Assembly (NCBI GenBank): GCA_017849585.1
Contig: JAFIGT010000015.1
Coordinates: forward strand, 124,001 to 188,000
Length of the DNA stretch: 64,000 nucleotides
Source: Verrucomicrobium sp.
Lineage (GTDB): Bacteria; Verrucomicrobiota; Verrucomicrobiia; Methylacidiphilales; UBA1321
Direction of reading: 5' to 3'
Shown here: positions 1 through 64,000 of the stretch, piece by piece
Position numbering within the stretch: position 1 is the stretch's first letter
Layout: each line of letters opens with the position of its first letter
The notes under the pieces: generated by a model
What the model saw: only the letters and a program-made list of their open reading frames with translations
The model's database searches: none
Told to the model about the DNA's origin: nothing
Made by a program: the position numbers and the translations under genes

Positions 1-1261
1 CAGCGCGGGCTTCGGTTTCGAGCACCTTGCAGAACGCGTCGTCCTTCGGATAGTAGCCGCACGCCATGGCGAAGTCCTGCCAGATCAGGATGCCGTGCTC
101 GTCGCAGAAATCGAAGAAGCAGTCGGGCTCGTAGACATTGCCACCCCAGCAGCGGAGCATGTTGCAGCCGGAGTCGAGGACGAGCTCGAGAATCTTGGGA
201 ATGCGCTCGGCGTCGCGCGAATGATACGCGTCGGCGGGCACCCAGTTGCTGCCGTGGATGAAGACCTTCTCGCCGTTGACGAGGAAACAGAATTCGCCAT
301 TGCCTGTGTTGTCAGTGGTGCTGGTGCGGCGCAGTTCGAGCGAGCGGATGCCGTGACGGAATTGCGCGCGGTCAATGGGTTGGCCGTTTTTCAGGAGAAC
401 CACGGTGACATTGTAGAGCGATTGCGGACCGCGGTTGCGCGGCCACCAGAGGCGGGGATTGGAGATCTCGACGAAGGCGCGGCCTGCCTCGAACAGGACG
501 ACGGTTTTCTGGTGAAAAGTGGAGTCGCCGCAGGAGCCGGTGATTTCGAGCTCGTATTTATTGGCCACTTCAGAGCCAAGCCGGGCGCGGAAATGAAGCG
601 TCAACCGGGCCTCGCGGGCCGAGCAACTCATCGTGTCGAGGAAGAGCGTTTCGATTCGCTCATCGGGAAGATACTCGATGCGCACGGGACGCCACAGTCC
701 CGCCGAGACGGCGCGCGGCATGATGTCCCATCCATACATGTGCGGTGCCTTGCGGACGTGAATGGCGTCGTAGTTGCTGCCGAGCGCGTTGAGGCCGGGC
801 GGGTAGTCGAATTTGCGGGCCTCTTCGACCGCCGGGCGGATGTGGATGAGCAACTCGTTGCCTTCCGCGCGCGCGCCAGTGAGCGGCAGGGTGTGCGCGA
901 TGAGCATATTCGCGCAGGAGCCGATGTGCTGGCCGTTGAGGTAGACCTCGGCAAAACAGTCGACGCCTTCCAGAACGAGCACAGGCGTTGTGCCGGGGTG
1001 CGGTGGGAGATCGAACGTGCGGAAGTACCAGACATGCGCACCTTCGTACTGACGCAGGCCCGTGATGTTCATGCCGTGGAAGGGCTCCTCAATGAGGCCA
1101 TGCTTTTGCAGGTCGAGCTCGAAGTTGCCGGGAACCTGACAGTCCAGCGCGCGCAGCCCGCTCTGCTCGAGTTGGGCGATGGTGGTGGGTTCGGCGGGAG
1201 TGAGGCTCCAAGCGAAGGACCAGGAACCGTTCAAGTCGAGAGTGGAGCGATCGGTGAACAT
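1..1261 (-). CDS. Glycoside hydrolase family 2, beta-mannosidase-like (3' end outside window)
   Basis: I read this frame directly; it starts with ATG at 1261 and stays open to the left edge, giving about 420 residues. The N-terminal part is a GH2 sugar-binding jelly roll (LDLNGSWSFAW, then PGNFELDLQKHGLIEEPFHG), followed by the immunoglobulin-like domain and the start of the TIM barrel (FLVNGEKVFIHGSNWVPAD, then MLRCWGGNVYEPDCFFDFCD). These signatures are typical of beta-mannosidases, which remove terminal beta-mannose from oligosaccharides. The catalytic Glu residues lie beyond the edge, so specificity cannot be checked. No signal peptide is visible, which suggests a cytoplasmic enzyme. It is last in a minus-strand run with an oxidoreductase and an ADP-ribosylglycohydrolase-like gene. 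Confidence 0.85.
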   Translation of the reverse strand, partial: MFTDRSTLDLNGSWSFAWSLTPAEPTTIAQLEQSGLRALDCQVPGNFELDLQKHGLIEEPFHGMNITGLRQYEGAHVWYFRTFDLPPHPGTTPVLVLEGVDCFAEVYLNGQHIGSCANMLIAHTLPLTGARAEGNELLIHIRPAVEEARKFDYPPGLNALGSNYDAIHVRKAPHMYGWDIMPRAVSAGLWRPVRIEYLPDERIETLFLDTMSCSAREARLTLHFRARLGSEVANKYELEITGSCGDSTFHQKTVVLFEAGRAFVEISNPRLWWPRNRGPQSLYNVTVVLLKNGQPIDRAQFRHGIRSLELRRTSTTDNTGNGEFCFLVNGEKVFIHGSNWVPADAYHSRDAERIPKILELVLDSGCNMLRCWGGNVYEPDCFFDFCDEHGILIWQDFAMACGYYPKDDAFCKVLETEARA

Positions 1262-1305
1262 AGATGAGGTGGTATGATAAAAGGAGCGGTGAGTCGATTC
1301 TAATA

Positions 1306-1313
1306 TTGCGCAA
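1306..1313. promoter_or_regulatory. Candidate LacI-type operator upstream of the GH2 gene
   Basis: TTGCGCAA is a perfect 8-bp palindrome with a central CG step, the style of LacI/GalR operators. It sits 45 bp upstream of the GH2 start in the otherwise featureless 251-bp gap 1262-1512. Short palindromes occur by chance, so this is tentative. Confidence 0.3.
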
Positions 1314-1512
1314 CAATTTCAGAGGCGGAGGAAGTATCTTTTTGGGAGTGAGTTACAGATTTTGTGAAAAGAAGGCGCGTAGGAGAGGCGCGCACGCTCA
1401 CGCTTTTCAGAGATTGCTCTTCAATCCAATATTCGAAGAGATTTAAGCCGAGAGACAGTGCTGATCTATCTCTAGTTATATGTTGCCAGTCAATGGCATG
1501 ACCGAAGGGCGG

Positions 1513-2901
1513 TTACACCGTCGCGACGGCAGCGACATCACCGAGCCACGCTCCGTGTTGGAGCATGGCATCCTGCACCAGCCGGGCATCGAGTCGGCGC
1601 GGTGTCGTTTTGTGCTGGAGCGCGAGCGCGGCAGCGAATCCGGCGGCTTCGCCCATGCCCATGGTATTGGCCATCACACGCACAGCGGAGAGTGCTTCGT
1701 GGGTGGCGCTGAGGCAGCGACCAGCGACGAGCAGATTGTCGACTTTCAACGGCACGAGGGAGCGGTAGGGGATGGTCCAGTATTTGCCGCCGTAGAAATG
1801 GTCGGTGGGATATTCGGTGGTGGCGTCGGTCGGGCTGTGGATGTCGATGGGATAGGAGCCGCAGTTGATCGCATCGGGGAACTTGACGAAATTCCAGATG
1901 TCGTCGCGGGTCAGGACATATTCGCCGACAATGCGCCGGGTCTCACGCACGCCGATTTTCGCAGAGGTCCACGAAACGAATGCCTTTTCGAATCCGGGGA
2001 TGTGCGGCTGGAGGAAATCATGCAGGAACTCCCACGCCTGGTGGCGGCCTTCCACCTCTGCACGGGAAAGCGTGTGCGCGTCGGAGCCATCGAGACCGGT
2101 GACGCGGGTGACGTTGAACGCACGTTCGCCGTGCCGTGCGGGCGAGCCCCACATGCCACTCAGATTACCGCGGCGAGGGTTGCGGAAGTGTTCGCGGACG
2201 GAGATTTCGTTCCAGACGGATTCCAGTTTTCCGTAGCCACCCCATTTTTGAAAGCGATCCAGATCGATGTTGCCGACGGCGAAGATGAGGCTCATCGGCT
2301 GCATCTTGCCGTCGAGGGTGCGGCCTTTCGCGATGGGAACGCCTGCGGAGATGGCGAGGTCAGCGTCGCCGGTCGTATCAATATACATGCCCGCCTGCAG
2401 GGCGAGACGACCGCCCTTGCCCTCGACGATGGCGGCATTAATCGAGGAGCCGTTCATGCTGGCGCGGGAGAAGAAGGTATGCAGGCGCAATTGCACGCCT
2501 GCTTCGCCGAGCATTTCGAGGAGGACGATCTTGAGCTTTTCCGGATCGATGTTCAACCATGTCGTCTGGTCGGGATGATCGTCGCAGCCGTCGAGCGCAT
2601 GCAGCCGCTCCCACATTTCATGGAAGATGCCTTTGACCACCTGCTTCTCGCCATCGTGGCTGCCGCCGATGGGGATGCCGCTCACCAGTGTGCCGCCGAT
2701 AAAACCGGCGGGATCGACGAGGGTGGTTTTCATGCCGGAACGCGCTGCGGCCAGCGCAGCGCCGACTCCAGCGCTACCGGCGCCAATGACGAGCACATCG
2801 CCCGCGTACTCGATCGGGGTGGTCAGGGTTTCAGTCAGCGTGACGGCGGTGGAAGTGGTGGGGTGCATAGTATGAATCGGGAGTGTTAATCGATGATTCA
2901 A
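1513..2901 (-). CDS. FAD-dependent oxidoreductase (FAD_oxidored family)
   Basis: This 462-residue protein has an N-terminal dinucleotide-binding motif (VIGAGSAGVGAALAAA, about residues 39-54), and the segment DTTGDADLAISAG followed by DGKMQPMS is typical of the PF12831-type FAD oxidoreductases common in glycan loci of Verrucomicrobia and Planctomycetes. No signal peptide is seen. The longest form begins with TTG at 2901, preceded by a GAGGTGAGG ribosome-binding-like sequence; an internal ATG at 2868 is the alternative. It lies between an ADP-ribosylglycohydrolase-like gene upstream and a GH2 gene downstream. A paralog sits at 36460-37845. The substrate is unknown; a hydroxyl-group oxidation on a sugar or polyol is only a guess. 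Confidence 0.85.
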   Translation of the reverse strand: MNHRLTLPIHTMHPTTSTAVTLTETLTTPIEYAGDVLVIGAGSAGVGAALAAARSGMKTTLVDPAGFIGGTLVSGIPIGGSHDGEKQVVKGIFHEMWERLHALDGCDDHPDQTTWLNIDPEKLKIVLLEMLGEAGVQLRLHTFFSRASMNGSSINAAIVEGKGGRLALQAGMYIDTTGDADLAISAGVPIAKGRTLDGKMQPMSLIFAVGNIDLDRFQKWGGYGKLESVWNEISVREHFRNPRRGNLSGMWGSPARHGERAFNVTRVTGLDGSDAHTLSRAEVEGRHQAWEFLHDFLQPHIPGFEKAFVSWTSAKIGVRETRRIVGEYVLTRDDIWNFVKFPDAINCGSYPIDIHSPTDATTEYPTDHFYGGKYWTIPYRSLVPLKVDNLLVAGRCLSATHEALSAVRVMANTMGMGEAAGFAAALALQHKTTPRRLDARLVQDAMLQHGAWLGDVAAVATV

Positions 2902-2938
2902 CTATGCCTCACCTCGGTATTTTTGGCCAACGGCATCG

Positions 2939-2957
2939 ATTCCGTTCTATGCGGAAT
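2939..2957. promoter_or_regulatory. Inverted repeat upstream of the FAD oxidoreductase gene
   Basis: ATTCCG and CGGAAT form a perfect 6-bp inverted repeat around a 7-bp spacer. It lies 38 bp upstream of the TTG start at 2901, in the 97-bp gap to the preceding gene. It could be an operator; the regulator is not identified. Confidence 0.3.
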
Positions 2958-2998
2958 AAGTTATATCTTTTGCGCTTTTGAGAGCGGGACGGCCTATC

Positions 2999-4459
2999 TC
3001 ACGCAGGGAGCAGCGCCGCATGAGGCAGCTCCTGCGCGGTCCACGGGCAGATATGGAGATTCGGATAGGCGAGGATGACGGAAGCCTCCTGATCGCCGCT
3101 GTGGGAGTTTAATTCCACCCGGACGCGATAGGTGCCAGCCCCGAGATCGGCCCGCACGCGCGATCCTTTCGGCGAGCGGTGCGTGGCCGGGACGTAGGGC
3201 AGATGGGCGGGGCAGTCGACGATGAGCTGGTCATCGATAAAGAGTTTTGCGCCGGAACGGGCGAGGCAGATGATCTCGCGCGGTTCGGCGGTGGACTTGT
3301 TCCAGATCCATTCCGCGCCACCGGATTGTTTGACCGACTGCGGGAGCTCGCCATTGGCCCACGGGAGGTCAACGGTCATGCCGGTCGGCCGCATCGTGAT
3401 GGTGCCGGGGAGCGAGCGCAGATCGACCTGCGCGGCGGTGTTGGACCAGTCGAGATCGGACCATGATTTCGGCGCGAGTTTGCCCACCTGCGCGGCGACT
3501 CTCTGCGTGAGTTCCTTCAAAGTGGTGGGAGCTTCTTCCAGATTGATCACACCGGGGCCGAGATAGACGCCGTCGCCGATCGGTTGCATCCACTTCGCGG
3601 GGAGATTTTCAATGCCGAGCGCGAGACCAATCGTGGCTCCCACGGTGGCGGCGGTGCTGTCGGTGTCGTACCCGGCATTCACGGCGAGGAGGATGCTCGT
3701 TTCGAAATCACCGTTGCCGTAGAGCAGAGCCCACACGGCGAGCGCCACATTGAGCGGCGCATGGGTGAAATTGTCGTTGTCGTGCTGCGCGAGTAGGAGA
3801 TCGCGGGTTTGCCACGCCGGGAGGCTACGTTGGTGTTGCGTAATCACGAGAGAGATCGCGCGAGCCGATTCGTTGTCGGTGGGAAGCTGCTGCCAGGCGG
3901 TGCTGATCGCATTGGTGAGATTGGTGCCGGTGGCGGCGAGACTTTGCACGATGGCGAAGAACGCTTCGCCGTAGATGCCTTCGATGTCGTGATCGAGCGA
4001 CGCATCGAGCGCGGCGTAGTAGGCAGCGCTGGCGGGATCGCCGGGAAAGAGGCAGGCCCAGATTTCCGAGCGAATGGGAGAGCCCATGCCGGAAGCGAAA
4101 TGATTTTCGAACGCGCCGAGGGCATCAACCGGCACATTGCGGCGCAGGTTCCAGCGGCAGCGGCCGTACTCGTCCCACATGTAGTGGAGATACTTCAGCC
4201 ACGCGTCCGCGAAATCGCGACGGGTGAGCGACGCGCCGCCTTTTTCCACAATGCGCAGCCAGACCAGTTGCAACTCGAGATCGTCATTGGGCGGCGCGAT
4301 GGTCGGAACCGGATCATAGAACGAATAGGACATCCGCTCCGTGCGGCCCTCGCAGGGAAGACCGAGCGTGCCGCCGATCGATTTACCCATCCAGCAACCA
4401 TAGATTTTGGATTCCAGCTGGGCGGCAGAGAGAGGAGAAGGCGAAGTGAGGGTGGTCAT
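2999..4459 (-). CDS. ADP-ribosylglycohydrolase-fold protein with C-terminal beta-sandwich
   Basis: The N-terminal two-thirds of this 486-residue protein matches the ADP-ribosylglycohydrolase superfamily: GCWMGKSIGGTLG at about 21-33, an acidic pair N58-D59-D60, and the metal-binding GYDTDSTAATVGA element with D265 and D267. The family cleaves N-glycosidic ADP-ribose bonds, but many members in glycan operons have unknown substrates. Residues from about 370 form an extra beta-rich module (WIWNKSTAEPREIICLAR onward) resembling a galactose-binding or PA14-like sandwich, which hints at a carbohydrate rather than a protein substrate. No signal peptide is apparent. It is the first gene of the leftmost minus-strand run and faces the divergent rluA-type gene across 218 bp. 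Confidence 0.8.
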   Translation of the reverse strand: MTTLTSPSPLSAAQLESKIYGCWMGKSIGGTLGLPCEGRTERMSYSFYDPVPTIAPPNDDLELQLVWLRIVEKGGASLTRRDFADAWLKYLHYMWDEYGRCRWNLRRNVPVDALGAFENHFASGMGSPIRSEIWACLFPGDPASAAYYAALDASLDHDIEGIYGEAFFAIVQSLAATGTNLTNAISTAWQQLPTDNESARAISLVITQHQRSLPAWQTRDLLLAQHDNDNFTHAPLNVALAVWALLYGNGDFETSILLAVNAGYDTDSTAATVGATIGLALGIENLPAKWMQPIGDGVYLGPGVINLEEAPTTLKELTQRVAAQVGKLAPKSWSDLDWSNTAAQVDLRSLPGTITMRPTGMTVDLPWANGELPQSVKQSGGAEWIWNKSTAEPREIICLARSGAKLFIDDQLIVDCPAHLPYVPATHRSPKGSRVRADLGAGTYRVRVELNSHSGDQEASVILAYPNLHICPWTAQELPHAALLPA

Positions 4460-4677
4460 AATCGTTTATTTGTATATTTGTAGAACATAATAAAGAGGCT
4501 GTCAGATGCAAGGAGAAACGCAATCCAACAGAGTAAAATAGGGGATGTGCGGGGTTGCGGAAGATTCATTGGCTTCAATTTACCCAACATTGTCGCTATG
4601 AGGGGGCGAATAGGGATCGAGAGAAATTCCAAACAAAACGCGATTTGTTCACCCCCGGCTTTGACCTCTCCTGAAGA

Positions 4678-5715
4678 ATGGGTAACCTGCTCACTCCTAT
4701 GCCGCAACCGTCCACCGTCCAGCAGCCCGCCGAACTTCTCGCCTATCTTTTCACGGCATGGCCCGACGTGAAGAAAAAACAGATTCGCACGTGGCTGAAA
4801 TTCAAATCGGTGACGGTCAACGGGCAGGTGATCTCGCAATTCAATCACCCGCTCAAGCCGGGCGATGTCGTCGCGATCCGCACGGATCGTTTTGCGACGC
4901 CGAATACCAAGCTCTCCACTGGCATCCGCATTTGCTATGAGGATGACGCGGTGATCGTCATCGAGAAGCCGGATCGCCTGCTCACCATTGCCAGCGAGAA
5001 GGTGCAGGACAACACGGTATATCATCACCTCACCGATTACCTGCGACAGGGAGACCGGTTTTCCCGCGCGCGCGTCTGGATCGTGCATCGCCTCGACCGC
5101 GACACCTCCGGGTTGATGGTATTCGCCAAGACGGAGCAGGCCAAGCGCGCGTTGCAGTTGAATTGGGACAAGGCCGACAAACGTTATTATGCGATTGTGG
5201 AGGGCCAGTTGCCGGATGAGACGGGCACATTCCGTTCATATCTCAACGAGGAGAATCCCGGCAAGGTTTACGTCACGGAAGCGGGCGGCCAGGCGCGGCT
5301 CGCGATCACGCATTACCGCGTGCTCAAGACACACGAGCGGTATTCGCTGGTGCGGCTTTCGCTCGAGACGGGGCGCCGTCACCAGATCCGTGTGCAACTG
5401 GCTGAGGCGGGTTGTCCGATCGTGGGCGATGACAAATACGGTTCGAAGCACGACCCGATCAAGCGCATGGCATTGCACGCCTGCGCACTGGAATTTCCGC
5501 ATCCGGTGACTGGCGCGCGGGTGAAGTTCGAATCGCAATTGCCGGGAAATTTCGGTCCGCTCGTGGGTGGTTATTCGCCCAAGAAGGGCGCGGCCGCGAT
5601 CAAGAAATCGCGCGAGGCGGCGAAGGAAGCGGCCAAGTTGGCGCGGCCTCCTAAGATTGTGAAGCCCGCGAAACCCCCGACGCCTCCGTCACGTCCGGCC
5701 AAGCGCCGCGATTAA
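4678..5715 (+). CDS. RluA-family RNA pseudouridine synthase
   Basis: Residues about 15-70 form an S4-like RNA-binding region (KKKQIRTWLKFKSVTVNG), followed by the pseudouridine synthase core with the signature HRLDRDTSG; D140 is the expected catalytic aspartate. RHQIRVQLA and VGDDKYG are also family elements. The enzyme isomerises uridine in rRNA or tRNA; which site cannot be told. The C-terminal 40 residues are a Lys/Pro/Ala-rich basic tail that could aid RNA binding. The start may be ATG 4678 or ATG 4699. Its 3' end overlaps the convergent sirtuin gene by 27 bp. Confidence 0.9.
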   Translation: MGNLLTPMPQPSTVQQPAELLAYLFTAWPDVKKKQIRTWLKFKSVTVNGQVISQFNHPLKPGDVVAIRTDRFATPNTKLSTGIRICYEDDAVIVIEKPDRLLTIASEKVQDNTVYHHLTDYLRQGDRFSRARVWIVHRLDRDTSGLMVFAKTEQAKRALQLNWDKADKRYYAIVEGQLPDETGTFRSYLNEENPGKVYVTEAGGQARLAITHYRVLKTHERYSLVRLSLETGRRHQIRVQLAEAGCPIVGDDKYGSKHDPIKRMALHACALEFPHPVTGARVKFESQLPGNFGPLVGGYSPKKGAAAIKKSREAAKEAAKLARPPKIVKPAKPPTPPSRPAKRRD

Positions 5716-6426
5716 TTTTTCCACGAAGGGCGGGAGCATTTCGCTCGCCTTGCCGGGAAGCGTGGTCACGTTCCGTGCGGAGACCATCGCGGGTGCGGGA
5801 TCAATCACCGTGACCGGCGTGCCGGGCCGGATGAATTCCACCAGCGACGCCGCGGGATAAACGCGCAGGGAGGTTCCAACGACGATCAGCTGACTTGCCG
5901 TGCGCGTTTCGGCGGCGGCTTCTTCCATCATCGGCACCGCTTCACCGAACCACACGACATGTGGGCGTAGTTGCGAACCGCGCGGGCATTTGTCGCCGAG
6001 CTGAATGTCGCCGGTCATCGGCACGAGGCAGTCCGGGTCCACGGAACTGCGGGCCTTCACAATCTCGCCATGCAGATGGAGGACGTTCCGGCTGCCGGCG
6101 CGTTCGTGCAGGTCGTCGATATTTTGCGTGATCACCACCGTGTCGAAATAGTCCTGCAGTCGCGCGCAGGCGCGATGCGCGGCATTGGGTTGGGCGGCGA
6201 GCACGTCGCGGCGGCGTTGGTTGTAGAAATCGAGCACGAGTTTCGGATTGCGCTGCCAGCCGTCGGGCGTGGCGACGTCCTCAATGGAGTAGTTCTCCCA
6301 GAGTCCATCGGCATCGCGGAAGGTTTTGAGCCCGCTTTCCGCGCTGATGCCCGCGCCGGTGAGGATGACGATTTTCGAAGTGGAGGACATGGAGGAATGA
6401 TAGAATAATCGGGTGGGCTTTGACAT
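5689..6426 (-). CDS. Sir2-family NAD-dependent protein deacylase (CobB-like)
   Basis: All sirtuin NAD-binding motifs are present: GAGISAESG (24-32), FRDADGLW, TQNIDDLH (100-106) and the catalytic His119 in LHLHGE. Y68 and R71 (FYNQR) form the YxxR pair that marks class III sirtuins such as E. coli CobB, which remove succinyl or malonyl as well as acetyl groups from lysines. The zinc module is reduced: only two cysteines (in DPDC and DKCP) remain where four are usual. The ATG at 6426 has a GAGAG sequence just upstream; ATG 6390 is an alternative. It is divergent from the alanine dehydrogenase gene across 39 bp. Confidence 0.92.
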   Translation of the reverse strand: MSKPTRLFYHSSMSSTSKIVILTGAGISAESGLKTFRDADGLWENYSIEDVATPDGWQRNPKLVLDFYNQRRRDVLAAQPNAAHRACARLQDYFDTVVITQNIDDLHERAGSRNVLHLHGEIVKARSSVDPDCLVPMTGDIQLGDKCPRGSQLRPHVVWFGEAVPMMEEAAAETRTASQLIVVGTSLRVYPAASLVEFIRPGTPVTVIDPAPAMVSARNVTTLPGKASEMLPPFVEKLIAALGRT

Positions 6427-6465
6427 CTCTCAAAATCGGCCGAAACTGTCCGATAGAAAGAACAT

Positions 6466-7566
6466 ATGATCATAGGCGTTCCGCGGGAAACGAAAGAACA
6501 GGAACATCGTGTGGCTTTATTGCCATCGGGCGCGTACCAACTCGTCAAGCGCGGGCATACCGTACTCATCGGTCGTAACGCGGGACTGGGTTCCGGCTAT
6601 CCCGACGAGGATTATGTGCAGGCCGGGGCGGTGATTACCGATGCGGTGGAGGAAATTTATCGGCGCAGCGAGCTCGTGGTGAAAGTGAAAGAGCCGCTTG
6701 AGGCCGAATATGCGCTCCTGCGTAGCGGACAAATTTTATTCACCTACCTGCATCTCGCCGCGAATCGGCCGTTGACCGATGCGTTGCGGATTTCGGGTGC
6801 GACGGCGATTGCGTACGAGACGGTGCAGCGCCAGCACCGGCTTCCCCTGCTCGAGCCGATGAGCGAGATCGCGGGCCGTATGTCGGTCATCGTCGGCGGC
6901 TTCTTTCTCTCCAAACATCGCGGCGGCAAGGGCGTTCTACTCGGCGGCGTGCCGGGGGTGTTGCCGGGCCGCGTGGTGGTGCTCGGCGGTGGGACGTCCG
7001 GCGTAAACGCGGCGCGCATGGCGACGGGGCTCGGTGCGGATGTGACCATTCTCGAGGTCGATGTGGAGCGGATGCGCTTTCTCGACATCACCATGCACGG
7101 GACGCACACCCTTTATTCCAATGAGGACCATTTGCTGTCCTTGTTGCCCACGACCGATTTGCTGATCGGGGCGGTGCTGTTGCCCGGAGCGCGGGCTCCG
7201 CGGTTGGTGCGCCGTGACATGCTGCGGTTGATGAAGCCGGGCAGCGTGTTCGTGGACATCGCGATCGATCAGGGCGGTTGCGCCGAGACGTCGCGGGTGA
7301 CGACGCATGACAAGCCGGTCTTCCAGGAGGAAGGGGTGCTCCATTATTGCGTGGCCAACATGCCGGGAGCTTATGCCCGGACCGCCACGCAGGCGTTGAC
7401 GAATGTCACGTACCGCTATATCGAGCAAATCGCTGACCACGGCGTTTCCGGAGCGTGCCAGGCGTTGCCGGAGTTGGTCGACGGGATCAATATCCAGGAC
7501 GGCAATATTACTTTCAAGGGCGTGGCCGAGGCGCATGGCATGGGCTGCTCGTCGCCATTGATTTGA
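6466..7566 (+). CDS. ald: Alanine dehydrogenase
   Basis: This 366-residue protein matches alanine dehydrogenase over its whole length. It begins MIIGVPRETKEQEHRVALLP, where the Arg binds substrate, and continues with VKVKEPLEAEY and TYLHLAANRPLT carrying the conserved Lys and His. The NAD-binding Rossmann motif is GGGTSGVNAARMATGLGADV, followed by DIAIDQGGCAETSR. It converts L-alanine, NAD+ and water reversibly to pyruvate, NADH and ammonium in the cytoplasm. It appears monocistronic and ends at a strong intrinsic terminator. Confidence 0.96.
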   Translation: MIIGVPRETKEQEHRVALLPSGAYQLVKRGHTVLIGRNAGLGSGYPDEDYVQAGAVITDAVEEIYRRSELVVKVKEPLEAEYALLRSGQILFTYLHLAANRPLTDALRISGATAIAYETVQRQHRLPLLEPMSEIAGRMSVIVGGFFLSKHRGGKGVLLGGVPGVLPGRVVVLGGGTSGVNAARMATGLGADVTILEVDVERMRFLDITMHGTHTLYSNEDHLLSLLPTTDLLIGAVLLPGARAPRLVRRDMLRLMKPGSVFVDIAIDQGGCAETSRVTTHDKPVFQEEGVLHYCVANMPGAYARTATQALTNVTYRYIEQIADHGVSGACQALPELVDGINIQDGNITFKGVAEAHGMGCSSPLI

Positions 7567-7588
7567 GAGCTGATTCGACGCGGACAAA

Positions 7589-7630
7589 AAAACACACCCC
7601 CAGACGCCAGAGCATCGGGGGGTGTGTTTT
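7589..7630. terminator. Bidirectional intrinsic terminator
   Basis: AAAACACACCCCC (7589-7601) pairs perfectly with GGGGGTGTGTTTT (7618-7630) around a 16-base loop. The A and T runs at the stem base make it work on both strands. It lies between the convergent ald gene and the minus-strand gene ending at 7647. Confidence 0.9.
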
Positions 7631-7646
7631 GTAAATCCGGGAAGTG

Positions 7647-8300
7647 CTAGATCTCGTCGACTTCCATCTCGATCGTCATGATCTCTTCCTGCGTGAGCGG
7701 GCGGCTCGGTTTGGTGGGGGGCGGATTCTGGTCGATGAATTTCAGGAAATCATCGCGGCGCTGGCTCATGATCTTGCTCACGGCGGCTTTTTGTTTATCT
7801 GTGAGTTTCAGGGTTTGCGTGAGCTTATCCAGTTCGGATTGATAGGATAAAATACCGGAGAGGGTTTTCACCAATTTTTCGCTCTTGGTGGGACGGACCG
7901 GGTAGTAAGGCTCACCATCCATCGGGATACCATCCGGACCCATCGGGCCATCATAGACGGCTTCCGTGCCAGAGGGGTCCATCGGATGCGCGCGTCGCAG
8001 GGTTTCCTGCTGGGTTTTCTGTTCGGGCGTCAGCACGGCATCGATCTTGTCTTGATAGGGTTTCTTCCACTCCCGCACTTTGCGGACATAAAGGCCCTGC
8101 TCACGGCTGAGTGCGAGTTGATGGCGATTGGGCCGTTCCTCGGTCACCTTGACCTGGGGATTGAGCCATGGGCAACGATCCGCATACTGAGTCACCACGC
8201 CAGTGAAAACCCCGGCGGTGAAGATGATCAATAACACGGAAATGTTTTTCCAACTGATCGAATCAGCCGGCTTGGCAGGTGTGGAGGCGGGATTGCTCAT
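7647..8300 (-). CDS. Membrane-anchored periplasmic protein, LTxxQ-like
   Basis: From ATG 8300 the product is 217 residues: a short N-terminus, one transmembrane segment ([17 protein letters not shown]) and a charged helical domain predicted outside the membrane. LTPEQKTQ and [13 protein letters not shown] resemble the LTxxQ repeats of Spy/CpxP-type periplasmic chaperones and of many small verrucomicrobial membrane proteins. A TTG at 8327 would extend it into the divergent gene, so the ATG is preferred. The function is unknown; a chaperone-like or envelope sensor role is inference only. Confidence 0.65.
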
Positions 8301-8381
8301 AGTGGATGGAACACTGGTATGATCCAAAAGTTGCCCAGACGCAACTTTCTTTTACCACTGGGGTTTGAATCAGTATTACTC

Positions 8382-9305
8382 ATGAAGCAATTACATCTTC
8401 TCATTCTATTATTAGGTGTGTTTTGCCCCTTGATGTCGGGCGCGCAGGAATCGAAGCCAGCGCGTCCGTTAGCTCCCGTGCCGATGGGAGTGAAAGCGTA
8501 TAGGGACTTGCTCTACGTGCCGAATGGGACGGCGCGTCAAACGTTGGATTTGTATGTGCCGGCAGAGGGGGCCGGTCCGTGGCCGGTGATCGTCTGGGTG
8601 CATGGCGGCGGCTGGCAAAATGGGAGCAAGGAGCAATGTCTTCCCTTGCGGGCTGGCTTTGTTGACAAGGGATATGCGGTGGCGAGTTTGAATTATCGCC
8701 TGAGCGGCGATGCGGTTTTTCCCGCGCAGATCGAGGATTGCAAAGCGGCGATTCGCTGGCTGCGGGCGCGCGCGGCGGAGTATCGTCTCGATGGCGCGCA
8801 TTTTGCGGCGTGGGGCGGTTCGGCGGGAGGTCATCTCGTGGCATTGCTGGGAACGAGCGGCGATGTGAAGGAGTTTGATCGCGGGGAAAATCTGGATCAA
8901 TCCAGCCGGGTGCAGGTGGTGTGCGATTTTTTTGGGCCGAGCGATCTGGCGGTCATGGTGGGGACGCCTGGTTACGAACGGCATGCGCTGGCGGATTCGC
9001 CGGAGTCGAAATTGATCGGTGGCATTCCGACGCAAATTCCCGAGAAGGCCGCTGCGGCGAGTCCGGTGACGTATGTGAGTCCGGATGATCCGCCCTTTCT
9101 CATTGTCCACGGGGAGAAAGATCCGGTGGTGCCTGCAGACCAGAGTGTGCGGTTGCAGGCCGCTTTGGAAAAAGCCGGGGTGAAGTCGCAACTGATCGTG
9201 ATTCCCGGTGCGAAGCACGGGGGACCGGAATTCAGCACACCCTCCATTCAGAAGACGATTGCCGAGTTGTTTGAGCAGCAACTGAAGCTGGTCAAAGCGA
9301 ACTGA
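8382..9305 (+). CDS. Secreted alpha/beta hydrolase (BD-FAE/carboxylesterase type)
   Basis: The ATG at 8382 gives a clean signal peptide ([20 protein letters not shown], cleavage near AQES) and leaves room for a divergent promoter. The oxyanion-hole motif HGGGW and the nucleophile elbow GGSAGG (Ser147) are followed by a likely acid Asp247 in HGEKDPVVP and His279 in GAKHGG. This is the layout of esterases that remove acetyl, feruloyl or related groups from plant glycans, or of general carboxylesterases. Its 3' end overlaps the convergent DUF255 gene by 14 bp. Confidence 0.85.
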
Positions 9306-11421
9306 GCTGCTTTCGCAAGGTTGCGTGATCGTTGGTCGGCAACTGGCAGGCGAAGTCGACGCAGACGAACGCGGTGGCTTGGCCGTCGATCAGCGGTGCT
9401 TCGCGCAACGAGGAGGTATCGCGGGCATGCAGCACCACCTTGCGCGGCAGGAATTTGCCATGCACTTCACGCAGGAGCGGTAGCAGGGCGGTGTCATCTT
9501 CCGAGGGCGAGGCGAGTACGATTTGCGTGGTTTTGCCGAGTGAAAAATCGAGCGCGGCGAGGAGTTGCGGTACAGCGGAGGGCGAGGTGGTGATCTGCTC
9601 AGAGAACGCTCGGAGGAGTTGCGCAGCGCGTTCACGCCAGTCGTTGCGGCTGAGCATGGAGGCGAGCCGTTGCAGGTTAAGCGCGGCGATGGAATTCGGC
9701 GAGGGTTCCGCGCCGTCGTAATCTTCCTTCAGGCGCAGCAGAACGCTGGCGTCCGCGCCACTGGTGCTGAAGTAGCCGCCGTGGGTGTCGTCCCAGAACA
9801 GCGCATTCATTTTTTCCTGCAGGAACACGGCCCAGTCGAGCCACGCCGAGTCGAAGTCGGCTTCGTAGAGATCGAGCAACGCCTGGATCAAAAAGGCGTA
9901 GTCATCGGCAAACGCGGCGACCGTGCCCGGACCCTGGCGGTAACTGCGCAGGAGCTGATCCGGGGTGCCCGCGGTGAGGTGGTCTCGCACGAAGGCGGCG
10001 GCGCGTTGAGCGGAGGCGAGGTAGGACGGTTCGCCGAGAATCTGGAAGGCTTTGGCAAACGCGGAGATCATCAGGCCATTCCATGCGGTGATGATTTTAT
10101 CATCGAGATGAGGGCGGGGCCGTTGGGCGCGGGCATCGAAGAGTTTGCGGCGTGCCGATTCCAATCGCTGCGCGGCTTCGTCGGTGGAGATTTTGAATTC
10201 GGCCGCGACGGCGGTGAGGGGATGACATTGCAGCAGGATGTTCTTGCCGGTGAACTCGCCGTGCGGATCGGCTCCCTCGGGCGCGTTGCCTTCCGGGCGC
10301 ACGCCGTAGGTGAAATGGATGAGGGCCGCATCGGAGGCGCCGAGAATCGCGTCGATTTCCGCCTGGGTCCAGACATAGAACGCGCCTTCCGCGTGTTCGG
10401 GTTTTCCCGAGACAAGCAGGCTGTCCGCGTCTTCCGCCGAGTAGAAGCCGCCGAGCGCATCGGTCATGTCGCGCTGCACGTAATCGAGAATATCGCGGGC
10501 GATGTCGGCATAGGACGCTTCGCCTGTGAGTTGCGCGGCTTCGAGATAGGCAACGGCCAGTTGCGCTTGATCGTAGAGCATTTTTTCGAAGTGCGGTACA
10601 TGCCAGAATTCATCGACGGAGTAGCGGTGAAAGCCGCCGCCGAGATGATCGTGCATTCCGCCAGTGGCCATCTTTTCGAGAGTGAAGAGGGACATCTCGG
10701 CCGCATGCCGGCCCTCTGCCGTGTGGGCACCGCGTCGCACGTATTCGCGCAGGAGGAACGCGAAGACCGAGGGGCGCGGGAACTTGGGCGCGCTGCCCCA
10801 ACCGCCTTCGGCGCTGTCGAATGTTTGGGCGAAGATCTGATAACCGCGCTGCAACGCTTTTTCATCTGGAGCGGCGGTGGCGGTGGTCGCGGACGGCGTT
10901 GTATTCTGCCGCAACGCTTCGAGCATGTTGCCGCCCTGAATGATCACGCCGTCGCGGTTCGCTTCCCACGCTTTCGCGATCCGTTGCAGCAAGGTCGGAA
11001 AGCCCACGCGCCCGTGGCGATCTTCGGGCGGGAAATAGGTACCGCCGACGAAGGGCTTGAGTTCCGGCGTCAACCAGACGCTCATCGGCCAGCCGCCTTG
11101 TCCGGTGGTGGCTTGCACAAAGGTCATGTAGAGCCGGTCCACATCCGGGCGCTCTTCGCGGTCGACCTTGATGTTGATGAAGTGGGTGTTGAGAATCTCC
11201 GCGATCTCCGCGTTCTCGAACGATTCGTGTGCCATCACGTGGCACCAGTGGCAGGTGGAGTAACCGACGGATAGGAAGATCGGTTTGTTCTCTGTGCGCG
11301 CTCGCGTGAAAGCGGCTTCGCCCCAGGGCATCCACTGCACGGGATTGTGTGCGTGTTGCAAGAGATAGGGTGATTTTTCACCCGCGAGAGCGTTGGTGGG
11401 GAGGGAGGAATCGGCGGCCAT
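9292..11421 (-). CDS. DUF255 thioredoxin-like / six-hairpin protein (YyaL/SPATA20 family)
   Basis: The protein is 709 residues, the usual length for the family. It starts with the conserved block [21 protein letters not shown], then a thioredoxin-like domain with a CHWC motif ([15 protein letters not shown]) and [15 protein letters not shown]. The rest is an alpha/alpha-barrel region like N-acylglucosamine 2-epimerases ([20 protein letters not shown], then [13 protein letters not shown]). The role of this widespread family is not established; a redox or sugar-isomerase link is suggested only by the fold. It appears monocistronic, with 280 bp of featureless sequence upstream. Confidence 0.92.
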
Positions 11422-11701
11422 GGCGGGAGTTAACGTCGCTGCTTTCAGCGGTTTGTCAATCAGTCAGGCAGGGGAGATGAGGGGAAGCGGTGCGAAAAAT
11501 AAAGAGCGTCGACAAAGCGCTACAAGAATCGACCGTCTCTGTTGGGTGTCGCGGTCGGTGTCGACGGGAGATTTCCCATTTCCGATTGGAGATTTTAAGG
11601 GAAAGTGCGGTGGGCATGCACGAGTTATAGCATGGAACCACGTCGGACGTTTGCGTTAGGTGAGCTACGTTCGCTGCGTGTGCGAAATTTTTGCGAAAAG
11701 C

Positions 11702-12430
11702 CTAGGTTTGCTCTTCGAGGAGCTGTCGCAGGCGGAAGGAGGCGCGGCGGGCGAGGTTGATCGGTTGCTCGCTGCCCGTGAGATAGAGGAGCGCCTTTTC
11801 ACGCGATTGCACTTGCAGGTCGCGTATGGCGTGGAGGCCCACGATGAGGCAGCGTTCGAGCCGGGGGAATTTTTGCGAGGGCAACAAAGCTTCCCATTCG
11901 GCCATGGTGCGGCGCAGGAGATAATTTCGACCGTCGTGGAGATGGACGCGCGTGTAGTTTTCCTCCGACTCGATGTAGGTGATGGCTTTCATCTTCGCGA
12001 CTTGCAGACCGCGATCGGTCTTGAAGAACACGTTGTCTTCCAGAGTCACAGAACCCTGAACGGTCGGGGTCGTTTCTTTTCCCAGCCGGGCCAGGCTTTG
12101 CCGGAGGCGGTCGGGATGGACGGGTTTCAGCAGATAATCAACCGCGTTGACCGTGAAGGCCCGGACGGCGTGCTCGTTGTGGGCGGTGACAAAAATAATG
12201 GATGTGGGTTGTGGCAATTGGGGGAGCAGGGCGAAGCCGTCCTCGCGGGGCATCTGAATATCGAGGAAGATGAGGTCCGGTGTGAGCGTGGCGGCGAGGG
12301 TGGCGGCTTCGGTCACGTTGCGGGCCTGGCCGACTATTTCAATTTGCGGATGGGCGGACAAGAGTTCGCGCAGGAGTTCCAGCGCGGGAAGCTCGTCGTC
12401 CACCAGCAAGGTGCGAATCGTGCGGCTCAT
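11702..12430 (-). CDS. LytTR-type response regulator
   Basis: The N-terminal receiver domain has the acidic pocket D11-D12, the phosphoacceptor D57 (IFLDIQMP) and K102 (LLKP). A linker leads to a C-terminal LytTR DNA-binding domain from about 125 (VAKMKAITYIESEENYTRVH, then LLRRTMAEWE and FPRLERCLIV). It is encoded directly downstream of its kinase with a 1-bp overlap, so the two form a two-component system. LytTR regulators often control envelope or exopolysaccharide genes; the target here is unknown. Confidence 0.93.
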   Translation of the reverse strand: MSRTIRTLLVDDELPALELLRELLSAHPQIEIVGQARNVTEAATLAATLTPDLIFLDIQMPREDGFALLPQLPQPTSIIFVTAHNEHAVRAFTVNAVDYLLKPVHPDRLRQSLARLGKETTPTVQGSVTLEDNVFFKTDRGLQVAKMKAITYIESEENYTRVHLHDGRNYLLRRTMAEWEALLPSQKFPRLERCLIVGLHAIRDLQVQSREKALLYLTGSEQPINLARRASFRLRQLLEEQT

Positions 12431-13482
12431 CAGGCCACCTCCAATTCCAAGCGTATCGTGACGGTGACTTGGTCCGCTTCGCTTTTGATTTTGAGATCAT
12501 GCTTTCCGGGGTAAAGAAGAGCCAGTCGCCGGCGCAGGGTGTCCAGCCCCGATCCACCGGTGCCGTCAGCGCGGCGGCCGCGGGGTTCGATCCAGTGGCC
12601 GGTATTGGACACGGTGATGTCGAGGCGCCCTTTTTCTCCGCGGCACGCGGCGATGTGGACGTGCAGGGGGCGAATCGAATCCTCCAAGCCGTAGCGGATG
12701 GCGTTTTCCACGAGGGGCTGAAGCATAATGCCGGGAACGGGGAGATGACGGGCGCTTTCGTCGATGTGCGCGTCGATGGTTAAATCGCCGCGGAATCGGG
12801 CTTTTTCCACCTCAAGGTATTGCAGGATGGCGTCAAATTCCTCGCCGAGCGGCACCATCGGGCGGTCTTGATTGGCCAGCGAATAGCGGAGGTAGTCGGC
12901 GAGGCCGAGAACCACTTTCTTCAAGGGCTCCTGGTCGCGATTCAAGCCCGATTGAATCGTATTCAGGGCATTAAAAAGAAAGTGCGGATTGACCTGGGCT
13001 CGGAGCATTTGCAGTTCGGCTTCCTGCCGGCGAATCTCCGTCTGGGCCAGACGCCGCTCGCGTGTCTGCGATTCGTTCCAGTCCTTGATCCAGAAATAAA
13101 GCAGGCTCCAGAACGCGAAAAGCATGGTGCGGTAGCAGAAGGTTCCCACCAGAAAGATCAGCGAGCGGGAGTGGGGAGGCAGGAGCGGGGAACGATATTG
13201 GATCAGCAGCACGAGGAGGGTTTCAACGGCTGCGGTGGCAATGGACATCCCCAAAATGGCAGCAATGAGCCGGGGTGTGGTGAACGCCTCTCGATTCCAC
13301 CGCCGATAGATCCGCCAGAGTCCCAGCGTGAGGAGAAAGCCGATGCCTTCCCGCAGAAATGTCGCGGCCAAGGCATGGGTGAAATTGCCGAAGATCGCGA
13401 ATTTCAGAGGGAAGGTCGCGAAGATGCAAATGGTCCAGCCGATGAGTTGGCAGCGCCAGAAGCTGATCGTGCGCGAGAGCAT
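12430..13482 (-). CDS. LytS/YehU-type sensor histidine kinase
   Basis: The chosen ATG at 13482 gives 350 residues, because the 52 residues upstream are not membrane-like and lie in the divergent promoter region. Four or so hydrophobic segments (about residues 10-130) precede a coiled-coil linker and the His_kinase domain PF06580 with VNPHFLFNALNTIQ (His167), then a HATPase_c domain with LQPLVENAIRYGL and GGSGLDTLRRRL. It should autophosphorylate and pass phosphate to the adjacent LytTR regulator. The signal sensed is not evident. It is divergent from the sulfatase operon across about 200 bp, so that operon is a possible target. Confidence 0.92.
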   Translation of the reverse strand: MLSRTISFWRCQLIGWTICIFATFPLKFAIFGNFTHALAATFLREGIGFLLTLGLWRIYRRWNREAFTTPRLIAAILGMSIATAAVETLLVLLIQYRSPLLPPHSRSLIFLVGTFCYRTMLFAFWSLLYFWIKDWNESQTRERRLAQTEIRRQEAELQMLRAQVNPHFLFNALNTIQSGLNRDQEPLKKVVLGLADYLRYSLANQDRPMVPLGEEFDAILQYLEVEKARFRGDLTIDAHIDESARHLPVPGIMLQPLVENAIRYGLEDSIRPLHVHIAACRGEKGRLDITVSNTGHWIEPRGRRADGTGGSGLDTLRRRLALLYPGKHDLKIKSEADQVTVTIRLELEVA

Positions 13483-13680
13483 GCGCGGATTCTGAGCGCA
13501 AACGTCGTGACGAAAAAGTCCAAATCGGAAAATTCTGCGCCATTTATCGCCTAGAAAGCCTGGCGTCCGCTTCGTCACTTTTGTCGGCTCCTTCGTCACG
13601 AAAAAAGTGATATAAGCCGCGTGGTGCGTAATAAACAAGAACTAATAGCGCATCCACTCCATCCAACCACGCGAACCTCT

Positions 13681-15627
13681 ATGATTACCAGCACACCAAA
13701 CCGGCGGGAATTTTTAAAGGGACTCGTCGCGACGACCGTCGGCACGCAGTTCTTCGGGCTTGTGACGCAGAAGGCCCGGGCCGCGCAGTTGCCGTCGCAG
13801 ATGAATCTCTTGCTCATCATGACGGACCAGGAGCGGCGGCCGATGTGGCTGCCTGCGGGTTGGGAGGAGGCGAATCTGCCGAATCTGACCCGGCTCAAGA
13901 ATAATGGCGTCTCTTTCTCCGAGGCGTTTTGCGTGAGCGCCATGTGCACGCCGTCTCGTATTTCGCTGTTCACGGGGTTGTATCCTCCCCAGACGCAATC
14001 CCCCTGGACGTTGACGGAGGATATGCAGCAGAGCTCGATCGAGCCGATGATGGATCCATCGTTGCCGAATCTGGCGACGTGCTTTCTGGAGGCGGGCTAT
14101 GATGTGATCTACAAGGGCAAGTGGCATCTCAGTCACGGCATGGACGGAGTGGACGGGGAATACATCGAAGATGATGTGTCGCGCTATGGTTTCCAGGGTT
14201 GGGATTCGCCGGATGCGGGCGGCGACACGCAGCTGAAGAATTTCGGAGGTGGCTACGCCAATAACGATCAGCGGTATCTCGACGACGCAAAGGCTTTCTT
14301 GCAGGACCGGATTCAAAATCCGACCGGCAGGCCGTTCGTGTTGATCGCGTCTTTCGTCAATCCGCACGACGTACTGGGTTATCCGGGCGTGCCGGTTGGC
14401 AGTCCTGTGGGGACGGTGCCGGCCTATATTCAGGGCGGGTACGATGACACGTGGCTGGAGGATACGGTGCCGCCGATTTCGCTGCCGCCGACAGTGACGG
14501 AAAATCTGGCGACGAATTACAAGCCGACGGCGCATGCGGCGTTGAAGGCGGTCATGGCCGTGGGCATGGGGCCGCTGGTCACTCCGGATACGCAGCAGAA
14601 GTATTTGAATTTCTATTTCCGGTTGATGAGCAAGATCGACGGGCAGATCGGGGAATTGCTCTCGGTTTTTGACAACGCCGGTGCAGCCGGAACGACGGCC
14701 TTGAACAATACGCTGATCGTCCGTACTTCGGATCACGGCGAGATGGCGCTCGCTCATGGTGGCTTGCGGCAAAAGACGTTTGTCACTTACGACGAAGCCA
14801 TCCGGGTGCCGCTCATCTTTTCAAATCCCACGCTCTATTCCACCCCGCAGACGACGTCTGCCATGGTGTCGCATGTGGATCTGTTGCCCACGTTGTGCTC
14901 GCTGTTCGGTGTGCCGAACTGGCAATCGAAGGGTTTCGCGGGAGTGGATTACAGCAGCATCGTGTTGAACCCTGCCGCGCCGCCGGTGCAGGATTATATC
15001 TTGTTCGCCTTCGACGATATCTATGCTGGGTCGGACGCCGCGAATTTCCCAACCGGCGCGGTGCCGCCGCCGAATCGCATCCGGATGATTCGCACGACGG
15101 AGTACAAGTATGCGCGTTATTTCGATGGCTCGGGTGCGGTGCCTCCGGCGGCGGATCAGCAGGAGTTCTATGATCTGCGGCCGACCGGGGCGGACTATAA
15201 TTCCACCTACGGGCTGCCGCTCGAATTGAACAATCATTCGCTCTGGGCCGAATCGCAGGGAGCGCCGCCGTTGACGCCGGAGAATGACAGTACGCTCATC
15301 GCGGCGCGCACGACGTTGATGAACCAGCTCGCGACGATGGAGTCCACGCGCCTTGCCCCGCGGGCGTATGCGGCGTCGATTGCGCCGGAGAATATGAAGT
15401 TCGAGATTGTGCGCTGGACTGATCCTGAGCTGGGAGCGCAGGCCAAGGCGCAGCTCACGTTCCTGTCGCGCCTGAACACAAACTACCAGATGCAGAAGTC
15501 GACCGATCTCATCACGTGGACCAATACCGGTTCGGTGGCGGTCGGGAACAATGGACTGATCGTGATGGGCGATACGCTCACCGATGAAAAGGCTTTTTAC
15601 CGCGTGCAGTGGTCCGCCGCTTCCTAG
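13681..15627 (+). CDS. Secreted sulfatase, Cys-type, with Tat-like signal
   Basis: ATG 13681 is chosen because it places a twin-arginine signal (NRREFLKGLVATTVG) at the N-terminus. The sulfatase core carries LLLIMTDQERR and the modification motif C-T-P-S-R with Cys89, which must be oxidised to formylglycine before the enzyme can hydrolyse sulfate esters. DHGEMALAHGG is the second metal/active-site block. Residues after about 570 form an extra beta-rich tail (LTFLSRLNTNYQMQKSTD) of the kind seen on verrucomicrobial exported proteins. The next gene encodes a matching maturase, so the pair is functionally linked. The likely substrate is a sulfated glycan, which is inference. Confidence 0.9.
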   Translation: MITSTPNRREFLKGLVATTVGTQFFGLVTQKARAAQLPSQMNLLLIMTDQERRPMWLPAGWEEANLPNLTRLKNNGVSFSEAFCVSAMCTPSRISLFTGLYPPQTQSPWTLTEDMQQSSIEPMMDPSLPNLATCFLEAGYDVIYKGKWHLSHGMDGVDGEYIEDDVSRYGFQGWDSPDAGGDTQLKNFGGGYANNDQRYLDDAKAFLQDRIQNPTGRPFVLIASFVNPHDVLGYPGVPVGSPVGTVPAYIQGGYDDTWLEDTVPPISLPPTVTENLATNYKPTAHAALKAVMAVGMGPLVTPDTQQKYLNFYFRLMSKIDGQIGELLSVFDNAGAAGTTALNNTLIVRTSDHGEMALAHGGLRQKTFVTYDEAIRVPLIFSNPTLYSTPQTTSAMVSHVDLLPTLCSLFGVPNWQSKGFAGVDYSSIVLNPAAPPVQDYILFAFDDIYAGSDAANFPTGAVPPPNRIRMIRTTEYKYARYFDGSGAVPPAADQQEFYDLRPTGADYNSTYGLPLELNNHSLWAESQGAPPLTPENDSTLIAARTTLMNQLATMESTRLAPRAYAASIAPENMKFEIVRWTDPELGAQAKAQLTFLSRLNTNYQMQKSTDLITWTNTGSVAVGNNGLIVMGDTLTDEKAFYRVQWSAAS

Positions 15628-15643
15628 CCTCGAAATCAATCGC

Positions 15644-16807
15644 ATGAATCCGTTCCACATCATGGCCAAACCCTCCGGGGCGAAGTGCAATCTCGATTGC
15701 AAGTACTGCTTCTATCTGGAGAAGGAGGGGCTCTATCCGCCCGGGGCTATGCGGATGTCGGATGAGGTACTGGAAGCGTATGTGCGCGATCAGATTGCTG
15801 CGCAGCCGGTGAGGACTGAGGTGCTCTTCGCGTGGCAAGGGGGAGAGCCGACATTGATGGGTGTGGAGTTTTTTGAGAAGGCGGTCGCCCTGCAGAAGCA
15901 GTATGGCAAAGGCCGGACGATCCGGAATGCCTTCCAGACGAATGGCGTGTTGCTTGACGACGCGTGGGGCGAGTTCCTGCATCGCGAGGGCTTTCTGGTC
16001 GGTCTCAGCATCGATGGGCCGCGCGAGCTGCACGATCTCTATCGCGTGGATAAGGGCGGGCGTCCGACCTTTGACAAGGTGATGCGTGGATTGGAAGTGT
16101 TGAAACGTCACGAGGTGGAATTCAATACGCTGACTGTCGTGCATCGCGAGAGCGCGCGCCGACCGCTCGAGGTTTACCATTTCCTGAAAGAGATCGGCTC
16201 CACGCATTTGCAATTCATCCCGTTGGTGGATCGCGTCGGGGAAACGGAAACCGTGACCGAGGCGAGCGTGCTGGCGGAGGATTACGGCACCTTTTTGACC
16301 GCGATCTGGGACCACTGGGTGCGGCAGGATGTCGGTCAGATTTATGTGCAGCTCTTTGACGTCGCGTTGGGGGTGTGGTTGGGGCAGGCTGCGAGTTTGT
16401 GTCTTTTTCGCGAGAACTGCGGCGATGCCGTTGCGCTGGAGCACAATGGCGATCTCTACTCGTGTGATCACTTTGTCACGCCGCGTCATCGCATCGGCAA
16501 CCTGCTAGATCAAAGTCTGGGCGACATCGTGCAGGGCGAGTCGCAACGCCAGTTTGGCCGGAACAAATCCGCGTCGCTGCCCCGCTATTGCCGCGACTGT
16601 GCGGTGAAGTTTGCGTGTCATGGCGAATGCCCGAAGAACCGTTTTATCCGGACGCCGGATGGCGATCCCGGCCTGAACTACCTTTGTGCAGGTTACAAAC
16701 ATTTTTTCACGCACGCGAATCCCGGTTTGCGCGGCATGGCCTGGCTGGCGATGCACCGTGAGCCTCCGGCTAAAATCATGGAAGTGATGTCGGAATCCTA
16801 CGCCTGA
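15644..16807 (+). CDS. Anaerobic sulfatase-maturating enzyme (radical SAM, SPASM)
   Basis: ATG 15644 follows the sulfatase stop by 16 bp and gives a product beginning MNPFHIMAKPSGAKCNLDCK. The radical-SAM cluster motif CxxxCxxC is at C15, C19 and C22, and a C-terminal cysteine-rich SPASM region (YCRDCAVKFACHGECPKNRF) holds the auxiliary Fe-S clusters. The enzyme oxidises the active-site Cys or Ser of sulfatases to formylglycine without oxygen. It would mature the preceding CTPSR sulfatase, and probably also the second CTPSR sulfatase at 38864-40306, which has no maturase next to it. Confidence 0.95.
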   Translation: MNPFHIMAKPSGAKCNLDCKYCFYLEKEGLYPPGAMRMSDEVLEAYVRDQIAAQPVRTEVLFAWQGGEPTLMGVEFFEKAVALQKQYGKGRTIRNAFQTNGVLLDDAWGEFLHREGFLVGLSIDGPRELHDLYRVDKGGRPTFDKVMRGLEVLKRHEVEFNTLTVVHRESARRPLEVYHFLKEIGSTHLQFIPLVDRVGETETVTEASVLAEDYGTFLTAIWDHWVRQDVGQIYVQLFDVALGVWLGQAASLCLFRENCGDAVALEHNGDLYSCDHFVTPRHRIGNLLDQSLGDIVQGESQRQFGRNKSASLPRYCRDCAVKFACHGECPKNRFIRTPDGDPGLNYLCAGYKHFFTHANPGLRGMAWLAMHREPPAKIMEVMSESYA

Positions 16808-16829
16808 ACCACTCAACCCGAATGAATCA

Positions 16830-17912
16830 ATGAACACACGCGACACTCAATATGCTCTTCTAAAGAAATGCCAGGCCGTGTTGTCTGCGGGGATGGCCGC
16901 CGCTTTGTTTTTCTCCCTCGCACCGGCACACGCGCAGCAATCCACGATGCCGGTGGGCTATCTCACATTGAAGGTCGAGGCGGGTACGGGAACGGCCAAA
17001 AAAGTCACCGGGCTTTCGGTTCCTTTCTATGAATCAGCCACGGATTACAGCCCGATCACCGGTACTATCTCAGCGGTCACGGCGAATACGATCAGTGATG
17101 CCTCGGCGGGTTGGACGGCGGGGCAACTGTCCGCCGTCGCTTCTCCCTATCTCATCAAAATCACCAGTGGAGCCGCGACCGGAAGGACGTTTTTGATTTC
17201 CACCACCACGGCCAATACGGCGACCACGGTCACGATCGATGCCAAGGATGCGGTGCAAACGAATTTGACTGCAGTGGGAATCGTCTCGGGCGACAAGTAT
17301 GAGATTTACCGCTGCTACACTTTGGCCGGTTTGCTGGGCACCCCCTCGACCAGCGGCGTTCTTGGCGGGACGACTGTTGCTACGGCGGACAATGTGATGA
17401 TTTGCATTAACGGCGTACTTGAAACTTACTACTACAGCACGACGTTGAACCGCTGGACTCAATCGATTGCCGGTAATCCCGACGCGACTAATACTCCGAT
17501 CCGTCCCGATACCGGCATACTCTACGGCAGACTTGCCGCGACGAGTTTCACGTTGGTAATTCCCGGAAAGGTATCGACGACCGCCCGCGTGGCCATGGTG
17601 AAAAATTCCGGCACGACGATTCTGGCACAGAACTGGCCTGTCGCGACCACTCTGGCGAATTCCAACATCCAGCAAATTCCCGCCTGGGTCGCCAGTAGCT
17701 CCGCCAATACTTCGGATAAAGTGAAAATCACCACCAACGGATTGAGCGCGACTTACTGGTATGATGGCACGAATTGGCGCAAGCAGATTTTAGGTTCGCC
17801 CATTGCGAATAATCAATCCATTCCGGCGGGCTCTGCGGTCACGCTGGAACGTCTCGGCGCACAGGCCGGATACAGTCCTCTTTCTCAACCCTTGCCCTAC
17901 AACCTGGAGTAA
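16830..17912 (+). CDS. Secreted TIGR02597-like protein
   Basis: This 360-residue protein has a signal peptide ending near AHAQQS and a Thr/Ser-rich, beta-rich mature part. The pattern GYLTLKVEAGTG, then TISDASAGWTAGQL and KITSGAATGRTFLIS, matches my recollection of TIGR02597, a paralogous verrucomicrobial secreted family of unknown function. A conserved GDKYEIYRCYTLAGLLG block and repeated YYYSTTLNRWTQS / YWYDGTNWRKQ segments suggest an internally duplicated beta-sandwich. It lies between the sulfatase maturase and a PEP-CTERM gene with short gaps (22 and 5 bp), so it is likely co-transcribed. Confidence 0.65.
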   Translation: MNTRDTQYALLKKCQAVLSAGMAAALFFSLAPAHAQQSTMPVGYLTLKVEAGTGTAKKVTGLSVPFYESATDYSPITGTISAVTANTISDASAGWTAGQLSAVASPYLIKITSGAATGRTFLISTTTANTATTVTIDAKDAVQTNLTAVGIVSGDKYEIYRCYTLAGLLGTPSTSGVLGGTTVATADNVMICINGVLETYYYSTTLNRWTQSIAGNPDATNTPIRPDTGILYGRLAATSFTLVIPGKVSTTARVAMVKNSGTTILAQNWPVATTLANSNIQQIPAWVASSSANTSDKVKITTNGLSATYWYDGTNWRKQILGSPIANNQSIPAGSAVTLERLGAQAGYSPLSQPLPYNLE

Positions 17913-17917
17913 TCGAT

Positions 17918-18502
17918 ATGAAATCAAGCAAAACCCTGGCAGCTCTTCTGCTGTTCTTTTCCGTCTTCACTGCCGCGCACGCGGTGGTGCTTACCAATTT
18001 CAGCGAAACGGATTTCGTTGTGGATAGCGGTAGTTCCTCGTTTTCTACCATTACTGTCAGCCCCACGACGGTCAGTGTGGAAGGTACCGATTCAGGCGAG
18101 AGTCTGGCTGGGACGTTCGATCCCGTGGATATCACGGGACTATCCTATATCAGTTTGACGGGAACGCTTAGTGGAGCGAATCCCGAGTCTATTTTCTCCG
18201 TATATCTTTTTAATAGCACCTTCGATCAATATCGACTCTATAGCGGCACGACGGCGTCCTTTGGAGAGCTCTCTTCGAGTTTGACATTGACCTTTGTTCA
18301 AGAGACTGCGGCCTTCAATGACGTGGCCGGTTTTCAATTCACTACTTCGGGCATGGGAGCTCCCATTGTTTTTACGTTCCAAGAACTTTCGGCTTCAGCC
18401 ACGCCGGAGCCTTCCACGTGGGTGTTGCTGATTGGTGGAATTGCCGTGGCCGGGATCATTCGGCGGCGTTCACCGCGCCATGCGCTGTGCCGTATCCATT
18501 AA
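17918..18502 (+). CDS. PEP-CTERM exported protein
   Basis: An N-terminal signal peptide (ALLLFFSVFTAAHAV) is followed by about 140 residues of low-complexity beta-rich sequence, and the C-terminus has the full sorting signal: ATPEPSTW, a hydrophobic helix and RRR. PEP-CTERM proteins are processed by an exosortase and placed at the cell surface or in the matrix. No exosortase gene is in the window. It is 5 bp behind the previous gene and probably the last gene of the sulfatase operon. Specific function unknown. Confidence 0.85.
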   Translation: MKSSKTLAALLLFFSVFTAAHAVVLTNFSETDFVVDSGSSSFSTITVSPTTVSVEGTDSGESLAGTFDPVDITGLSYISLTGTLSGANPESIFSVYLFNSTFDQYRLYSGTTASFGELSSSLTLTFVQETAAFNDVAGFQFTTSGMGAPIVFTFQELSASATPEPSTWVLLIGGIAVAGIIRRRSPRHALCRIH

Positions 18503-18583
18503 ATAGGGTTCGGCAGGGGCGGTACGTGTGGAGGCGAAGCAAGAGCGTGACACCTCCAGCGGGCTTTGTATGTTATGGGGTGT

Positions 18584-19663
18584 ATGCCTGCATTGGATTC
18601 ACCCGGGCCGAGCGGCTCTTCTAAAAAGGGACCGGAGCCTTCCGTTGTTTCCACGGCTGATCTCGCGAAGTATTTGAAGCTTTCGCAGTGGACCGTTTCG
18701 CGGGCGATCAACGGACACCACGACATCAGCGAGGAAACCCGCAAGCGTGTGCTTGCCGCGATGGATGAGCTGGGCTTCCGTCCAAATCCCTTTGCGCGGG
18801 GATTGCGTGGTCGTGGCATCGGCATGATCGGCATCTGTTTCAGCCGGCTTAATATCCCGATTCTGGATCAAAAGGTTTTTGAACTTCAGGAGTACCTGCG
18901 CAACCGCGGGTTCCGCAGCCTGCTGGAAGCGTCGTTGAATGATCCGGAGAATGAGCAGCGCGTGCTGGAGGATTTTCGCCGCATTCGTGTGGATGGCGTG
19001 GTGATTTTCTTTTCGATGCTTTCCTCCGCCAAGATCCGGCAGGCGACACGCTCCATGGCCTTGGTCAGCGTCGATCCTTGGTGGCCGCAGGAGGTTCCCA
19101 TGGTGATGCTCGATCGTCACAAGGCCATGCGCGAGATCATCGACCATTTGCTTGATCTGGGGCATCGTCAGTTTGCGTTGCTGGGGATTTCGCCGGACAA
19201 TATCTGGCGCTGGCCGCCATTGACGGAAGGGGTGATAGCGCGGGGACTGAACCCCGACGAGGTTTTCTCCTGGTACAAGTATCCGTCGCCTTTTGAGAGT
19301 CCGATCAAGGGGGGAGCGGAGATGGCGGCGCGTGCGCTGTCGCTGAAGCCGCGACCGACCGCGTTTATTTGTCAGGATGACTTGATTGCTCTGGGCGCCA
19401 TTCAGACCGTGAAGGATGCGGGTCTTTCCGTGCCGAAGGATATTTCGATCACAGGATTTAATAATCAGGACGTCGCGCAGACGTTGCGTCCGACGCTGAC
19501 CACGGTGGATCAACACCCCGGCGCGGTCATCGCCCAGGTCGGCGAATTGCTCTCGACGCAGTTGGCATTGCCTGCCCGAGAGCGGGGAAAGCCAGTGGAA
19601 GTGAAGATCAAGGGCAGCTTTATAGCTCGGGAATCGAGCGGGCCCGCCCCGAAGAAGGGTTAA
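18584..19663 (+). CDS. LacI-family transcriptional regulator
   Basis: The N-terminal helix-turn-helix (STADLAKYLKLSQWTVSRAINGHHDISEETR; helix 2 TVSRAING) and hinge (GFRPNPFARGLRG) are typical of LacI regulators, followed by a periplasmic-binding-protein-like sensor domain with PTAFICQDDLIALG and DISITGFNN. Three in-frame starts exist: TTG 18566, ATG 18575 and ATG 18584; the last has GGGG just upstream. A perfect palindrome at 19716-19729 between this gene and the downstream PEP-CTERM/beta-helix operon is a natural operator. It probably represses that operon until a sugar ligand binds. Confidence 0.93.
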   Translation: MPALDSPGPSGSSKKGPEPSVVSTADLAKYLKLSQWTVSRAINGHHDISEETRKRVLAAMDELGFRPNPFARGLRGRGIGMIGICFSRLNIPILDQKVFELQEYLRNRGFRSLLEASLNDPENEQRVLEDFRRIRVDGVVIFFSMLSSAKIRQATRSMALVSVDPWWPQEVPMVMLDRHKAMREIIDHLLDLGHRQFALLGISPDNIWRWPPLTEGVIARGLNPDEVFSWYKYPSPFESPIKGGAEMAARALSLKPRPTAFICQDDLIALGAIQTVKDAGLSVPKDISITGFNNQDVAQTLRPTLTTVDQHPGAVIAQVGELLSTQLALPARERGKPVEVKIKGSFIARESSGPAPKKG

Positions 19664-19715
19664 GTTCGGGACGCGCCAGGGGCAATCCACGCCTCCAAGG
19701 GGTCAAGGCGATATT

Positions 19716-19729
19716 TTTCTTGCAAGAAA
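19716..19729. promoter_or_regulatory. Candidate LacI operator for the plus-strand glycan cassette
   Basis: TTTCTTGCAAGAAA is a perfect 14-bp palindrome of LacI type, 58 bp before the first gene of the cassette and 52 bp after the LacI gene. TTGCAA inside it can act as a -35 with GATACT 17 bp later, so bound repressor would cover the promoter. Confidence 0.6.
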
Positions 19730-19787
19730 CAGGGGCATAATAGATACTTTGGATAACCCAATTCGAATTAGGTAAGGAGCTCGATTA

Positions 19788-20513
19788 ATGAATCCATTAT
19801 TGCTAATGATCAAACTGTGTCTCATCGCTGTTATTGTCGTTATTGCTGGTATTGTCACCCCGGAAAAAGCCTGTTCGGAGGTTTTGCTTTCGCTGGAGGG
19901 AACGACCCTGCCTACCACCCATGTCCTCACCAGTTTTAGTACGGGAACGTATGGTGGTTATGTGTGGAAAAATGATACCACTGCGACACCGGTACGCCGG
20001 GATGTCGGCCAGTCTTTTTACACGGCGGATAGCATAACGCTGGAATCGTTTGGACTGCAGCTCAACGGGAATATTCAGGGTGGTGATCCGGGCGCGGAAT
20101 TCACGGTGAGCATCTACCAAAGCAGTGCCTTGAATTCCATTGGAACCCTGTTAACGAGCGAGACGGGGATTTTCCCTACGAGTGGGATGGCGGCGGGAAC
20201 GGGAGCTGGGCAATGGCTCAATTTTGACCTGACGGACCTCACGTTGCAGGGGCAGTATTACTACACCTTGATGCTGTCGTGGACGTCGCCAGCGGTTAAG
20301 CGCAATCTGGTGTTTAGCGCCGTGACGTCGGGGGGCTACACAGGGGGGAGCGTCTGGTCTACTGAGGATGGCTCAAGCTTTGCTCAGCAGGGATCGGATT
20401 ACTACTTTTATGTTCAGGGGGTGGTGGTGCCGGAACCTTCCTCCACGGCCCTGCTGATGGGAGCCGGGATGGTCTTGATTGCCGGGTTGCGTTTGCGTAA
20501 CCAGCGTTCCTAG
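19788..20513 (+). CDS. PEP-CTERM exported protein
   Basis: This 241-residue protein has an N-terminal hydrophobic export segment (LCLIAVIVVIAGIVTP), a beta-rich mature domain with many Thr/Ser/Gly and aromatic residues, and a C-terminal VVPEPSS motif plus hydrophobic helix and basic tail (LRLRNQRS). The mature part (DVGQSFYTADSITLESFGLQL, then AEFTVSIYQ) resembles the choice-of-anchor beta-sandwiches found in PEP-CTERM proteins. It is the first gene after the LacI operator and lies 22 bp before the beta-helix genes, so it is probably a surface component of the same glycan system. Confidence 0.85.
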   Translation: MNPLLLMIKLCLIAVIVVIAGIVTPEKACSEVLLSLEGTTLPTTHVLTSFSTGTYGGYVWKNDTTATPVRRDVGQSFYTADSITLESFGLQLNGNIQGGDPGAEFTVSIYQSSALNSIGTLLTSETGIFPTSGMAAGTGAGQWLNFDLTDLTLQGQYYYTLMLSWTSPAVKRNLVFSAVTSGGYTGGSVWSTEDGSSFAQQGSDYYFYVQGVVVPEPSSTALLMGAGMVLIAGLRLRNQRS

Positions 20514-20535
20514 CGGAAGTTAACTAATTGAATAT

Positions 20536-22293
20536 ATGAAGCAAGTCGTGTGGGCGGTGTGTCTACTTTCCCTGATCTCAACCAAATACGTATTTGGTGA
20601 GGAAAAAGCCTTTGATCCGAGTGCGGCATTTCGCTCTTTGAGCGATCACCCTGTTGCGGTATTGACGATTCCACCGGGGCGGTATCGTCTGCCCAATGAG
20701 GGATTGATTCTGCGTGGGGTGAAGAATACGACGATCGAAGCGCGGGGTGTCACCTTCATCGCGACGAATAAGGACGCACCAGTTCTCCAGATTTTCCAGA
20801 GCGAGAACGTCAAGGTGGTTGGGGCCACGTTTGACTATGATCCGCTGCCGTTCACTCAGGGAAGCATCACGGCCTATGATGCCAAAGAGGGCGTGGCCGA
20901 ATTTGAGATTCACGCGGGCTATGCGGATGTGACGAAAGAATACGTCAAACGGCGTTTGGTCCATTTGTTTGAGAAGGACGCCCCGCGTTGGAAGCCGGGC
21001 TCGCCGGATTATTATGCGATCAAGATCGATATTTTGACGCCTCGCACCGGACGTATCTTTTTTGCCAAGACGGGCCGCGATATGATCAAGGTGGGGGACC
21101 GCGTTGTCTTCAACATCCGGCAGATTGCCGGTATCACCATGAAGCAGGGTTGCAAGGGAATCGCGTTTGAAGATGTGACGGTGCATGCGGCTCCGGCGCT
21201 TGGATTTTTGGTTCGGTTTTGCGAGGACTCAGGCGTTTATAAAAATGTTCGCATTGTTCCTGGTCCCAAGCCCGAAGGGGCGACGCAGGAGCGGCTTTTC
21301 TCCACCTGTGCGGATGCCTTTAATGCGGCGTATACGCGCAAGGGGCCGGTGATGGACGGGTGCGAATTTTCGTATATGGGCGACGATTCGGTGAACCTGC
21401 ATGGGGTCACTTTGCCTGTTCTGAAATGGATTGATGACCGCACGTTTCTTTCCATGCGTCCTCAGCGAGGCGATACGTTTGAATCGTTGATCCGGCCGGG
21501 GGATGAGATTCGTTTTCTGAAGGAGCCGAGCTACCAGATTACCGCCACCGCGCGGGTGGAATCCGCGGCTGCGGCGGAGGAAAATCGCGAAGCCTGGCAG
21601 GCCACGGCAAAAAAAATCTGGCCGACTTTTCGCCAATCGGATACGGCGGCCTTTTATCGCATTCGACTGGTCGAACCGGTCAGCGGTGTGGCGGCGGGAG
21701 ATTTTTGCGACATCCCCGCGACGAGCGCTCCCAATTTTGTCATCCGCAATTCTTCTTTTCATGATCATCGGGGGCGCGGACTGCGCCTGATGAGCAACGA
21801 CGGGGTCGTGGAGAACAACCGGTTTGAGCGGATCAAGGGTTCTGCCATCACGGTCGGTCCGGAGTTCGCCTACTGGCGCGAAGCGGGTTGGTGTCGCAAC
21901 ATCGCGGTGCGGAATAATCGCATTATCGATGTTGGGCAGGGTCTCAATATTACTTCGCCGGAGAGTTATTCGCCCGGGGCGATCGCGATCATTGCGCATG
22001 TCCTGCCACAGGGAATGGATACGCGCTATTATCCGGGGAACGAGGACATCACGATTTCCGGAAATACAATCGACGGTTGCTCGGTGAGTGGCATTAGCGT
22101 GGTTGCGGCGAAGAAAGTCAAAATCACGGGCAATACTCTGCGCCGGGTTAATCTCTCCCAAACGGCGGAAACCGCGAAGGAATACGCGCTGACGAGTTCC
22201 TCATCGATTTCGATTATTCAGGCGCAGGCAGAGGTGACCGATAATAAAATCGAGACGGAAACGGCGACGGCCAGCACTTCCGCGAATCCATGA
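20536..22293 (+). CDS. Secreted right-handed beta-helix protein A, GH110-like
   Basis: A signal peptide (VVWAVCLLSLISTKYVFG) precedes a 560-residue right-handed parallel beta-helix. Residues 255-290 read FSTCADAFNAAY, then FSYMGDDSVNLHG with D260, D283, D284 and H289; later FHDHRGRGLRLMS occurs. This layout resembles what I recall of GH110 alpha-1,3-galactosidases (a TSADATHF-like block followed by GDDatNvHG), which remove terminal alpha-galactose. I cannot run a profile, so GH110 or a close relative is inferred. It overlaps the next gene by 4 bp (ATGA). A mirror paralog of the same length is at 34670-36427. Confidence 0.75.
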   Translation: MKQVVWAVCLLSLISTKYVFGEEKAFDPSAAFRSLSDHPVAVLTIPPGRYRLPNEGLILRGVKNTTIEARGVTFIATNKDAPVLQIFQSENVKVVGATFDYDPLPFTQGSITAYDAKEGVAEFEIHAGYADVTKEYVKRRLVHLFEKDAPRWKPGSPDYYAIKIDILTPRTGRIFFAKTGRDMIKVGDRVVFNIRQIAGITMKQGCKGIAFEDVTVHAAPALGFLVRFCEDSGVYKNVRIVPGPKPEGATQERLFSTCADAFNAAYTRKGPVMDGCEFSYMGDDSVNLHGVTLPVLKWIDDRTFLSMRPQRGDTFESLIRPGDEIRFLKEPSYQITATARVESAAAAEENREAWQATAKKIWPTFRQSDTAAFYRIRLVEPVSGVAAGDFCDIPATSAPNFVIRNSSFHDHRGRGLRLMSNDGVVENNRFERIKGSAITVGPEFAYWREAGWCRNIAVRNNRIIDVGQGLNITSPESYSPGAIAIIAHVLPQGMDTRYYPGNEDITISGNTIDGCSVSGISVVAAKKVKITGNTLRRVNLSQTAETAKEYALTSSSSISIIQAQAEVTDNKIETETATASTSANP

Positions 22294-24020
22294 AACTTTA
22301 TCCGGCATTTGCTTGCTTCCTTTGCGCGCTGTTTCTGACTGGCCCTGCCAGCGGGCAGTCCACCGGGGAGGCCACGACTTCAGTTCTTCAGGATATGCCC
22401 GCGGAAGGCGCGGCAGTCGGCAGTTATCGTGCCGAGGATAAGGATGGGCTGCGGTGGTACTGGACGTTGGAAGGTCGTCGTGACATGGGTCAGTTTTTTC
22501 ACGTGGAAAAGGCCTTCAAGGCGGAGCGGTTGACCCTCCTGATCAATGCCGGCGCTGCCAAACCTCCGACTCTGGCTCCTTTCCGGTTGATTTTCGCGCG
22601 GCCCGCGCCGAACGGAGTTGGTCCTGGCGAGGTCATTGCGGTGCGTGAGGGCAAACTGCCGGGGCCTGGTGAGGTCTTGCGCAAGGGTGTCTGGCTGGCG
22701 ATTGCATTCGATTCGGTGCCGCTGGATCCGGGTGACTATTGCTTTCTGCTCCAGTTCGTCGCGGAAGGAGAAAAGAATTCCGTCGTATTAAACGTGGGAC
22801 CGATGAATGCCTATGCGGGTGGGAAGGGTTTTCAGTCGCTGTCTAAAGATCCTTCCAAATATGCAGCCGGAATGACGCTTAACTTCTTTTTGTTTCCGGC
22901 CGCGCCGAATGCAACGACGGCGAATCCTTCGGTCGCGCAGCCCGGCGGTTTGGAGACGACGACTGCAGTGAGGCCGTCCGCGCCGGGAAGAGTGTTGGAG
23001 GTGGATCAGCGCGGCGGCACCTCCTATGCGACGATTGCAGCGGCAACAAAAGAGGTGATGGCTGGTGATACGATCCGGCTGGCCAAGGGCAGCGGACCTT
23101 ATCGCGAAACGGTTTTTATTTCGCGTTCAGGTGAGGCGGGACGTCCGGTGATTTTTGACGGAAACGGCGAGGTGGTGACGGGATTTGAGTCGCTCCGGTT
23201 TAAGAAGGAGGGAGAGCGGTGGGTGTGCGATCTCACGACTTTTTTTGCTGAATTGAAGTATGTGCAGGGTTTCGAAAGGAAGGGCGCCATGTGGGTTAAT
23301 AACGCTCAGCCACTGGCTTTTCCGGGGGTGCTCTCTTTTCGAGGGAAACGCGTTTTCCAAAATGCGGAAAGCGGCCAGTTTTTGCCACTGGCTTCGCTTG
23401 CGGACGAGGGACGAAAATTGGTTTTGGAACCGGGCGTGGAACCGGATGGCTGGGAGATTTCCGCGCGGGAGATGGTCTTTCGCATTTGCAATGTATCGCA
23501 TCACCTTTACCGCAATACCCGGGCCAGCGGTGGCTTGAACGACGGTTACAACTTGCATGGCACGGGCACGGATCTTGTTTTTGAGAATGTCGAAGCCTTT
23601 CAGAATCTGGACGAAGGGTTTTCGGCTCACGACAAGATCGAATGCGTCATTCGCAAGGGTCGCTTTTGGGAAAACGACAATGGTCTCTGCAATGTCGCTT
23701 CGTGCTCCATGGTCGCGTCGGATGTGGAAACGTATGATAATAGCGGATGGGGTTTGGCTTTGTTGAATTGCCGGGGGGAACTCACTCGCATCCGTTCCTG
23801 GAATAATGGCATGCGCCAGATCTACTTTATGGCGGCGAGCGTGCTTTGCCGCGATGTCGTAGCGGTGAAACCTGCGTGGGAAAAGCGAAAATGGATGACC
23901 TCGCAGGAGTCCAAGCGTGATGTAGCCCTGGTTACTTACGAGAAATCCTCAACTGCCGCTGTAGAAGGAGATGTGGCCATTTCGGAATCGATGCCGACCA
24001 CTTCCATGCGATCCCCATGA
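22290..24020 (+). CDS. Secreted right-handed beta-helix protein B with extra N-terminal domain
   Basis: A signal peptide (FACFLCALFLTGPASG) is followed by about 200 residues of unassigned beta-rich domain, a linker rich in Ala/Thr/Pro, and then a right-handed beta-helix from about 245 (GGTSYATIAAATKEVMAGD, then GPYRETVFISRSG). LNDGYNLHGTG and NLDEGFSAHD are shared with the mirror paralog at 33636-34673, which lacks the N-terminal domain. Such helices often bind or cleave polysaccharides; catalytic residues are not identified. It is coupled by 4-bp ATGA overlaps to the genes on both sides, so its product level is tied to protein A and to the prepilin-like protein. Confidence 0.75.
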   Translation: MKLYPAFACFLCALFLTGPASGQSTGEATTSVLQDMPAEGAAVGSYRAEDKDGLRWYWTLEGRRDMGQFFHVEKAFKAERLTLLINAGAAKPPTLAPFRLIFARPAPNGVGPGEVIAVREGKLPGPGEVLRKGVWLAIAFDSVPLDPGDYCFLLQFVAEGEKNSVVLNVGPMNAYAGGKGFQSLSKDPSKYAAGMTLNFFLFPAAPNATTANPSVAQPGGLETTTAVRPSAPGRVLEVDQRGGTSYATIAAATKEVMAGDTIRLAKGSGPYRETVFISRSGEAGRPVIFDGNGEVVTGFESLRFKKEGERWVCDLTTFFAELKYVQGFERKGAMWVNNAQPLAFPGVLSFRGKRVFQNAESGQFLPLASLADEGRKLVLEPGVEPDGWEISAREMVFRICNVSHHLYRNTRASGGLNDGYNLHGTGTDLVFENVEAFQNLDEGFSAHDKIECVIRKGRFWENDNGLCNVASCSMVASDVETYDNSGWGLALLNCRGELTRIRSWNNGMRQIYFMAASVLCRDVVAVKPAWEKRKWMTSQESKRDVALVTYEKSSTAAVEGDVAISESMPTTSMRSP

Positions 24021-24649
24021 AACGATCCATCCCCAATGCTTTCACTCTCGTGGAGTTGATGATCACGGTCTCTTTGGTCGCGGTCTTGACCGGTCTGACT
24101 CTTGCGGGAACGGGCAAGCTCTCCTCGATGATGAAGTTGACGGTGTGCACGAATAATTTGCGGCAGATTGACCTCGTCTTGAAGAACTACGCAAACGAGA
24201 ATAATGGACTTTTGCCCGCCGGAAAAAACAACGATGTCAACGGCTCCAAGGTATCCTGGATGATCGCTGTACAGGTCTATGCCGGAATGAGTTTTCCGGT
24301 GGTGAATCAAAAGAATGTCTTTCTCTGCCCCTCTGCCATGCAGACCTATGCGGGTAAGAAGGCGCGCCGTACCTATGCAATGAATGGCGCAGGCACGGAT
24401 GGCACGGTGCCTGTTCGACTGGCGAACTATACGCAGCCGAGCGGAGTCGGCCTGATCATGGACTCTGTCGATAATGGAGCGAACGAAGGGGATGGTCGTT
24501 CGGTCTTTGGTCAGAACGATTATGAGTCGGCGGCCGAGTTTCGACATGACGAGTGTGTGAACATGCTTTTCCTCGACGGGCATGTGGAAACGATTCCCAA
24601 AACGCAGGGAGATCTCCTGCGAACCTACATTCTAAACTATAAACGCTAA
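24017..24649 (+). CDS. Type II secretion/prepilin-like protein with H-X9-DG motif
   Basis: The N-terminus has a prepilin cleavage motif (NA/FTLVELM with the conserved Glu) followed by a hydrophobic helix (TVSLVAVLTGLTLAG). The C-terminal half ends with H-X9-DG (RHDECVNMLFLDG), the hallmark of the prepilin-like proteins expanded in Planctomycetes and Verrucomicrobia. The central NLRQIDLVLKNYANENNGLLP is also typical. It is probably a pseudopilin-like envelope protein processed by a prepilin peptidase. Its start overlaps the beta-helix stop by 4 bp, so it belongs to the glycan operon rather than to a pilus operon. A mirror copy is at 32962-33639. Confidence 0.85.
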   Translation: MKRSIPNAFTLVELMITVSLVAVLTGLTLAGTGKLSSMMKLTVCTNNLRQIDLVLKNYANENNGLLPAGKNNDVNGSKVSWMIAVQVYAGMSFPVVNQKNVFLCPSAMQTYAGKKARRTYAMNGAGTDGTVPVRLANYTQPSGVGLIMDSVDNGANEGDGRSVFGQNDYESAAEFRHDECVNMLFLDGHVETIPKTQGDLLRTYILNYKR

Positions 24650-24661
24650 CTCCCTATTATT

Positions 24662-26071
24662 ATGACGCAAAAAATAGCTCAAATCCATACGACGAGTTCT
24701 CCTGCAATGGCGGACACAAAGAAAACAAAGCGCCGCTTCGCCTACGTCGGCACGGGGTGCCGTGTGAAGATGTTTCTCGATCCCGTGGCCGATCTTTATT
24801 CAGAGGAGGCGGAAATCGTCGGCTTGTGCGACGCGAGTCTTCAGCGTGCGACCTATCATCGCGAACGCGTGGCGGCCCGCGGCTACGAAAGGGTGCCGGT
24901 TTATGCTGCGAAGGACTTTAACCTGATGCTGCGCGATACCCGGCCTGACACAGTGGTGATCTGCACCATCGACCGGGAGCATGACTATTATATCAAGGAA
25001 AGCTTGCGGGCCGGTTGCGATGTGGTGAGCGAAAAGCCGATGACAGTCAATGCCGAGAAATGCGGGCAGATTCTGACGACGGTCAAGGAGACGGGGCGTT
25101 CCGTGCGCGTGACGTTTAATTACCGCTGGGCTCCGGGTGCTTCAAAAGTGCGCGAGATTGTGGCCTCCGGGGTGATCGGGAAAATCTGGCAGGTCAACAT
25201 GGAGTATCTGCTCAATACCAGTCACGGAGCTGATTACTATCGTCGCTGGCACTCGCAGAAAGAAAATTCTGGAGGACTGCTGGTCCACAAGTCGACCCAC
25301 CATTTTGATTTGATCAACTGGTGGATTGATTCGATCCCGGAGTCTGTCTTCGCCCGTGGCGGACTCTTTTTCTACGGTCGTGAAAATGCCGTGCGGCGTG
25401 GGGATGGGGCGTATACGGCATATCCGCGTTATCACAAGATGGAAACGAACAAAGATCCTTTTGCGTTTCGCTATGGGGATTGGGTGGTGGATGATGCGGA
25501 TTATGAATCGCACGTTTACCTTGATGCGGAGGCTGAAAGTGGTTACATCCGGGATCAAAATGTTTTCCGCGACGGCATCACCATCGAGGATGTCATGAAC
25601 GTGATGGTTCGTTACCGGAACGGAACTTTACTCAATTATACGTTGAATTCCTTCAGTCCCTATGAGGGCTATCGCGTCACCTTTACTGGTGAGCGTGGCC
25701 GTATCGAGTATGAGGAAAATCACGGTCCGCATCTGGTCGATGAAAATGGCCGCAAGGTCATCAATGACGAGCATTCCCATTCCGGAGGCCAGTCGCTCAA
25801 GGTGTTTCCTCATTTCAAGCCTCCGTATGAGGTGGCGATTGAAACGAAGTCCGGCGGACACGGCGGAGGCGATCCGCTGCTTCAAGAGCAAATCTTTAAA
25901 AAGAATCCGCCGCACGATGTCCTGGGCCGTTCGGCAGGCCACGAGCAGGGGGCTGCATCGATCCTGGTGGGCATTGCGGCCAATCGCAGTATGGAATCCG
26001 GGAAAGAGGTGACGATTGCAGACTTGGTTACATTGCGCCCCGGTGCGGTCAAGCTTTCGGAGCTGATTTAA
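24662..26071 (+). CDS. Gfo/Idh/MocA-family oxidoreductase
   Basis: This 469-residue protein has an N-terminal Rossmann domain (FAYVGTGCRVKMFLDPVADL), the EKP motif (VVSEKPMTV) with the catalytic Lys, and the C-terminal domain with KSTHHFDLINWWID. Family members are NAD(P)-dependent sugar or inositol dehydrogenases, and some use NAD as a catalytic cofactor for glycoside hydrolysis. There is no signal peptide; an ATG about 16 codons in (ATGGCGGACAC) could also be the start. It follows the prepilin gene by 12 bp and precedes the symporter, which suggests it handles the imported sugar. A mirror paralog is at 31623-32957. Confidence 0.92.
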   Translation: MTQKIAQIHTTSSPAMADTKKTKRRFAYVGTGCRVKMFLDPVADLYSEEAEIVGLCDASLQRATYHRERVAARGYERVPVYAAKDFNLMLRDTRPDTVVICTIDREHDYYIKESLRAGCDVVSEKPMTVNAEKCGQILTTVKETGRSVRVTFNYRWAPGASKVREIVASGVIGKIWQVNMEYLLNTSHGADYYRRWHSQKENSGGLLVHKSTHHFDLINWWIDSIPESVFARGGLFFYGRENAVRRGDGAYTAYPRYHKMETNKDPFAFRYGDWVVDDADYESHVYLDAEAESGYIRDQNVFRDGITIEDVMNVMVRYRNGTLLNYTLNSFSPYEGYRVTFTGERGRIEYEENHGPHLVDENGRKVINDEHSHSGGQSLKVFPHFKPPYEVAIETKSGGHGGGDPLLQEQIFKKNPPHDVLGRSAGHEQGAASILVGIAANRSMESGKEVTIADLVTLRPGAVKLSELI

Positions 26072-26084
26072 GTGAGGATCCTCC

Positions 26085-26110
26085 CCAACCGCCTCTTTGC
26101 AGGCGGTTGG
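26085..26110 (+). terminator. Intergenic hairpin between dehydrogenase and symporter genes
   Basis: CCAACCGCC (26085-26093) and GGCGGTTGG (26102-26110) form a perfect 9-bp stem with an 8-base loop. No T-run follows, so it is more likely a partial terminator, attenuator or mRNA-stabilising hairpin that lowers symporter expression relative to upstream genes. Confidence 0.5.
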
Positions 26111-26138
26111 AGAGAGGTTTGGACTCAACAGGTATCTT

Positions 26139-28148
26139 ATGCATTTTCTCGACTGGACCTTATTGCTTCTGCCCGTGCTGCTTGTTTTTGGTATCGGCAT
26201 TTACACGCAGCGTTATCTGAAGAGTGTGGCGGACTTTATGTCGGGAGGCCGTCTGGCTGGTCCTTATCTGCTTGCCGTAGCTCGTGGGGAAATGCAGGCG
26301 GGTGCGGTGGTTTTTGTGGCCTTGTTCGAAGTGATTTCCCGGGCTGGTTTTACCCTGGTCTGGTGGAGCTGGATCAGTGTGCCAATTACGATCCTGGTGG
26401 CGATTTCCGGTTTTGTGATCTATCGCTATCGAGAGACGCGGGCTATGACCTTGGCGCAGTTTTTCGAGCTGCGCTATAGCAAGCGATTCCGTGTTTTTGC
26501 CGGGGTTTTGGGATTTCTTGCTGGCATCATGAATTTCGGAATCATTCCGGCGGTTGGCTCGCGTTGCATGATTTATTTTCTTGGGTTGCCTGCGACCTTT
26601 ACGGTGGGGACTTTCAGTGTTCCCACCTACATTCCCCTGATGGCATTTTTCCTGAGTGTGGCGCTTTTCCTTACCCTGTCTGGAGGGTTGATTACCATGA
26701 TGGTGACTGATTGTGTCGAGGGCATTCTATCGCAGATCTTTTATCTGATCATTATTGCGGCTTTGCTCATGATCTTTAGCTGGTCGCAGATTCAGGATGT
26801 TTTGGTCAATCGTCCGGCTGGTGAATCCATGGTTAATCCCCTCGATTCGGGAAGCATCAAGGACTTCAATATCTGGTATGTGTTGATGACTTCTTTTGTG
26901 GGAGTTTACGGTACCATGGCGTGGCAGAACGCGAGTGCTTATAATTCGGCGGCCATCTCACCACATGCCTCCGTGATGGGGGGCATTCTCGGACGCTGGA
27001 GGGAGTTTGGTAAGGTCGCGGTGGTCACCTTGCTGGGAATTTGCGCCGTCACCTATCTGCAGCATCCCGATTTTGCTGCGCAATCGACTGTCGTTCATCA
27101 GGAGATGCAGGCGATTTCTGATCCGCAAATTCAAAAGCAAATGGAAGTCCCTATCGCGATTTCCCACTTCCTGCCAACCGGGATCAAAGGGTTACTGTGC
27201 GCGATTCTTATCATGGGAATTTTCGGAGGAGATTCGACTCATCTTCATTCCTGGGGCGGTATTTTTGTGCAGGATGTATTGGTTCCACTCAGGCGCAAAC
27301 CCTTTACGCCCAAGGAGCACATTAAGGTGTTGCGGCTTGCGATTGTTGGTGTCGCACTGTTTGCCTTCGCATTCGGGATGCTTTTTCAGCAGACCGAATA
27401 CATCACCATGTGGTGGCAGGCCACGACAGCCATTTATGTCGGTGGAGCGGGCGCTGCGATTATTGGCGGACTTTATTGGAAGAAAGGCACCACGGCGGGA
27501 GCGTGGACTGCGCTCCTGACTGGTTCATTGTTATGTCTGGGCGGCATTGTGGCACGGCAAATCTGGAGGGACGATTTTCCGCTTAACGGGACGCAGATAT
27601 CCTTTTCTGCCACGCTGCTTTCCTTGTTGTTGTATGTGGTGGTCTCGCTCTTGACCTGTCGAGAGGATCACAATATGGAGCAGCTGTTGCATCGCGGCAA
27701 ATATGCGGACCCTACGGATTCCAAGGAGTCGGCAACGGTGGCTGCGGACGATCGGAAGTTTACGTGGAGTAGGTTGATTGGCATTGATGAAAAATTCTCT
27801 TTGAGTGATCGATGGATCGCAGGCGGTCTTTTGGGGTGGAGCTTGCTTTGGTTTGCGGTGATGGTCGTCGGTACGACGTGGAACCTCCTGTCTCCCTGGC
27901 CGGTGGCGGTATGGTCGGATTATTGGCATGTTGCCGGAATTGGGGTTCCCATTGTCATGTGCGTGGTGACGGGAATCTGGTTTACATGGGGAGGACTGTT
28001 GGATATCCGACAGCTATTCCGGAGATTACATACGCAGAAGGTGAATCATCTCGATGACGGCTCGGTCGTTAATCATCAGAATCTGGACGAACGCGTCGCG
28101 ACAGAGCAAAGCAAATCTCGCACTGCTGCAGAACGCATTTCGCGATAG
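26139..28148 (+). CDS. Sodium:solute symporter (SSS family)
   Basis: ATG 26139 is chosen because it aligns with the start of the mirror paralog (MHFLDW versus MHWLDW); an upstream in-frame start at 26097 would fall in the hairpin. The protein of about 670 residues has some 13 hydrophobic segments, an early SVADFMSGGR loop and YRYRETRAMTLAQFFELRYSK, all typical of SSS transporters in Verrucomicrobia and Bacteroidetes. It should take up a sugar or related small molecule with sodium. It ends the plus cassette and converges on its own paralog with only 65 bp between stop codons. Confidence 0.92.
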   Translation: MHFLDWTLLLLPVLLVFGIGIYTQRYLKSVADFMSGGRLAGPYLLAVARGEMQAGAVVFVALFEVISRAGFTLVWWSWISVPITILVAISGFVIYRYRETRAMTLAQFFELRYSKRFRVFAGVLGFLAGIMNFGIIPAVGSRCMIYFLGLPATFTVGTFSVPTYIPLMAFFLSVALFLTLSGGLITMMVTDCVEGILSQIFYLIIIAALLMIFSWSQIQDVLVNRPAGESMVNPLDSGSIKDFNIWYVLMTSFVGVYGTMAWQNASAYNSAAISPHASVMGGILGRWREFGKVAVVTLLGICAVTYLQHPDFAAQSTVVHQEMQAISDPQIQKQMEVPIAISHFLPTGIKGLLCAILIMGIFGGDSTHLHSWGGIFVQDVLVPLRRKPFTPKEHIKVLRLAIVGVALFAFAFGMLFQQTEYITMWWQATTAIYVGGAGAAIIGGLYWKKGTTAGAWTALLTGSLLCLGGIVARQIWRDDFPLNGTQISFSATLLSLLLYVVVSLLTCREDHNMEQLLHRGKYADPTDSKESATVAADDRKFTWSRLIGIDEKFSLSDRWIAGGLLGWSLLWFAVMVVGTTWNLLSPWPVAVWSDYWHVAGIGVPIVMCVVTGIWFTWGGLLDIRQLFRRLHTQKVNHLDDGSVVNHQNLDERVATEQSKSRTAAERISR

Positions 28149-28213
28149 ATGTCCATTGCTTCCAGAATCGGCTTCAGGACGATGGCTCTATTTTGAGATC
28201 AGGGATCTCTTGC

Positions 28214-30202
28214 TCAAGGAATGGGAGCTTTTTCCACCCGAGCTGCGGGGTTATCGGTCGTGTCGTCGAGATTCTGGTTGTTCACGACCATGCCATTATC
28301 CAGGGCATTGATCTTCTCGTTCTTGAGTCTGGTAAAGAGCAGCCGCATGTCGCGAAGGCCTCCCCAGGTAAACCATATGGCAGTGACGACGGCGAGGAAG
28401 ATGGGTAGTCCAATTCCATTGATGTGCCAGTAGAGTGACCACCAGGCGAGGGGCCATGGTGAGATCAAATTCCATGCGGTGACGATGCCGAAAAGTACAA
28501 AAAAGAAGAGACTGTAGAAGAAGAGTCCGCAGGCAATCCACTTGTCACTCCGACTGAAGTTTTTATCGATGCCGATCAGTTTCGACCAGGCGAATTTTGT
28601 AGATTCCGTATTTTCGGGGTTGGAAACCTCCTTGGCGTATCGGCCCCGGTGTAGCATGCGGTCCATGTTGTAGTCTTCCTTGCAGGTGAGCAGCGAGACG
28701 ACAATGTAGAGCGCTGCGGCGGTCAGGCAGGCGAGGAATGAGATTTGTTGCCCATTGAGTGGAAAACGATCACCGATGAATTGCCGGGCTAGTATGCCTC
28801 CGCCGGATAGGGTGGAGCCGGTGAGCAGGGCGACCCAGGCTCCGGCTGTCGTTCCTTTTTTCCAGTAGAGACCTCCAATGATGCAGGCTCCGGCACCGCC
28901 GACATAGATGCCCATGGTGACGATCCACCACATCTGAATGTACTCCATCTGATGGAAGAGACTACCGAAAACAAAGGCGAACAAGGCCACGCCGATGATT
29001 GAGAGGCGGAGCCAGCGGATGTGCTCCTTCGGGCTGAGCGGCTTCTTGCGCAACGGAATCAGAACATCCTGAATGAAAAGACTGCCCCAGGAGTGTAGGT
29101 GTGTGCCGTCCCCGCCAAAGACGCCCATTAAAAGAATCACGCAGAGCGCGCCCCGTATTCCCATTGGCAGCATGTGTTCTACCCCGATGGGAATGGTCAT
29201 CTGATTTTGCATTTTGATGTCAGCGATTCGGGAGATCTCCGCATGAGCCCCGCTGGCATGGGCGGCGAATTGGGGGTGAGCCAGAAACGTCATCGCGCAG
29301 ACGGCCAAGAGTGGAGTGATGGCCGCCTTGCCGAGTTCTCGCCATCGGGAGAGGATGCCTGCCATGCGGGATTCGTGAGCCGAGATGGCGGCGGAATTAA
29401 ACGCACTTTGGTTCTGCCATGCCATGGTGCCATAGACGGAAATGAACATGCCCATGAGGACGTACCAGAGATTGAAATTTTGATTGCCGAGCGAATCGAA
29501 CGGGTTCAGTAGCGACTGGCCAGCGGGACGATCTCCCAGAATTTGCGAGATATCCTGCCAGTCGAACAGATAGACGAGCCCGAATATAATGACGAGATAG
29601 AGCACCTGCGAGATCATGCCCTCCAGGCAGTCGGCCACCATGAGGGAGATCAGTCCACCGGAGAGTGTCATGAAAAGTGTGATACTCAGCAGAATTCCCA
29701 TGAGGAGAATTGGTGTAGACAAAGACCTGCCGAGAATGTCAACGGTGGGTGGAAGGTCGAGGATGTAGGTGAGAAAGCGAGCGCCCACCACAGGAATGAT
29801 GCCGAAATTGATTATGCCCGCTCCGAATCCAAGGAAGCCGGTGAAGACGCGAAAGGATTTGCTGTAACGAACTTCAAAGAATTGGGCCAAGGTCATCGCG
29901 CGGGTTTCGCGATAGCGGTAGATGACAAAACCGGTCAGGGAGATGATCAGGGCGAGTGGAGTTTGAAGCGTTTGCCAAAATCCAAGTGTGAAGCCGGCCT
30001 GAGACATGATTTCAAAACTGGCGACAAAAACCACCGCGCCTGCGCCCATTTCGCCCTTTGCGACGGTGAGCAAGTAGCGTCCAGCGTGACGACCTCCCGA
30101 GAGAAAATCGGCAACGCTGCGCATGAAGCGGCGGGTATAAAGAACGATACCCAGGATGAGAGTCAGGGGTATCGCCACCAGAATCCAGTCCAACCAATGC
30201 AT
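28214..30202 (-). CDS. Sodium:solute symporter (SSS family), mirror paralog
   Basis: This 662-residue transporter is co-linear with the symporter at 26139-28148: the same SVADFLSGGR and YRYRETRAMTLAQFFEVRYSK blocks, the same GDGTHLHSWGSLFIQDVLIPLR stretch (there GDSTHLHSWGGIFVQDVLVPLR) and matching C-terminal FTWGGL. It begins MHWLDWILVAIPLTL. It is the last gene of the minus cassette. An almost certain paralog within one locus suggests transport of related but different ligands, or gene duplication without divergence of role. Confidence 0.92.
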   Translation of the reverse strand: MHWLDWILVAIPLTLILGIVLYTRRFMRSVADFLSGGRHAGRYLLTVAKGEMGAGAVVFVASFEIMSQAGFTLGFWQTLQTPLALIISLTGFVIYRYRETRAMTLAQFFEVRYSKSFRVFTGFLGFGAGIINFGIIPVVGARFLTYILDLPPTVDILGRSLSTPILLMGILLSITLFMTLSGGLISLMVADCLEGMISQVLYLVIIFGLVYLFDWQDISQILGDRPAGQSLLNPFDSLGNQNFNLWYVLMGMFISVYGTMAWQNQSAFNSAAISAHESRMAGILSRWRELGKAAITPLLAVCAMTFLAHPQFAAHASGAHAEISRIADIKMQNQMTIPIGVEHMLPMGIRGALCVILLMGVFGGDGTHLHSWGSLFIQDVLIPLRKKPLSPKEHIRWLRLSIIGVALFAFVFGSLFHQMEYIQMWWIVTMGIYVGGAGACIIGGLYWKKGTTAGAWVALLTGSTLSGGGILARQFIGDRFPLNGQQISFLACLTAAALYIVVSLLTCKEDYNMDRMLHRGRYAKEVSNPENTESTKFAWSKLIGIDKNFSRSDKWIACGLFFYSLFFFVLFGIVTAWNLISPWPLAWWSLYWHINGIGLPIFLAVVTAIWFTWGGLRDMRLLFTRLKNEKINALDNGMVVNNQNLDDTTDNPAARVEKAPIP

Positions 30203-30297
30203 AAAATATCCTTCGAATAGGTACCGTATTCTCGATGTGGCTTAGTAAAAGAATGGCAGGGAATCGCGGACGGCTGTGGCGATTCTCCAACATCGTT

Positions 30298-31461
30298 CTA
30301 CACCGAGTCGCACTGCCTGCGGCGCATCGCTCCCCAGAGCAGAAGAACTCCCAGGCCCATGAGCGCCGGGATGTTCGGCTCGGGAACCACCGATACGGTG
30401 CCGGAAGTCAGAAAGGCGGAGGTATCCCACGAGAGGCCGTTGGAAAGTGCTGGCAGCAACAAATCTGACGAGACACTAAATCCGCTCGAATCCAGTGTGC
30501 CCCAGTCCAGCAGGTCAAAGCTGTCACCCAGTGCAAAGGTATAGGAGCTGGTCACTACAATCGATCCGTCGAGCGTCAATAGATTGCTCACGTCGATCTG
30601 GTCGAAACTTGAAATTCCGGTGATTTCCAGATTGGTGACATTGTTGCTGCCGAGGCTCAAGGCACCGGTGACTGTGAAGAGGGAAACTGCGGAAGCGCCA
30701 CCAACGTTCAGTGCGCTACTCGCGACACTCAATGTCTTGCCGGTTGCATTCACGGTACCCGAAGCGTTAACAGTTTGAGTCAGCGAGTAGGACGAGCCGC
30801 TGATGGCACTGATGTCCAGGGTGCCCGTGGAGGCGAGAGTCAAAGTCCCGGTCCCGAGGTTCCCCGAACCGGACAGCGCCAGCGTGCCCGCACTCACTAG
30901 CGTGCCGCCTGTATAGGAATTGGCGCCGGTCAACACCAGTCGGCCTGTGCCCGACTTTTGGAGCGTCACGAGGTTCGTGCTCGAAATCGGTCCATTGATG
31001 ATCACGGTTCCATTATCCGAATTGACGTTGACGCTCTGGGTCGAATTGGCCGCAGCACCCAAAACGATGGGGGCATCGATGGTGAAAGATCCGCTCGCGG
31101 GTGTGTAATTAATCGCGGCGCTGGTTCCCGTGGCAACGCTGCCCAAGGTCAGCACGGCGTTATTGGAGCTGGAGAGCGTGTAGCTTGCGGCGGTCGAGCT
31201 ATTGGCCGTGATTCGCGAGATGGACATCGAGGCACTCAGATTGGGGTTGGTGACTGCCGTGGTATTGAAGATCGCCACGTCGCCACCTGCGCTCGGAGTT
31301 CCCGTACCCGCCGTCCAACTGGTCGTACTGTTCCAGTCCGTCCCCGCGTTGCTCCAGGTATAGTTCGCGGCAGTCGACGATTCGAGTCCACCTAACAGCG
31401 TGGTCGAAAACAGCATGGCAAGAGTGAGATGTTTGCGGGAGGCTAGGATGAGTGTTTTCAT
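30298..31461 (-). CDS. Autotransporter-repeat PEP-CTERM protein
   Basis: A signal peptide precedes about 330 residues of Ser/Thr/Gly-rich beta-strand repeats. TGRLVLTGANSYTGGTLV plus SAGTLALSG is the autotransporter-associated beta-strand (PATR, TIGR02601) unit. The C-terminus has VVPEPNIP, a hydrophobic helix and RRR, a PEP-CTERM sorting signal. It is probably displayed at the surface as a beta-solenoid. It sits between the dehydrogenase and symporter genes of the minus cassette, in the place where the plus cassette has only a hairpin. A palindrome at 31550-31565 lies 89 bp upstream. Confidence 0.85.
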   Translation of the reverse strand: MKTLILASRKHLTLAMLFSTTLLGGLESSTAANYTWSNAGTDWNSTTSWTAGTGTPSAGGDVAIFNTTAVTNPNLSASMSISRITANSSTAASYTLSSSNNAVLTLGSVATGTSAAINYTPASGSFTIDAPIVLGAAANSTQSVNVNSDNGTVIINGPISSTNLVTLQKSGTGRLVLTGANSYTGGTLVSAGTLALSGSGNLGTGTLTLASTGTLDISAISGSSYSLTQTVNASGTVNATGKTLSVASSALNVGGASAVSLFTVTGALSLGSNNVTNLEITGISSFDQIDVSNLLTLDGSIVVTSSYTFALGDSFDLLDWGTLDSSGFSVSSDLLLPALSNGLSWDTSAFLTSGTVSVVPEPNIPALMGLGVLLLWGAMRRRQCDSV

Positions 31462-31549
31462 TTTGGTGGTGTGCCTGATAAGGCGATATTAATAATAACA
31501 ACCTTAAGGATGCTTTCTCAAGAGAGACTCGGATGGAAGCGATATCAGC

Positions 31550-31565
31550 GTTCCATTAATGGAAC
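31550..31565. promoter_or_regulatory. Candidate IclR operator, internal to the minus cassette
   Basis: GTTCCATTAATGGAAC is a perfect 16-bp palindrome in the 161-bp gap before the PATR/symporter genes. A 14-of-16 match (GTTCTATTAGTGGAAC) lies next to the IclR gene at 37909-37924, and both are followed by AGG. The TTCCA/TGGAA half-sites fit IclR-family operators. Confidence 0.6.
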
Positions 31566-31622
31566 AGGATAAGGGTGAGGTTTGATGTGGTTGTCCTGGG
31601 CTTTGGGGTAAAGGCTGGATGC

Positions 31623-32957
31623 TTAGATTAATTGGCTCAGCCGCTGACATTCCGGACGGAGATTGAACAGATCGGTGATCCGGACCGGGGCGCCGATTTT
31701 CATGGAGTGGTTGGCGGCTGCCCCCACCAATAGGGAGGCCGCTCCTTGTTCATGACCGGCATTGCGGCCGAGATGTTCCGGCGGCGGATTGGCTGAGAAT
31801 ATCTGCTCCTGGATGAGCGGATCGGCGCCGCCATGACCGCTCTCGGGCATGTGAACGGGAATTTCCTGAGGATCGGAGAAAAGATTTTGCAGTCGCAAGG
31901 AAGCGCCGCGCGAAGCATTTGGTTCGATTTTCAGTTCGCGATCCCCGGTAATAATATGCGCCGCGTGACGCTCGGCATACTCTAGGCGACCAGCGTCGCC
32001 GGAGATGGAGACGCGGAATCCTTCGCAGGGGCAGTAGGCGTTGAGCGAGTAGCTCAACATCGCTCCCGTGCGGTACCGGACGGTGGCGCTCATCGAGTCT
32101 TCTATGGTGATGCCGTCGCGGAAGACATTTTCATCCCGAAGATAACCGCTATCGGATTCTGCATCGCGGTAGAGTGCTTTGAGCGTCGGGTCGCCTTCCA
32201 GATTCATGCGGAACGGGTCTCCTTCCGATTCTGGAACTCCGGTATAGCGAGGATAACGGGTCAGGGCTTCCTGACCACGTGCGACGGCATTTTCTTTGCC
32301 GTAAAAAACGAGATTTCCCATGGCGAACACGGTTTCGGGAATGGCATCGATCCACCAATTGATGAGATCGAAATGATGCGTGGCCTTGTGGACGAGCAGG
32401 CCGCCGGAGAATTTCTTGTAACTGTGCCAGCGGCGGAAGTAATCGGCGCCGTGGGAGGTATTGAGCATATATTCGAAGTCGATGTGCTTCACCGTTCCGA
32501 TGGCTCCACTGGCAATAAGCTGTCGTACCTTGCTGGCGCCTGGAGCCCAACGATAGTTAAATGTCGTGCGCACACTGCGGCCTGTGCGCCGGACGGCTGC
32601 GTCGATGACGGCGAACTTTTCCGCATCGATCGTCAGTGGCTTTTCGGAAATGACATTGGCTCCGAACTCCAGGCTGCGCACGATGTAGTCGTGGTGCAGG
32701 TAATCGGGTACGCAGACGATAACTGTATCGGGGCGGCGCTCCTTGAGCATTACATCGAAATCCTCGGCGGCATAATCCGGAATCGGATCGATTCCATATT
32801 CACGAATCAAACGTTGCAGATGCCAGCGACGCCGGGTTGCGCTAAGATCGCAGAGGCCGACCAATTCGCTCGTGTCACGGTACAAGCCGGCAATGGGGTC
32901 AATAAACATCGGAATGCGTCCACCGGTTCCAACTACAGCGTATTTATGTTTCATCAT
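31623..32957 (-). CDS. Gfo/Idh/MocA-family oxidoreductase, mirror paralog
   Basis: This 444-residue protein is co-linear with the dehydrogenase at 24662-26071: YAVVGTGGRIPMFIDPIAGL, VISEKPLTI with the catalytic Lys, FNYRWAPGASKVRQLI, NTSHGADYFRRWHS and HKATHHFDLINWWID are shared nearly residue for residue. It is a cytoplasmic NAD(P)-dependent sugar dehydrogenase or related enzyme. It starts 4 bp after the prepilin-like gene ends, and the 161-bp gap after it holds the IclR-like palindrome. Confidence 0.92.
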   Translation of the reverse strand: MMKHKYAVVGTGGRIPMFIDPIAGLYRDTSELVGLCDLSATRRRWHLQRLIREYGIDPIPDYAAEDFDVMLKERRPDTVIVCVPDYLHHDYIVRSLEFGANVISEKPLTIDAEKFAVIDAAVRRTGRSVRTTFNYRWAPGASKVRQLIASGAIGTVKHIDFEYMLNTSHGADYFRRWHSYKKFSGGLLVHKATHHFDLINWWIDAIPETVFAMGNLVFYGKENAVARGQEALTRYPRYTGVPESEGDPFRMNLEGDPTLKALYRDAESDSGYLRDENVFRDGITIEDSMSATVRYRTGAMLSYSLNAYCPCEGFRVSISGDAGRLEYAERHAAHIITGDRELKIEPNASRGASLRLQNLFSDPQEIPVHMPESGHGGADPLIQEQIFSANPPPEHLGRNAGHEQGAASLLVGAAANHSMKIGAPVRITDLFNLRPECQRLSQLI

Positions 32958-32961
32958 GATT

Positions 32962-33639
32962 CTATTTGCGAATGTTGTTAAGGAGATCGTCGATCGAAAG
33001 GTCGGTCGTAGTCAGGGAAATGACGGCACCATCGGCGGTCAGGAGATTCATTTTGCTGTTGTGGCGCGCCTCCAGCCGAGCCTTGCCGCCATTTCCCTCG
33101 ATGCTGCCACTCAGGGCGTTGTAACCGGCTCCACTGCCTTCATGCTTGCTCTCAACCAGGAGCGCCGTTTGGGAGGGAGCGCTTAGGGTGAGGAAACGCG
33201 GTGGATTGGCCGTGGGCGAACCGCCGGTTAAATTCAAGGCGTAGGTGCGATAGGCTGGCACGGGATAGGTCGTTCTCCATGAGGGACAGATGAAAATACT
33301 TTTATCGCCGCGGTTCGGAAACTGAACGTTCAACTGGCGCATGATCAGTACTTGCCACGAAACGGAACTGCCGCTGGAGCCGCTGGCAGGATCGGGCTGG
33401 AGCGATAGGGGGAGCAAGCCGTTATTTTCCTGGGCATAGCCGTTCAGACCGAAATAGATCTGCCTCATATTCGACGAGCAGGTGGAGGTTTCGGCCAAAC
33501 GCCGCGCCCACTGGAGAAATGGCATCATCAGCGTGCTGAGTACCGCAATGATGGCCACCACCACCATAAACTCGATGAGGCCAAAGGCATTGGCTTGGCG
33601 GAAGGGGCGAGTGCGCAATATGGAGGGGGCGAAGTTCAA
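32962..33639 (-). CDS. Prepilin-like protein with H-X9-DG motif, mirror paralog
   Basis: The N-terminus carries a prepilin-type signal with a divergent motif (NA/FGLIEFM, Glu kept) and hydrophobic helix VVVAIIAVLSTLMMPF. The C-terminal RHNSKMNLLTADG fits H-X9-DG exactly. NMRQIYFGLNGYAQENNGLLP parallels the copy at 24017-24649, but the remaining sequence has diverged strongly. It overlaps the beta-helix B' gene by 4 bp. The retention of this gene in both cassettes argues for a role in the glycan system, perhaps building a short pseudopilus or anchoring the beta-helix proteins. Confidence 0.85.
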   Translation of the reverse strand: MNFAPSILRTRPFRQANAFGLIEFMVVVAIIAVLSTLMMPFLQWARRLAETSTCSSNMRQIYFGLNGYAQENNGLLPLSLQPDPASGSSGSSVSWQVLIMRQLNVQFPNRGDKSIFICPSWRTTYPVPAYRTYALNLTGGSPTANPPRFLTLSAPSQTALLVESKHEGSGAGYNALSGSIEGNGGKARLEARHNSKMNLLTADGAVISLTTTDLSIDDLLNNIRK

Positions 33640-34673
33640 GGGGCGCTCTGATCGAGAATTTGGGGTTTTTCTTCCTCCCAGGAAAAATTCTTGTCGATGA
33701 TGGCGGTTCTACGTTTGTTATCTTTGGCCGATTCCATGTAAGAGAGCCATTGGCGTGTGGTCTGTGCGGATTGATACACTTGAACATTCTTGAATCGGGC
33801 GATCACTCCAGCACGCATTGCCAATTGCGTCATGCCATTACCCCAGACTCGGACATTCTCCGCCTTCACGGTGCTTTCTCCTCCAAATCCCATGCCGATG
33901 CCGAGATTGTCGTGTAGATCGACCTGGCTCAGGATCGTATTGGTTTTTTGCCCATTAAGTACGCCATTGTCGTTTTCAAAAAAATCACCCTGCCGGATTT
34001 CGCTGTTTATGGTCTCGTGCGAGGAGAACCCTTCATCGAGATTCTGGCTGCCGGTAATATGTTCAAAGAGCAACTTGTCTCCGGTGCCGTGCAGATTGAA
34101 GCCGTCATTGAGGGACCCGGTGGCGGATAAATTCCGGTAGGTGTGATGAGAAACATTGAAAATGCGGACAACAAAGAGTCGCGTGGAAATTTCCCATCCC
34201 TCCGGAGATGTCCCGGGAGCGAGTGTCAGTCGACCGAGATTACTATCATAGGAAATTCCACCGGTGAATTGCCCGGTCGCTGCATCCTCGAGAACCCGCT
34301 TGCCTTGGTGCCGCAGTACGAATGGATATTTCACCTTGGCCACGGCCGTCTGCGTGCCATCGGCGTCTGCGGTAAAAACAAGAGGGTCGAATCCGGTGAT
34401 TTCATTGCCATTGCCTTCGATCACAATCGGGGCCGCTTCGGTGCCCGAAGCCGCAATGAAAAGTGGCTCCCGATACGGTCCGCTTCCCGAGGCAATCCAC
34501 AGCGTATCTCCGGGCTTCAAAGTCTGGACTGCTTCCCGCAAGGTGGCGAATGCCTTGGGATTCTTCGGATCGACTGTTACCCGGTGCGAGTCCGAATCGG
34601 CGGCGAAGCAAGGCAGGGTAACCGCAAACATTCCTGCGGCGACAATCATCCGATAAGTGTAGAAACACTTCAT
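33636..34673 (-). CDS. Secreted right-handed beta-helix protein B'
   Basis: This 345-residue protein has a signal peptide (YRMIVAAGMFAVTLPCFA) and then directly the beta-helix domain (AFATLREAVQTLKPGDTLWI, then GPYREPLFIAASG). LNDGFNLHGTG, NLDEGFSSH and FFENDNGVLN align with protein B at 22290-24020, but the roughly 200-residue N-terminal domain of that protein is absent. It overlaps beta-helix A' upstream and the prepilin-like gene downstream by 4 bp each (ATGA). Exact activity unknown. Confidence 0.75.
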   Translation of the reverse strand: MKCFYTYRMIVAAGMFAVTLPCFAADSDSHRVTVDPKNPKAFATLREAVQTLKPGDTLWIASGSGPYREPLFIAASGTEAAPIVIEGNGNEITGFDPLVFTADADGTQTAVAKVKYPFVLRHQGKRVLEDAATGQFTGGISYDSNLGRLTLAPGTSPEGWEISTRLFVVRIFNVSHHTYRNLSATGSLNDGFNLHGTGDKLLFEHITGSQNLDEGFSSHETINSEIRQGDFFENDNGVLNGQKTNTILSQVDLHDNLGIGMGFGGESTVKAENVRVWGNGMTQLAMRAGVIARFKNVQVYQSAQTTRQWLSYMESAKDNKRRTAIIDKNFSWEEEKPQILDQSAP

Positions 34674-36427
34674 GGTGCAATTTGATCTGGGTCGATAACA
34701 ACATCCATTGAATTGTCGACGTTGATCGGCTTGTCCGTCGTGAGCTTGTAAGTGGAGCCTGCCCCGGGGCGGCTTTTAAGATTGGCCTTGCGAATAGTGT
34801 TGCCGGTTACCTTGACGTCGCGACTTTGATTGATATGAATGGCGGAGCCGCCGCTTTCCTCAATTCGGTTTTTTTCGATCACGATTTTCTGGTGGCGCAT
34901 TTCCGGCAGCGGAGCCGAAGGCGTTTCTCCCCGATGAAAGATTGAAATGGCGCCGGGCGCATAAACCCCGGCTCGCTGCATGCACGGATCGAAACCGCAG
35001 CGGGATACAGTATTATTGCGGATGATCACATCATGAACCCAGCCTGCCTCCCGGGCAAAGGTGAATTCTGGACCAATGCTGATACCCGACTGTTTGGTGC
35101 TCTCAATGACATTATTTTCCACCAATCCGGAAGAGCTCATCAAGCGCAGGCCACGTCCCCGGTGATCGTGAAAACGGCTGTTGCGGATGATGTAATTCGG
35201 CCCGGCAATCGCGGGAATTTCGAGAAAGTCTCCGGCTTTGATCGCCAGAGGTGCGGCCAGATCGAGTTGATAGACGGTCACCTTGCCTGTTACGACCGCG
35301 CTCGATTTCCAGATCTGGGTGGCTTGCTTCACGTATTCATCGGGAGTGTGTGGTTTGACGGCAAATTGAGTCACCTTGCCGCGTCCCTTTACGTCAAAGG
35401 AATTGCTGTCCAGTCCCAGTGCCTCGTCTCCCGGTTTGATGATGGAGTCGAATCCTTCCGCGGGATAGGGACGCAGGAGATAGAGTGTATTCCCCTCGAC
35501 CTTTGCCACGTAAAAAGCGATTCCGTGTAGATTCACTCCGTCGTCTGCCATAAAGGAGAAATCGCAATTATCGATAATCGCCCCGGTTCGCGCGTAGGCA
35601 TAATTCAAGCCATCTGCGGAGGTGGATAGTAAACGCGGGATCGTCGCTCCAGGCGGTAGCGGGCCGCGTTCGATTTTATAGCGGAAAAAGTTTTCCCCAT
35701 CCATGTAGCGGCACACCACGGCGATCGATGGAGCGCTCCAAAAAGTGAGATTTTCCAAACGGACGCCCTGCGATCTCTGGATACGAATGCCGCGCGAATT
35801 GCGAAAATCCAGCGCGAGGTAATCACCCGGCGAAATCGAGGAGAACTCTTCTCGCTTTTCCTTGGCGAAACGCAGCATGCCCTGTCGCGGAGTCAAAGCT
35901 TTCGCCTCCGTGGCGTACAGATCGGGAGCATCTGTTTTCCAGGAAAGTGTTTTAGGTGAGAATACGTGGGCCCGCCCCTTGAGAAAGAGCGGTTCGAGGT
36001 CGCGGTACCCATCATGCACGGTGAAAGTTACTTCGCACGTGGCTGGGTCTACTTTTTCAACCGTGCCCTGAGTGAAGGGAAGGGGATCGAAGTCAATGGT
36101 GAATCCGCGCAGCACCAGCTCCGTGCAATCCTGTGCGAGGATGCCGCCATCGAGTAGATTTGTGAAAATCAATGTCGCTCCGGTGCCTTCTAGTGTTACT
36201 CCAGAAAGTCCCTTGAGTTGCAGCCCCTTGGCCAATCGATGTTCCCCTGGTGGCAAGACAATCTTTTTTTCCCCGCGACTGATCGCTTCGTTGATCAATA
36301 ACTGTAAATCCGCTGCGGTCGCAGGCAAGAGGAGCGCCGCAAAGCAAAAGAAGACGGTGAGGAGTTTTGTGAAGGAATGCAATGGCAGCAACCCAGACTT
36401 TCTGAGTGCGAGATTATTAGTATTCAT
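34670..36427 (-). CDS. Secreted right-handed beta-helix protein A', GH110-like
   Basis: At 585 residues it equals the length of its mirror paralog. It has a signal peptide ending near LLPATAAD, then a beta-helix with the GH110-like blocks LSTSADGLNYAYA and FSFMADDGVNLHG, and FHDHRGRGLRLMSSSG. The paired Asp and the Asp in TSAD are all kept, so both copies may be active. The GH110 assignment is inferred from motif layout only. It sits 32 bp behind the FAD oxidoreductase and overlaps the B' gene by 4 bp. Confidence 0.75.
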   Translation of the reverse strand: MNTNNLALRKSGLLPLHSFTKLLTVFFCFAALLLPATAADLQLLINEAISRGEKKIVLPPGEHRLAKGLQLKGLSGVTLEGTGATLIFTNLLDGGILAQDCTELVLRGFTIDFDPLPFTQGTVEKVDPATCEVTFTVHDGYRDLEPLFLKGRAHVFSPKTLSWKTDAPDLYATEAKALTPRQGMLRFAKEKREEFSSISPGDYLALDFRNSRGIRIQRSQGVRLENLTFWSAPSIAVVCRYMDGENFFRYKIERGPLPPGATIPRLLSTSADGLNYAYARTGAIIDNCDFSFMADDGVNLHGIAFYVAKVEGNTLYLLRPYPAEGFDSIIKPGDEALGLDSNSFDVKGRGKVTQFAVKPHTPDEYVKQATQIWKSSAVVTGKVTVYQLDLAAPLAIKAGDFLEIPAIAGPNYIIRNSRFHDHRGRGLRLMSSSGLVENNVIESTKQSGISIGPEFTFAREAGWVHDVIIRNNTVSRCGFDPCMQRAGVYAPGAISIFHRGETPSAPLPEMRHQKIVIEKNRIEESGGSAIHINQSRDVKVTGNTIRKANLKSRPGAGSTYKLTTDKPINVDNSMDVVIDPDQIAP

Positions 36428-36459
36428 GAGCTTTTGGGGAGTCCTCGAAATGAAAATGG

Positions 36460-37845
36460 CTACGATACCGAAAACAACGCGGCAGATACCGCCTCCGAAC
36501 GCTTTTCAAACGGAAAGAGACGCTCCAGTTTTGGTGCGCCGATTGCGGCGCGCGCCGCATCCATCCGGGATCGAATTTCGCTTCCGGTAATGTCGTGTAA
36601 ACGCTTGCCTTTCCGGTATGCCAGGGCTGCTGCCGTTCCAGCCGCTTCGCCAAGACCCATGCAGGTGGGCATGACGCGAAAACTGCCGGCCGCTTCGTGC
36701 GTGGCGCTGATGCAGCGTCCTGCAGCGGCGATATTTTCAAGCGCGACAGGGAGCTGGCATTCCCATGGAATTCCATACACATGCCCGTCACGTGTGCTTT
36801 CAAACTGGGTGCCGTGTCCGTCTGGATCGTGCACATCAATTGGATAGGCGCATAACATGACGGACGATTCGGGGATGACTCGGGCCCGGACTGCTGATTC
36901 TGTCAATGTGGCGCGACCGGTAATCCGACGCGATTCACGCACACCGATCTGGGGACCGGTTTGCAACAGGAAGGATTTTTCAAATCCGGGCACGGAACTT
37001 TGAAAAAGCGAAAGTATTTCCCGCGCCTGCCGCCTGCCTTCGATTTCGGCCTGAGACGTTTCAACGGGATTGCAAGAGTTCAATCCTGTGATGCGCGTTC
37101 CATTAATGACGACTCGTGTTGGATCGGTCGGCAGCGACCAGAACATCGCAATATTTTCCCGCGGGACTGTCCACTTTCCGCTGGCCCGAGCGCGGGCAAT
37201 TTCGGCGGAAAGGCTGTCACCCTCAGTGGCGTATCGACCTCCCACCAGGCGATGTCCGGCGGCCTTCCAGACGGCAGGTCGAAAGCCGCCCAGTTGAACC
37301 ACCATCGACATCGGTTGCGTTTTTCCGTCCATACGACGACCGTGGGTCATCTCTGCTCCAGCCAGCGCGCACGCATCTCCATCGCCTGTGGCATCAATAA
37401 TAAAGCGGGCGCGGATGCGAGTGATAGCCCCTTTCCCGACGAAGCTCGCCACCCATCCGTCTTTTCCCTGCGTGACGGAAGAGAGAAGAAGATGATAGAG
37501 AAGCGTGACCGGGGAATTCAGGAGGGCCGATTCCATCGTGTGTTTAACGATTTCTGGATCAAAAAAATCAGCCTGCGCCAGTGCGTCATAATAATGGCCG
37601 TTCAGCTTTTCCTGCATCTGGACAAATTCCCGGTAAACCGAGGCTGAGAGGTCTACCTGATTTGCTCGGTGATTAAGGTAACAACTCAAACCCGCTGCCG
37701 TTCCCATTCCTCCGAGAAAGCCATGCCGCTCAACCAAGATTGCCGGACATCCCTCTCTGGCTACCGCGCGGGCCGCACCGTATCCGGCGGGACCGCCCCC
37801 AATGATCAGACAGGACGTTTCCATTTCGTGGCAGGCAAGCTTCAT
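36460..37845 (-). CDS. FAD-dependent oxidoreductase (FAD_oxidored family), paralog
   Basis: The N-terminal CLIIGGGPAGYGAARAVA is the FAD-binding motif, and DATGDGDACALAGAEM with GRRMDGKTQPMS matches the PF12831 family. Residues GRCISATHEAAGSFRVMPT near the C-terminus parallel GRCLSATHEALSAVRVMAN of the oxidoreductase at 1513-2901. It is the first gene of the minus cassette, has no counterpart in the plus cassette and faces the IclR gene. A 14/16 match to the IclR-like palindrome lies 64 bp upstream. The substrate is unknown. Confidence 0.88.
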   Translation of the reverse strand: MKLACHEMETSCLIIGGGPAGYGAARAVAREGCPAILVERHGFLGGMGTAAGLSCYLNHRANQVDLSASVYREFVQMQEKLNGHYYDALAQADFFDPEIVKHTMESALLNSPVTLLYHLLLSSVTQGKDGWVASFVGKGAITRIRARFIIDATGDGDACALAGAEMTHGRRMDGKTQPMSMVVQLGGFRPAVWKAAGHRLVGGRYATEGDSLSAEIARARASGKWTVPRENIAMFWSLPTDPTRVVINGTRITGLNSCNPVETSQAEIEGRRQAREILSLFQSSVPGFEKSFLLQTGPQIGVRESRRITGRATLTESAVRARVIPESSVMLCAYPIDVHDPDGHGTQFESTRDGHVYGIPWECQLPVALENIAAAGRCISATHEAAGSFRVMPTCMGLGEAAGTAAALAYRKGKRLHDITGSEIRSRMDAARAAIGAPKLERLFPFEKRSEAVSAALFSVS

Positions 37846-37908
37846 GTAAATATAATGTCCCCAGTCTGACTGCGTAACAAGTGCCGTCCGGGGGCAGAGG
37901 CCACTTCC

Positions 37909-37924
37909 GTTCTATTAGTGGAAC
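37909..37924. promoter_or_regulatory. Candidate IclR operator between IclR and FAD oxidoreductase genes
   Basis: GTTCTATTAGTGGAAC differs at two positions from the perfect palindrome at 31550-31565 and is likewise followed by AGG. It lies in the divergent intergenic region 37846-37975, where a regulator could control both its own gene and the minus cassette. Confidence 0.6.
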
Positions 37925-37975
37925 AGGCAATCTAACAATATTGATATTTGAATACGGTTGAGGCACACTCGAAAA

Positions 37976-38737
37976 ATGACGGCGGCACTATTGAAGGAAA
38001 CACCTCTCACGCAGGGCATCGCCGTTGTGCGGATGATGGTGCAGCGGGGGCATTCCCTTGGCGTCACCGGCATCGCAAAGACTCTAAAGATGCCGAAATC
38101 TTCCGTGCATCGGCTGCTTCAATCGCTCGTGCAATTGGGCTTTGTCCAGAAAATCGATTCCCTTGGACGCTACACTCTTAGCGCTGATATCTTCGACTTT
38201 GTCCATGAGATTGCGTGGAACTTCGGTCGCAACCTGCGATTGGACGATCATCTGCGCGCTGCCGCGCATCGCCTCAATTGCAACGTCTACATCAGTATGA
38301 TGGGGCGGCGTGATACCTATGTCATCTGTGCAGCCGGAGACGAAGGCAATACGAATCGACTGGGGACACATGGTCCCGCCTATGCTTCTTCGGCCGGGAA
38401 GGCTTTGATCGCTCAAAAGGATCGTCGCTTGTGGCGACATTATGCTCCGCAGCCTGGTGACAAGCCGATCACACCCTATACGAATCGTAATCCTCGCAAA
38501 TTTCTGACTGAACTTCGCCGAATACGCAAAACTGGAATTGCCTGGAACATGAGGGAATCCAGCGAAAGTCATGTCTCGCTGGCTACTGTAGTTCGGGAAC
38601 CCTTTATCTCCCAACCCCGTCTAACCGTTGCGCTGGTCTTGAGAATGGAAGCATTCCCCGATCGCGATCCTGACGAGCTGGAAGCCGCGTTGCGTGAATT
38701 GGCTGCGGATCTCGAGAGGGAACTGGGCTCCCGATAG
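37976..38737 (+). CDS. IclR-family transcriptional regulator
   Basis: ATG 37976 (MTAALLKETPLTQG) is preferred over an in-frame TTG at 37958. The N-terminal winged helix-turn-helix (GVTGIAKTLKMPKSSVHRLLQSL) and C-terminal effector domain (SSAGKALIAQKD, then GIAWNMRESSESHVSLATVV) are typical of IclR regulators, which bind small organic acids or sugar derivatives. It is divergent from the minus glycan cassette, and two copies of an IclR-type palindrome are nearby. The effector is unknown. Confidence 0.93.
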   Translation: MTAALLKETPLTQGIAVVRMMVQRGHSLGVTGIAKTLKMPKSSVHRLLQSLVQLGFVQKIDSLGRYTLSADIFDFVHEIAWNFGRNLRLDDHLRAAAHRLNCNVYISMMGRRDTYVICAAGDEGNTNRLGTHGPAYASSAGKALIAQKDRRLWRHYAPQPGDKPITPYTNRNPRKFLTELRRIRKTGIAWNMRESSESHVSLATVVREPFISQPRLTVALVLRMEAFPDRDPDELEAALRELAADLERELGSR

Positions 38738-38863
38738 TTTGTCCGTTGCACTGACCTGCTCTATGTATCCTTGGATACCAGTCTTATTTTCTTGATTTTA
38801 AAGGCTTAATTATATCATATCTGATACGGTGCAGAATGTGCAAATAGCGGATTTAGGATTCCG

Positions 38864-40306
38864 ATGACGCGTTCTCCTCACTTCGTTTTTTTCATTCCAG
38901 ATCAATGGCGTGGGGATGTCATAGGTCACTTAGGTAATCCAAGTGCACGAACTCCCCATCTGGATAGGTTGGTTGATGAGGGGGCTATTTCTTTTCGTCA
39001 CGCCTTCTGCCAAAATCCTGTCTGCACTCCCAGCCGCTGCAGTTTCATGACTGGGTGGTACCCCCATACCAAGGGGCATCGAACCATGGATCATCTCCTT
39101 AAAAAGGAAGAGCCCTGCCTGCTTCATTATTTGAAACAAGCCGGGTGGCAAGTGTGGTGGGGGGGGAAGAATGATCTCACTCGGGACGTCGCAGGCGCTT
39201 GCCACATTCGTCATCATGCTGAACCGGCCCACGCTAATCTTCATGTTGATCAATCATGGCGACCATCGCAGGAGGACTACTCCTTCTACGTGGGACGACT
39301 GGCTAAAAATGCAGGTGAAGACATTTACCTAGACGCCGACTGGTGTCATGTATTGGAGGCAGAGCAAGTCATAGCCAATCATTCGTCAGACAAGCCATTA
39401 TGCTTGTTTCTAACTTTGGAATACCCGCATCCTCCATATGGTGTGGAAGAGCCTTATTATAATAGTATTCCACGCGAAACCATGCCAACACGAGTCTCCC
39501 CTGATTCTCTTTCTGAGGGGAAGCCGATGATACAAGCAGCGATCCGTCAGCGTCAGAATTTGGAAGACCGCGATGAAGCATGGTGGACAGAGCTTCGCGC
39601 CACCTATTACGGCATGTGCTCACGTGTGGATGACCAGTTTGGACGTATCGTTGATGCGCTGCGAAAGGCCGGCCTTTACGATGACACGGCACTCTTCTTC
39701 TTTTCTGATCACGGCGATTATACGGGCGATTATGGATTGGTGGAAAAGGCACAAAACTTATTTGAAGATTGTCTCACTCGAGTTCCCTTGATCATTAAAC
39801 CTCCAGCATCAATCAATATCCGGCCGGGCATTCGCACTGGCCTGGTGGAGTTAGTGGATATTCCCTCTACTGTCTATGACCTGGCCGGATTGACACCTCC
39901 CTATACGCATTTTGGGCGCTCGCTGGTTCCACAATTCCTGAATGATGTGCCACATCGCGACGCTGTTTTTTGTGAGGGCGGACGATTGGAAAGAGAACCG
40001 CATTGCGCAGAGTTGAGCGCCAATATTCCCGGTAATCTTTATTGGCCCCGCGTATCCATTCAAAACGAATCCGCCGCCGCGCATGGCAAGGCATTCATGT
40101 GCCGAACTGCGCGCTATAAATACGTCTGGCGATTGACTGAGCCGGACGAATTCTACGATCTGGAAAAAGACCCCTATGAGCGTCATAACCGAATTGGCAA
40201 TCCAGCGTACGAGCTAGAAATAAAAAAACATCGAGATGAATTACTTTCCTTCCTAGGGCAGACGGCAGATGTGGTCCCGTGGACGCCTGATGCTAGGGAT
40301 AGCTGA
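38864..40306 (+). CDS. Sulfatase, Cys-type
   Basis: This 480-residue sulfatase begins FVFFIPDQWRGDVIGHLGN and carries C-T-P-S-R with Cys54, the residue converted to formylglycine. DHGDYTGDYGLVEKA is the second active-site block, and YKYVWRLTEPDEFYDLEKDP the usual C-terminal element. There is no clear signal peptide, so it may act in the cytoplasm on imported sulfated oligosaccharides, unlike the exported sulfatase at 13681-15627. Its base composition looks less GC-rich than the glycan operons. Its stop falls at the start of decayed integrase sequence, so it may have arrived with an older mobile element. Confidence 0.92.
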   Translation: MTRSPHFVFFIPDQWRGDVIGHLGNPSARTPHLDRLVDEGAISFRHAFCQNPVCTPSRCSFMTGWYPHTKGHRTMDHLLKKEEPCLLHYLKQAGWQVWWGGKNDLTRDVAGACHIRHHAEPAHANLHVDQSWRPSQEDYSFYVGRLAKNAGEDIYLDADWCHVLEAEQVIANHSSDKPLCLFLTLEYPHPPYGVEEPYYNSIPRETMPTRVSPDSLSEGKPMIQAAIRQRQNLEDRDEAWWTELRATYYGMCSRVDDQFGRIVDALRKAGLYDDTALFFFSDHGDYTGDYGLVEKAQNLFEDCLTRVPLIIKPPASINIRPGIRTGLVELVDIPSTVYDLAGLTPPYTHFGRSLVPQFLNDVPHRDAVFCEGGRLEREPHCAELSANIPGNLYWPRVSIQNESAAAHGKAFMCRTARYKYVWRLTEPDEFYDLEKDPYERHNRIGNPAYELEIKKHRDELLSFLGQTADVVPWTPDARDS

Positions 40307-40490
40307 AATCCCTTACATTGATGCTCAAGGGCGTCGTGCAGGCTTTCATGCGCTAAGACATACCTTTAATACCAATTTGCAATGTAGTGGAACGGCCCCT
40401 CGTGTAACTCAGGCATTGATGCGGCAAAGCGACCCAATATTATCCGCAAACATCTACACAGACGTTGACCGACTGCCTATGACCGGGTGA
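40298..40490 (+). pseudogene. Tyrosine recombinase C-terminal fragment 1
   Basis: After the sulfatase stop, one frame encodes only the end of a phage-type integrase: FHALRHTFNT (active-site H-x-x-R), then LMRQSDPILSANIYTDV, with Gln where the active-site His usually is. The N-terminal and middle domains are missing. The 40503 fragment downstream repeats the same segment with many substitutions. Confidence 0.8.
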
Positions 40491-40502
40491 TTCCCGAGCC
40501 GC

Positions 40503-40952
40503 ATGGTGAAGTTCAAAGCCGACTTGAAAGCCGCCAAGATTGATTATGTCAATGCGCAGGGTCAACGCGCCGATTTCCATTCGCTCCGCTACACGCTCGC
40601 TACCTATCTCGCTCTGGCGGGCACGCAGCCACGTGTGGCGATGGAGGTCATGCGTCATAGCGATATGCGGCTCACGGCAAACATTTACACCGACTTAGGC
40701 TTGTTACCGACATCAGATGCCGTCTTGAAGCTCCCCTCATTCACAGGTACTGCGTCCAAGCCGCATGACTCACAAATAGACTCACAAAGTTTGTCCCGGA
40801 AGGGTCAATCCCTGACCCGCCCTGTCACAAAGTCGCTCCAAAACGCGAACTCGCAATACACTGATAATGAGGAGGATGGACTTGAATTGTCCGGCGCTGG
40901 CGCGACTAGTCCAGAAAATGAAAATGGCTGCCGCGCTAGGACTCGAACCTAG
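40503..40952 (+). pseudogene. Tyrosine recombinase C-terminal fragment 2, ending at the att site
   Basis: This fragment encodes FHSLRYTLATYLALAGTQPR and VMRHSDMRLTANIYTDLG, again only the catalytic C-terminus of an integrase, followed by a tail that runs into the tRNA-derived repeat (NGCRARTRT). An integrase whose 3' end abuts the attachment site indicates an earlier element at the same tRNA, in the opposite orientation to the present one. Its sequence is related to, but different from, fragment 1. Confidence 0.8.
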
Positions 40953-40954
40953 AA
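40924..40954 (+). repeat. Attachment-site direct repeat, left (att)
   Basis: A 31-bp sequence beginning ATGGCTGCCGCG is identical to 51361-51391. It is a copy of the tRNA-Gln 3' end (CCA, acceptor strand, T-arm) without the rest of the tRNA. The flanking bases on both sides differ between the two copies, so 31 bp is the full identity. Confidence 0.92.
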
Positions 40955-41029
40955 TACTTTTTATAGCCCTTTTATTTCTGCATCTTACTCTATACGAATT
41001 AGAAAGAACGACATTGAATTACGGCGAAT

Positions 41030-41050
41030 GTTATGCAATTCTGTTATGCA
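41030..41050 (+). repeat. Paired integrase arm-type sites, left end
   Basis: GTTATGCA occurs at 41030-41037 and 41043-41050, 13 bp apart. The same pair with the same 13-bp spacing and orientation occurs at the right end (51305-51325). The pair covers the stretch just before the likely integrase start, so it could also repress the integrase gene. Confidence 0.7.
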
Positions 41051-41053
41051 GAT

Positions 41054-42205
41054 ATGGCGTCTCTTCACAAACAGCCGGGCAGGCCTTTTTGGTTCGCCGC
41101 CTACACCGATCATACTGGCAAACGACATTTCAAATCGACCAAATGCGCCGATAAGAAACAGGCCCGTGCCGTTGCAACGGAATGGGAAAGAGCCGTAAGG
41201 GAGGCTAGACGCGGATTACTTACGCCAGAAAAGGCCCGCGACATCATCGCACGAGGTGTGGCCGAGGTATTCGCCGTTGCCAATAAGGAAACCTTGCCTG
41301 AGTCTAAATTGGGCGTTTGGCTAGACCGCTGGTTGGAAACAAAGAGCGTGGAAGCATCCCCCAGCACATTGAAGCGATACACAGACATCATCGAGAGCTT
41401 CCGCAAATATGCGGCAAAGCACCTTGAACAAGATATCGCCAGCATCAGCGCAACGACTATTGCCGCATGGCGAGACACCGAGGCAAAGCGACTGTCTCGT
41501 GCGAGTGTAAATCTTGCGCTAAAAACGGTTCGCTCGTGTTTTAGCGATGCCTTGAAGCAAGGACTTCTCACGGCCAATCCTGCCGGGCAGGTTCCCATCT
41601 TAAAGAATACGGGAGCTAGCGCACGTAGGGAATTCACCATTGCCGAAATTAAGCGACTTCGCGAGAAAGGCGATGATGAATGGAAAGGAATGATCCTCTT
41701 TGGCCTTTATACTGGTCAACGTCTAGGCGATTTAGCTCGCCTTACTTGGCGCAATGTTGACACGGAACGCAATGAAATTGCCCTATCTACTCAAAAGACA
41801 GGCCGAAGAATCGTGCTGCCAATTGTGAAACCGTTGCAAGATTTCATCGCAACACTCGAGTCTTCCGATAATCCTGACGCCTTCCTATTCCCATCGAAGG
41901 CCGCAGCGTACAAAGCTGGCAGTCTGTCGGGGCAATTTTACAATTTACTGGTAGATACGGGAATGGCAAAAGCTCGCACCCACGTTAAGGCGAAGGACGG
42001 CAGAAATGCTAAACGAGAAAAGTCGCAAATCTCCTTCCACTCCCTACGCCATTCAGCCGTGACTTTCTTAAAGGCAGCGGGTGTCTCTGACGCGCTGGCT
42101 CGTGAAATTATCGGTCATGAATCGGCGGCAGTATCACGCGCATACACTCACTTGAGCAATGAGGATATTGCAAAAGCACTCAACAAGCTACCGGACATCA
42201 CATGA
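41054..42205 (+). CDS. int: Tyrosine recombinase / phage integrase
   Basis: The likely start is ATG 41054 (MASLHKQPGRPFW), since the upstream ATG at 41033 lies within the paired arm-type repeats. The N-terminal part is an arm-binding domain, then a SAM-like core-binding domain (SPSTLKRYTDIIESFRKYAA) and the catalytic domain with R223, K248, H329-R332 (FHSLRH), H355 (IIGHES) and Y364 (RAYTH). All catalytic residues are present, so it is probably active. It would integrate and excise the element at tRNA-Gln. It reads away from the left repeat and overlaps the next gene by 4 bp. Confidence 0.95.
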   Translation: MASLHKQPGRPFWFAAYTDHTGKRHFKSTKCADKKQARAVATEWERAVREARRGLLTPEKARDIIARGVAEVFAVANKETLPESKLGVWLDRWLETKSVEASPSTLKRYTDIIESFRKYAAKHLEQDIASISATTIAAWRDTEAKRLSRASVNLALKTVRSCFSDALKQGLLTANPAGQVPILKNTGASARREFTIAEIKRLREKGDDEWKGMILFGLYTGQRLGDLARLTWRNVDTERNEIALSTQKTGRRIVLPIVKPLQDFIATLESSDNPDAFLFPSKAAAYKAGSLSGQFYNLLVDTGMAKARTHVKAKDGRNAKREKSQISFHSLRHSAVTFLKAAGVSDALAREIIGHESAAVSRAYTHLSNEDIAKALNKLPDIT

Positions 42206-42786
42206 AAGAACCCAACGACTACTACGAGCATCGGAAGAAAAGACTTCGCCATGTCCTACTAAAACGTCTTCCAGAAGAAATATTGGAATCTCGCGAGGAC
42301 GATAATTATATAGCAGAGGATCGAGAGGCCATATCTAAAGCGAAGGTAGAAGAGTATTTTTTGGAATTAATCAGAACCTTTGACGATGTGAGCGATCTTG
42401 AGTTTAAATTACCCCCTATCAAAACTCTCCCCGTCAAAAAAGACAGTAGAATGTATGATAGGCTATTGCACTTGGAAACCCTACACGGAGCAATCATAGA
42501 AATGATCGGGGCGATTAAAAAAGGTGACGACGATTTCTTTTTAAAGCTCAGCCGCGCTATTAGGTTCAAGAGCACGGAAAATAATAACTGGCGACAGATT
42601 TATCGCATGATGGGAACCTTAAAAAAGGAGCTTGGTAGATACCCGACTTGCACAGAGTTATGGGAGAGAGTCAGCACTCCTCCACTACGACTTCCTATAG
42701 ACAAGCGTACGGTGCTCTTTCTTTGCAAAGAGCACGGGATTCCATTAATCATGGGTAAATCTGGAAGACCTAAGAAATCCGGGTAG
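42202..42786 (+). CDS. Hypothetical protein behind the integrase
   Basis: This 194-residue charged protein starts in an ATGA overlap with the integrase stop, so it is co-translated with it. No family is recognised. The C-terminal part (YRMMGTLKKELGRYPTCTEL, then KRTVLFLCKEHG) looks like a small helical DNA-binding-type fold and ends with a basic tail GKSGRPKKSG. It could be an accessory recombination or regulatory factor. Confidence 0.6.
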   Translation: MKEPNDYYEHRKKRLRHVLLKRLPEEILESREDDNYIAEDREAISKAKVEEYFLELIRTFDDVSDLEFKLPPIKTLPVKKDSRMYDRLLHLETLHGAIIEMIGAIKKGDDDFFLKLSRAIRFKSTENNNWRQIYRMMGTLKKELGRYPTCTELWERVSTPPLRLPIDKRTVLFLCKEHGIPLIMGKSGRPKKSG

Positions 42787-42840
42787 TAGTCTCTCAATCA
42801 CTTCGTAGTTCTAATATTTCTTTCATCCTATCTTTGGAGG

Positions 42841-43107
42841 ATGCAAACAAATAAAAGCAAACTCGATCAATTTACCGCGAACGCAGCTAGGGGTTGCGCC
42901 GTGGATTCACTGGAACCAGAATTCTTCGGTATCGAAGAAGCATGCCGCTGGTCAAATATAGGGCGGACAAATCTCTTTGCCTTAATCAAGGCAGGGCGTG
43001 TCCGCTCCATTAATCTTCGTCAACCGGGCCGAGCCAAAGGCCGCCGCTTGATCCATATTGCGAGCCTGCGGGCCTATCTATTGGCCCATTCCGAAGGCGG
43101 CAAGTGA
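42841..43107 (+). CDS. Excisionase-like helix-turn-helix protein
   Basis: This 88-residue protein has FFGIEEACRWSNIGRTNLFA followed by LIKAGRVRSINLRQ and KGRRLIHIASLRAYL, the pattern of MerR-like helix-turn-helix excisionases and phage accessory regulators (segments resembling SRSTLYRLIKSGRIKSVKI). Together with an active integrase it probably directs excision. GGAGG lies directly against the ATG, an unusually short spacing, so translation may be weak. Confidence 0.75.
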   Translation: MQTNKSKLDQFTANAARGCAVDSLEPEFFGIEEACRWSNIGRTNLFALIKAGRVRSINLRQPGRAKGRRLIHIASLRAYLLAHSEGGK

Positions 43108-43177
43108 ATGGGGCATCTATTAAATCCTAGTAGCACCCACACCAACAACGTAAATCCACCCATATACAACAAAGAGT

Positions 43178-44080
43178 ATGTTTATGATCGATACTATTAC
43201 CTTCAAATGTTATTGGCAGCTTACCTCTATGACCGGCGAATACTGGCTATTTACCCGAATAGCAAGAGACTTGCCTGTTCCTGATGGAGACGAGGAAGGT
43301 TGCACCAGCATAACCTTCACAGCATACCATCAAATTCTTGGCATTCACATTCAAGGTCATGGGAACCACATAACATCCGTTAACGTGTCCCTACCTCGCA
43401 TAATTCATGGAGAAAACGCGACACTGATTGAAAATCAAGAGCAGATTGATACGGCACTCGAGCATCTGATAGATATAGTAGGGGGTATTGCAGATACCTC
43501 CTCCCCTATCCTCTATTTCACACGAGTAGATTTGTGTTGGCACTTCCAACATTCACCCGCTTCCCTAATTCGAGCGCATAGGCACTGTGTCTTTCCTCGG
43601 TGCCAGATTAAGAGACGCGAGTTTAGTGAACGCTCCGCTTCATGGGACTATAGCGATAAGCGGATCATCATGTACGACAAGCGGTTTAAGGAGTTGAAGA
43701 GGCCGGGGGATATTGTGCGTGTCGAAGTTCAGCTACGAGGCAAGTGCTTGAAAAGATACTTGGCTAATGGTGAAGAAGACGTTACCCAACTTCGGTTTGC
43801 GCTCGGATACCAAGCTTTTCGTGAAATCATGACGACCTTTGCACCATCGGTTATTGTAAACAGTTCCAATAACATCTACGAAGGCCTCGCCAATCTGGAG
43901 AATCGAGTTCTCGCTGCTGGGCTGGAATCCCCTATTGAATCATTCCTCACTAGCATCAATAGCAGAACAGCCCGTGACTGGAGAAAGCGCATGACTGCGG
44001 CGCATTTGCGGGTAGAGAACTTCCAATGGGAAAATGTTCTACCGGAAATCGAAACACCCGCTCCCATACAGGGCTATTAA
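43178..44080 (+). CDS. Replication-initiator-like protein (filamentous-phage gpII/CRI type)
   Basis: The 300-residue protein has a middle section YDKRFKELKRPGDIVRVEVQLR with KCLKRYL, the pattern of Phage_CRI/gpII-type replication initiators of filamentous phages and plasmids. The region before it (SPILYFTRVDLCWHF) is also similar in style. A catalytic Tyr and HUH-like histidines are not located with confidence. It may nick the excised circle and start replication. Low-to-moderate confidence; a plasmid-type Rep is the alternative. Confidence 0.5.
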   Translation: MFMIDTITFKCYWQLTSMTGEYWLFTRIARDLPVPDGDEEGCTSITFTAYHQILGIHIQGHGNHITSVNVSLPRIIHGENATLIENQEQIDTALEHLIDIVGGIADTSSPILYFTRVDLCWHFQHSPASLIRAHRHCVFPRCQIKRREFSERSASWDYSDKRIIMYDKRFKELKRPGDIVRVEVQLRGKCLKRYLANGEEDVTQLRFALGYQAFREIMTTFAPSVIVNSSNNIYEGLANLENRVLAAGLESPIESFLTSINSRTARDWRKRMTAAHLRVENFQWENVLPEIETPAPIQGY

Positions 44081-44094
44081 AGACCTGCGAAAAA

Positions 44095-44109
44095 TTGCAA
44101 CAGTTGCAA
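44095..44109. repeat. TTGCAACAGTTGCAA repeat, left of the terminase pair
   Basis: This 15-bp near-palindrome (arms TTGCAA, spacer CAG) ends 3 bp before the small-terminase ATG. An identical copy in the same orientation follows the large-terminase gene at 45820-45834. It may be an operator or recombination site. Confidence 0.65.
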
Positions 44110-44112
44110 AAT

Positions 44113-44523
44113 ATGACTAATTCACGAAAAGGTAGACCTACAAAAAGAACTCCTCGACTAGAGGCTAGTCTTCTCAAGTCGATTGAAGATGGACTTCCTC
44201 TATGTCACGCCGCCGCTGCGGCAGGTATCTCTTACGAGACATTCTGCGATTGGAGGCGACAATTTCCTGAGTTTTCTGATGCCATCTCAAAGGCGATAGC
44301 TAGGGGAGTCTCTCATCGTCTTCGGATTGTTCGAAAGGCAATGGAGTCCGGCGACGTGAAGGCTGCGCAATGGTGGCTGGAGCATGTCATTCCTGAACAC
44401 TTTGCCAAGAATCGCGTAGAACTATCCCATCAAGGCAGCATTGAGCATCAATTTGCAATTCCTACTGCTTTGATGGAGGAAATCGCTCGTGCCCGCGCAG
44501 AATATGATCAGGCACAAAACTAA
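44113..44523 (+). CDS. Terminase small subunit-like protein
   Basis: ATG 44113 (MTNSRKGRPTKRTPRLE) gives 136 residues. A helix-turn-helix (SIEDGLPLCHAAAAAGISYETFCDWRRQ) is followed by helices (SHRLRIVRKAMESGDVKAAQWWLEH) and EHFAKNRVEL, typical of small terminase subunits that recognise packaging sites. It overlaps the large subunit gene by 20 bp. In satellites, a private small terminase diverts packaging to the satellite genome. Confidence 0.8.
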   Translation: MTNSRKGRPTKRTPRLEASLLKSIEDGLPLCHAAAAAGISYETFCDWRRQFPEFSDAISKAIARGVSHRLRIVRKAMESGDVKAAQWWLEHVIPEHFAKNRVELSHQGSIEHQFAIPTALMEEIARARAEYDQAQN

Positions 44524-45796
44524 GGAATCGTTTCTGCTGTCAACCCCCTATGGATTCGTTAGGGGAATCTTACAGCTTCCAACGTATCCTTGGCTTGACG
44601 CAATCTATCATGATTTGGACAAAACCGGGGCAGTCGCGGTTAAAGCATGTAATGGAGCGGGGAAAACAACACGTATCGGTGCCCCTATGGCTTTGTGGCA
44701 TGCCAGCGTGTTCCCCAATAGCTTGGTAGTGGCGACGGCTGGGGTATTCCGGCAAGTGAAAGAGCAGATGTTCTCGGTATTGCGTTCGTATGCAAAACTG
44801 TTTACAGGAGCGGAATTTCTTGAAGCCTCAGTTACATTTTCAAATGGAAGTCGTATTCTGGGATTCTCCACTGATGAACCGGGTAATTTTGAAGGTTTCC
44901 ATAACGATCATCTATTGGTGATAGTAGATGAGGCGAAAAGCGTGCCTGACTCGATCTTCGAGGCCATTGAACGGTGCCAGCCACAGAGAACGCTGGTAAT
45001 GAGCAGTCCCGGCGGCCCACAAGGAGCCTTTTATCGCGCTTTTACTCGTGATAGGAAGCACTACAGGCTCCACACGGTAACAGCGCAGGACTGTCCACAT
45101 CTATCCCCAGCTTGGATCAATGAACAGATAGAAAAGCATGGAGCCGATTCCCCGCTAGTTCGCTCGATGATTTTTGCAGAATTTATGGAGCAAGACGGAC
45201 TGTACTGTCCTTTGTCGATCGCTCAGTTGGAGCGATGTTTACGGGAACCGCCGCCATATCAGCCCGGTATCGTCAACGCCTTCTGCGACTTTGCTGCTGG
45301 AGGAGATGAGAACGTACTAGCCATTGCACGAGGCAATAAAGTGGTGATTGCTGCGGCGTGGAAGGACGGCGATACCATGCGCAGCATTGGAAAATTCATC
45401 CAGCATTTTCGAGAGCACGGATTGAAACCGTCACAGATAGCTTGCGATGGGAGCGGCTTGGGAATTCCGATGTGTGATCGCTTAAAAGAAAGCGGTTGGC
45501 CAGTTCGCAGAATCAACAACGGCACCCCGGCCAAAGACACGCACTCTTACGCCAATTTAGGAGCGGAAATCTGGATGACTGGCGTGCGTAAAATTGAGCG
45601 CGGCGAAGTAATACTGCCGGATGACCCTCTATTGTTCTCACAGCTAACCGCTCGAGAAGCATTCCCTAACAGCCGGGGGCAAATCATTCTAGAATCCAAG
45701 GAACAGATGCGATCTCGAGGCCTTACCAGCCCAGATCGAGCTGATGCAGTTTTAGGATGCCTATACAAAAGAGCCTCAATACTTACTTACGCTTAA
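44504..45796 (+). CDS. Terminase large subunit
   Basis: The ATPase domain has a Walker A motif (CNGAGKTTR, about residues 49-57), Walker B (LLVIVDEAKS) and a coupling segment MSSPGGPQG. The C-terminal RNase H-like nuclease begins FCDFAAGGDENVLAIARG with its catalytic Asp, with GSGLGIPMCDRL and SPDRADAVLG near the end. The protein is about 430 residues, full length for a compact large terminase. The start is ATG 44504 or GTG 44489. It translocates DNA into a capsid, yet no capsid or portal gene is present, so a helper phage would have to supply them. Confidence 0.9.
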   Translation: MIRHKTKESFLLSTPYGFVRGILQLPTYPWLDAIYHDLDKTGAVAVKACNGAGKTTRIGAPMALWHASVFPNSLVVATAGVFRQVKEQMFSVLRSYAKLFTGAEFLEASVTFSNGSRILGFSTDEPGNFEGFHNDHLLVIVDEAKSVPDSIFEAIERCQPQRTLVMSSPGGPQGAFYRAFTRDRKHYRLHTVTAQDCPHLSPAWINEQIEKHGADSPLVRSMIFAEFMEQDGLYCPLSIAQLERCLREPPPYQPGIVNAFCDFAAGGDENVLAIARGNKVVIAAAWKDGDTMRSIGKFIQHFREHGLKPSQIACDGSGLGIPMCDRLKESGWPVRRINNGTPAKDTHSYANLGAEIWMTGVRKIERGEVILPDDPLLFSQLTAREAFPNSRGQIILESKEQMRSRGLTSPDRADAVLGCLYKRASILTYA

Positions 45797-45803
45797 GCTC
45801 AAC

Positions 45804-45821
45804 AAGCATCTATGCTTTTTT
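45804..45821 (+). terminator. Weak intrinsic terminator after the terminase genes
   Basis: AAGCA and TGCTT form a 5-bp stem with a TCTA loop followed by T residues (45818-45821). It lies between the convergent terminase and minus-strand secreted-protein genes. The short stem makes it weak. Confidence 0.4.
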
Positions 45822-45834
45822 GCAACAGTTGCAA
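45820..45834. repeat. TTGCAACAGTTGCAA repeat, right of the terminase pair
   Basis: This is an exact 15-bp copy of 44095-44109 in the same orientation. The two copies neatly enclose the small and large terminase genes. Confidence 0.65.
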
Positions 45835-45877
45835 TTCCGATGGCCTCTAGAGTTGGATAGCGCCGATGCAATAGAAA

Positions 45878-46720
45878 CTACTCTTTTACCCAGATAAGCG
45901 ACCCCGCCCAAATTCTAGAACCTCCAACTTCGTTGTCGTTAATGTCCACAATTCTAAGACGCGCTTTATCCGGTTCGTTGGGCGAATGTATCGTAGCCCA
46001 TAGCTTCCATAGATTTTGAGCGGCTTGAAGACGTATTTGATAGGGCTGGTAATGCCAGCCTGATTTGACTGTTAAAATCAAACGTCCTTCATCTACCGAA
46101 GCGGAACTAAACAACGCACCGCTTTGATCTACCGCTTCGACTGTCTTCATAAACTTAGCTAGTTCTCTTTTCGGTCTAGTTTTCTCCACTTCAACAAGCC
46201 TATTTTTTTCGGCTTCGATTCTAGCTTGCTCTTCAGCTTTCTTTGCGGCTGCAGTCTTAATTCTTTCAGCACGAATCGCCTTTACCTCATCAACAAAATT
46301 GGTTTCCTTGTAATTAACTTCCTTTTGCCCTCCCAAAAAGCTAACGGTCAAAATCTCTTCTTTAAGGCCAATGACCTCCACTTGACGACCTACGGGTACA
46401 GTAACACTCCCCGCGCCGTTCGAGATCGGGAATGATTGTTCAGATTTTAACGATACGCGCTTGGGCATTTCCTCCTTGGTTACAGCATCAATCGAGAAAT
46501 CTTGCGCATCTGCGGATACCTTTGATTCCGTCGTTTCTTTCGGAATCATGGGAGCCTCCACAGAAGGCACCTGTGAGAGAACTAGCATGGTGGGCGTGGA
46601 GAGGTTCAATGGAATGGTACTGGCCAACCCTCCTATTCCTGCCAACACAAAAAATAGACCCGTTAACAACAAACGAGAGTCCAAGCACCTACGATTATTT
46701 ATCAGCAAAGAAAATTGCAT
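45878..46720 (-). CDS. Membrane-anchored hypothetical protein with coiled coil
   Basis: ATG 46720 has a good AGGAGA ribosome-binding site; a GTG at 46744 is less likely. An N-terminal hydrophobic segment (LLLTGLFFVLAGIGGLAST) is a signal or membrane anchor. A Lys/Glu/Ala-rich helix (RIKTAAAKKAEEQARIEAEK) forms a coiled coil, followed by a beta-rich C-terminus (LILTVKSGWHYQPYQIRLQ). No family is recognised beyond this layout. It lies 31 bp behind another secreted protein, in one operon on the minus strand. Confidence 0.6.
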   Translation of the reverse strand: MQFSLLINNRRCLDSRLLLTGLFFVLAGIGGLASTIPLNLSTPTMLVLSQVPSVEAPMIPKETTESKVSADAQDFSIDAVTKEEMPKRVSLKSEQSFPISNGAGSVTVPVGRQVEVIGLKEEILTVSFLGGQKEVNYKETNFVDEVKAIRAERIKTAAAKKAEEQARIEAEKNRLVEVEKTRPKRELAKFMKTVEAVDQSGALFSSASVDEGRLILTVKSGWHYQPYQIRLQAAQNLWKLWATIHSPNEPDKARLRIVDINDNEVGGSRIWAGSLIWVKE

Positions 46721-46751
46721 TCCATTTCTCCTATAAGCAACCACTCGCTAC

Positions 46752-47459
46752 TCAGGGTAGTTTCGCCGTGTAGCACTTAACCGTATTAACAGCCCCTATC
46801 GCGCTTTTGTACGTATAGGTTCCATCAGGATAGGCAACTATTGAAATCGAATCTTTGTCTACAAGCGTCGACTGCGACGGATGATTTCTCAAAAAGAACA
46901 GTCCATAAACTTCTGGGGCATCTAGGCCAGAGGGCGTCGGCAAATTGACGTTTCCGCCACCACCAATGCTTGCCAAGCTATCGCCCTCTGCCATACGCAC
47001 ATCGCACTGGACAAGGACGCCTTCTTTAGTTTTAGAAAGCACATATCCAACGAGAGCCGCTTTACCTGCGAGCATTTGCTCTCTTTTCTTTTGCAGTTCC
47101 TTTTCTTTGGCCTGCATTTTCTGCCGTTGATCGTATGACTGATCCAGCGCAGCAAGATTGGCTTGAATCTGAGCCTTGCGCTTTGCTGCTTGCTCTGATG
47201 CGTAGGTTTCAGCAGCCGCAGGATTAAAGTTATACTTCTGCTGAATGTCGGCTGGAAGTTTTGCGAATGGGATTTTGCCTGCCCCTTCGCTGTGCATGAC
47301 GGTCAGCCCATCGGGCTCCACTTTGGTAACGGTGCAAGATTTGTAGGTAATGCCGTCAGTGGTTTGCAACTCATCATAGGTGTCATTTACTCCGGCAGAG
47401 AATCCTGTCGTGATAATGGCGTATCCAATAATTGCCCAAAGTAACCTGTTAATTTTCAT
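46752..47459 (-). CDS. Secreted protein with a verrucomicrobial KVEPDGLTVMH motif
   Basis: A signal peptide (RLLWAIIGYAIITTGFSAG) and a strong ribosome-binding site (AGAGGAGAAGG) mark the start. The block DGITYKSCTVTKVEPDGLTV, then MHSEGAGKIPFAKLP, recurs in my memory in many Verrucomicrobia exported proteins. A coiled-coil region and a beta-rich C-terminus follow. The function is unknown, but this motif suggests the satellite carries cargo from a verrucomicrobial host rather than only phage genes. Confidence 0.65.
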   Translation of the reverse strand: MKINRLLWAIIGYAIITTGFSAGVNDTYDELQTTDGITYKSCTVTKVEPDGLTVMHSEGAGKIPFAKLPADIQQKYNFNPAAAETYASEQAAKRKAQIQANLAALDQSYDQRQKMQAKEKELQKKREQMLAGKAALVGYVLSKTKEGVLVQCDVRMAEGDSLASIGGGGNVNLPTPSGLDAPEVYGLFFLRNHPSQSTLVDKDSISIVAYPDGTYTYKSAIGAVNTVKCYTAKLP

Positions 47460-47541
47460 CCAGCCCTTCTCCTCTTTGTTGATGGATTAAGGATATTAAC
47501 TGATCAAATATTCCGCAATAAAATATACGGCAATCGAATAC

Positions 47542-47868
47542 ATGTGGGCCAAATTCCTTTGGCAGCATGCTGACGTGCCCGCGAAACATAAGCGAGGCCC
47601 TGCGGGGCCAAAGTATTTAGCCGGATTAGCCGGTAAGAATGCTCGCAATGTGGTTGGCCCCAGCATCCGCAAGATTAGGATGAGTCAAACGCCTTATATG
47701 TCTCAGGTCACACTTGCCGCCAAATTGGAAGCCTTCGGCTGGGAGATCAGTCAAGGGAAGCTGGCCTTGATTGAAGCCCAAAAGCGCGGATTGTGGGATT
47801 ACGAAATAATCCTAATAGCCAAAGCCCTAAAAGTCCCGGTTTCCGCCTTATTCGAGCCTCTCGCCTAG
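47542..47868 (+). CDS. XRE-family helix-turn-helix regulator
   Basis: The product is 108 residues. The C-terminal 60 residues are an XRE-type DNA-binding domain (MSQVTLAAKLEAFGWEISQG, then YEIILIAKALKVPVSALF). The basic N-terminus (HKRGPAGPKYLAGLAGKNARN) is unusual but reads as part of the same frame with VVGPSIRKIRMS, a typical lead-in. It is divergent from the two secreted-protein genes and upstream of the ParB-like/methylase module, and could control either. Confidence 0.8.
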   Translation: MWAKFLWQHADVPAKHKRGPAGPKYLAGLAGKNARNVVGPSIRKIRMSQTPYMSQVTLAAKLEAFGWEISQGKLALIEAQKRGLWDYEIILIAKALKVPVSALFEPLA

Positions 47869-48054
47869 TCCAGTAGACAACATCCTGCGCATACTTGAGT
47901 TCCACTTCATACGTACTTTAAGCCAAGTTCGTTGTTTGGGGGCTGGCGTTTCGACTACTCTCGCAATACTCTTTGGCACACGAATCTAGGCGTCTCGTGC
48001 CACGACGTGAGCTAGTGCTTTACTCCCTGTCCCAATTTGCCACTATTCCAAATT

Positions 48055-49458
48055 ATGCCCACGACAACAATGCTGGCGGTGAAAGACTTATCGCTGGATT
48101 TGCACAATTATCGGACGGTTCCTAAAAAGAATGAGTCGGAGGCAATCTCCGCGATGATTTCTCTTAGCCCTGATCGCTTTTGGGCCGTAATGCGTAGCAT
48201 TTTGGAAGATGGATACTTGCCGACAGAAAATATTTTAATTTTAAGAAAAAACCAAAAAGGAACTCTTCTCAATATCGTAAAAGAAGGCAATAGGCGCGTC
48301 GCCGCACTTAAGTTGATATTTGGGTACGTGAGACGATCCACATTTAACATTCCCGAAGACCTTGAATCTAAAATTCAAGGTTTGACCAAAGAATGGAAAG
48401 GCACCAATCAATCGATAGCTTGTGCTGTCTATTTGGAAAAAGAAGCGCATATTGTCGATAAGATCGTTAGCTTAACTCATGGCAAAAGCCAGCAAGCTGG
48501 AAGAGATGGATGGAAGTCGATCGCTAGAGCTAGACATAATCGAGATGAAAATAAGGCTACTGAGCCTGGACTGGATGTTCTCGAAAAATATCTCAAAAAA
48601 ACGAACGACTTATCTCAGACAGAAATCGATCGTTGGAGTGGCAGCTATTCCGTTACGGTACTTGATGAGGCCTTAAAGAATCTAGCTCCTCGCTGCGGAT
48701 ATCAATCTGCTAAAGATCTGTCAGAAAAGTATCCCAATATCGATAAATATCGGCAGCCTCTTGATAAAGTTATCAAGCAAATCGGATACGACCTCTTAAG
48801 TTTTTCGCATATTCGTGATGAGGAAAATGATTTTGCTGAACAGTACGGATTCCCTAGTAAGCCCAAGACTTCGAAAAATGACGAGCCCGGCAAATCTATA
48901 GATGAAAAAGAAAGCGAATCGAGTGCCGACGGAAACTCCAGTGAGAGCGCAGCAAAAAGTAAAGGCGAGAAAGATGATGAAACTCCTCGTAAGCCGAGAG
49001 CATCGGCAACAGATGACGTGCGGACAGTAAAAAAGAAACTGCGAAGCATGGTTGTTCGCGGGAAAAATAGGGAGAAGGTTGTAACTCTGCAAAATGAGAT
49101 TTTGAAACTCGATATCAGGGTACATCCCCACGCCTTCTGCTTTGTATTGCGTAGCATGTTCGAAATCTCGGCTAAGGCGTTTAGCGGAGAGAATAAGTTA
49201 CCTCATCTCGACAATAAGGGACGAGAGTTATCCCTAAAGGATATGCTGAGAAATATCACAACACACCTGACTCTGAATAATAAAGAAAGAGAGAAGGAAC
49301 TGCATGGGGCTATGTCCGAACTTGCTAAGAGCGATGGCATGTTGTCGGTGACTTCTATGAATCAATTAGTACACAATAAAAGTTTTTCGGTCAAAGATAC
49401 GCACATAAGCGCCCTTTTCTCAAATGTATTTCCATTGCTGGAGGCAATGAATAGCTAA
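48055..49458 (+). CDS. ParB-like N-terminal domain protein
   Basis: ATG 48055 (MPTTTMLAVKDLSLDLHNYR) is preferred over an in-frame TTG at 48037. Residues about 5-90 form a ParB/sulfiredoxin-like domain (VKDLSLDLHNYR, YLPTENILILRK, then VKEGNRRVAALKLI in place of GERR). A long Ser/Glu/Lys-rich linker (about 280-330) leads to a C-terminal helical region. It overlaps the methylase gene by 1 bp, so the two are translationally coupled. In ParB-like nucleases and many defence proteins this domain binds or cleaves DNA; its exact activity here is unknown. Confidence 0.7.
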   Translation: MPTTTMLAVKDLSLDLHNYRTVPKKNESEAISAMISLSPDRFWAVMRSILEDGYLPTENILILRKNQKGTLLNIVKEGNRRVAALKLIFGYVRRSTFNIPEDLESKIQGLTKEWKGTNQSIACAVYLEKEAHIVDKIVSLTHGKSQQAGRDGWKSIARARHNRDENKATEPGLDVLEKYLKKTNDLSQTEIDRWSGSYSVTVLDEALKNLAPRCGYQSAKDLSEKYPNIDKYRQPLDKVIKQIGYDLLSFSHIRDEENDFAEQYGFPSKPKTSKNDEPGKSIDEKESESSADGNSSESAAKSKGEKDDETPRKPRASATDDVRTVKKKLRSMVVRGKNREKVVTLQNEILKLDIRVHPHAFCFVLRSMFEISAKAFSGENKLPHLDNKGRELSLKDMLRNITTHLTLNNKEREKELHGAMSELAKSDGMLSVTSMNQLVHNKSFSVKDTHISALFSNVFPLLEAMNS

Positions 49459-50327
49459 TGAGTGCCTTGCGAACCCCATTGCGCTATCCGGGCGGCAAAC
49501 AAAAATTGGCACCTTTTGTCGTAGAGGTTTTGGAAGAGAATAATTTAGTGAGCGGCCATTATGCGGAGCCCTACGCAGGCGGGGCCGGTGTCGGGATCGC
49601 TCTTTTGCTTGAAAATAAAGTTTCGCATATCCATTTAAATGATAGCTGCCCTAGAGTATATGCCTTTTGGCGATCTATTTTAGATCACACGGAGGAATTT
49701 TGCCGAAGAATTATTGGCGCATCGCTGACGATAGCAGAGTGGAAGCGACAGAAAGAAATCTTTAGTAGACCTGATGAATTCGATGTACTGGACTTAGGAT
49801 TCAGCATGTTTTTCCTCAATCGATGCAATCGTTCCGGGATTGCCTCTGCTGGTGTTATCGGTGGAATAAATCAAGATGGAAGATGGAAGATTGATGCTAG
49901 ATTTCCTAAAGGGGAACTCATTCGTAGAATTCAGTCGATTGCTTCAAAGAGAAATGACATCACATTAAAAAACTGGGATGCCGAACGTTTTTTAAAGCGG
50001 CATGTTTCTAAATTGCCGAAAAAGTCCCTGATTTATTGCGATCCTCCATATTTTAATAAGGCAGATCGCCTTTACCTTAACTACTATAAAGAGGAGGATC
50101 ATGTACGTTTGGCTAAGCTTGTCCAAAAAGAGCTTAAGCATCCATGGCTAGTTTCTTACGATAACTCCCCACAAATCGCCAAACTCTATCAAAAACGGAA
50201 TAGCTTTATATACGATTTACAGTATAACGCAGCGAAAGCGTATAAAGGAAAGGAGCTGTTTGTTTTTTCCGATAACATCCATTTACCATCAAAATCGTGT
50301 GTGCCCGCAATTAATGCAGTGCTCTAA
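49458..50327 (+). CDS. DNA adenine methylase (Dam/D12 class)
   Basis: This 289-residue enzyme has the D12-class motifs: PLRYPGGKQKL (11-14 core PGGK), the AdoMet-binding AEPYAGGAGVG, and catalytic DPPY at 195-198 (IYCDPPYFN). It methylates N6 of adenine in DNA. The target sequence is unknown. It has no restriction endonuclease in the classical sense beside it, but the ParB-like protein upstream and the HNH-like protein downstream are candidates for partners. Confidence 0.92.
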   Translation: MSALRTPLRYPGGKQKLAPFVVEVLEENNLVSGHYAEPYAGGAGVGIALLLENKVSHIHLNDSCPRVYAFWRSILDHTEEFCRRIIGASLTIAEWKRQKEIFSRPDEFDVLDLGFSMFFLNRCNRSGIASAGVIGGINQDGRWKIDARFPKGELIRRIQSIASKRNDITLKNWDAERFLKRHVSKLPKKSLIYCDPPYFNKADRLYLNYYKEEDHVRLAKLVQKELKHPWLVSYDNSPQIAKLYQKRNSFIYDLQYNAAKAYKGKELFVFSDNIHLPSKSCVPAINAVL

Positions 50328-50328
50328 G

Positions 50329-50370
50329 GTATGGAGTAAAACTGTCGAAATATTCTCTTAATCTCCATAC
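50329..50370. repeat. Inverted repeat after the methylase gene
   Basis: GTATGGAG (50329-50336) and CTCCATAC (50363-50370) are perfect 8-bp inverted arms around a 26-base AT-rich loop, directly after the methylase stop and followed by eight A residues. The A-run is on the wrong side for a terminator of the plus-strand gene, so its role is open. Nothing else is seen in 50371-50555. Confidence 0.45.
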
Positions 50371-50555
50371 AAAAAAAACTTTTCCTTTTACCAGCTCGTC
50401 GATTGCTTTGTTGATTTGGCAATCTATTCTTGGACTGCTACACAGAACGGTTAGTCTAGCTTTCATACCACCAGCATCCTTCAACGGTTTATCGCTAGAA
50501 ACTCAATTCGCGATTTAATCCCCCCCTCTTATCCGGCCTTAGCTGGAATTTAAAA

Positions 50556-51251
50556 ATGAGCACTTGTGCACTTTGTCTACAAGAGAGAAGACTATGCAAA
50601 TCTCACATTGTACCCGAGTTTATATTTTCAAAACTTTATGGGCCAGATCATGAGTACCATGTCCTTAGCGCAAAGTCGCCAGAAAGGGTGATTCGACGAA
50701 GTTTATCCGAAAAATTGCTCTGCCTAGAATGTGAACGAAAAATCTCAAACTGGGAAGGTTATGCCGCAAGCGTCATTTATGGAGATGCTCTATTACGCGG
50801 CAGGCGGGAGGGTCATCTCCTGATTATGGAAGGACTCCAATATAGTCCGTTGAAGCTTTTTTTAATGTCACTGCTTTGGCGATCATCTGTGACGTCTATT
50901 AAAGAGCTGCGCGTGGGCAATCTTAATATTCATCAAGAAATGCTCCGCATGATGTTGATTAACGAGAATCCGGGCGAGCCATGGCAGTATGGATGCCTCT
51001 TTACTGCAGTCATGCTTGGAAATAAACCTGCCAACGTAATTTTCGCTCCAAGTCCTGCTAAGATTGATGGCTACCAATGTTGGCGATTGGTCATTGGCGG
51101 ATTTTTACTTTCATTTGCCGTCGCGAGTCATCCTCTACCTGAAGGAGTGACGAAAGGGTTCCTACAGAAGAACGGAACAATGGTAATTTCGCGTCGAGAA
51201 CTGCATGAAGTCCCTTATTTAGTCGATATAATGCAAAGCTTCGATAAATAA
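50556..51251 (+). CDS. HNH-like zinc protein with CxxC / SHIVPEF motif
   Basis: The product has 231 residues. The N-terminus reads CALCLQERRLCKSHIVPEF, then LLCLECERKISNWEG: two CxxC pairs around a Ser-His-Ile-x-Pro element, resembling HNH_5-type domains (C-x-x-C, EHIIP, C-x-x-C-N) with the first His replaced in context. A metal site is likely; nuclease activity is uncertain because the expected catalytic residues are only partly conserved. The rest is a helical domain of unknown fold. It follows the ParB-like and methylase genes and precedes the right att site, so all three form one cargo module. Confidence 0.6.
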   Translation: MSTCALCLQERRLCKSHIVPEFIFSKLYGPDHEYHVLSAKSPERVIRRSLSEKLLCLECERKISNWEGYAASVIYGDALLRGRREGHLLIMEGLQYSPLKLFLMSLLWRSSVTSIKELRVGNLNIHQEMLRMMLINENPGEPWQYGCLFTAVMLGNKPANVIFAPSPAKIDGYQCWRLVIGGFLLSFAVASHPLPEGVTKGFLQKNGTMVISRRELHEVPYLVDIMQSFDK

Positions 51252-51304
51252 GCTGCCACCATGCGCAAAAATCATGTTGAATGAAGCTGAACCAAATCGA
51301 ATTT

Positions 51305-51325
51305 GTTATGCAGATTCGTTATGCA
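51305..51325 (+). repeat. Paired integrase arm-type sites, right end
   Basis: GTTATGCA occurs at 51305-51312 and 51318-51325, again 13 bp apart and in the same orientation as the left pair at 41030-41050. It lies 35 bp inside the right attachment repeat. Both pairs are positioned as integrase arm sites in the excised circle. Confidence 0.7.
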
Positions 51326-51360
51326 AATCACGACTCTAATTTTAAGTCGTTGATTATCAT

Positions 51361-51391
51361 ATGGCTGCCGCGCTAGGACTCGAACCTAGAA
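51361..51391 (+). repeat. Attachment-site direct repeat, right (att), within tRNA-Gln
   Basis: The second copy of the 31-bp repeat. It covers the 3' half of the intact tRNA-Gln gene (CCA, acceptor strand and T-arm), so insertion keeps the tRNA functional while the left copy is a truncated duplicate. Confidence 0.92.
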
Positions 51392-51437
51392 CACCCAGAT
51401 CCAGAATCTGGTGTGCTACCAATTGCACCACGCGGCA
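51362..51437 (-). tRNA. tRNA-Gln (anticodon CTG)
   Basis: On the minus strand the sequence folds into a complete cloverleaf: acceptor TGCCGCG/CGCGGCA, D-stem GTGC/GCAC, anticodon stem CCAGA/TCTGG with loop TTCTGGA (anticodon CTG), T-arm CTAGG/CCTAG with TTCGAGT, discriminator G and an encoded CCA end. It reads CAG codons. It is the attachment site of the adjacent element, and no gene is seen in 51438-51636. Confidence 0.95.
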
Positions 51438-51636
51438 ATAGAGGGGACTATTTTTGTAGCGAGGCTGGGGGCGGGGTGCAAGCGCTTTTGGAAAGAATTT
51501 ACCGGACTGCAGGTTGGGGCGGTTTACTTTTGTGCTATGGTGAGGATGGAATTGGCAAAGGGAGGGACGAATGTCGCGTTGCGGGATTTCGTCTCTCCCT
51601 CTCGTTTTCATTCTCGGGCGGTTCCGCGAGCGTTTT

Positions 51637-53101
51637 TTAGAACTGGATGGTCAGGCTGTTATAAAATGTTCGCTCCGCGCCTGCCACGGACTGCAGCGGC
51701 GCATTATAGTTGCTGGCTTGGAAGTTATCGAAGTTCACTCCGCACAGTGGTTGGTAGTAGAACTTGTCCATCACGTTATCGATCCCGGCGTTCAGTCGTA
51801 CATGGGGCCATTGGTAGCCGGTGCGGAGGTTTAACAACGCGTAGCCGGGTGTCGTCGGTTCGTTGCGTAGTCCATCGACTTCGGTCTTGGAATCGACCAT
51901 CTGAACCTCGATGGCGCTGGTCCAACGGCCGAGCGTTTCCTCCAGGGCGACGGTGGCATGAAGCGGCATCATGTGATAAAGGTCGTCGCCGTCGAGGGTT
52001 TCACCGCGAACCCAGCCGGCCACGCCACGGATTTGGCCATGACCAAAAGTGTCATTGTTCCAGAGCTGTTTTTTCCACTTTAAGTCGACACCGTAAAGCT
52101 GGGCGTCATGATTGGCAAAGAGGAGCTGTGAGCGAACGCTTTGGCCGCTGTAGATGGTGCCAAAGCGGTCGACGTTAATGTAGTCCTTGACGTAAGAATA
52201 ATAGGGTGTGACGGCAACTTCCCAATCTTTGCGAGCGCTGTCGTGCCAGTTGGTGGTGACGCTGAAGGTATGTGCGACTTCACTTTTGAGGTCGAGGTTT
52301 CCGGTGTAGTAGTTGCCGTCTCCGAACCAATTGACCATCTCGGCGGCCATCTTTACCTTGGACCAGGCATAGCGTTCGTAGAGACTTGGAGCGCGGCTTT
52401 TACGGGCTTAGCCGATCTCGTATGTGCTGCTTTTTTCTGGTTCGTAACGGGTCAAGGCCGTGAGATCGAAATTGATTTCAGTACGCGCATGGTCTTGAGA
52501 ATTGAATGCGTTGGCATCGGCGGCATACATGGCGGAATACCCCTGCACATTGCCGGTATCCATCCACACGGTGTCGTTTCGAGCGCCGAAAAGGGTCATC
52601 CATTGTTCGTTATACTGGGTTTCCCATTCAGCGAAAAAGGCCAGACGGTTGCGCTCGCCGTTATTGATGTTCACGAACGTGTTGGGCGACATCACCATGC
52701 TGGAGCCGGGAACTTGGGGCCAGGTATCGTCGAGTTCGAAGCGGTGAAACTCATTCCCTACGCGCAGGGTGTGGAGATCGAGAATGGGAATGGTGGCTTT
52801 CAGGGTATATCCGGTATTAATGCCATGGGTATCCATGGGCATCCACATGGGCATCCACATGGGCATCCACATGGGCATGGGAAATGACTCGTTGCGTATG
52901 ACGTCCATCCAGTGGTTGAGGAATCCTTCTTTGGGCGTGGAGTTGAGACCCGCCGTGATCTCACCAAAGTGCTCATCCTTACCTGCTGAAGATTTTTCCC
53001 ATGCCGGCCTGAAAGGAACCCTCCTGGATGGAATAATCTCGAATCATTTCCACCCATGCCACAGAGCTTTCAGGTAGGTGGAGCGAAACACGGGCATAAA
53101 C
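51637..53101 (-). pseudogene. TonB-dependent receptor, decayed
   Basis: Pieces of an outer-membrane receptor barrel remain. At the upstream end a frame encodes VEMIRDYSIQEGSFQAG directly after the stop of the neighbouring gene, then a frameshift near 53000 moves reading to KDEHFGEITAGLNSTPKEG. A TAA at 52408-52410 interrupts YEIG-ARKSRAPSLYERYAW, where an aromatic residue would be expected, and the frame then continues to the C-terminal LNAGIDNVMDKFYYQPL and a final Phe typical of outer-membrane barrels. The plug and N-terminus are absent. A ferric siderophore or metal receptor seems likely given the FTR1-like neighbour. Confidence 0.85.
52837..52878. repeat. 12-bp tandem repeat inside the receptor remnant
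   Basis: GGGCATCCACAT occurs three times in succession (52837-52872) followed by half a unit. On the coding strand it encodes repeated Met-Trp-Met-Pro. It looks like slippage in a gene no longer under selection. Confidence 0.85.
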
Positions 53102-53956
53102 TTAGCTTCCGGGGTGGGGAGATGCTTTCGTTACGTTGTCATTCTTTAGCGTTGTCTTGCGTGGATTGGGAGCGGGAGAATTTTTAACAGGATTGGGGGC
53201 TGCTTTTACTGGATGGTGGTGATTGTGTTGGTTATCGCGACGAGCAGGGGAATGACCGGGTTTCGAAGTCAATGCGATCAGAGTTGAAAACCGGGTATTG
53301 ATGTTCGCTGCCTTCTCGGAGGAACGGTGACGGCGGATGGCCATTTCGAGTTCGGTATTTTTGAACCCATCGTATTGCGCTTGCTGCACCTTTTCCGAGG
53401 ACTCCTGCCATTTTTCGCCGCGGTAAAGAACGATGGATTCCGCGAGTAGATCCTCGATTTTTTTGAGGCTTGCCTGCCATTGGTCCGTCACTTTGGAATT
53501 GGTGTAGGTATCGTGTGCTTCTTCCCCCTGCAGTGTGTGGCCGCTTTTGAGGGTGGGTAGTACGCCGTCCAGCTCGGCTTTGAGCCATGGTACTTTTCTG
53601 GCGATTTCGGCTGGGGATTTGTTCTCGCCGATCATGCGGCGTATTTCGCCGAAGGCGGATTCCATCTGGAAATTTTTTTGAGCGGAGATATTGATCCGGA
53701 TGGGGTCCTCGAGATTTTCAAAGATCTCGAAATAGGCGCTCTGCACCATGTCCTTCGCCTCGGCGTTTTTCTTCTCGCGATAGAGTGCTTCGGTCTTGTC
53801 CAGTCGCTGTTTAATCTCGTTCGTCAGGCGGGTGTAATCCGTATCTGCCCACGAGGTTGCTATGGATGTGAGAGCCATCAGTGCGGCCAGTCCAAGCGCA
53901 CGGATGATGCGGTCGTCTTTTCTTGAAATGAGTCGATGAAAAGCAAAATCAGGCAT
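53102..53956 (-). CDS. Periplasmic FTR1-like domain protein (no permease part)
   Basis: After a signal peptide (ALGLAALMALTSIATSWA) the 284-residue protein contains two similar helical units: YREKKNAEAKDMVQSAYFEI with FENLEDPIRI (about 55-85) and YRGEKWQESSEKVQQAQYDG with FKNTELEMAIR (about 170-200). These resemble the extracytoplasmic N-terminal domain found on bacterial FTR1 iron permeases. The membrane REXXE iron-permease part is absent. A His/Pro/Asn-rich, basic C-terminal tail follows. With the neighbouring decayed TonB receptor it suggests a former metal-uptake locus. Confidence 0.6.
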   Translation of the reverse strand: MPDFAFHRLISRKDDRIIRALGLAALMALTSIATSWADTDYTRLTNEIKQRLDKTEALYREKKNAEAKDMVQSAYFEIFENLEDPIRINISAQKNFQMESAFGEIRRMIGENKSPAEIARKVPWLKAELDGVLPTLKSGHTLQGEEAHDTYTNSKVTDQWQASLKKIEDLLAESIVLYRGEKWQESSEKVQQAQYDGFKNTELEMAIRRHRSSEKAANINTRFSTLIALTSKPGHSPARRDNQHNHHHPVKAAPNPVKNSPAPNPRKTTLKNDNVTKASPHPGS

Positions 53957-54071
53957 GGTTGTGTCGTGCGGGGGGAATTTCCGCCACGATCCACCATAAA
54001 GGTTCCTGACCGAGTTGCCTTTCCCGGGGTTGCGTTTTTCTAACGGTCTATTGTTCTATCCGGCTCACCGG

Positions 54072-54089
54072 CTTGGCAATCCTGCCAAG
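54072..54089 (-). terminator. Hairpin downstream of the MFS gene
   Basis: CTTGGCA and TGCCAAG form a perfect 7-bp stem with an ATCC loop, 15 bp past the stop of the minus-strand MFS gene. There is no U-run, so it is at best a weak terminator or an mRNA 3'-end hairpin. Confidence 0.35.
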
Positions 54090-54103
54090 TAATCCGTCCC
54101 CTA

Positions 54104-55345
54104 CTAGTCGGTCACGTCTTCTGTGAGTGGCGCGGCGTGTGGGTTGGGCCGGGCGACTTTGCGTTCGGGCCAGAGAATGACACATGAAATCAGGATTAGC
54201 GCGCCCGAGAAGAGTGCCATGATGTGAACGGAGTAATGGCTGAGGAGCAGAAAGCCAACGAGGGGGGCAATGATGCCGCGCAATCCGGTCAGGCAAGTGT
54301 GGACGGCCATGTATTCGGCGACCCGTTCCGGAGGGGCGAACTTGGTGACCCACAAGCTCCACGCGACGTCGCCGCCCGCGACGGAGACTCCGAAGATGAG
54401 CGCTCCGGTGATCAGGCCGGGCAGGCTGTTGCCGGTGTAGAAGGTGACGATGCCAATGGCGAATCCGATATTGAGGACGATGCGCAGGGTGAAGAAGTTC
54501 ATCCGGTCGAACAGTTTTCCCCAGACGGGACTCATGACCATTCGGGCGATATTGGGGAGAATGCTTGTCATGAGTGCGATCATGCCGGTGGTGAGAGTCA
54601 GGCCGTAAACGGGATTGCCGAGGTATTCCACGCGGAGGGCGAGCATCATGAGATTGGCGAAGCCCATGAACATCCATGCGATCAATGTAGTACGGAATTG
54701 CGGATCTTCCTTGAGCACGCGCAGCCCTTGCAAGGGACTGATGCCTTCCTCAGTGGGAATGATCCGCGAAGGGCAACGCGAAAAGCAATAAGCCGAGGCC
54801 AGCATGGCCCCCGCATAAGCGAGCATGAGGAGGGGAAAGCGGTTGAAATGATCGGTGAGGGCGCGCGCGATGAGTTCGCTGAAGACAGCGGCGGCGAGGA
54901 TGCGCAGCACGACGGTACGGGAGAAGAGATAGCCTCGTTCGCTCACGGGATAGTTATCCTGCGAAATCTGGGTCTGCATCGGAATCGTCATGGCGAGGCA
55001 GATCATGCCCAACACGGAACCCGTCACAAAGCCGGGCAGCCACGGTAGCAGGGCGGCGAGAAGAAAGCCGACGGCACCGATCACACTCAGCCACGTGGCG
55101 GCCGTGGCGGCGCGCCAATGCAGTTTTCCCGAAATGTAAACGAGGAGAGGGCTGAGCAGGAGACCGGCTGATCCGCCTCCGGCAACGATTGCTTTCGAAA
55201 TGGAATCGGCGTGGTAATGGCGGAGGGCGATCAGGAGCAGGAACGTGGTGCTGGCGGTCTCGAGAAGTCCGCCGCCGAGGGCGCGCCAGCGTTCATAGAA
55301 AAAGGTGATGCGCTTGGCATCGGCAGGGGAAAGGGTCGAGTGCAA
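54104..55345 (-). CDS. Major facilitator superfamily transporter
   Basis: The 413-residue protein has about 12 hydrophobic segments (TFLLLIALRHYH, AATWLSVIGAVGFLLAALLP, MLASAYCF and others) and the loop DNYPVSERGYLFSRTVV between halves. The start is a TTG at 55345; no earlier ATG is in frame, and the first membrane segment begins at about residue 28, so the length is normal. MFS proteins exchange sugars, drugs or metabolites; the substrate is unclear. It stands alone in its transcription unit. Confidence 0.85.
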   Translation of the reverse strand: MHSTLSPADAKRITFFYERWRALGGGLLETASTTFLLLIALRHYHADSISKAIVAGGGSAGLLLSPLLVYISGKLHWRAATAATWLSVIGAVGFLLAALLPWLPGFVTGSVLGMICLAMTIPMQTQISQDNYPVSERGYLFSRTVVLRILAAAVFSELIARALTDHFNRFPLLMLAYAGAMLASAYCFSRCPSRIIPTEEGISPLQGLRVLKEDPQFRTTLIAWMFMGFANLMMLALRVEYLGNPVYGLTLTTGMIALMTSILPNIARMVMSPVWGKLFDRMNFFTLRIVLNIGFAIGIVTFYTGNSLPGLITGALIFGVSVAGGDVAWSLWVTKFAPPERVAEYMAVHTCLTGLRGIIAPLVGFLLLSHYSVHIMALFSGALILISCVILWPERKVARPNPHAAPLTEDVTD

Positions 55346-55441
55346 GCGGATAGGGTAAAACGTCCGCTGGCGAGAGACAAGAATCGTTGTGAACGCGAAA
55401 AAGATTGAAAGGGGGCTGGAGCGAGCAGCGTCTAAAGGTGT

Positions 55442-55720
55442 ATGCAGATTCTGGGGCTGGTGTTCAGGTATGGGATGGTTGGTGGAGTGATACTATATGG
55501 CTTGACGGGGTGCTCAACGACGTCCTCGTCATCCAGTGGGAGTATGTGCAACGGGAACTCCTATGAATATGGATTTCGGTCAGGAGAACGCGGGAGGAGT
55601 CTTCAGTCATATCAGGAGATGGTCGACTATAAAGAATACCGCTTCCGCCAATATCTGTACGCAGGCTATTCCAAGGAAGAGGCTAAGAAATTGGCCCGCC
55701 GGGATGTGGGGTGGTATTAG
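55442..55720 (+). CDS. Small lipoprotein
   Basis: An AAAGGTG sequence precedes ATG 55442. The signal sequence ends in the lipobox LTGC, so the mature protein should be lipid-anchored. The rest (about 65 residues) is a Ser-rich segment and a charged helix (YLYAGYSKEEAKKLARRDVGWY). No family is recognised. It is convergent with the beta-propeller-like gene. Confidence 0.6.
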   Translation: MQILGLVFRYGMVGGVILYGLTGCSTTSSSSSGSMCNGNSYEYGFRSGERGRSLQSYQEMVDYKEYRFRQYLYAGYSKEEAKKLARRDVGWY

Positions 55721-55764
55721 AGCTTGCAGGCTCCTAGCACCCCATTTCCTGCCATCACGCCTCT

Positions 55765-57177
55765 TCAGGTGTAATGGAACTGCGCCGTGGCGCGGGTCTC
55801 GCTGAGTGCCACCACACGAACCCAATGGGCGCTGAAACCCTCGGGGAAGGCGTGGTAAACGTAGCCGCCATCACCTGTGGTAATCGTGGTATAGGGCATC
55901 CAGTGACCGTCGCCTTGGAAATCGATTTCCACGCGGAAGCACGCAGCGCTTGATCCGTCGCTATGCAGGTGGAGACACTTTTTGTCGAATCCGGTCATCA
56001 GATACGGATCGGAGGCTTGTCCTTTTTGCACCGGCTCTTCCCACCACGGACCGCCCCAGCCGGTCGGCTTGCCGAGCTTCCAGAGATCTTCCGTCCGGCC
56101 CATCCAGACGGCGGATTGCGGCTCGGCGCAGAGGACATTGCCGCCGCCGTCGGCACTGGCGTTGTCGGCTCCGATGACGAGCATGCCTTTCCATGTGCAG
56201 AAATCGCCATGAACCCAGAGGTGTGTGGAGATCGGGCGCAGACCGAAGATGCGGTTGCCATAAGCCCACGGGGAGAGTTCATAGAACATGCCGTGGTGAT
56301 CGAGGAGCAGGCGCTCGTGTTCGACCGAGCGGATGCGGGGCCACTCGGTTTGCCATTTATGATCCCAGCAATGCGATGCTTTGGGCAGGCGATAGCTGCG
56401 CCACGTTTTGTCTGCGGCGGTGTAGACTTTGAGAATAGCCGAGGCGCGATCCCATCCGTTGGCGAAGATGGTGCTGCCAAAATGGCCAAGGCCGCCCAAG
56501 CCGATGAAGGCGGTGCGTTCGATGATGGTCCACTTCGTGCCGTCGTATTCGGCGAGACGTCCCTTGCGGCCACGACCGAGAAAATCCTCTTCGTCGTAGT
56601 TATTCTCCACCACCACGAGTCGTCCGGCATGGGTATAGCAGTCCTTAAAGTGGCAACTGTGCTCGCCGGGGGTGTCGAGCTCTTTGGTGAGTTGAAAAAT
56701 TTGCTTCAGCGCGAGCGTATGCACATTAAGCTCGAAGAGTTCGCCTTCCATGCCGAGGACATAGACGAGATTTTCCGGATCGGTGAGGTGAGTGGAGGTG
56801 CCGCAGACCCGGATGTCGATGAGACCCTCGACGGTGCGGACGTGGTGTTGGGTGTCGACGACGTGGGGACCGATGATGAGCTGGCTGCTGGGCGCGTGAA
56901 CGTAGCGGTTCGCATAGGTACCGTCCACGGCGGCGGGGTGCCGGTGCATCACGAAATCCTCATGAATCACCCGCAATCCTGTCCCCGTTCCGGTGTGCCG
57001 GCGGTGGGAAGAGTAGTTGAGAATGTAGAGACGGCCATTCCAGGGCATCATACAACCCACGCCGATTTCGCTGCGAGGGGGGCCAAAGTCGGCGATTTGG
57101 GCATAGGCGGGAACGACACCGCTGACCGATTGGGGGAGTTGCGGCACCGGTGAGGTGGAGGTGAGAGGTTGGCTCAT
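55765..57177 (-). CDS. Beta-propeller-like protein of unknown function
   Basis: The 470-residue protein is beta-rich, with many Trp, Tyr, Gly and His residues in repeating units (GCMMPWNGRLYILNYSSH, then YVLGMEGELFELNVHTLALK and FCTWKGMLVIGADNAS), a pattern of beta-propellers or glycan-processing enzymes. There is no clear signal peptide or known family. It is divergent from the LacI regulator at 57280, and the operator-like palindrome 57221-57240 lies 43 bp upstream of its start. The same motif upstream of the GH36 gene suggests that it works in the same galactoside pathway. Confidence 0.55.
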   Translation of the reverse strand: MSQPLTSTSPVPQLPQSVSGVVPAYAQIADFGPPRSEIGVGCMMPWNGRLYILNYSSHRRHTGTGTGLRVIHEDFVMHRHPAAVDGTYANRYVHAPSSQLIIGPHVVDTQHHVRTVEGLIDIRVCGTSTHLTDPENLVYVLGMEGELFELNVHTLALKQIFQLTKELDTPGEHSCHFKDCYTHAGRLVVVENNYDEEDFLGRGRKGRLAEYDGTKWTIIERTAFIGLGGLGHFGSTIFANGWDRASAILKVYTAADKTWRSYRLPKASHCWDHKWQTEWPRIRSVEHERLLLDHHGMFYELSPWAYGNRIFGLRPISTHLWVHGDFCTWKGMLVIGADNASADGGGNVLCAEPQSAVWMGRTEDLWKLGKPTGWGGPWWEEPVQKGQASDPYLMTGFDKKCLHLHSDGSSAACFRVEIDFQGDGHWMPYTTITTGDGGYVYHAFPEGFSAHWVRVVALSETRATAQFHYT

Positions 57178-57220
57178 GGACGCAGTATCGGCTGTGTTTG
57201 GATCGAGGCCAAGCGAGTAG

Positions 57221-57240
57221 AAATGTTTACAATAACATTT
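57221..57240. promoter_or_regulatory. Candidate LacI operator in the divergent promoter region
   Basis: AAATGTTTACAATAACATTT carries perfect 7-bp inverted arms (AAATGTT/AACATTT) around TACAAT. It lies between two divergent genes: 43 bp upstream of the beta-propeller start and 39 bp before the LacI start. The core AATGTTYACAAT also occurs upstream of the GH36 gene at 60148-60159. Confidence 0.6.
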
Positions 57241-57279
57241 TTCTGTTTTTTGAAGCCTGTCGTTGCTATATTTTCAGGC

Positions 57280-58257
57280 ATGGCCGCTCCTCTTCCCGAA
57301 AAACGTCCCACGCTGGCCGATGTGGCTTGCGTGGCGGGAGTGAGTGGCATGACGGTCTCGCGAGTTGTTCGCGGCACGAAAGTGGTGAAGGCGAAAACGG
57401 TCGCGCGAGTGCGGCAGGCGATCGCTGAGTTGGGGTATCAGCCTGATCCAGCCCTGTCGGCGCTCGCGGCCTACCGGACGAATCGCGCGGGAAGTGGGCA
57501 GGGAAATGGGCTGGCATTCATCGATTGTGATGGCACGCCGTACAGCGCGAATGTGCTGGCAGGAGTCAAGCAGGAGGCCGCGTGGCTCGGATACGGGGTG
57601 GAGTCGTTTCGCCTGCCCACGGAAACGGCGGCCCGGCGACGGCTGGGACGTCTGCTTTTTCATCGCGGCTTTCACGGCGTGCTGATCGGTCCGTCAGATG
57701 TCTCGTGGAAGTTCGATGGCTGGGACTGGTCGCAATTTGCTGCGGTATCCATCGGGGCACTGGTGCATGAACCGGCGTTGCATGCCGTGGCAATGGATTA
57801 TTTTCAAGGCGCCATGGATGGAGCGCAGACCTTGCGAGGGCAAGGGTGCCGACGGATTGCGTTGGCGGTAGAGGGGGCTCTGGAGACGCGCACGAATCAT
57901 CGTTGGATCGGTGGGTACAGCGCGTGGTGCGGGGGAGTTGGGCAGTCGGCTCTCTATCTGGAACCGCTCCTAGGCGCGACTGCACTCGGGAAGAGTGTTC
58001 GCCGCCAGCGGATCGATGGGGTGCTGACCATTCATCGCGCAGTATGGGAGGCATTGCGAGGTCTCGGGGTGAAGGTGTTTTTTCTGAATGAGGTCGAATC
58101 TCCTGCAATGGCGTCGCATCTGGCTTTGGAGCCGGGCAAGATCGGCGCGGAGGGCGTGCGGGTATTGCACCCGATGTTGCTACGGCGCGAGTTTGGCTTG
58201 CCCGACCATCCGAAGATGGTGGGCTTGCGGGGCGCGTTAGTGGTTGAAGCGGACTAG
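57280..58257 (+). CDS. LacI-family transcriptional regulator
   Basis: ATG 57280 is preferred because it places the helix-turn-helix (TLADVACVAGVSGMTVSRVV) at the N-terminus; the upstream extension would overlap the operator and contains a spurious hydrophobic stretch. The hinge (ELGYQPDPALSALA) and sensor domain follow, with HRGFHGVLIGPS and RIALAVEG. The sensor is shortened compared with typical LacI proteins and some ligand-binding motifs look divergent. It overlaps the convergent GH36 gene by 4 bp and probably controls it and the beta-propeller gene. Confidence 0.92.
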   Translation: MAAPLPEKRPTLADVACVAGVSGMTVSRVVRGTKVVKAKTVARVRQAIAELGYQPDPALSALAAYRTNRAGSGQGNGLAFIDCDGTPYSANVLAGVKQEAAWLGYGVESFRLPTETAARRRLGRLLFHRGFHGVLIGPSDVSWKFDGWDWSQFAAVSIGALVHEPALHAVAMDYFQGAMDGAQTLRGQGCRRIALAVEGALETRTNHRWIGGYSAWCGGVGQSALYLEPLLGATALGKSVRRQRIDGVLTIHRAVWEALRGLGVKVFFLNEVESPAMASHLALEPGKIGAEGVRVLHPMLLRREFGLPDHPKMVGLRGALVVEAD

Positions 58258-60050
58258 CTGCGTTTCAAATGGAGCAGACCCGAGGGACTGACCTTGAGCG
58301 CGTGTAGCCCGGCGGTCAGCGTAACGCTACGGGTTTCGATGAGCTCACCGAGGACGTTGTATTCTTCGATTTGATACGCTCCGGCGGCAGAGGGGAGTTC
58401 GACCACGACGCGTGATTGATGCGCGGCATTGACGAGCCAGAGCTCCGGCGGCAACGGTTCGCATAGGGGAGCGACCACATCGGCGTAGAATGCGCCGATC
58501 CATTGCGAAGCCTTCTTTGCGACGATGAAGGGATATTGCAGTTCGGGTGAGAGCGGTTCGAGCGTGCCATCGAGCAGAACGTCGCGGTGTTCCCGCCAGA
58601 AGCCGATCCAGAAGCGCAGCATTTGCAGATGGCTGGCGGGGATCTGGTCGAGTTTCACCGAGATTTGTGGCACGGCAAAGAGGATGTTGAGGAACTGGAG
58701 CGCGGCGCTTTCCGGGGACTCCTGCAAAGACCACATGAGCATGTCCGAGTGCGTCGCGGTGTTGCCCGAGAGTAGGCGAACATCGATGGTGCGGACACGG
58801 TTGCAGATGGCGTCGTTCGGGCAGTCCGCAGCGCGGAAGAGATTGCCGTAGTTACGCATCAAGGGGCCAATGTAGGCTTGGCGAAATTCGATGAGCACAT
58901 CGGGCTTTAACTTGCGCAGGCGGACCATCGTGTCGCGCAACAGGCGGTCGACCGCTTCGGGCACGGAGTCGATGTCGCGGCCGGTGACGCCGTCGTTATA
59001 GTTGGCCGCGGTCGGATTGAAGCGGTCGACGAAGTCCAGCTTGAGGCCGTCGAGGTCCCAGTCGCGAATGGCTTTTTCGTAGAGCGCGATGAGGTATTCG
59101 CGCACATCGGGGAAGCGGGGATCAAGCGTGGCGGCATGCAGACGTTCATCTTCGATCAGGTACTTGCCTTTGAACCGGTTGTAAGCGCGGGTCTTAGGGC
59201 CGACGAACGGCACGGAGAACCAGAGCAGGCTTTTCATACCCAAGGCATGCAGGCGGTCAATGTGCGCGCGCAGGTCGGGGAATTTTTTCGGCGTCACTTC
59301 CCAATCGCCGCAGTAGGCGTAGCCGCCGCTGTTGTCCTCGGTTTGCCAGCCATCATCGATGATCACGGCGTCGCAACCGAGTTGCTTGGCGAGGCGGCAT
59401 TGATGTTCCACTTCCGCATCGGTGAGTTCCTGGTGAAAACTATACCACGTGGAGTACATCGGCAGCCGGGCCACATCGGGCACGGGCGAGGGGGTGATGC
59501 CCGGCAGCGAGGCCCACCACGATTGGACGTCGTTGAGGACGCGGTGGTAGGGCAAGGCGCGTCGGTCGATGCGCAGTGTGACCTTGTATTCGCGCAGCGG
59601 AGCGGTCGGTTGGGCAAAGAAATGAAAATGACAGGAAAAGGCCGCATTTCCCTCATGAATGGAGGCCGTTGTTTCGATGTGATTGAGGACATCGGAGCAA
59701 GCGAAAGTGAGGCGGTTGGCTCCGGCGAGATTGTAGAGGCTGACAACTGGCGCCTCGCGCGTGGCCTTGGATTGGACCGAGATTTCCCAAGGGAGCGTGA
59801 GCCAGCGCTTGGCGTTGCAACCGGGAAACCAGATGCCCTGGATGTCGACGATCGGCTGGCTCCACGTGAGCTTCAGCGGTTGAGGTGTGACGGGTGTTTG
59901 GGAGGTGAGCGTGAGATGCACAAGGTGCAGATCCGGCTCGATCTCCTCGGTGGTGAGAGAGGACTGAAAGTGGGATGAGTCACCTTGAAGCTTGAATAGG
60001 AAATCGGCGACTTGAATCGACGGCACGGCAGGAGCGGAAGAGAGAACCAT
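58254..60050 (-). CDS. Alpha-galactosidase, GH36-like
   Basis: This 598-residue enzyme has an N-terminal beta-supersandwich, then a TIM barrel with AVIIDDGWQTEDNSGGYAYC, LRAHIDRLHALGMKSLLWFS and the nucleophile motif GLKLDFVDRFNP, as in GH36/melibiase alpha-galactosidases. It should release terminal alpha-galactose from oligosaccharides. There is no signal peptide, so it is probably cytoplasmic. The operator motif AATGTTCACAAT lies about 100 bp upstream. It may complement the GH110-like secreted proteins in the mirrored cassettes. Confidence 0.85.
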   Translation of the reverse strand: MVLSSAPAVPSIQVADFLFKLQGDSSHFQSSLTTEEIEPDLHLVHLTLTSQTPVTPQPLKLTWSQPIVDIQGIWFPGCNAKRWLTLPWEISVQSKATREAPVVSLYNLAGANRLTFACSDVLNHIETTASIHEGNAAFSCHFHFFAQPTAPLREYKVTLRIDRRALPYHRVLNDVQSWWASLPGITPSPVPDVARLPMYSTWYSFHQELTDAEVEHQCRLAKQLGCDAVIIDDGWQTEDNSGGYAYCGDWEVTPKKFPDLRAHIDRLHALGMKSLLWFSVPFVGPKTRAYNRFKGKYLIEDERLHAATLDPRFPDVREYLIALYEKAIRDWDLDGLKLDFVDRFNPTAANYNDGVTGRDIDSVPEAVDRLLRDTMVRLRKLKPDVLIEFRQAYIGPLMRNYGNLFRAADCPNDAICNRVRTIDVRLLSGNTATHSDMLMWSLQESPESAALQFLNILFAVPQISVKLDQIPASHLQMLRFWIGFWREHRDVLLDGTLEPLSPELQYPFIVAKKASQWIGAFYADVVAPLCEPLPPELWLVNAAHQSRVVVELPSAAGAYQIEEYNVLGELIETRSVTLTAGLHALKVSPSGLLHLKRS

Positions 60051-60142
60051 AGGCTAACGTACTAAATGATTCCATGAGACTGACGAGTTAAAACTAGCGG
60101 CGCGAAAAGGCCTAATCAGAAGAGTAGTCTATTTAATTATGC

Positions 60143-60163
60143 TAATAATTGTGAACATTATTA
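60143..60163. promoter_or_regulatory. Candidate LacI operator upstream of GH36
   Basis: TAATAAT and ATTATTA form 7-bp inverted arms around TGTGAAC. Read on the minus strand it contains AATGTTCACAAT, an 11-of-12 match to AATGTTTACAAT in 57222-57233. It lies in the AT-rich divergent region 60051-60231, 92 bp upstream of the GH36 start. Confidence 0.5.
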
Positions 60164-60231
60164 AATAATTCAGGACAAGCGTAATTTTAGGTATATATTA
60201 GATAAAATTTAATCATTTCCAAATCCCTAAT

Positions 60232-60837
60232 ATGCGCGTCCGCTCAGCTCCCATTTGGTTTAGGTTCCTCGGTTGGGTTGCGTTAGTGGTGGGGAGCTGT
60301 GTCGGAGGGGTTTCTCCCACGCGGGCGGATATCCAAGGCGATCGGCTTTCGATTTTTGCCCGGGCGGTGGCGGACGATTTGCCGGGCAAGCATGTCAAAG
60401 GCAGTTGTTTGCCCTTTGCGCGGGAACTCTATGCGCGCTTGAATCGTGTTGGAGTTGAAGTGCATTTGATCACTTATGCGTGGAGAAAAAACGCCGGGGA
60501 ATCCGGGATTCATGCCTTTGTCGTGTATCGGGATGAATCCGGCCGTTATTGGGGCATGGACAATGAGCGCTACCGGCCACTGAGGATGAATGGAATGACT
60601 CCGCGTGCGTGGGGACAATTTTTTTCGCCGTCGACCACCGTGTCGATTTGTGCTCATGTCTCGAGTTTGACGCCACCGCCGGGGCGAAATCGCGTGTCGC
60701 CAGTGCGAGCCGTTGCAGTGGCGTCTCCGGTCCCGGTCGAGAGACGTGCGCCTGCGTCGGTGGAAGGTCAGGAGATGATTGCGGCGATGAGCGCGCTATC
60801 ACAGACTTCGCCCATCTATTTTAGCTCCATTCCCTGA
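60232..60837 (+). CDS. Secreted Cys/His protein, transglutaminase- or NlpC-like
   Basis: A signal peptide (FLGWVALVVGSCVGGVSPTRA) is followed by a small domain with GSCLPFARELYARL, IHAFVVYRDESGRYWGMDNE: a Cys, a His about 35 residues later and an acidic residue after that, which is the order of papain-like transglutaminase or NlpC-type folds. The C-terminal 70 residues are Pro/Ala/Val-rich. The activity could be a cell-wall peptidase; family assignment is uncertain. Confidence 0.5.
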   Translation: MRVRSAPIWFRFLGWVALVVGSCVGGVSPTRADIQGDRLSIFARAVADDLPGKHVKGSCLPFARELYARLNRVGVEVHLITYAWRKNAGESGIHAFVVYRDESGRYWGMDNERYRPLRMNGMTPRAWGQFFSPSTTVSICAHVSSLTPPPGRNRVSPVRAVAVASPVPVERRAPASVEGQEMIAAMSALSQTSPIYFSSIP

Positions 60838-60919
60838 TTCTCCGGGATTGACATTGCGGCACTGAAAGAGGAGGAGTGGGAGTGCGTCATGGCTTGCGGG
60901 TTCGAGCCAGGATGATGGC

Positions 60920-63079
60920 ATGAGCTCCATTCGATTTGGGAGAATACTACGAAGCGCCTTTTTCGGGCTGAGTCTTTTTGCGTCTTTTTCCCTTTGGGCG
61001 GCCGATTCCACTCCATGGCAGGTGATGAGTGCTCCGGCGCGGTTCGTGATCGACATCAATCAGCTGGAAAAGAAAGCCCGCGTCGCCGTGGTGCGAGTGG
61101 GCTTGCCGGACTCCCGTTGGGCCGAGCTTCCGGTCACGGTCTATGACACCACTGGCAAACAAGTGGGTGCGCGCTGGCTCTGGTCGGCGCCGGGCGAAGT
61201 GGCCACGGTGGTGTTTGATTCTTCTTCGGAGGCCAAACGTTATTTTGTTTATATCGGATCGAGCGCGGCTCCGGCCGACCCGAATTGGACTCCCGAAGCG
61301 GGGGTGGTGCTTGAGACGCGGGCGGGGGATGGACGGAATGTGAATCGCCTCGATGAGATGCTGACGGCGTGGAGGAAAAGCACCAAGGTGCTGGGGCGGT
61401 CGCTTTTGCCGACTATTTTTGAAGGTGGCCATCGGCACGGTCCGCAGACCAATCTCTTTTCCTATTATCAGGGCTGGTTCGACGCGCCCACGGCGGGAAA
61501 GTACGAGATGGCAGCCATCTCCACCGATGCGGCATTCATTCTCGTCGACGGCAAGCTTGTCGTCGAGTGGCCGGGAAAGCATGCGGTCTGGCCGGGCACG
61601 CGGGGGCAGTTCCGTAGCGCGGTCGATCTCGAAGCGGGGCCGCACAAGCTCGAATATTACAACGCCTATTGGTACCGGCCCGACGGCCGTACGCCGCTGG
61701 TGTGCTGCATGGCGGTGAAGACGCCGACGACAGGGTGGGTGACGGTGCGGCCGGGGAGTGAATTTTTTCGCCCGATCACGACGGCTCATGTGGCCGGGTA
61801 CGAATTGATTCCCGAGGGATTGGCGAATTCCACGGGACTGATTTTGCCCACCGCGCCGAATGTCGGGTTCGACTGGGAAATTGCGGAACAGAGTGTGACA
61901 GCGGCGGACGCCACAGAGAGCGGATTCATCTTGATCAAATTCCGCTTCTATCGCGAACGTCCGGAGTGGACGTGCACGTGGTCGTTTGACGATGGTACGA
62001 CGGCGACCGGTTCGCGGGTGGAGCATCTCTACCTGAAGCCAGGGGTGAGGCAGGTGAAGTTGAGCGTGACCGGCGCGCAGGGCGAGATCGGGACGTTGAC
62101 CCTGCCAGTCAATGTGCGTCCGAACTGGACGCAATTGACCACGCGCAAGCCGGAGTTGAATCCGCTCCACCGCGACGCGGTGCTGGCGCGAGATCCGGCG
62201 ACGATCAGCGCGGCGGATTGGCCGAGCGTGGTGGAATTATTTACGATTTTCGAGGATACGGACGCATTGGTGAAAATTACTCCGGCGGTGACGGCGCGAC
62301 TCGTCGATTTTGCTGACGCGGATCTCGTCACGATCCAACGCGCGGCGGCGTATCTGGGCGGCGGTCTGGCGAAACGGTACGCGAATGCGGAGCCTTACTA
62401 TGAGGCGCTGATCGACCGGGCGACGGGCGAGAAGGCGACGGCCGCGACGAAGACGTTGGCGAATCAGGCGCGCTTGCAAGGGGCGCAGGTGATGCTGAAA
62501 TCTTCCAATCGCGTGGACGACGCGCGGGCGCGGCTCAATGCAATTGATCCACAGACTTTATCGCCGGAGGATCGCAAAGCGTTGGAAGTGATGCGCGGGG
62601 ATCTTGCCCTGGCGGCGGGTGATGTGGCAGGAGCCAAAAAGATTTATCTCGCCCAGACGGTCGAACCGACGGGGGTGGATGCGCGCAGTTCAATCCGGCG
62701 TACGGCGAAGGTGGACCAAGCATCGGTCTATATCGAAAAGAAGGATTTTGAATCGGCGGAGAAAACTCTGGATGACTTGGAGAAACAGTCGCCGATGGAT
62801 AAACTTGCCTCGGACGTGGCATTGAGCCGGCTGCGCTTGTATCAAGAGCGTGGAGAAAATCTCGTGGCGTTGATCTGGGGCCGTCGATTGTTGCCCGTCC
62901 TCACCGAGGCTGGGGCACGCAGCCAACTTCTTTTCCGCCTCACGGACCTTGCTTTTACTCAAGGGGAACGCGATTTCGCCCGTAAGACGTTGAAGGAGTT
63001 GGTGGAAAAGTATCCGTACAGCGAATCCACGGCTCAGGCCAAGGGGAAGTGGCCGTCCGAAATCGAAGTGAAAAAATGA
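60920..63079 (+). CDS. Secreted PA14 / PKD / TPR protein
   Basis: ATG 60920 has AGGATGATGG upstream. The 719-residue product has a signal peptide, a PA14 domain at about 170-265 (SYYQGWFDAPTAGKYEMAAI, then GPHKLEYYNAYWYRPDG), a PKD-like domain (TCTWSFDDGTTATGSRVEHL) and TPR-like helices to the end (YLGGGLAKRYANAEPYYEAL, then VEKYPYSESTAQAKGKW). PA14 binds carbohydrates in many surface enzymes; the rest is scaffold-like. Its stop overlaps the ATG of a possible extended start of the next gene (ATGA at 63076), so both are probably translated together. Confidence 0.8.
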   Translation: MSSIRFGRILRSAFFGLSLFASFSLWAADSTPWQVMSAPARFVIDINQLEKKARVAVVRVGLPDSRWAELPVTVYDTTGKQVGARWLWSAPGEVATVVFDSSSEAKRYFVYIGSSAAPADPNWTPEAGVVLETRAGDGRNVNRLDEMLTAWRKSTKVLGRSLLPTIFEGGHRHGPQTNLFSYYQGWFDAPTAGKYEMAAISTDAAFILVDGKLVVEWPGKHAVWPGTRGQFRSAVDLEAGPHKLEYYNAYWYRPDGRTPLVCCMAVKTPTTGWVTVRPGSEFFRPITTAHVAGYELIPEGLANSTGLILPTAPNVGFDWEIAEQSVTAADATESGFILIKFRFYRERPEWTCTWSFDDGTTATGSRVEHLYLKPGVRQVKLSVTGAQGEIGTLTLPVNVRPNWTQLTTRKPELNPLHRDAVLARDPATISAADWPSVVELFTIFEDTDALVKITPAVTARLVDFADADLVTIQRAAAYLGGGLAKRYANAEPYYEALIDRATGEKATAATKTLANQARLQGAQVMLKSSNRVDDARARLNAIDPQTLSPEDRKALEVMRGDLALAAGDVAGAKKIYLAQTVEPTGVDARSSIRRTAKVDQASVYIEKKDFESAEKTLDDLEKQSPMDKLASDVALSRLRLYQERGENLVALIWGRRLLPVLTEAGARSQLLFRLTDLAFTQGERDFARKTLKELVEKYPYSESTAQAKGKWPSEIEVKK

Positions 63080-63132
63080 TTAAAAGATTCGCTTTCGTAG
63101 CAACCTTTTACTCATTAACGGGTTTAATAGAC

Positions 63133-64000
63133 ATGGCCAATCGAATGCGCAGGCTGGCGGTCGTCTTGATTCTGACCGGATTTCTGTCGGCTCAAGCCGG
63201 GGAGAATGAATGGTTTGTCCCGCTCGGCAAACCCCCGGAAGCGCCGCCCAAACGCATTTCCGGCGGCGAAGCGTTTCCCCCGCTGCCGCTGCCGGCCACG
63301 CCCCTGCGCCGCACCGAGCGCAACCGCACGCCCACGCCTCCGCCGCTTTTTGGGAAAGTCGTCTGGGGCGAGCAGGGGTCATTCACCTATGGGCAGGGAG
63401 TGACGACCAAAATCGCCGACTGGAATTTGTGTCCCGCTGATTTGCAACAGCTCTTCTCCAAGGTGCAGACGAAGCTCGGTTTGCAGTACGGCTTTGAAGA
63501 AGTCACGCTCTCGTCCTTCAGCGGAGACCCGGACAAGATGGCGGTTCTCTTTTTCAGTGGCACGCGCTCGCTGAAGCTCGACGAGAAAAGCCTCGCGCTC
63601 CTGCGTTCCTATGTGCTCAAGGGCGGCATGATCGTCTTTGATTCCGTAGCGGGTTCCCCCTACTTCTACGACTCGGCGCGGGCGCTCATGCAGCAGGCGT
63701 TTCCCGAGGTGAAATTCCGGGTCATTCCTTCCGATCATCCGATCTATCACATGGTCAGTGATGTGAAAACGGTGAAGTATTCGCCCGTGGTGAAATCGGA
63801 CAAGCCGTACTTCGAGGGACTTTACGTCGGGTCTCGCATCGGTGTGCTGATCTCCAAGTATGGACTCGGTTGCGGCTGGGATAATCACGATGTGCCGTTA
63901 CTGCCGCAGGCGGCCTTCTACGATGTGCCGTCCTCCGAAGCGTTGGGACTCAATCTGGTGGCCTACGCCATCGGCTACCACCGCGTCGGGCTGGAGGAAG
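63133..64000 (+). CDS. DUF4159 protein (3' end outside window)
   Basis: I read this frame directly; it stays open to the right edge (289 residues visible). ATG 63133 or 63145 starts a signal peptide (MRRLAVVLILTGFLSAQA); an in-frame ATG 63076 overlaps the previous stop. A Pro-rich linker leads to the DUF4159 domain: WNLCPADLQQLFSKVQTKLG, SLKLDEKSLALLRSYVLKGG, VFDSVAGSPYFYDSA and FRVIPSDHPIYHMV. The family occurs in Verrucomicrobia and Planctomycetes operons with MoxR/DUF58-like genes; its role is unknown. It follows the PA14/TPR protein by 53 bp. Confidence 0.88.
   Translation, partial: MANRMRRLAVVLILTGFLSAQAGENEWFVPLGKPPEAPPKRISGGEAFPPLPLPATPLRRTERNRTPTPPPLFGKVVWGEQGSFTYGQGVTTKIADWNLCPADLQQLFSKVQTKLGLQYGFEEVTLSSFSGDPDKMAVLFFSGTRSLKLDEKSLALLRSYVLKGGMIVFDSVAGSPYFYDSARALMQQAFPEVKFRVIPSDHPIYHMVSDVKTVKYSPVVKSDKPYFEGLYVGSRIGVLISKYGLGCGWDNHDVPLLPQAAFYDVPSSEALGLNLVAYAIGYHRVGLEE

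Follow-up and report, generated by a model that had tools for sequence, protein, structure and literature searches.

Introduction

PD-Lambda-5 is an anti-phage system that was found by functional selection in E. coli and provides broad phage protection (Vassallo et al. 2022, PMC9519451). Its discoverers describe it as restriction-modification plus abortive infection in a compacted prophage form (Vassallo et al. 2022, PMC9519451), and it shows a tendency to be prophage-encoded (PMC10482375). Its protection is stronger for T-even phages than for lambda, and most restriction-modification systems are ineffective against T4 and T7 (PMC9519451). The system was cloned in an mrr-deleted host (PMC9519451), a choice that would be consistent with DNA methylation by its methylase component, B. 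A HEPN survey of 2013 had already noted operons that encode a HEPN protein together with a ParB protein and a DNA methylase (PMC3710099).

Here we analyse a locus within a 64,000-nt stretch of DNA (the window; all coordinates are positions in it), where three cargo open reading frames, named A, B and C, lie next to each other. Judged by sequence, A and B are the already named PD-Lambda-5, and what is new is a further copy, carried as satellite cargo. As in PD-Lambda-5, two tightly coupled genes with conserved GNRR and DPPY motifs lie on a phage-related mobile element, and the profiles match both genes over their full length. The locus differs in belonging to a diverged subgroup (best model PDLC03997), in its carrier, a satellite-like element of 10.4 kb at a tRNA-Gln gene instead of a P2-like prophage, and in the extra gene C that follows the pair. 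With the MAE_28990-type operons, in which HEPN stands with a ParB nuclease and a DNA methylase (PMC3710099), it has in common the ParB and methylase theme and a possible HEPN-like part; in those operons, however, HEPN is a separate gene, whereas here the C-terminus of A would supply any HEPN-like part, and it lacks the classical motif.

Results

The three open reading frames that the preliminary description had joined into one defence module are all present, on the + strand. A occupies 48055-49458, B 49458-50327 and C 50556-51251, and all of them are open, full length and intact in their motifs. The ATG at 48055 is the start of A, which is backed by relatives that open with 'MPTTSQ(I/L)EVSKL'. 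Base 49458 belongs both to the stop codon of A and to the ATG of B, so that the overlap described earlier between a ParB-like gene and a methylase gene is real and one base long. C begins after a gap of 228 bp in which we found no + strand promoter-like match, and has no translational coupling to B. Across the cargo region as a whole, promoter-like sites were weak only and rarer than in shuffled sequence. The G+C content of the cargo is 41-44%, compared to approximately 45-52% elsewhere in the element and 50-54% on either side of it.

A matches the PADLOC model for PD-Lambda-5_A (PDLC03997) over positions 1-490 of 491 with an E-value of 7.7e-178 and 590 bits, and B matches the model for PD-Lambda-5_B (PDLC04018) over its full length with an E-value of 4.9e-117. 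Since both E-values are below 1e-100, chance is excluded. B additionally matches Pfam PF02086 (D12 methylase, E 7.3e-20), carries an intact 'YCDPPY' motif and has DNA adenine methylases among its PDB matches, in agreement with its earlier assignment as a D12-class adenine methylase and with a predicted role as a DNA N6-adenine methyltransferase. A Pfam search of A returned nothing firm. The same PD-Lambda-5_A model set is matched by seven A relatives from other loci, and the A described here has diverged, sharing approximately 16-22% identity with relatives outside its own subgroup. Based on the full-length model matches, the one-base overlap, the intact motifs, the co-inheritance described below and the att-bounded site, A and B very probably constitute a PD-Lambda-5 anti-phage system, which a small integrated phage-satellite-like element carries as cargo at one of its ends. 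The preliminary description did not recognise the locus as a named system, but both genes match named models along their entire length.

An alignment of 40 A proteins revealed that the N-terminal 'EGNRR' of A resembles ParB box II, and that GNRR is invariant in all 40 relatives. It aligns in register with ParB box II, with weak hhalign scores (E 0.003-0.3, low probability), and neither the Pfam ParB nor the Pfam HEPN models match A. The label "ParB-like" refers to this motif-level match, and A is a candidate member of the ParB family. In the C-terminal region, H440 is conserved in 37/40 proteins, and R366 and E370 are also conserved. The classical HEPN motif, Rx4-6H, is absent from A, as there is no arginine 4-6 residues before H440, and the domain is possibly a HEPN derivative. 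A restriction-endonuclease domain was detectable neither in A nor in its 39 relatives, and a PDB sequence profile search with A gave no meaningful match. The alignment provides a set of residues with which the action of A can be probed, namely GNRR, H142, W153, R366, E370 and H440.

To follow the two genes across genomes, genome contigs were scanned with the B alignment, yielding 80 loci in bacteria and archaea, and A was sought in these by iterated profiles. A is encoded in 59 of the 80 loci, in 53 of them directly upstream of B on the same strand, and it is present in 58 of the 72 loci with room upstream; the pair is spread from Bacteroidota to archaea. No A was seen in the other 21, some of which are truncated at a contig end. 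Viral contigs and one Burkholderia record contain the pair as well. In one genome of the same class, A and B lie close to an integrase within a prophage-like region, and the large terminase of that region is a homologue of the one in the element described here. No match was obtained when viral and genome contigs were scanned with the A protein alone, and phage and plasmid records yielded either nothing or single weak matches. Co-occurrence in other genomes had been proposed earlier as a check on the three genes together; it is borne out for A and B in those 59 of 80 loci, but in none of the 80 for C.

Two further arrangements were seen among the loci found with B. Of the 21 loci without A, 10 have a gene for an AAA ATPase close to the methylase gene, in most of them directly upstream (L063, L075, L078, L104, L108, L109, L115, L118, L120 and L122), and these may represent a related two-gene variant. 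A Pedobacter genome encodes two different PD-Lambda-5 pairs in tandem (L058:1935-6876).

C matches phrog_19960, an uncharacterised phage-protein family, over its residues 1-167 (E 3.1e-23), and had no meaningful match in PADLOC, NCBIfam or Pfam. The family is marked by C-x2-C, S-H-I-x-P and C-x2-C-(E/D) with a conserved His, and C itself carries the CxxC, SHIVPEF and CxxC motifs on which its resemblance to an HNH domain had been based. In HNH enzymes the first His is usually preceded by an acidic residue, and the second CxxC is followed by His or Asn. At these positions C has Ser before the His and Glu (Glu or Asp in the family) after the second CxxC. Thus the motifs stand, but HNH site residues are replaced and no HNH model is found among the Pfam matches. 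An assignment to the HNH_5 family was rejected after a negative profile alignment with HNH_5 proteins, for which the template comprised three sequences only. A PDB sequence profile search with C gave no meaningful match, nor did a single-protein scan of viral contigs. The two CxxC pairs of C likely bind zinc, while a nuclease activity is unsupported.

Neither a profile search nor a six-frame scan for its motifs found C in any of the 80 B loci, 72 of which extend for 1.5 kb or more downstream. Relatives of C, sampled in two phyla, are present in 13/388 genomes (this genome included) and 9/359 genomes, respectively, and neither A nor B lies beside any of the 19 relatives recovered by profile in the neighbourhoods fetched from these phyla. 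Since C is missing at B loci, and A and B are missing beside C relatives, C is not part of the module; it is a separate passenger gene that shares a cargo slot with A and B by chance. In the sampled loci no other combination of C with the pair was seen, and the three-gene module of the preliminary description reduces to a two-gene system and a neighbour.

Most relatives of C are single genes, several of them amid unrelated genes, and occasionally one stands beside another defence operon. A second family copy in the same genome (G000:C3:58161-58895, L018) is broken by a stop codon, and neither A nor B lies near it. At L044:4312-7651 a Lamassu LmuB gene immediately precedes a C relative, and an AbiEii gene is found farther upstream; at L043:4216-12743 another C relative has HerA-like and CBASS genes in its vicinity. 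These neighbours were picked by eye and do not amount to an enrichment test. It is quite unlikely that C represents an unrecognised stand-alone or accessory defence family that joins different systems, PD-Lambda-5 here, Lamassu at L044 and CBASS at L043.

The carrier is delimited by a 34-bp direct repeat. The right copy, attR (51361-51394), lies at the 3' end of a tRNA-Gln gene (51362-51437, - strand) and the left copy, attL (40924-40957), is identical to it at 33 of 34 positions. The integrated element spans the 10.4 kb between the repeats, and A, B and C adjoin its right att site. It encodes a tyrosine integrase (41033-42205, + strand; Pfam Phage_integrase, E 2.7e-20; phrog_1 integrase) and the small (44026-44523, + strand; phrog_4102, E 2.7e-16) and large (44489-45796, + strand; phrog_2, E 6.1e-21) terminase subunits, along with a weak repressor-like match and the cargo. 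Relatives of the large terminase are present in 19 other genomes among the 388 genomes of the phylum that were searched. The repeat at tRNA-Gln, the integrase and the terminase genes uphold the earlier placement of the module beside the att site of a mobile satellite. Because neither a portal nor a capsid gene could be recognised inside the 10.4-kb element, a small phage-satellite-like element is a fair description of what its gene content suggests; the carrier could instead be a shrunken prophage.

A C-terminal integrase fragment of 149 aa (40503-40952) terminates at attL, which would fit use of this tRNA-Gln site by a previous element. To the right of the element, an apparent single outer-membrane-receptor-like gene (51637-52908, - strand) reads as two open reading frames, and a 12-bp tandem repeat lies close to the start of the gene (52834-52878).

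Discussion

From its family and motif, B would methylate adenines in the DNA of the host and of the element, generating N6-methyladenine and marking this DNA as self. A would act as effector or sensor: with its ParB/Srx-like N-terminus it would sense or engage DNA that is unmodified or altered by infection, and with its C-terminal domain, which may derive from HEPN, it would block the infection. We propose that methylated DNA would restrain A, and that unmodified or infection-altered DNA would release it. The earlier suggestion that the methylase marks self DNA while its partners recognise or cut unmodified DNA would fit A and B in its logic, but a role of C as the cutter is unsupported. The proposed anti-phage function probably holds for A and B, as PD-Lambda-5 beside an att site, but does not extend to the third gene.

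Several other readings of the locus were considered. In a three-gene system, B would protect self DNA, A would recognise and C would be an HNH nuclease that cuts unmodified DNA. The shared strand and cargo slot, the short distance of 228 bp between B and C, the two conserved CxxC pairs and conserved His of C, and the C relatives beside a Lamassu LmuB gene and near CBASS genes are in keeping with such a system. We nevertheless regard it as extremely unlikely, given that C is missing from 80/80 B loci and A and B from the surroundings of 19/19 C relatives, that C matches no HNH model and aligned negatively with HNH_5, and that it is not coupled to B in translation. A decayed or silent cargo, with the methylase merely serving the element in restriction evasion, would agree with the scarcity of promoter-like sites, and orphan adenine methylases are common in phages; it is very improbable in view of the open, full-length reading frames with intact motifs, and of the presence of A, a partner that a true orphan would not have.

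It is unlikely that A and B form an ordinary type II-like restriction-modification pair, with A as a DNA endonuclease specific for sites that B has not methylated. The gene order and the cognate methylase suit this arrangement, and DNA nicking is possible for ParB/Srx-fold proteins according to literature cited in PMC12839542. Against it stand the lack of a restriction-endonuclease domain throughout the 40 A proteins, the stronger protection by PD-Lambda-5 against T-even phages than against lambda, and the resistance of T4 and T7 to most restriction-modification systems (PMC9519451). PD-Lambda-5, with C as a bystander, is therefore the reading that we retain.

As a known two-gene system next to an unrelated third gene, the find is real and largely ordinary, and reading it as two genes keeps a false three-gene "new system" off the record. 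It puts a known defence system of open mechanism into the cargo slot of a small element with terminase genes, and the occurrence of PD-Lambda-5 as satellite cargo agrees with its travel on prophages and their relatives.
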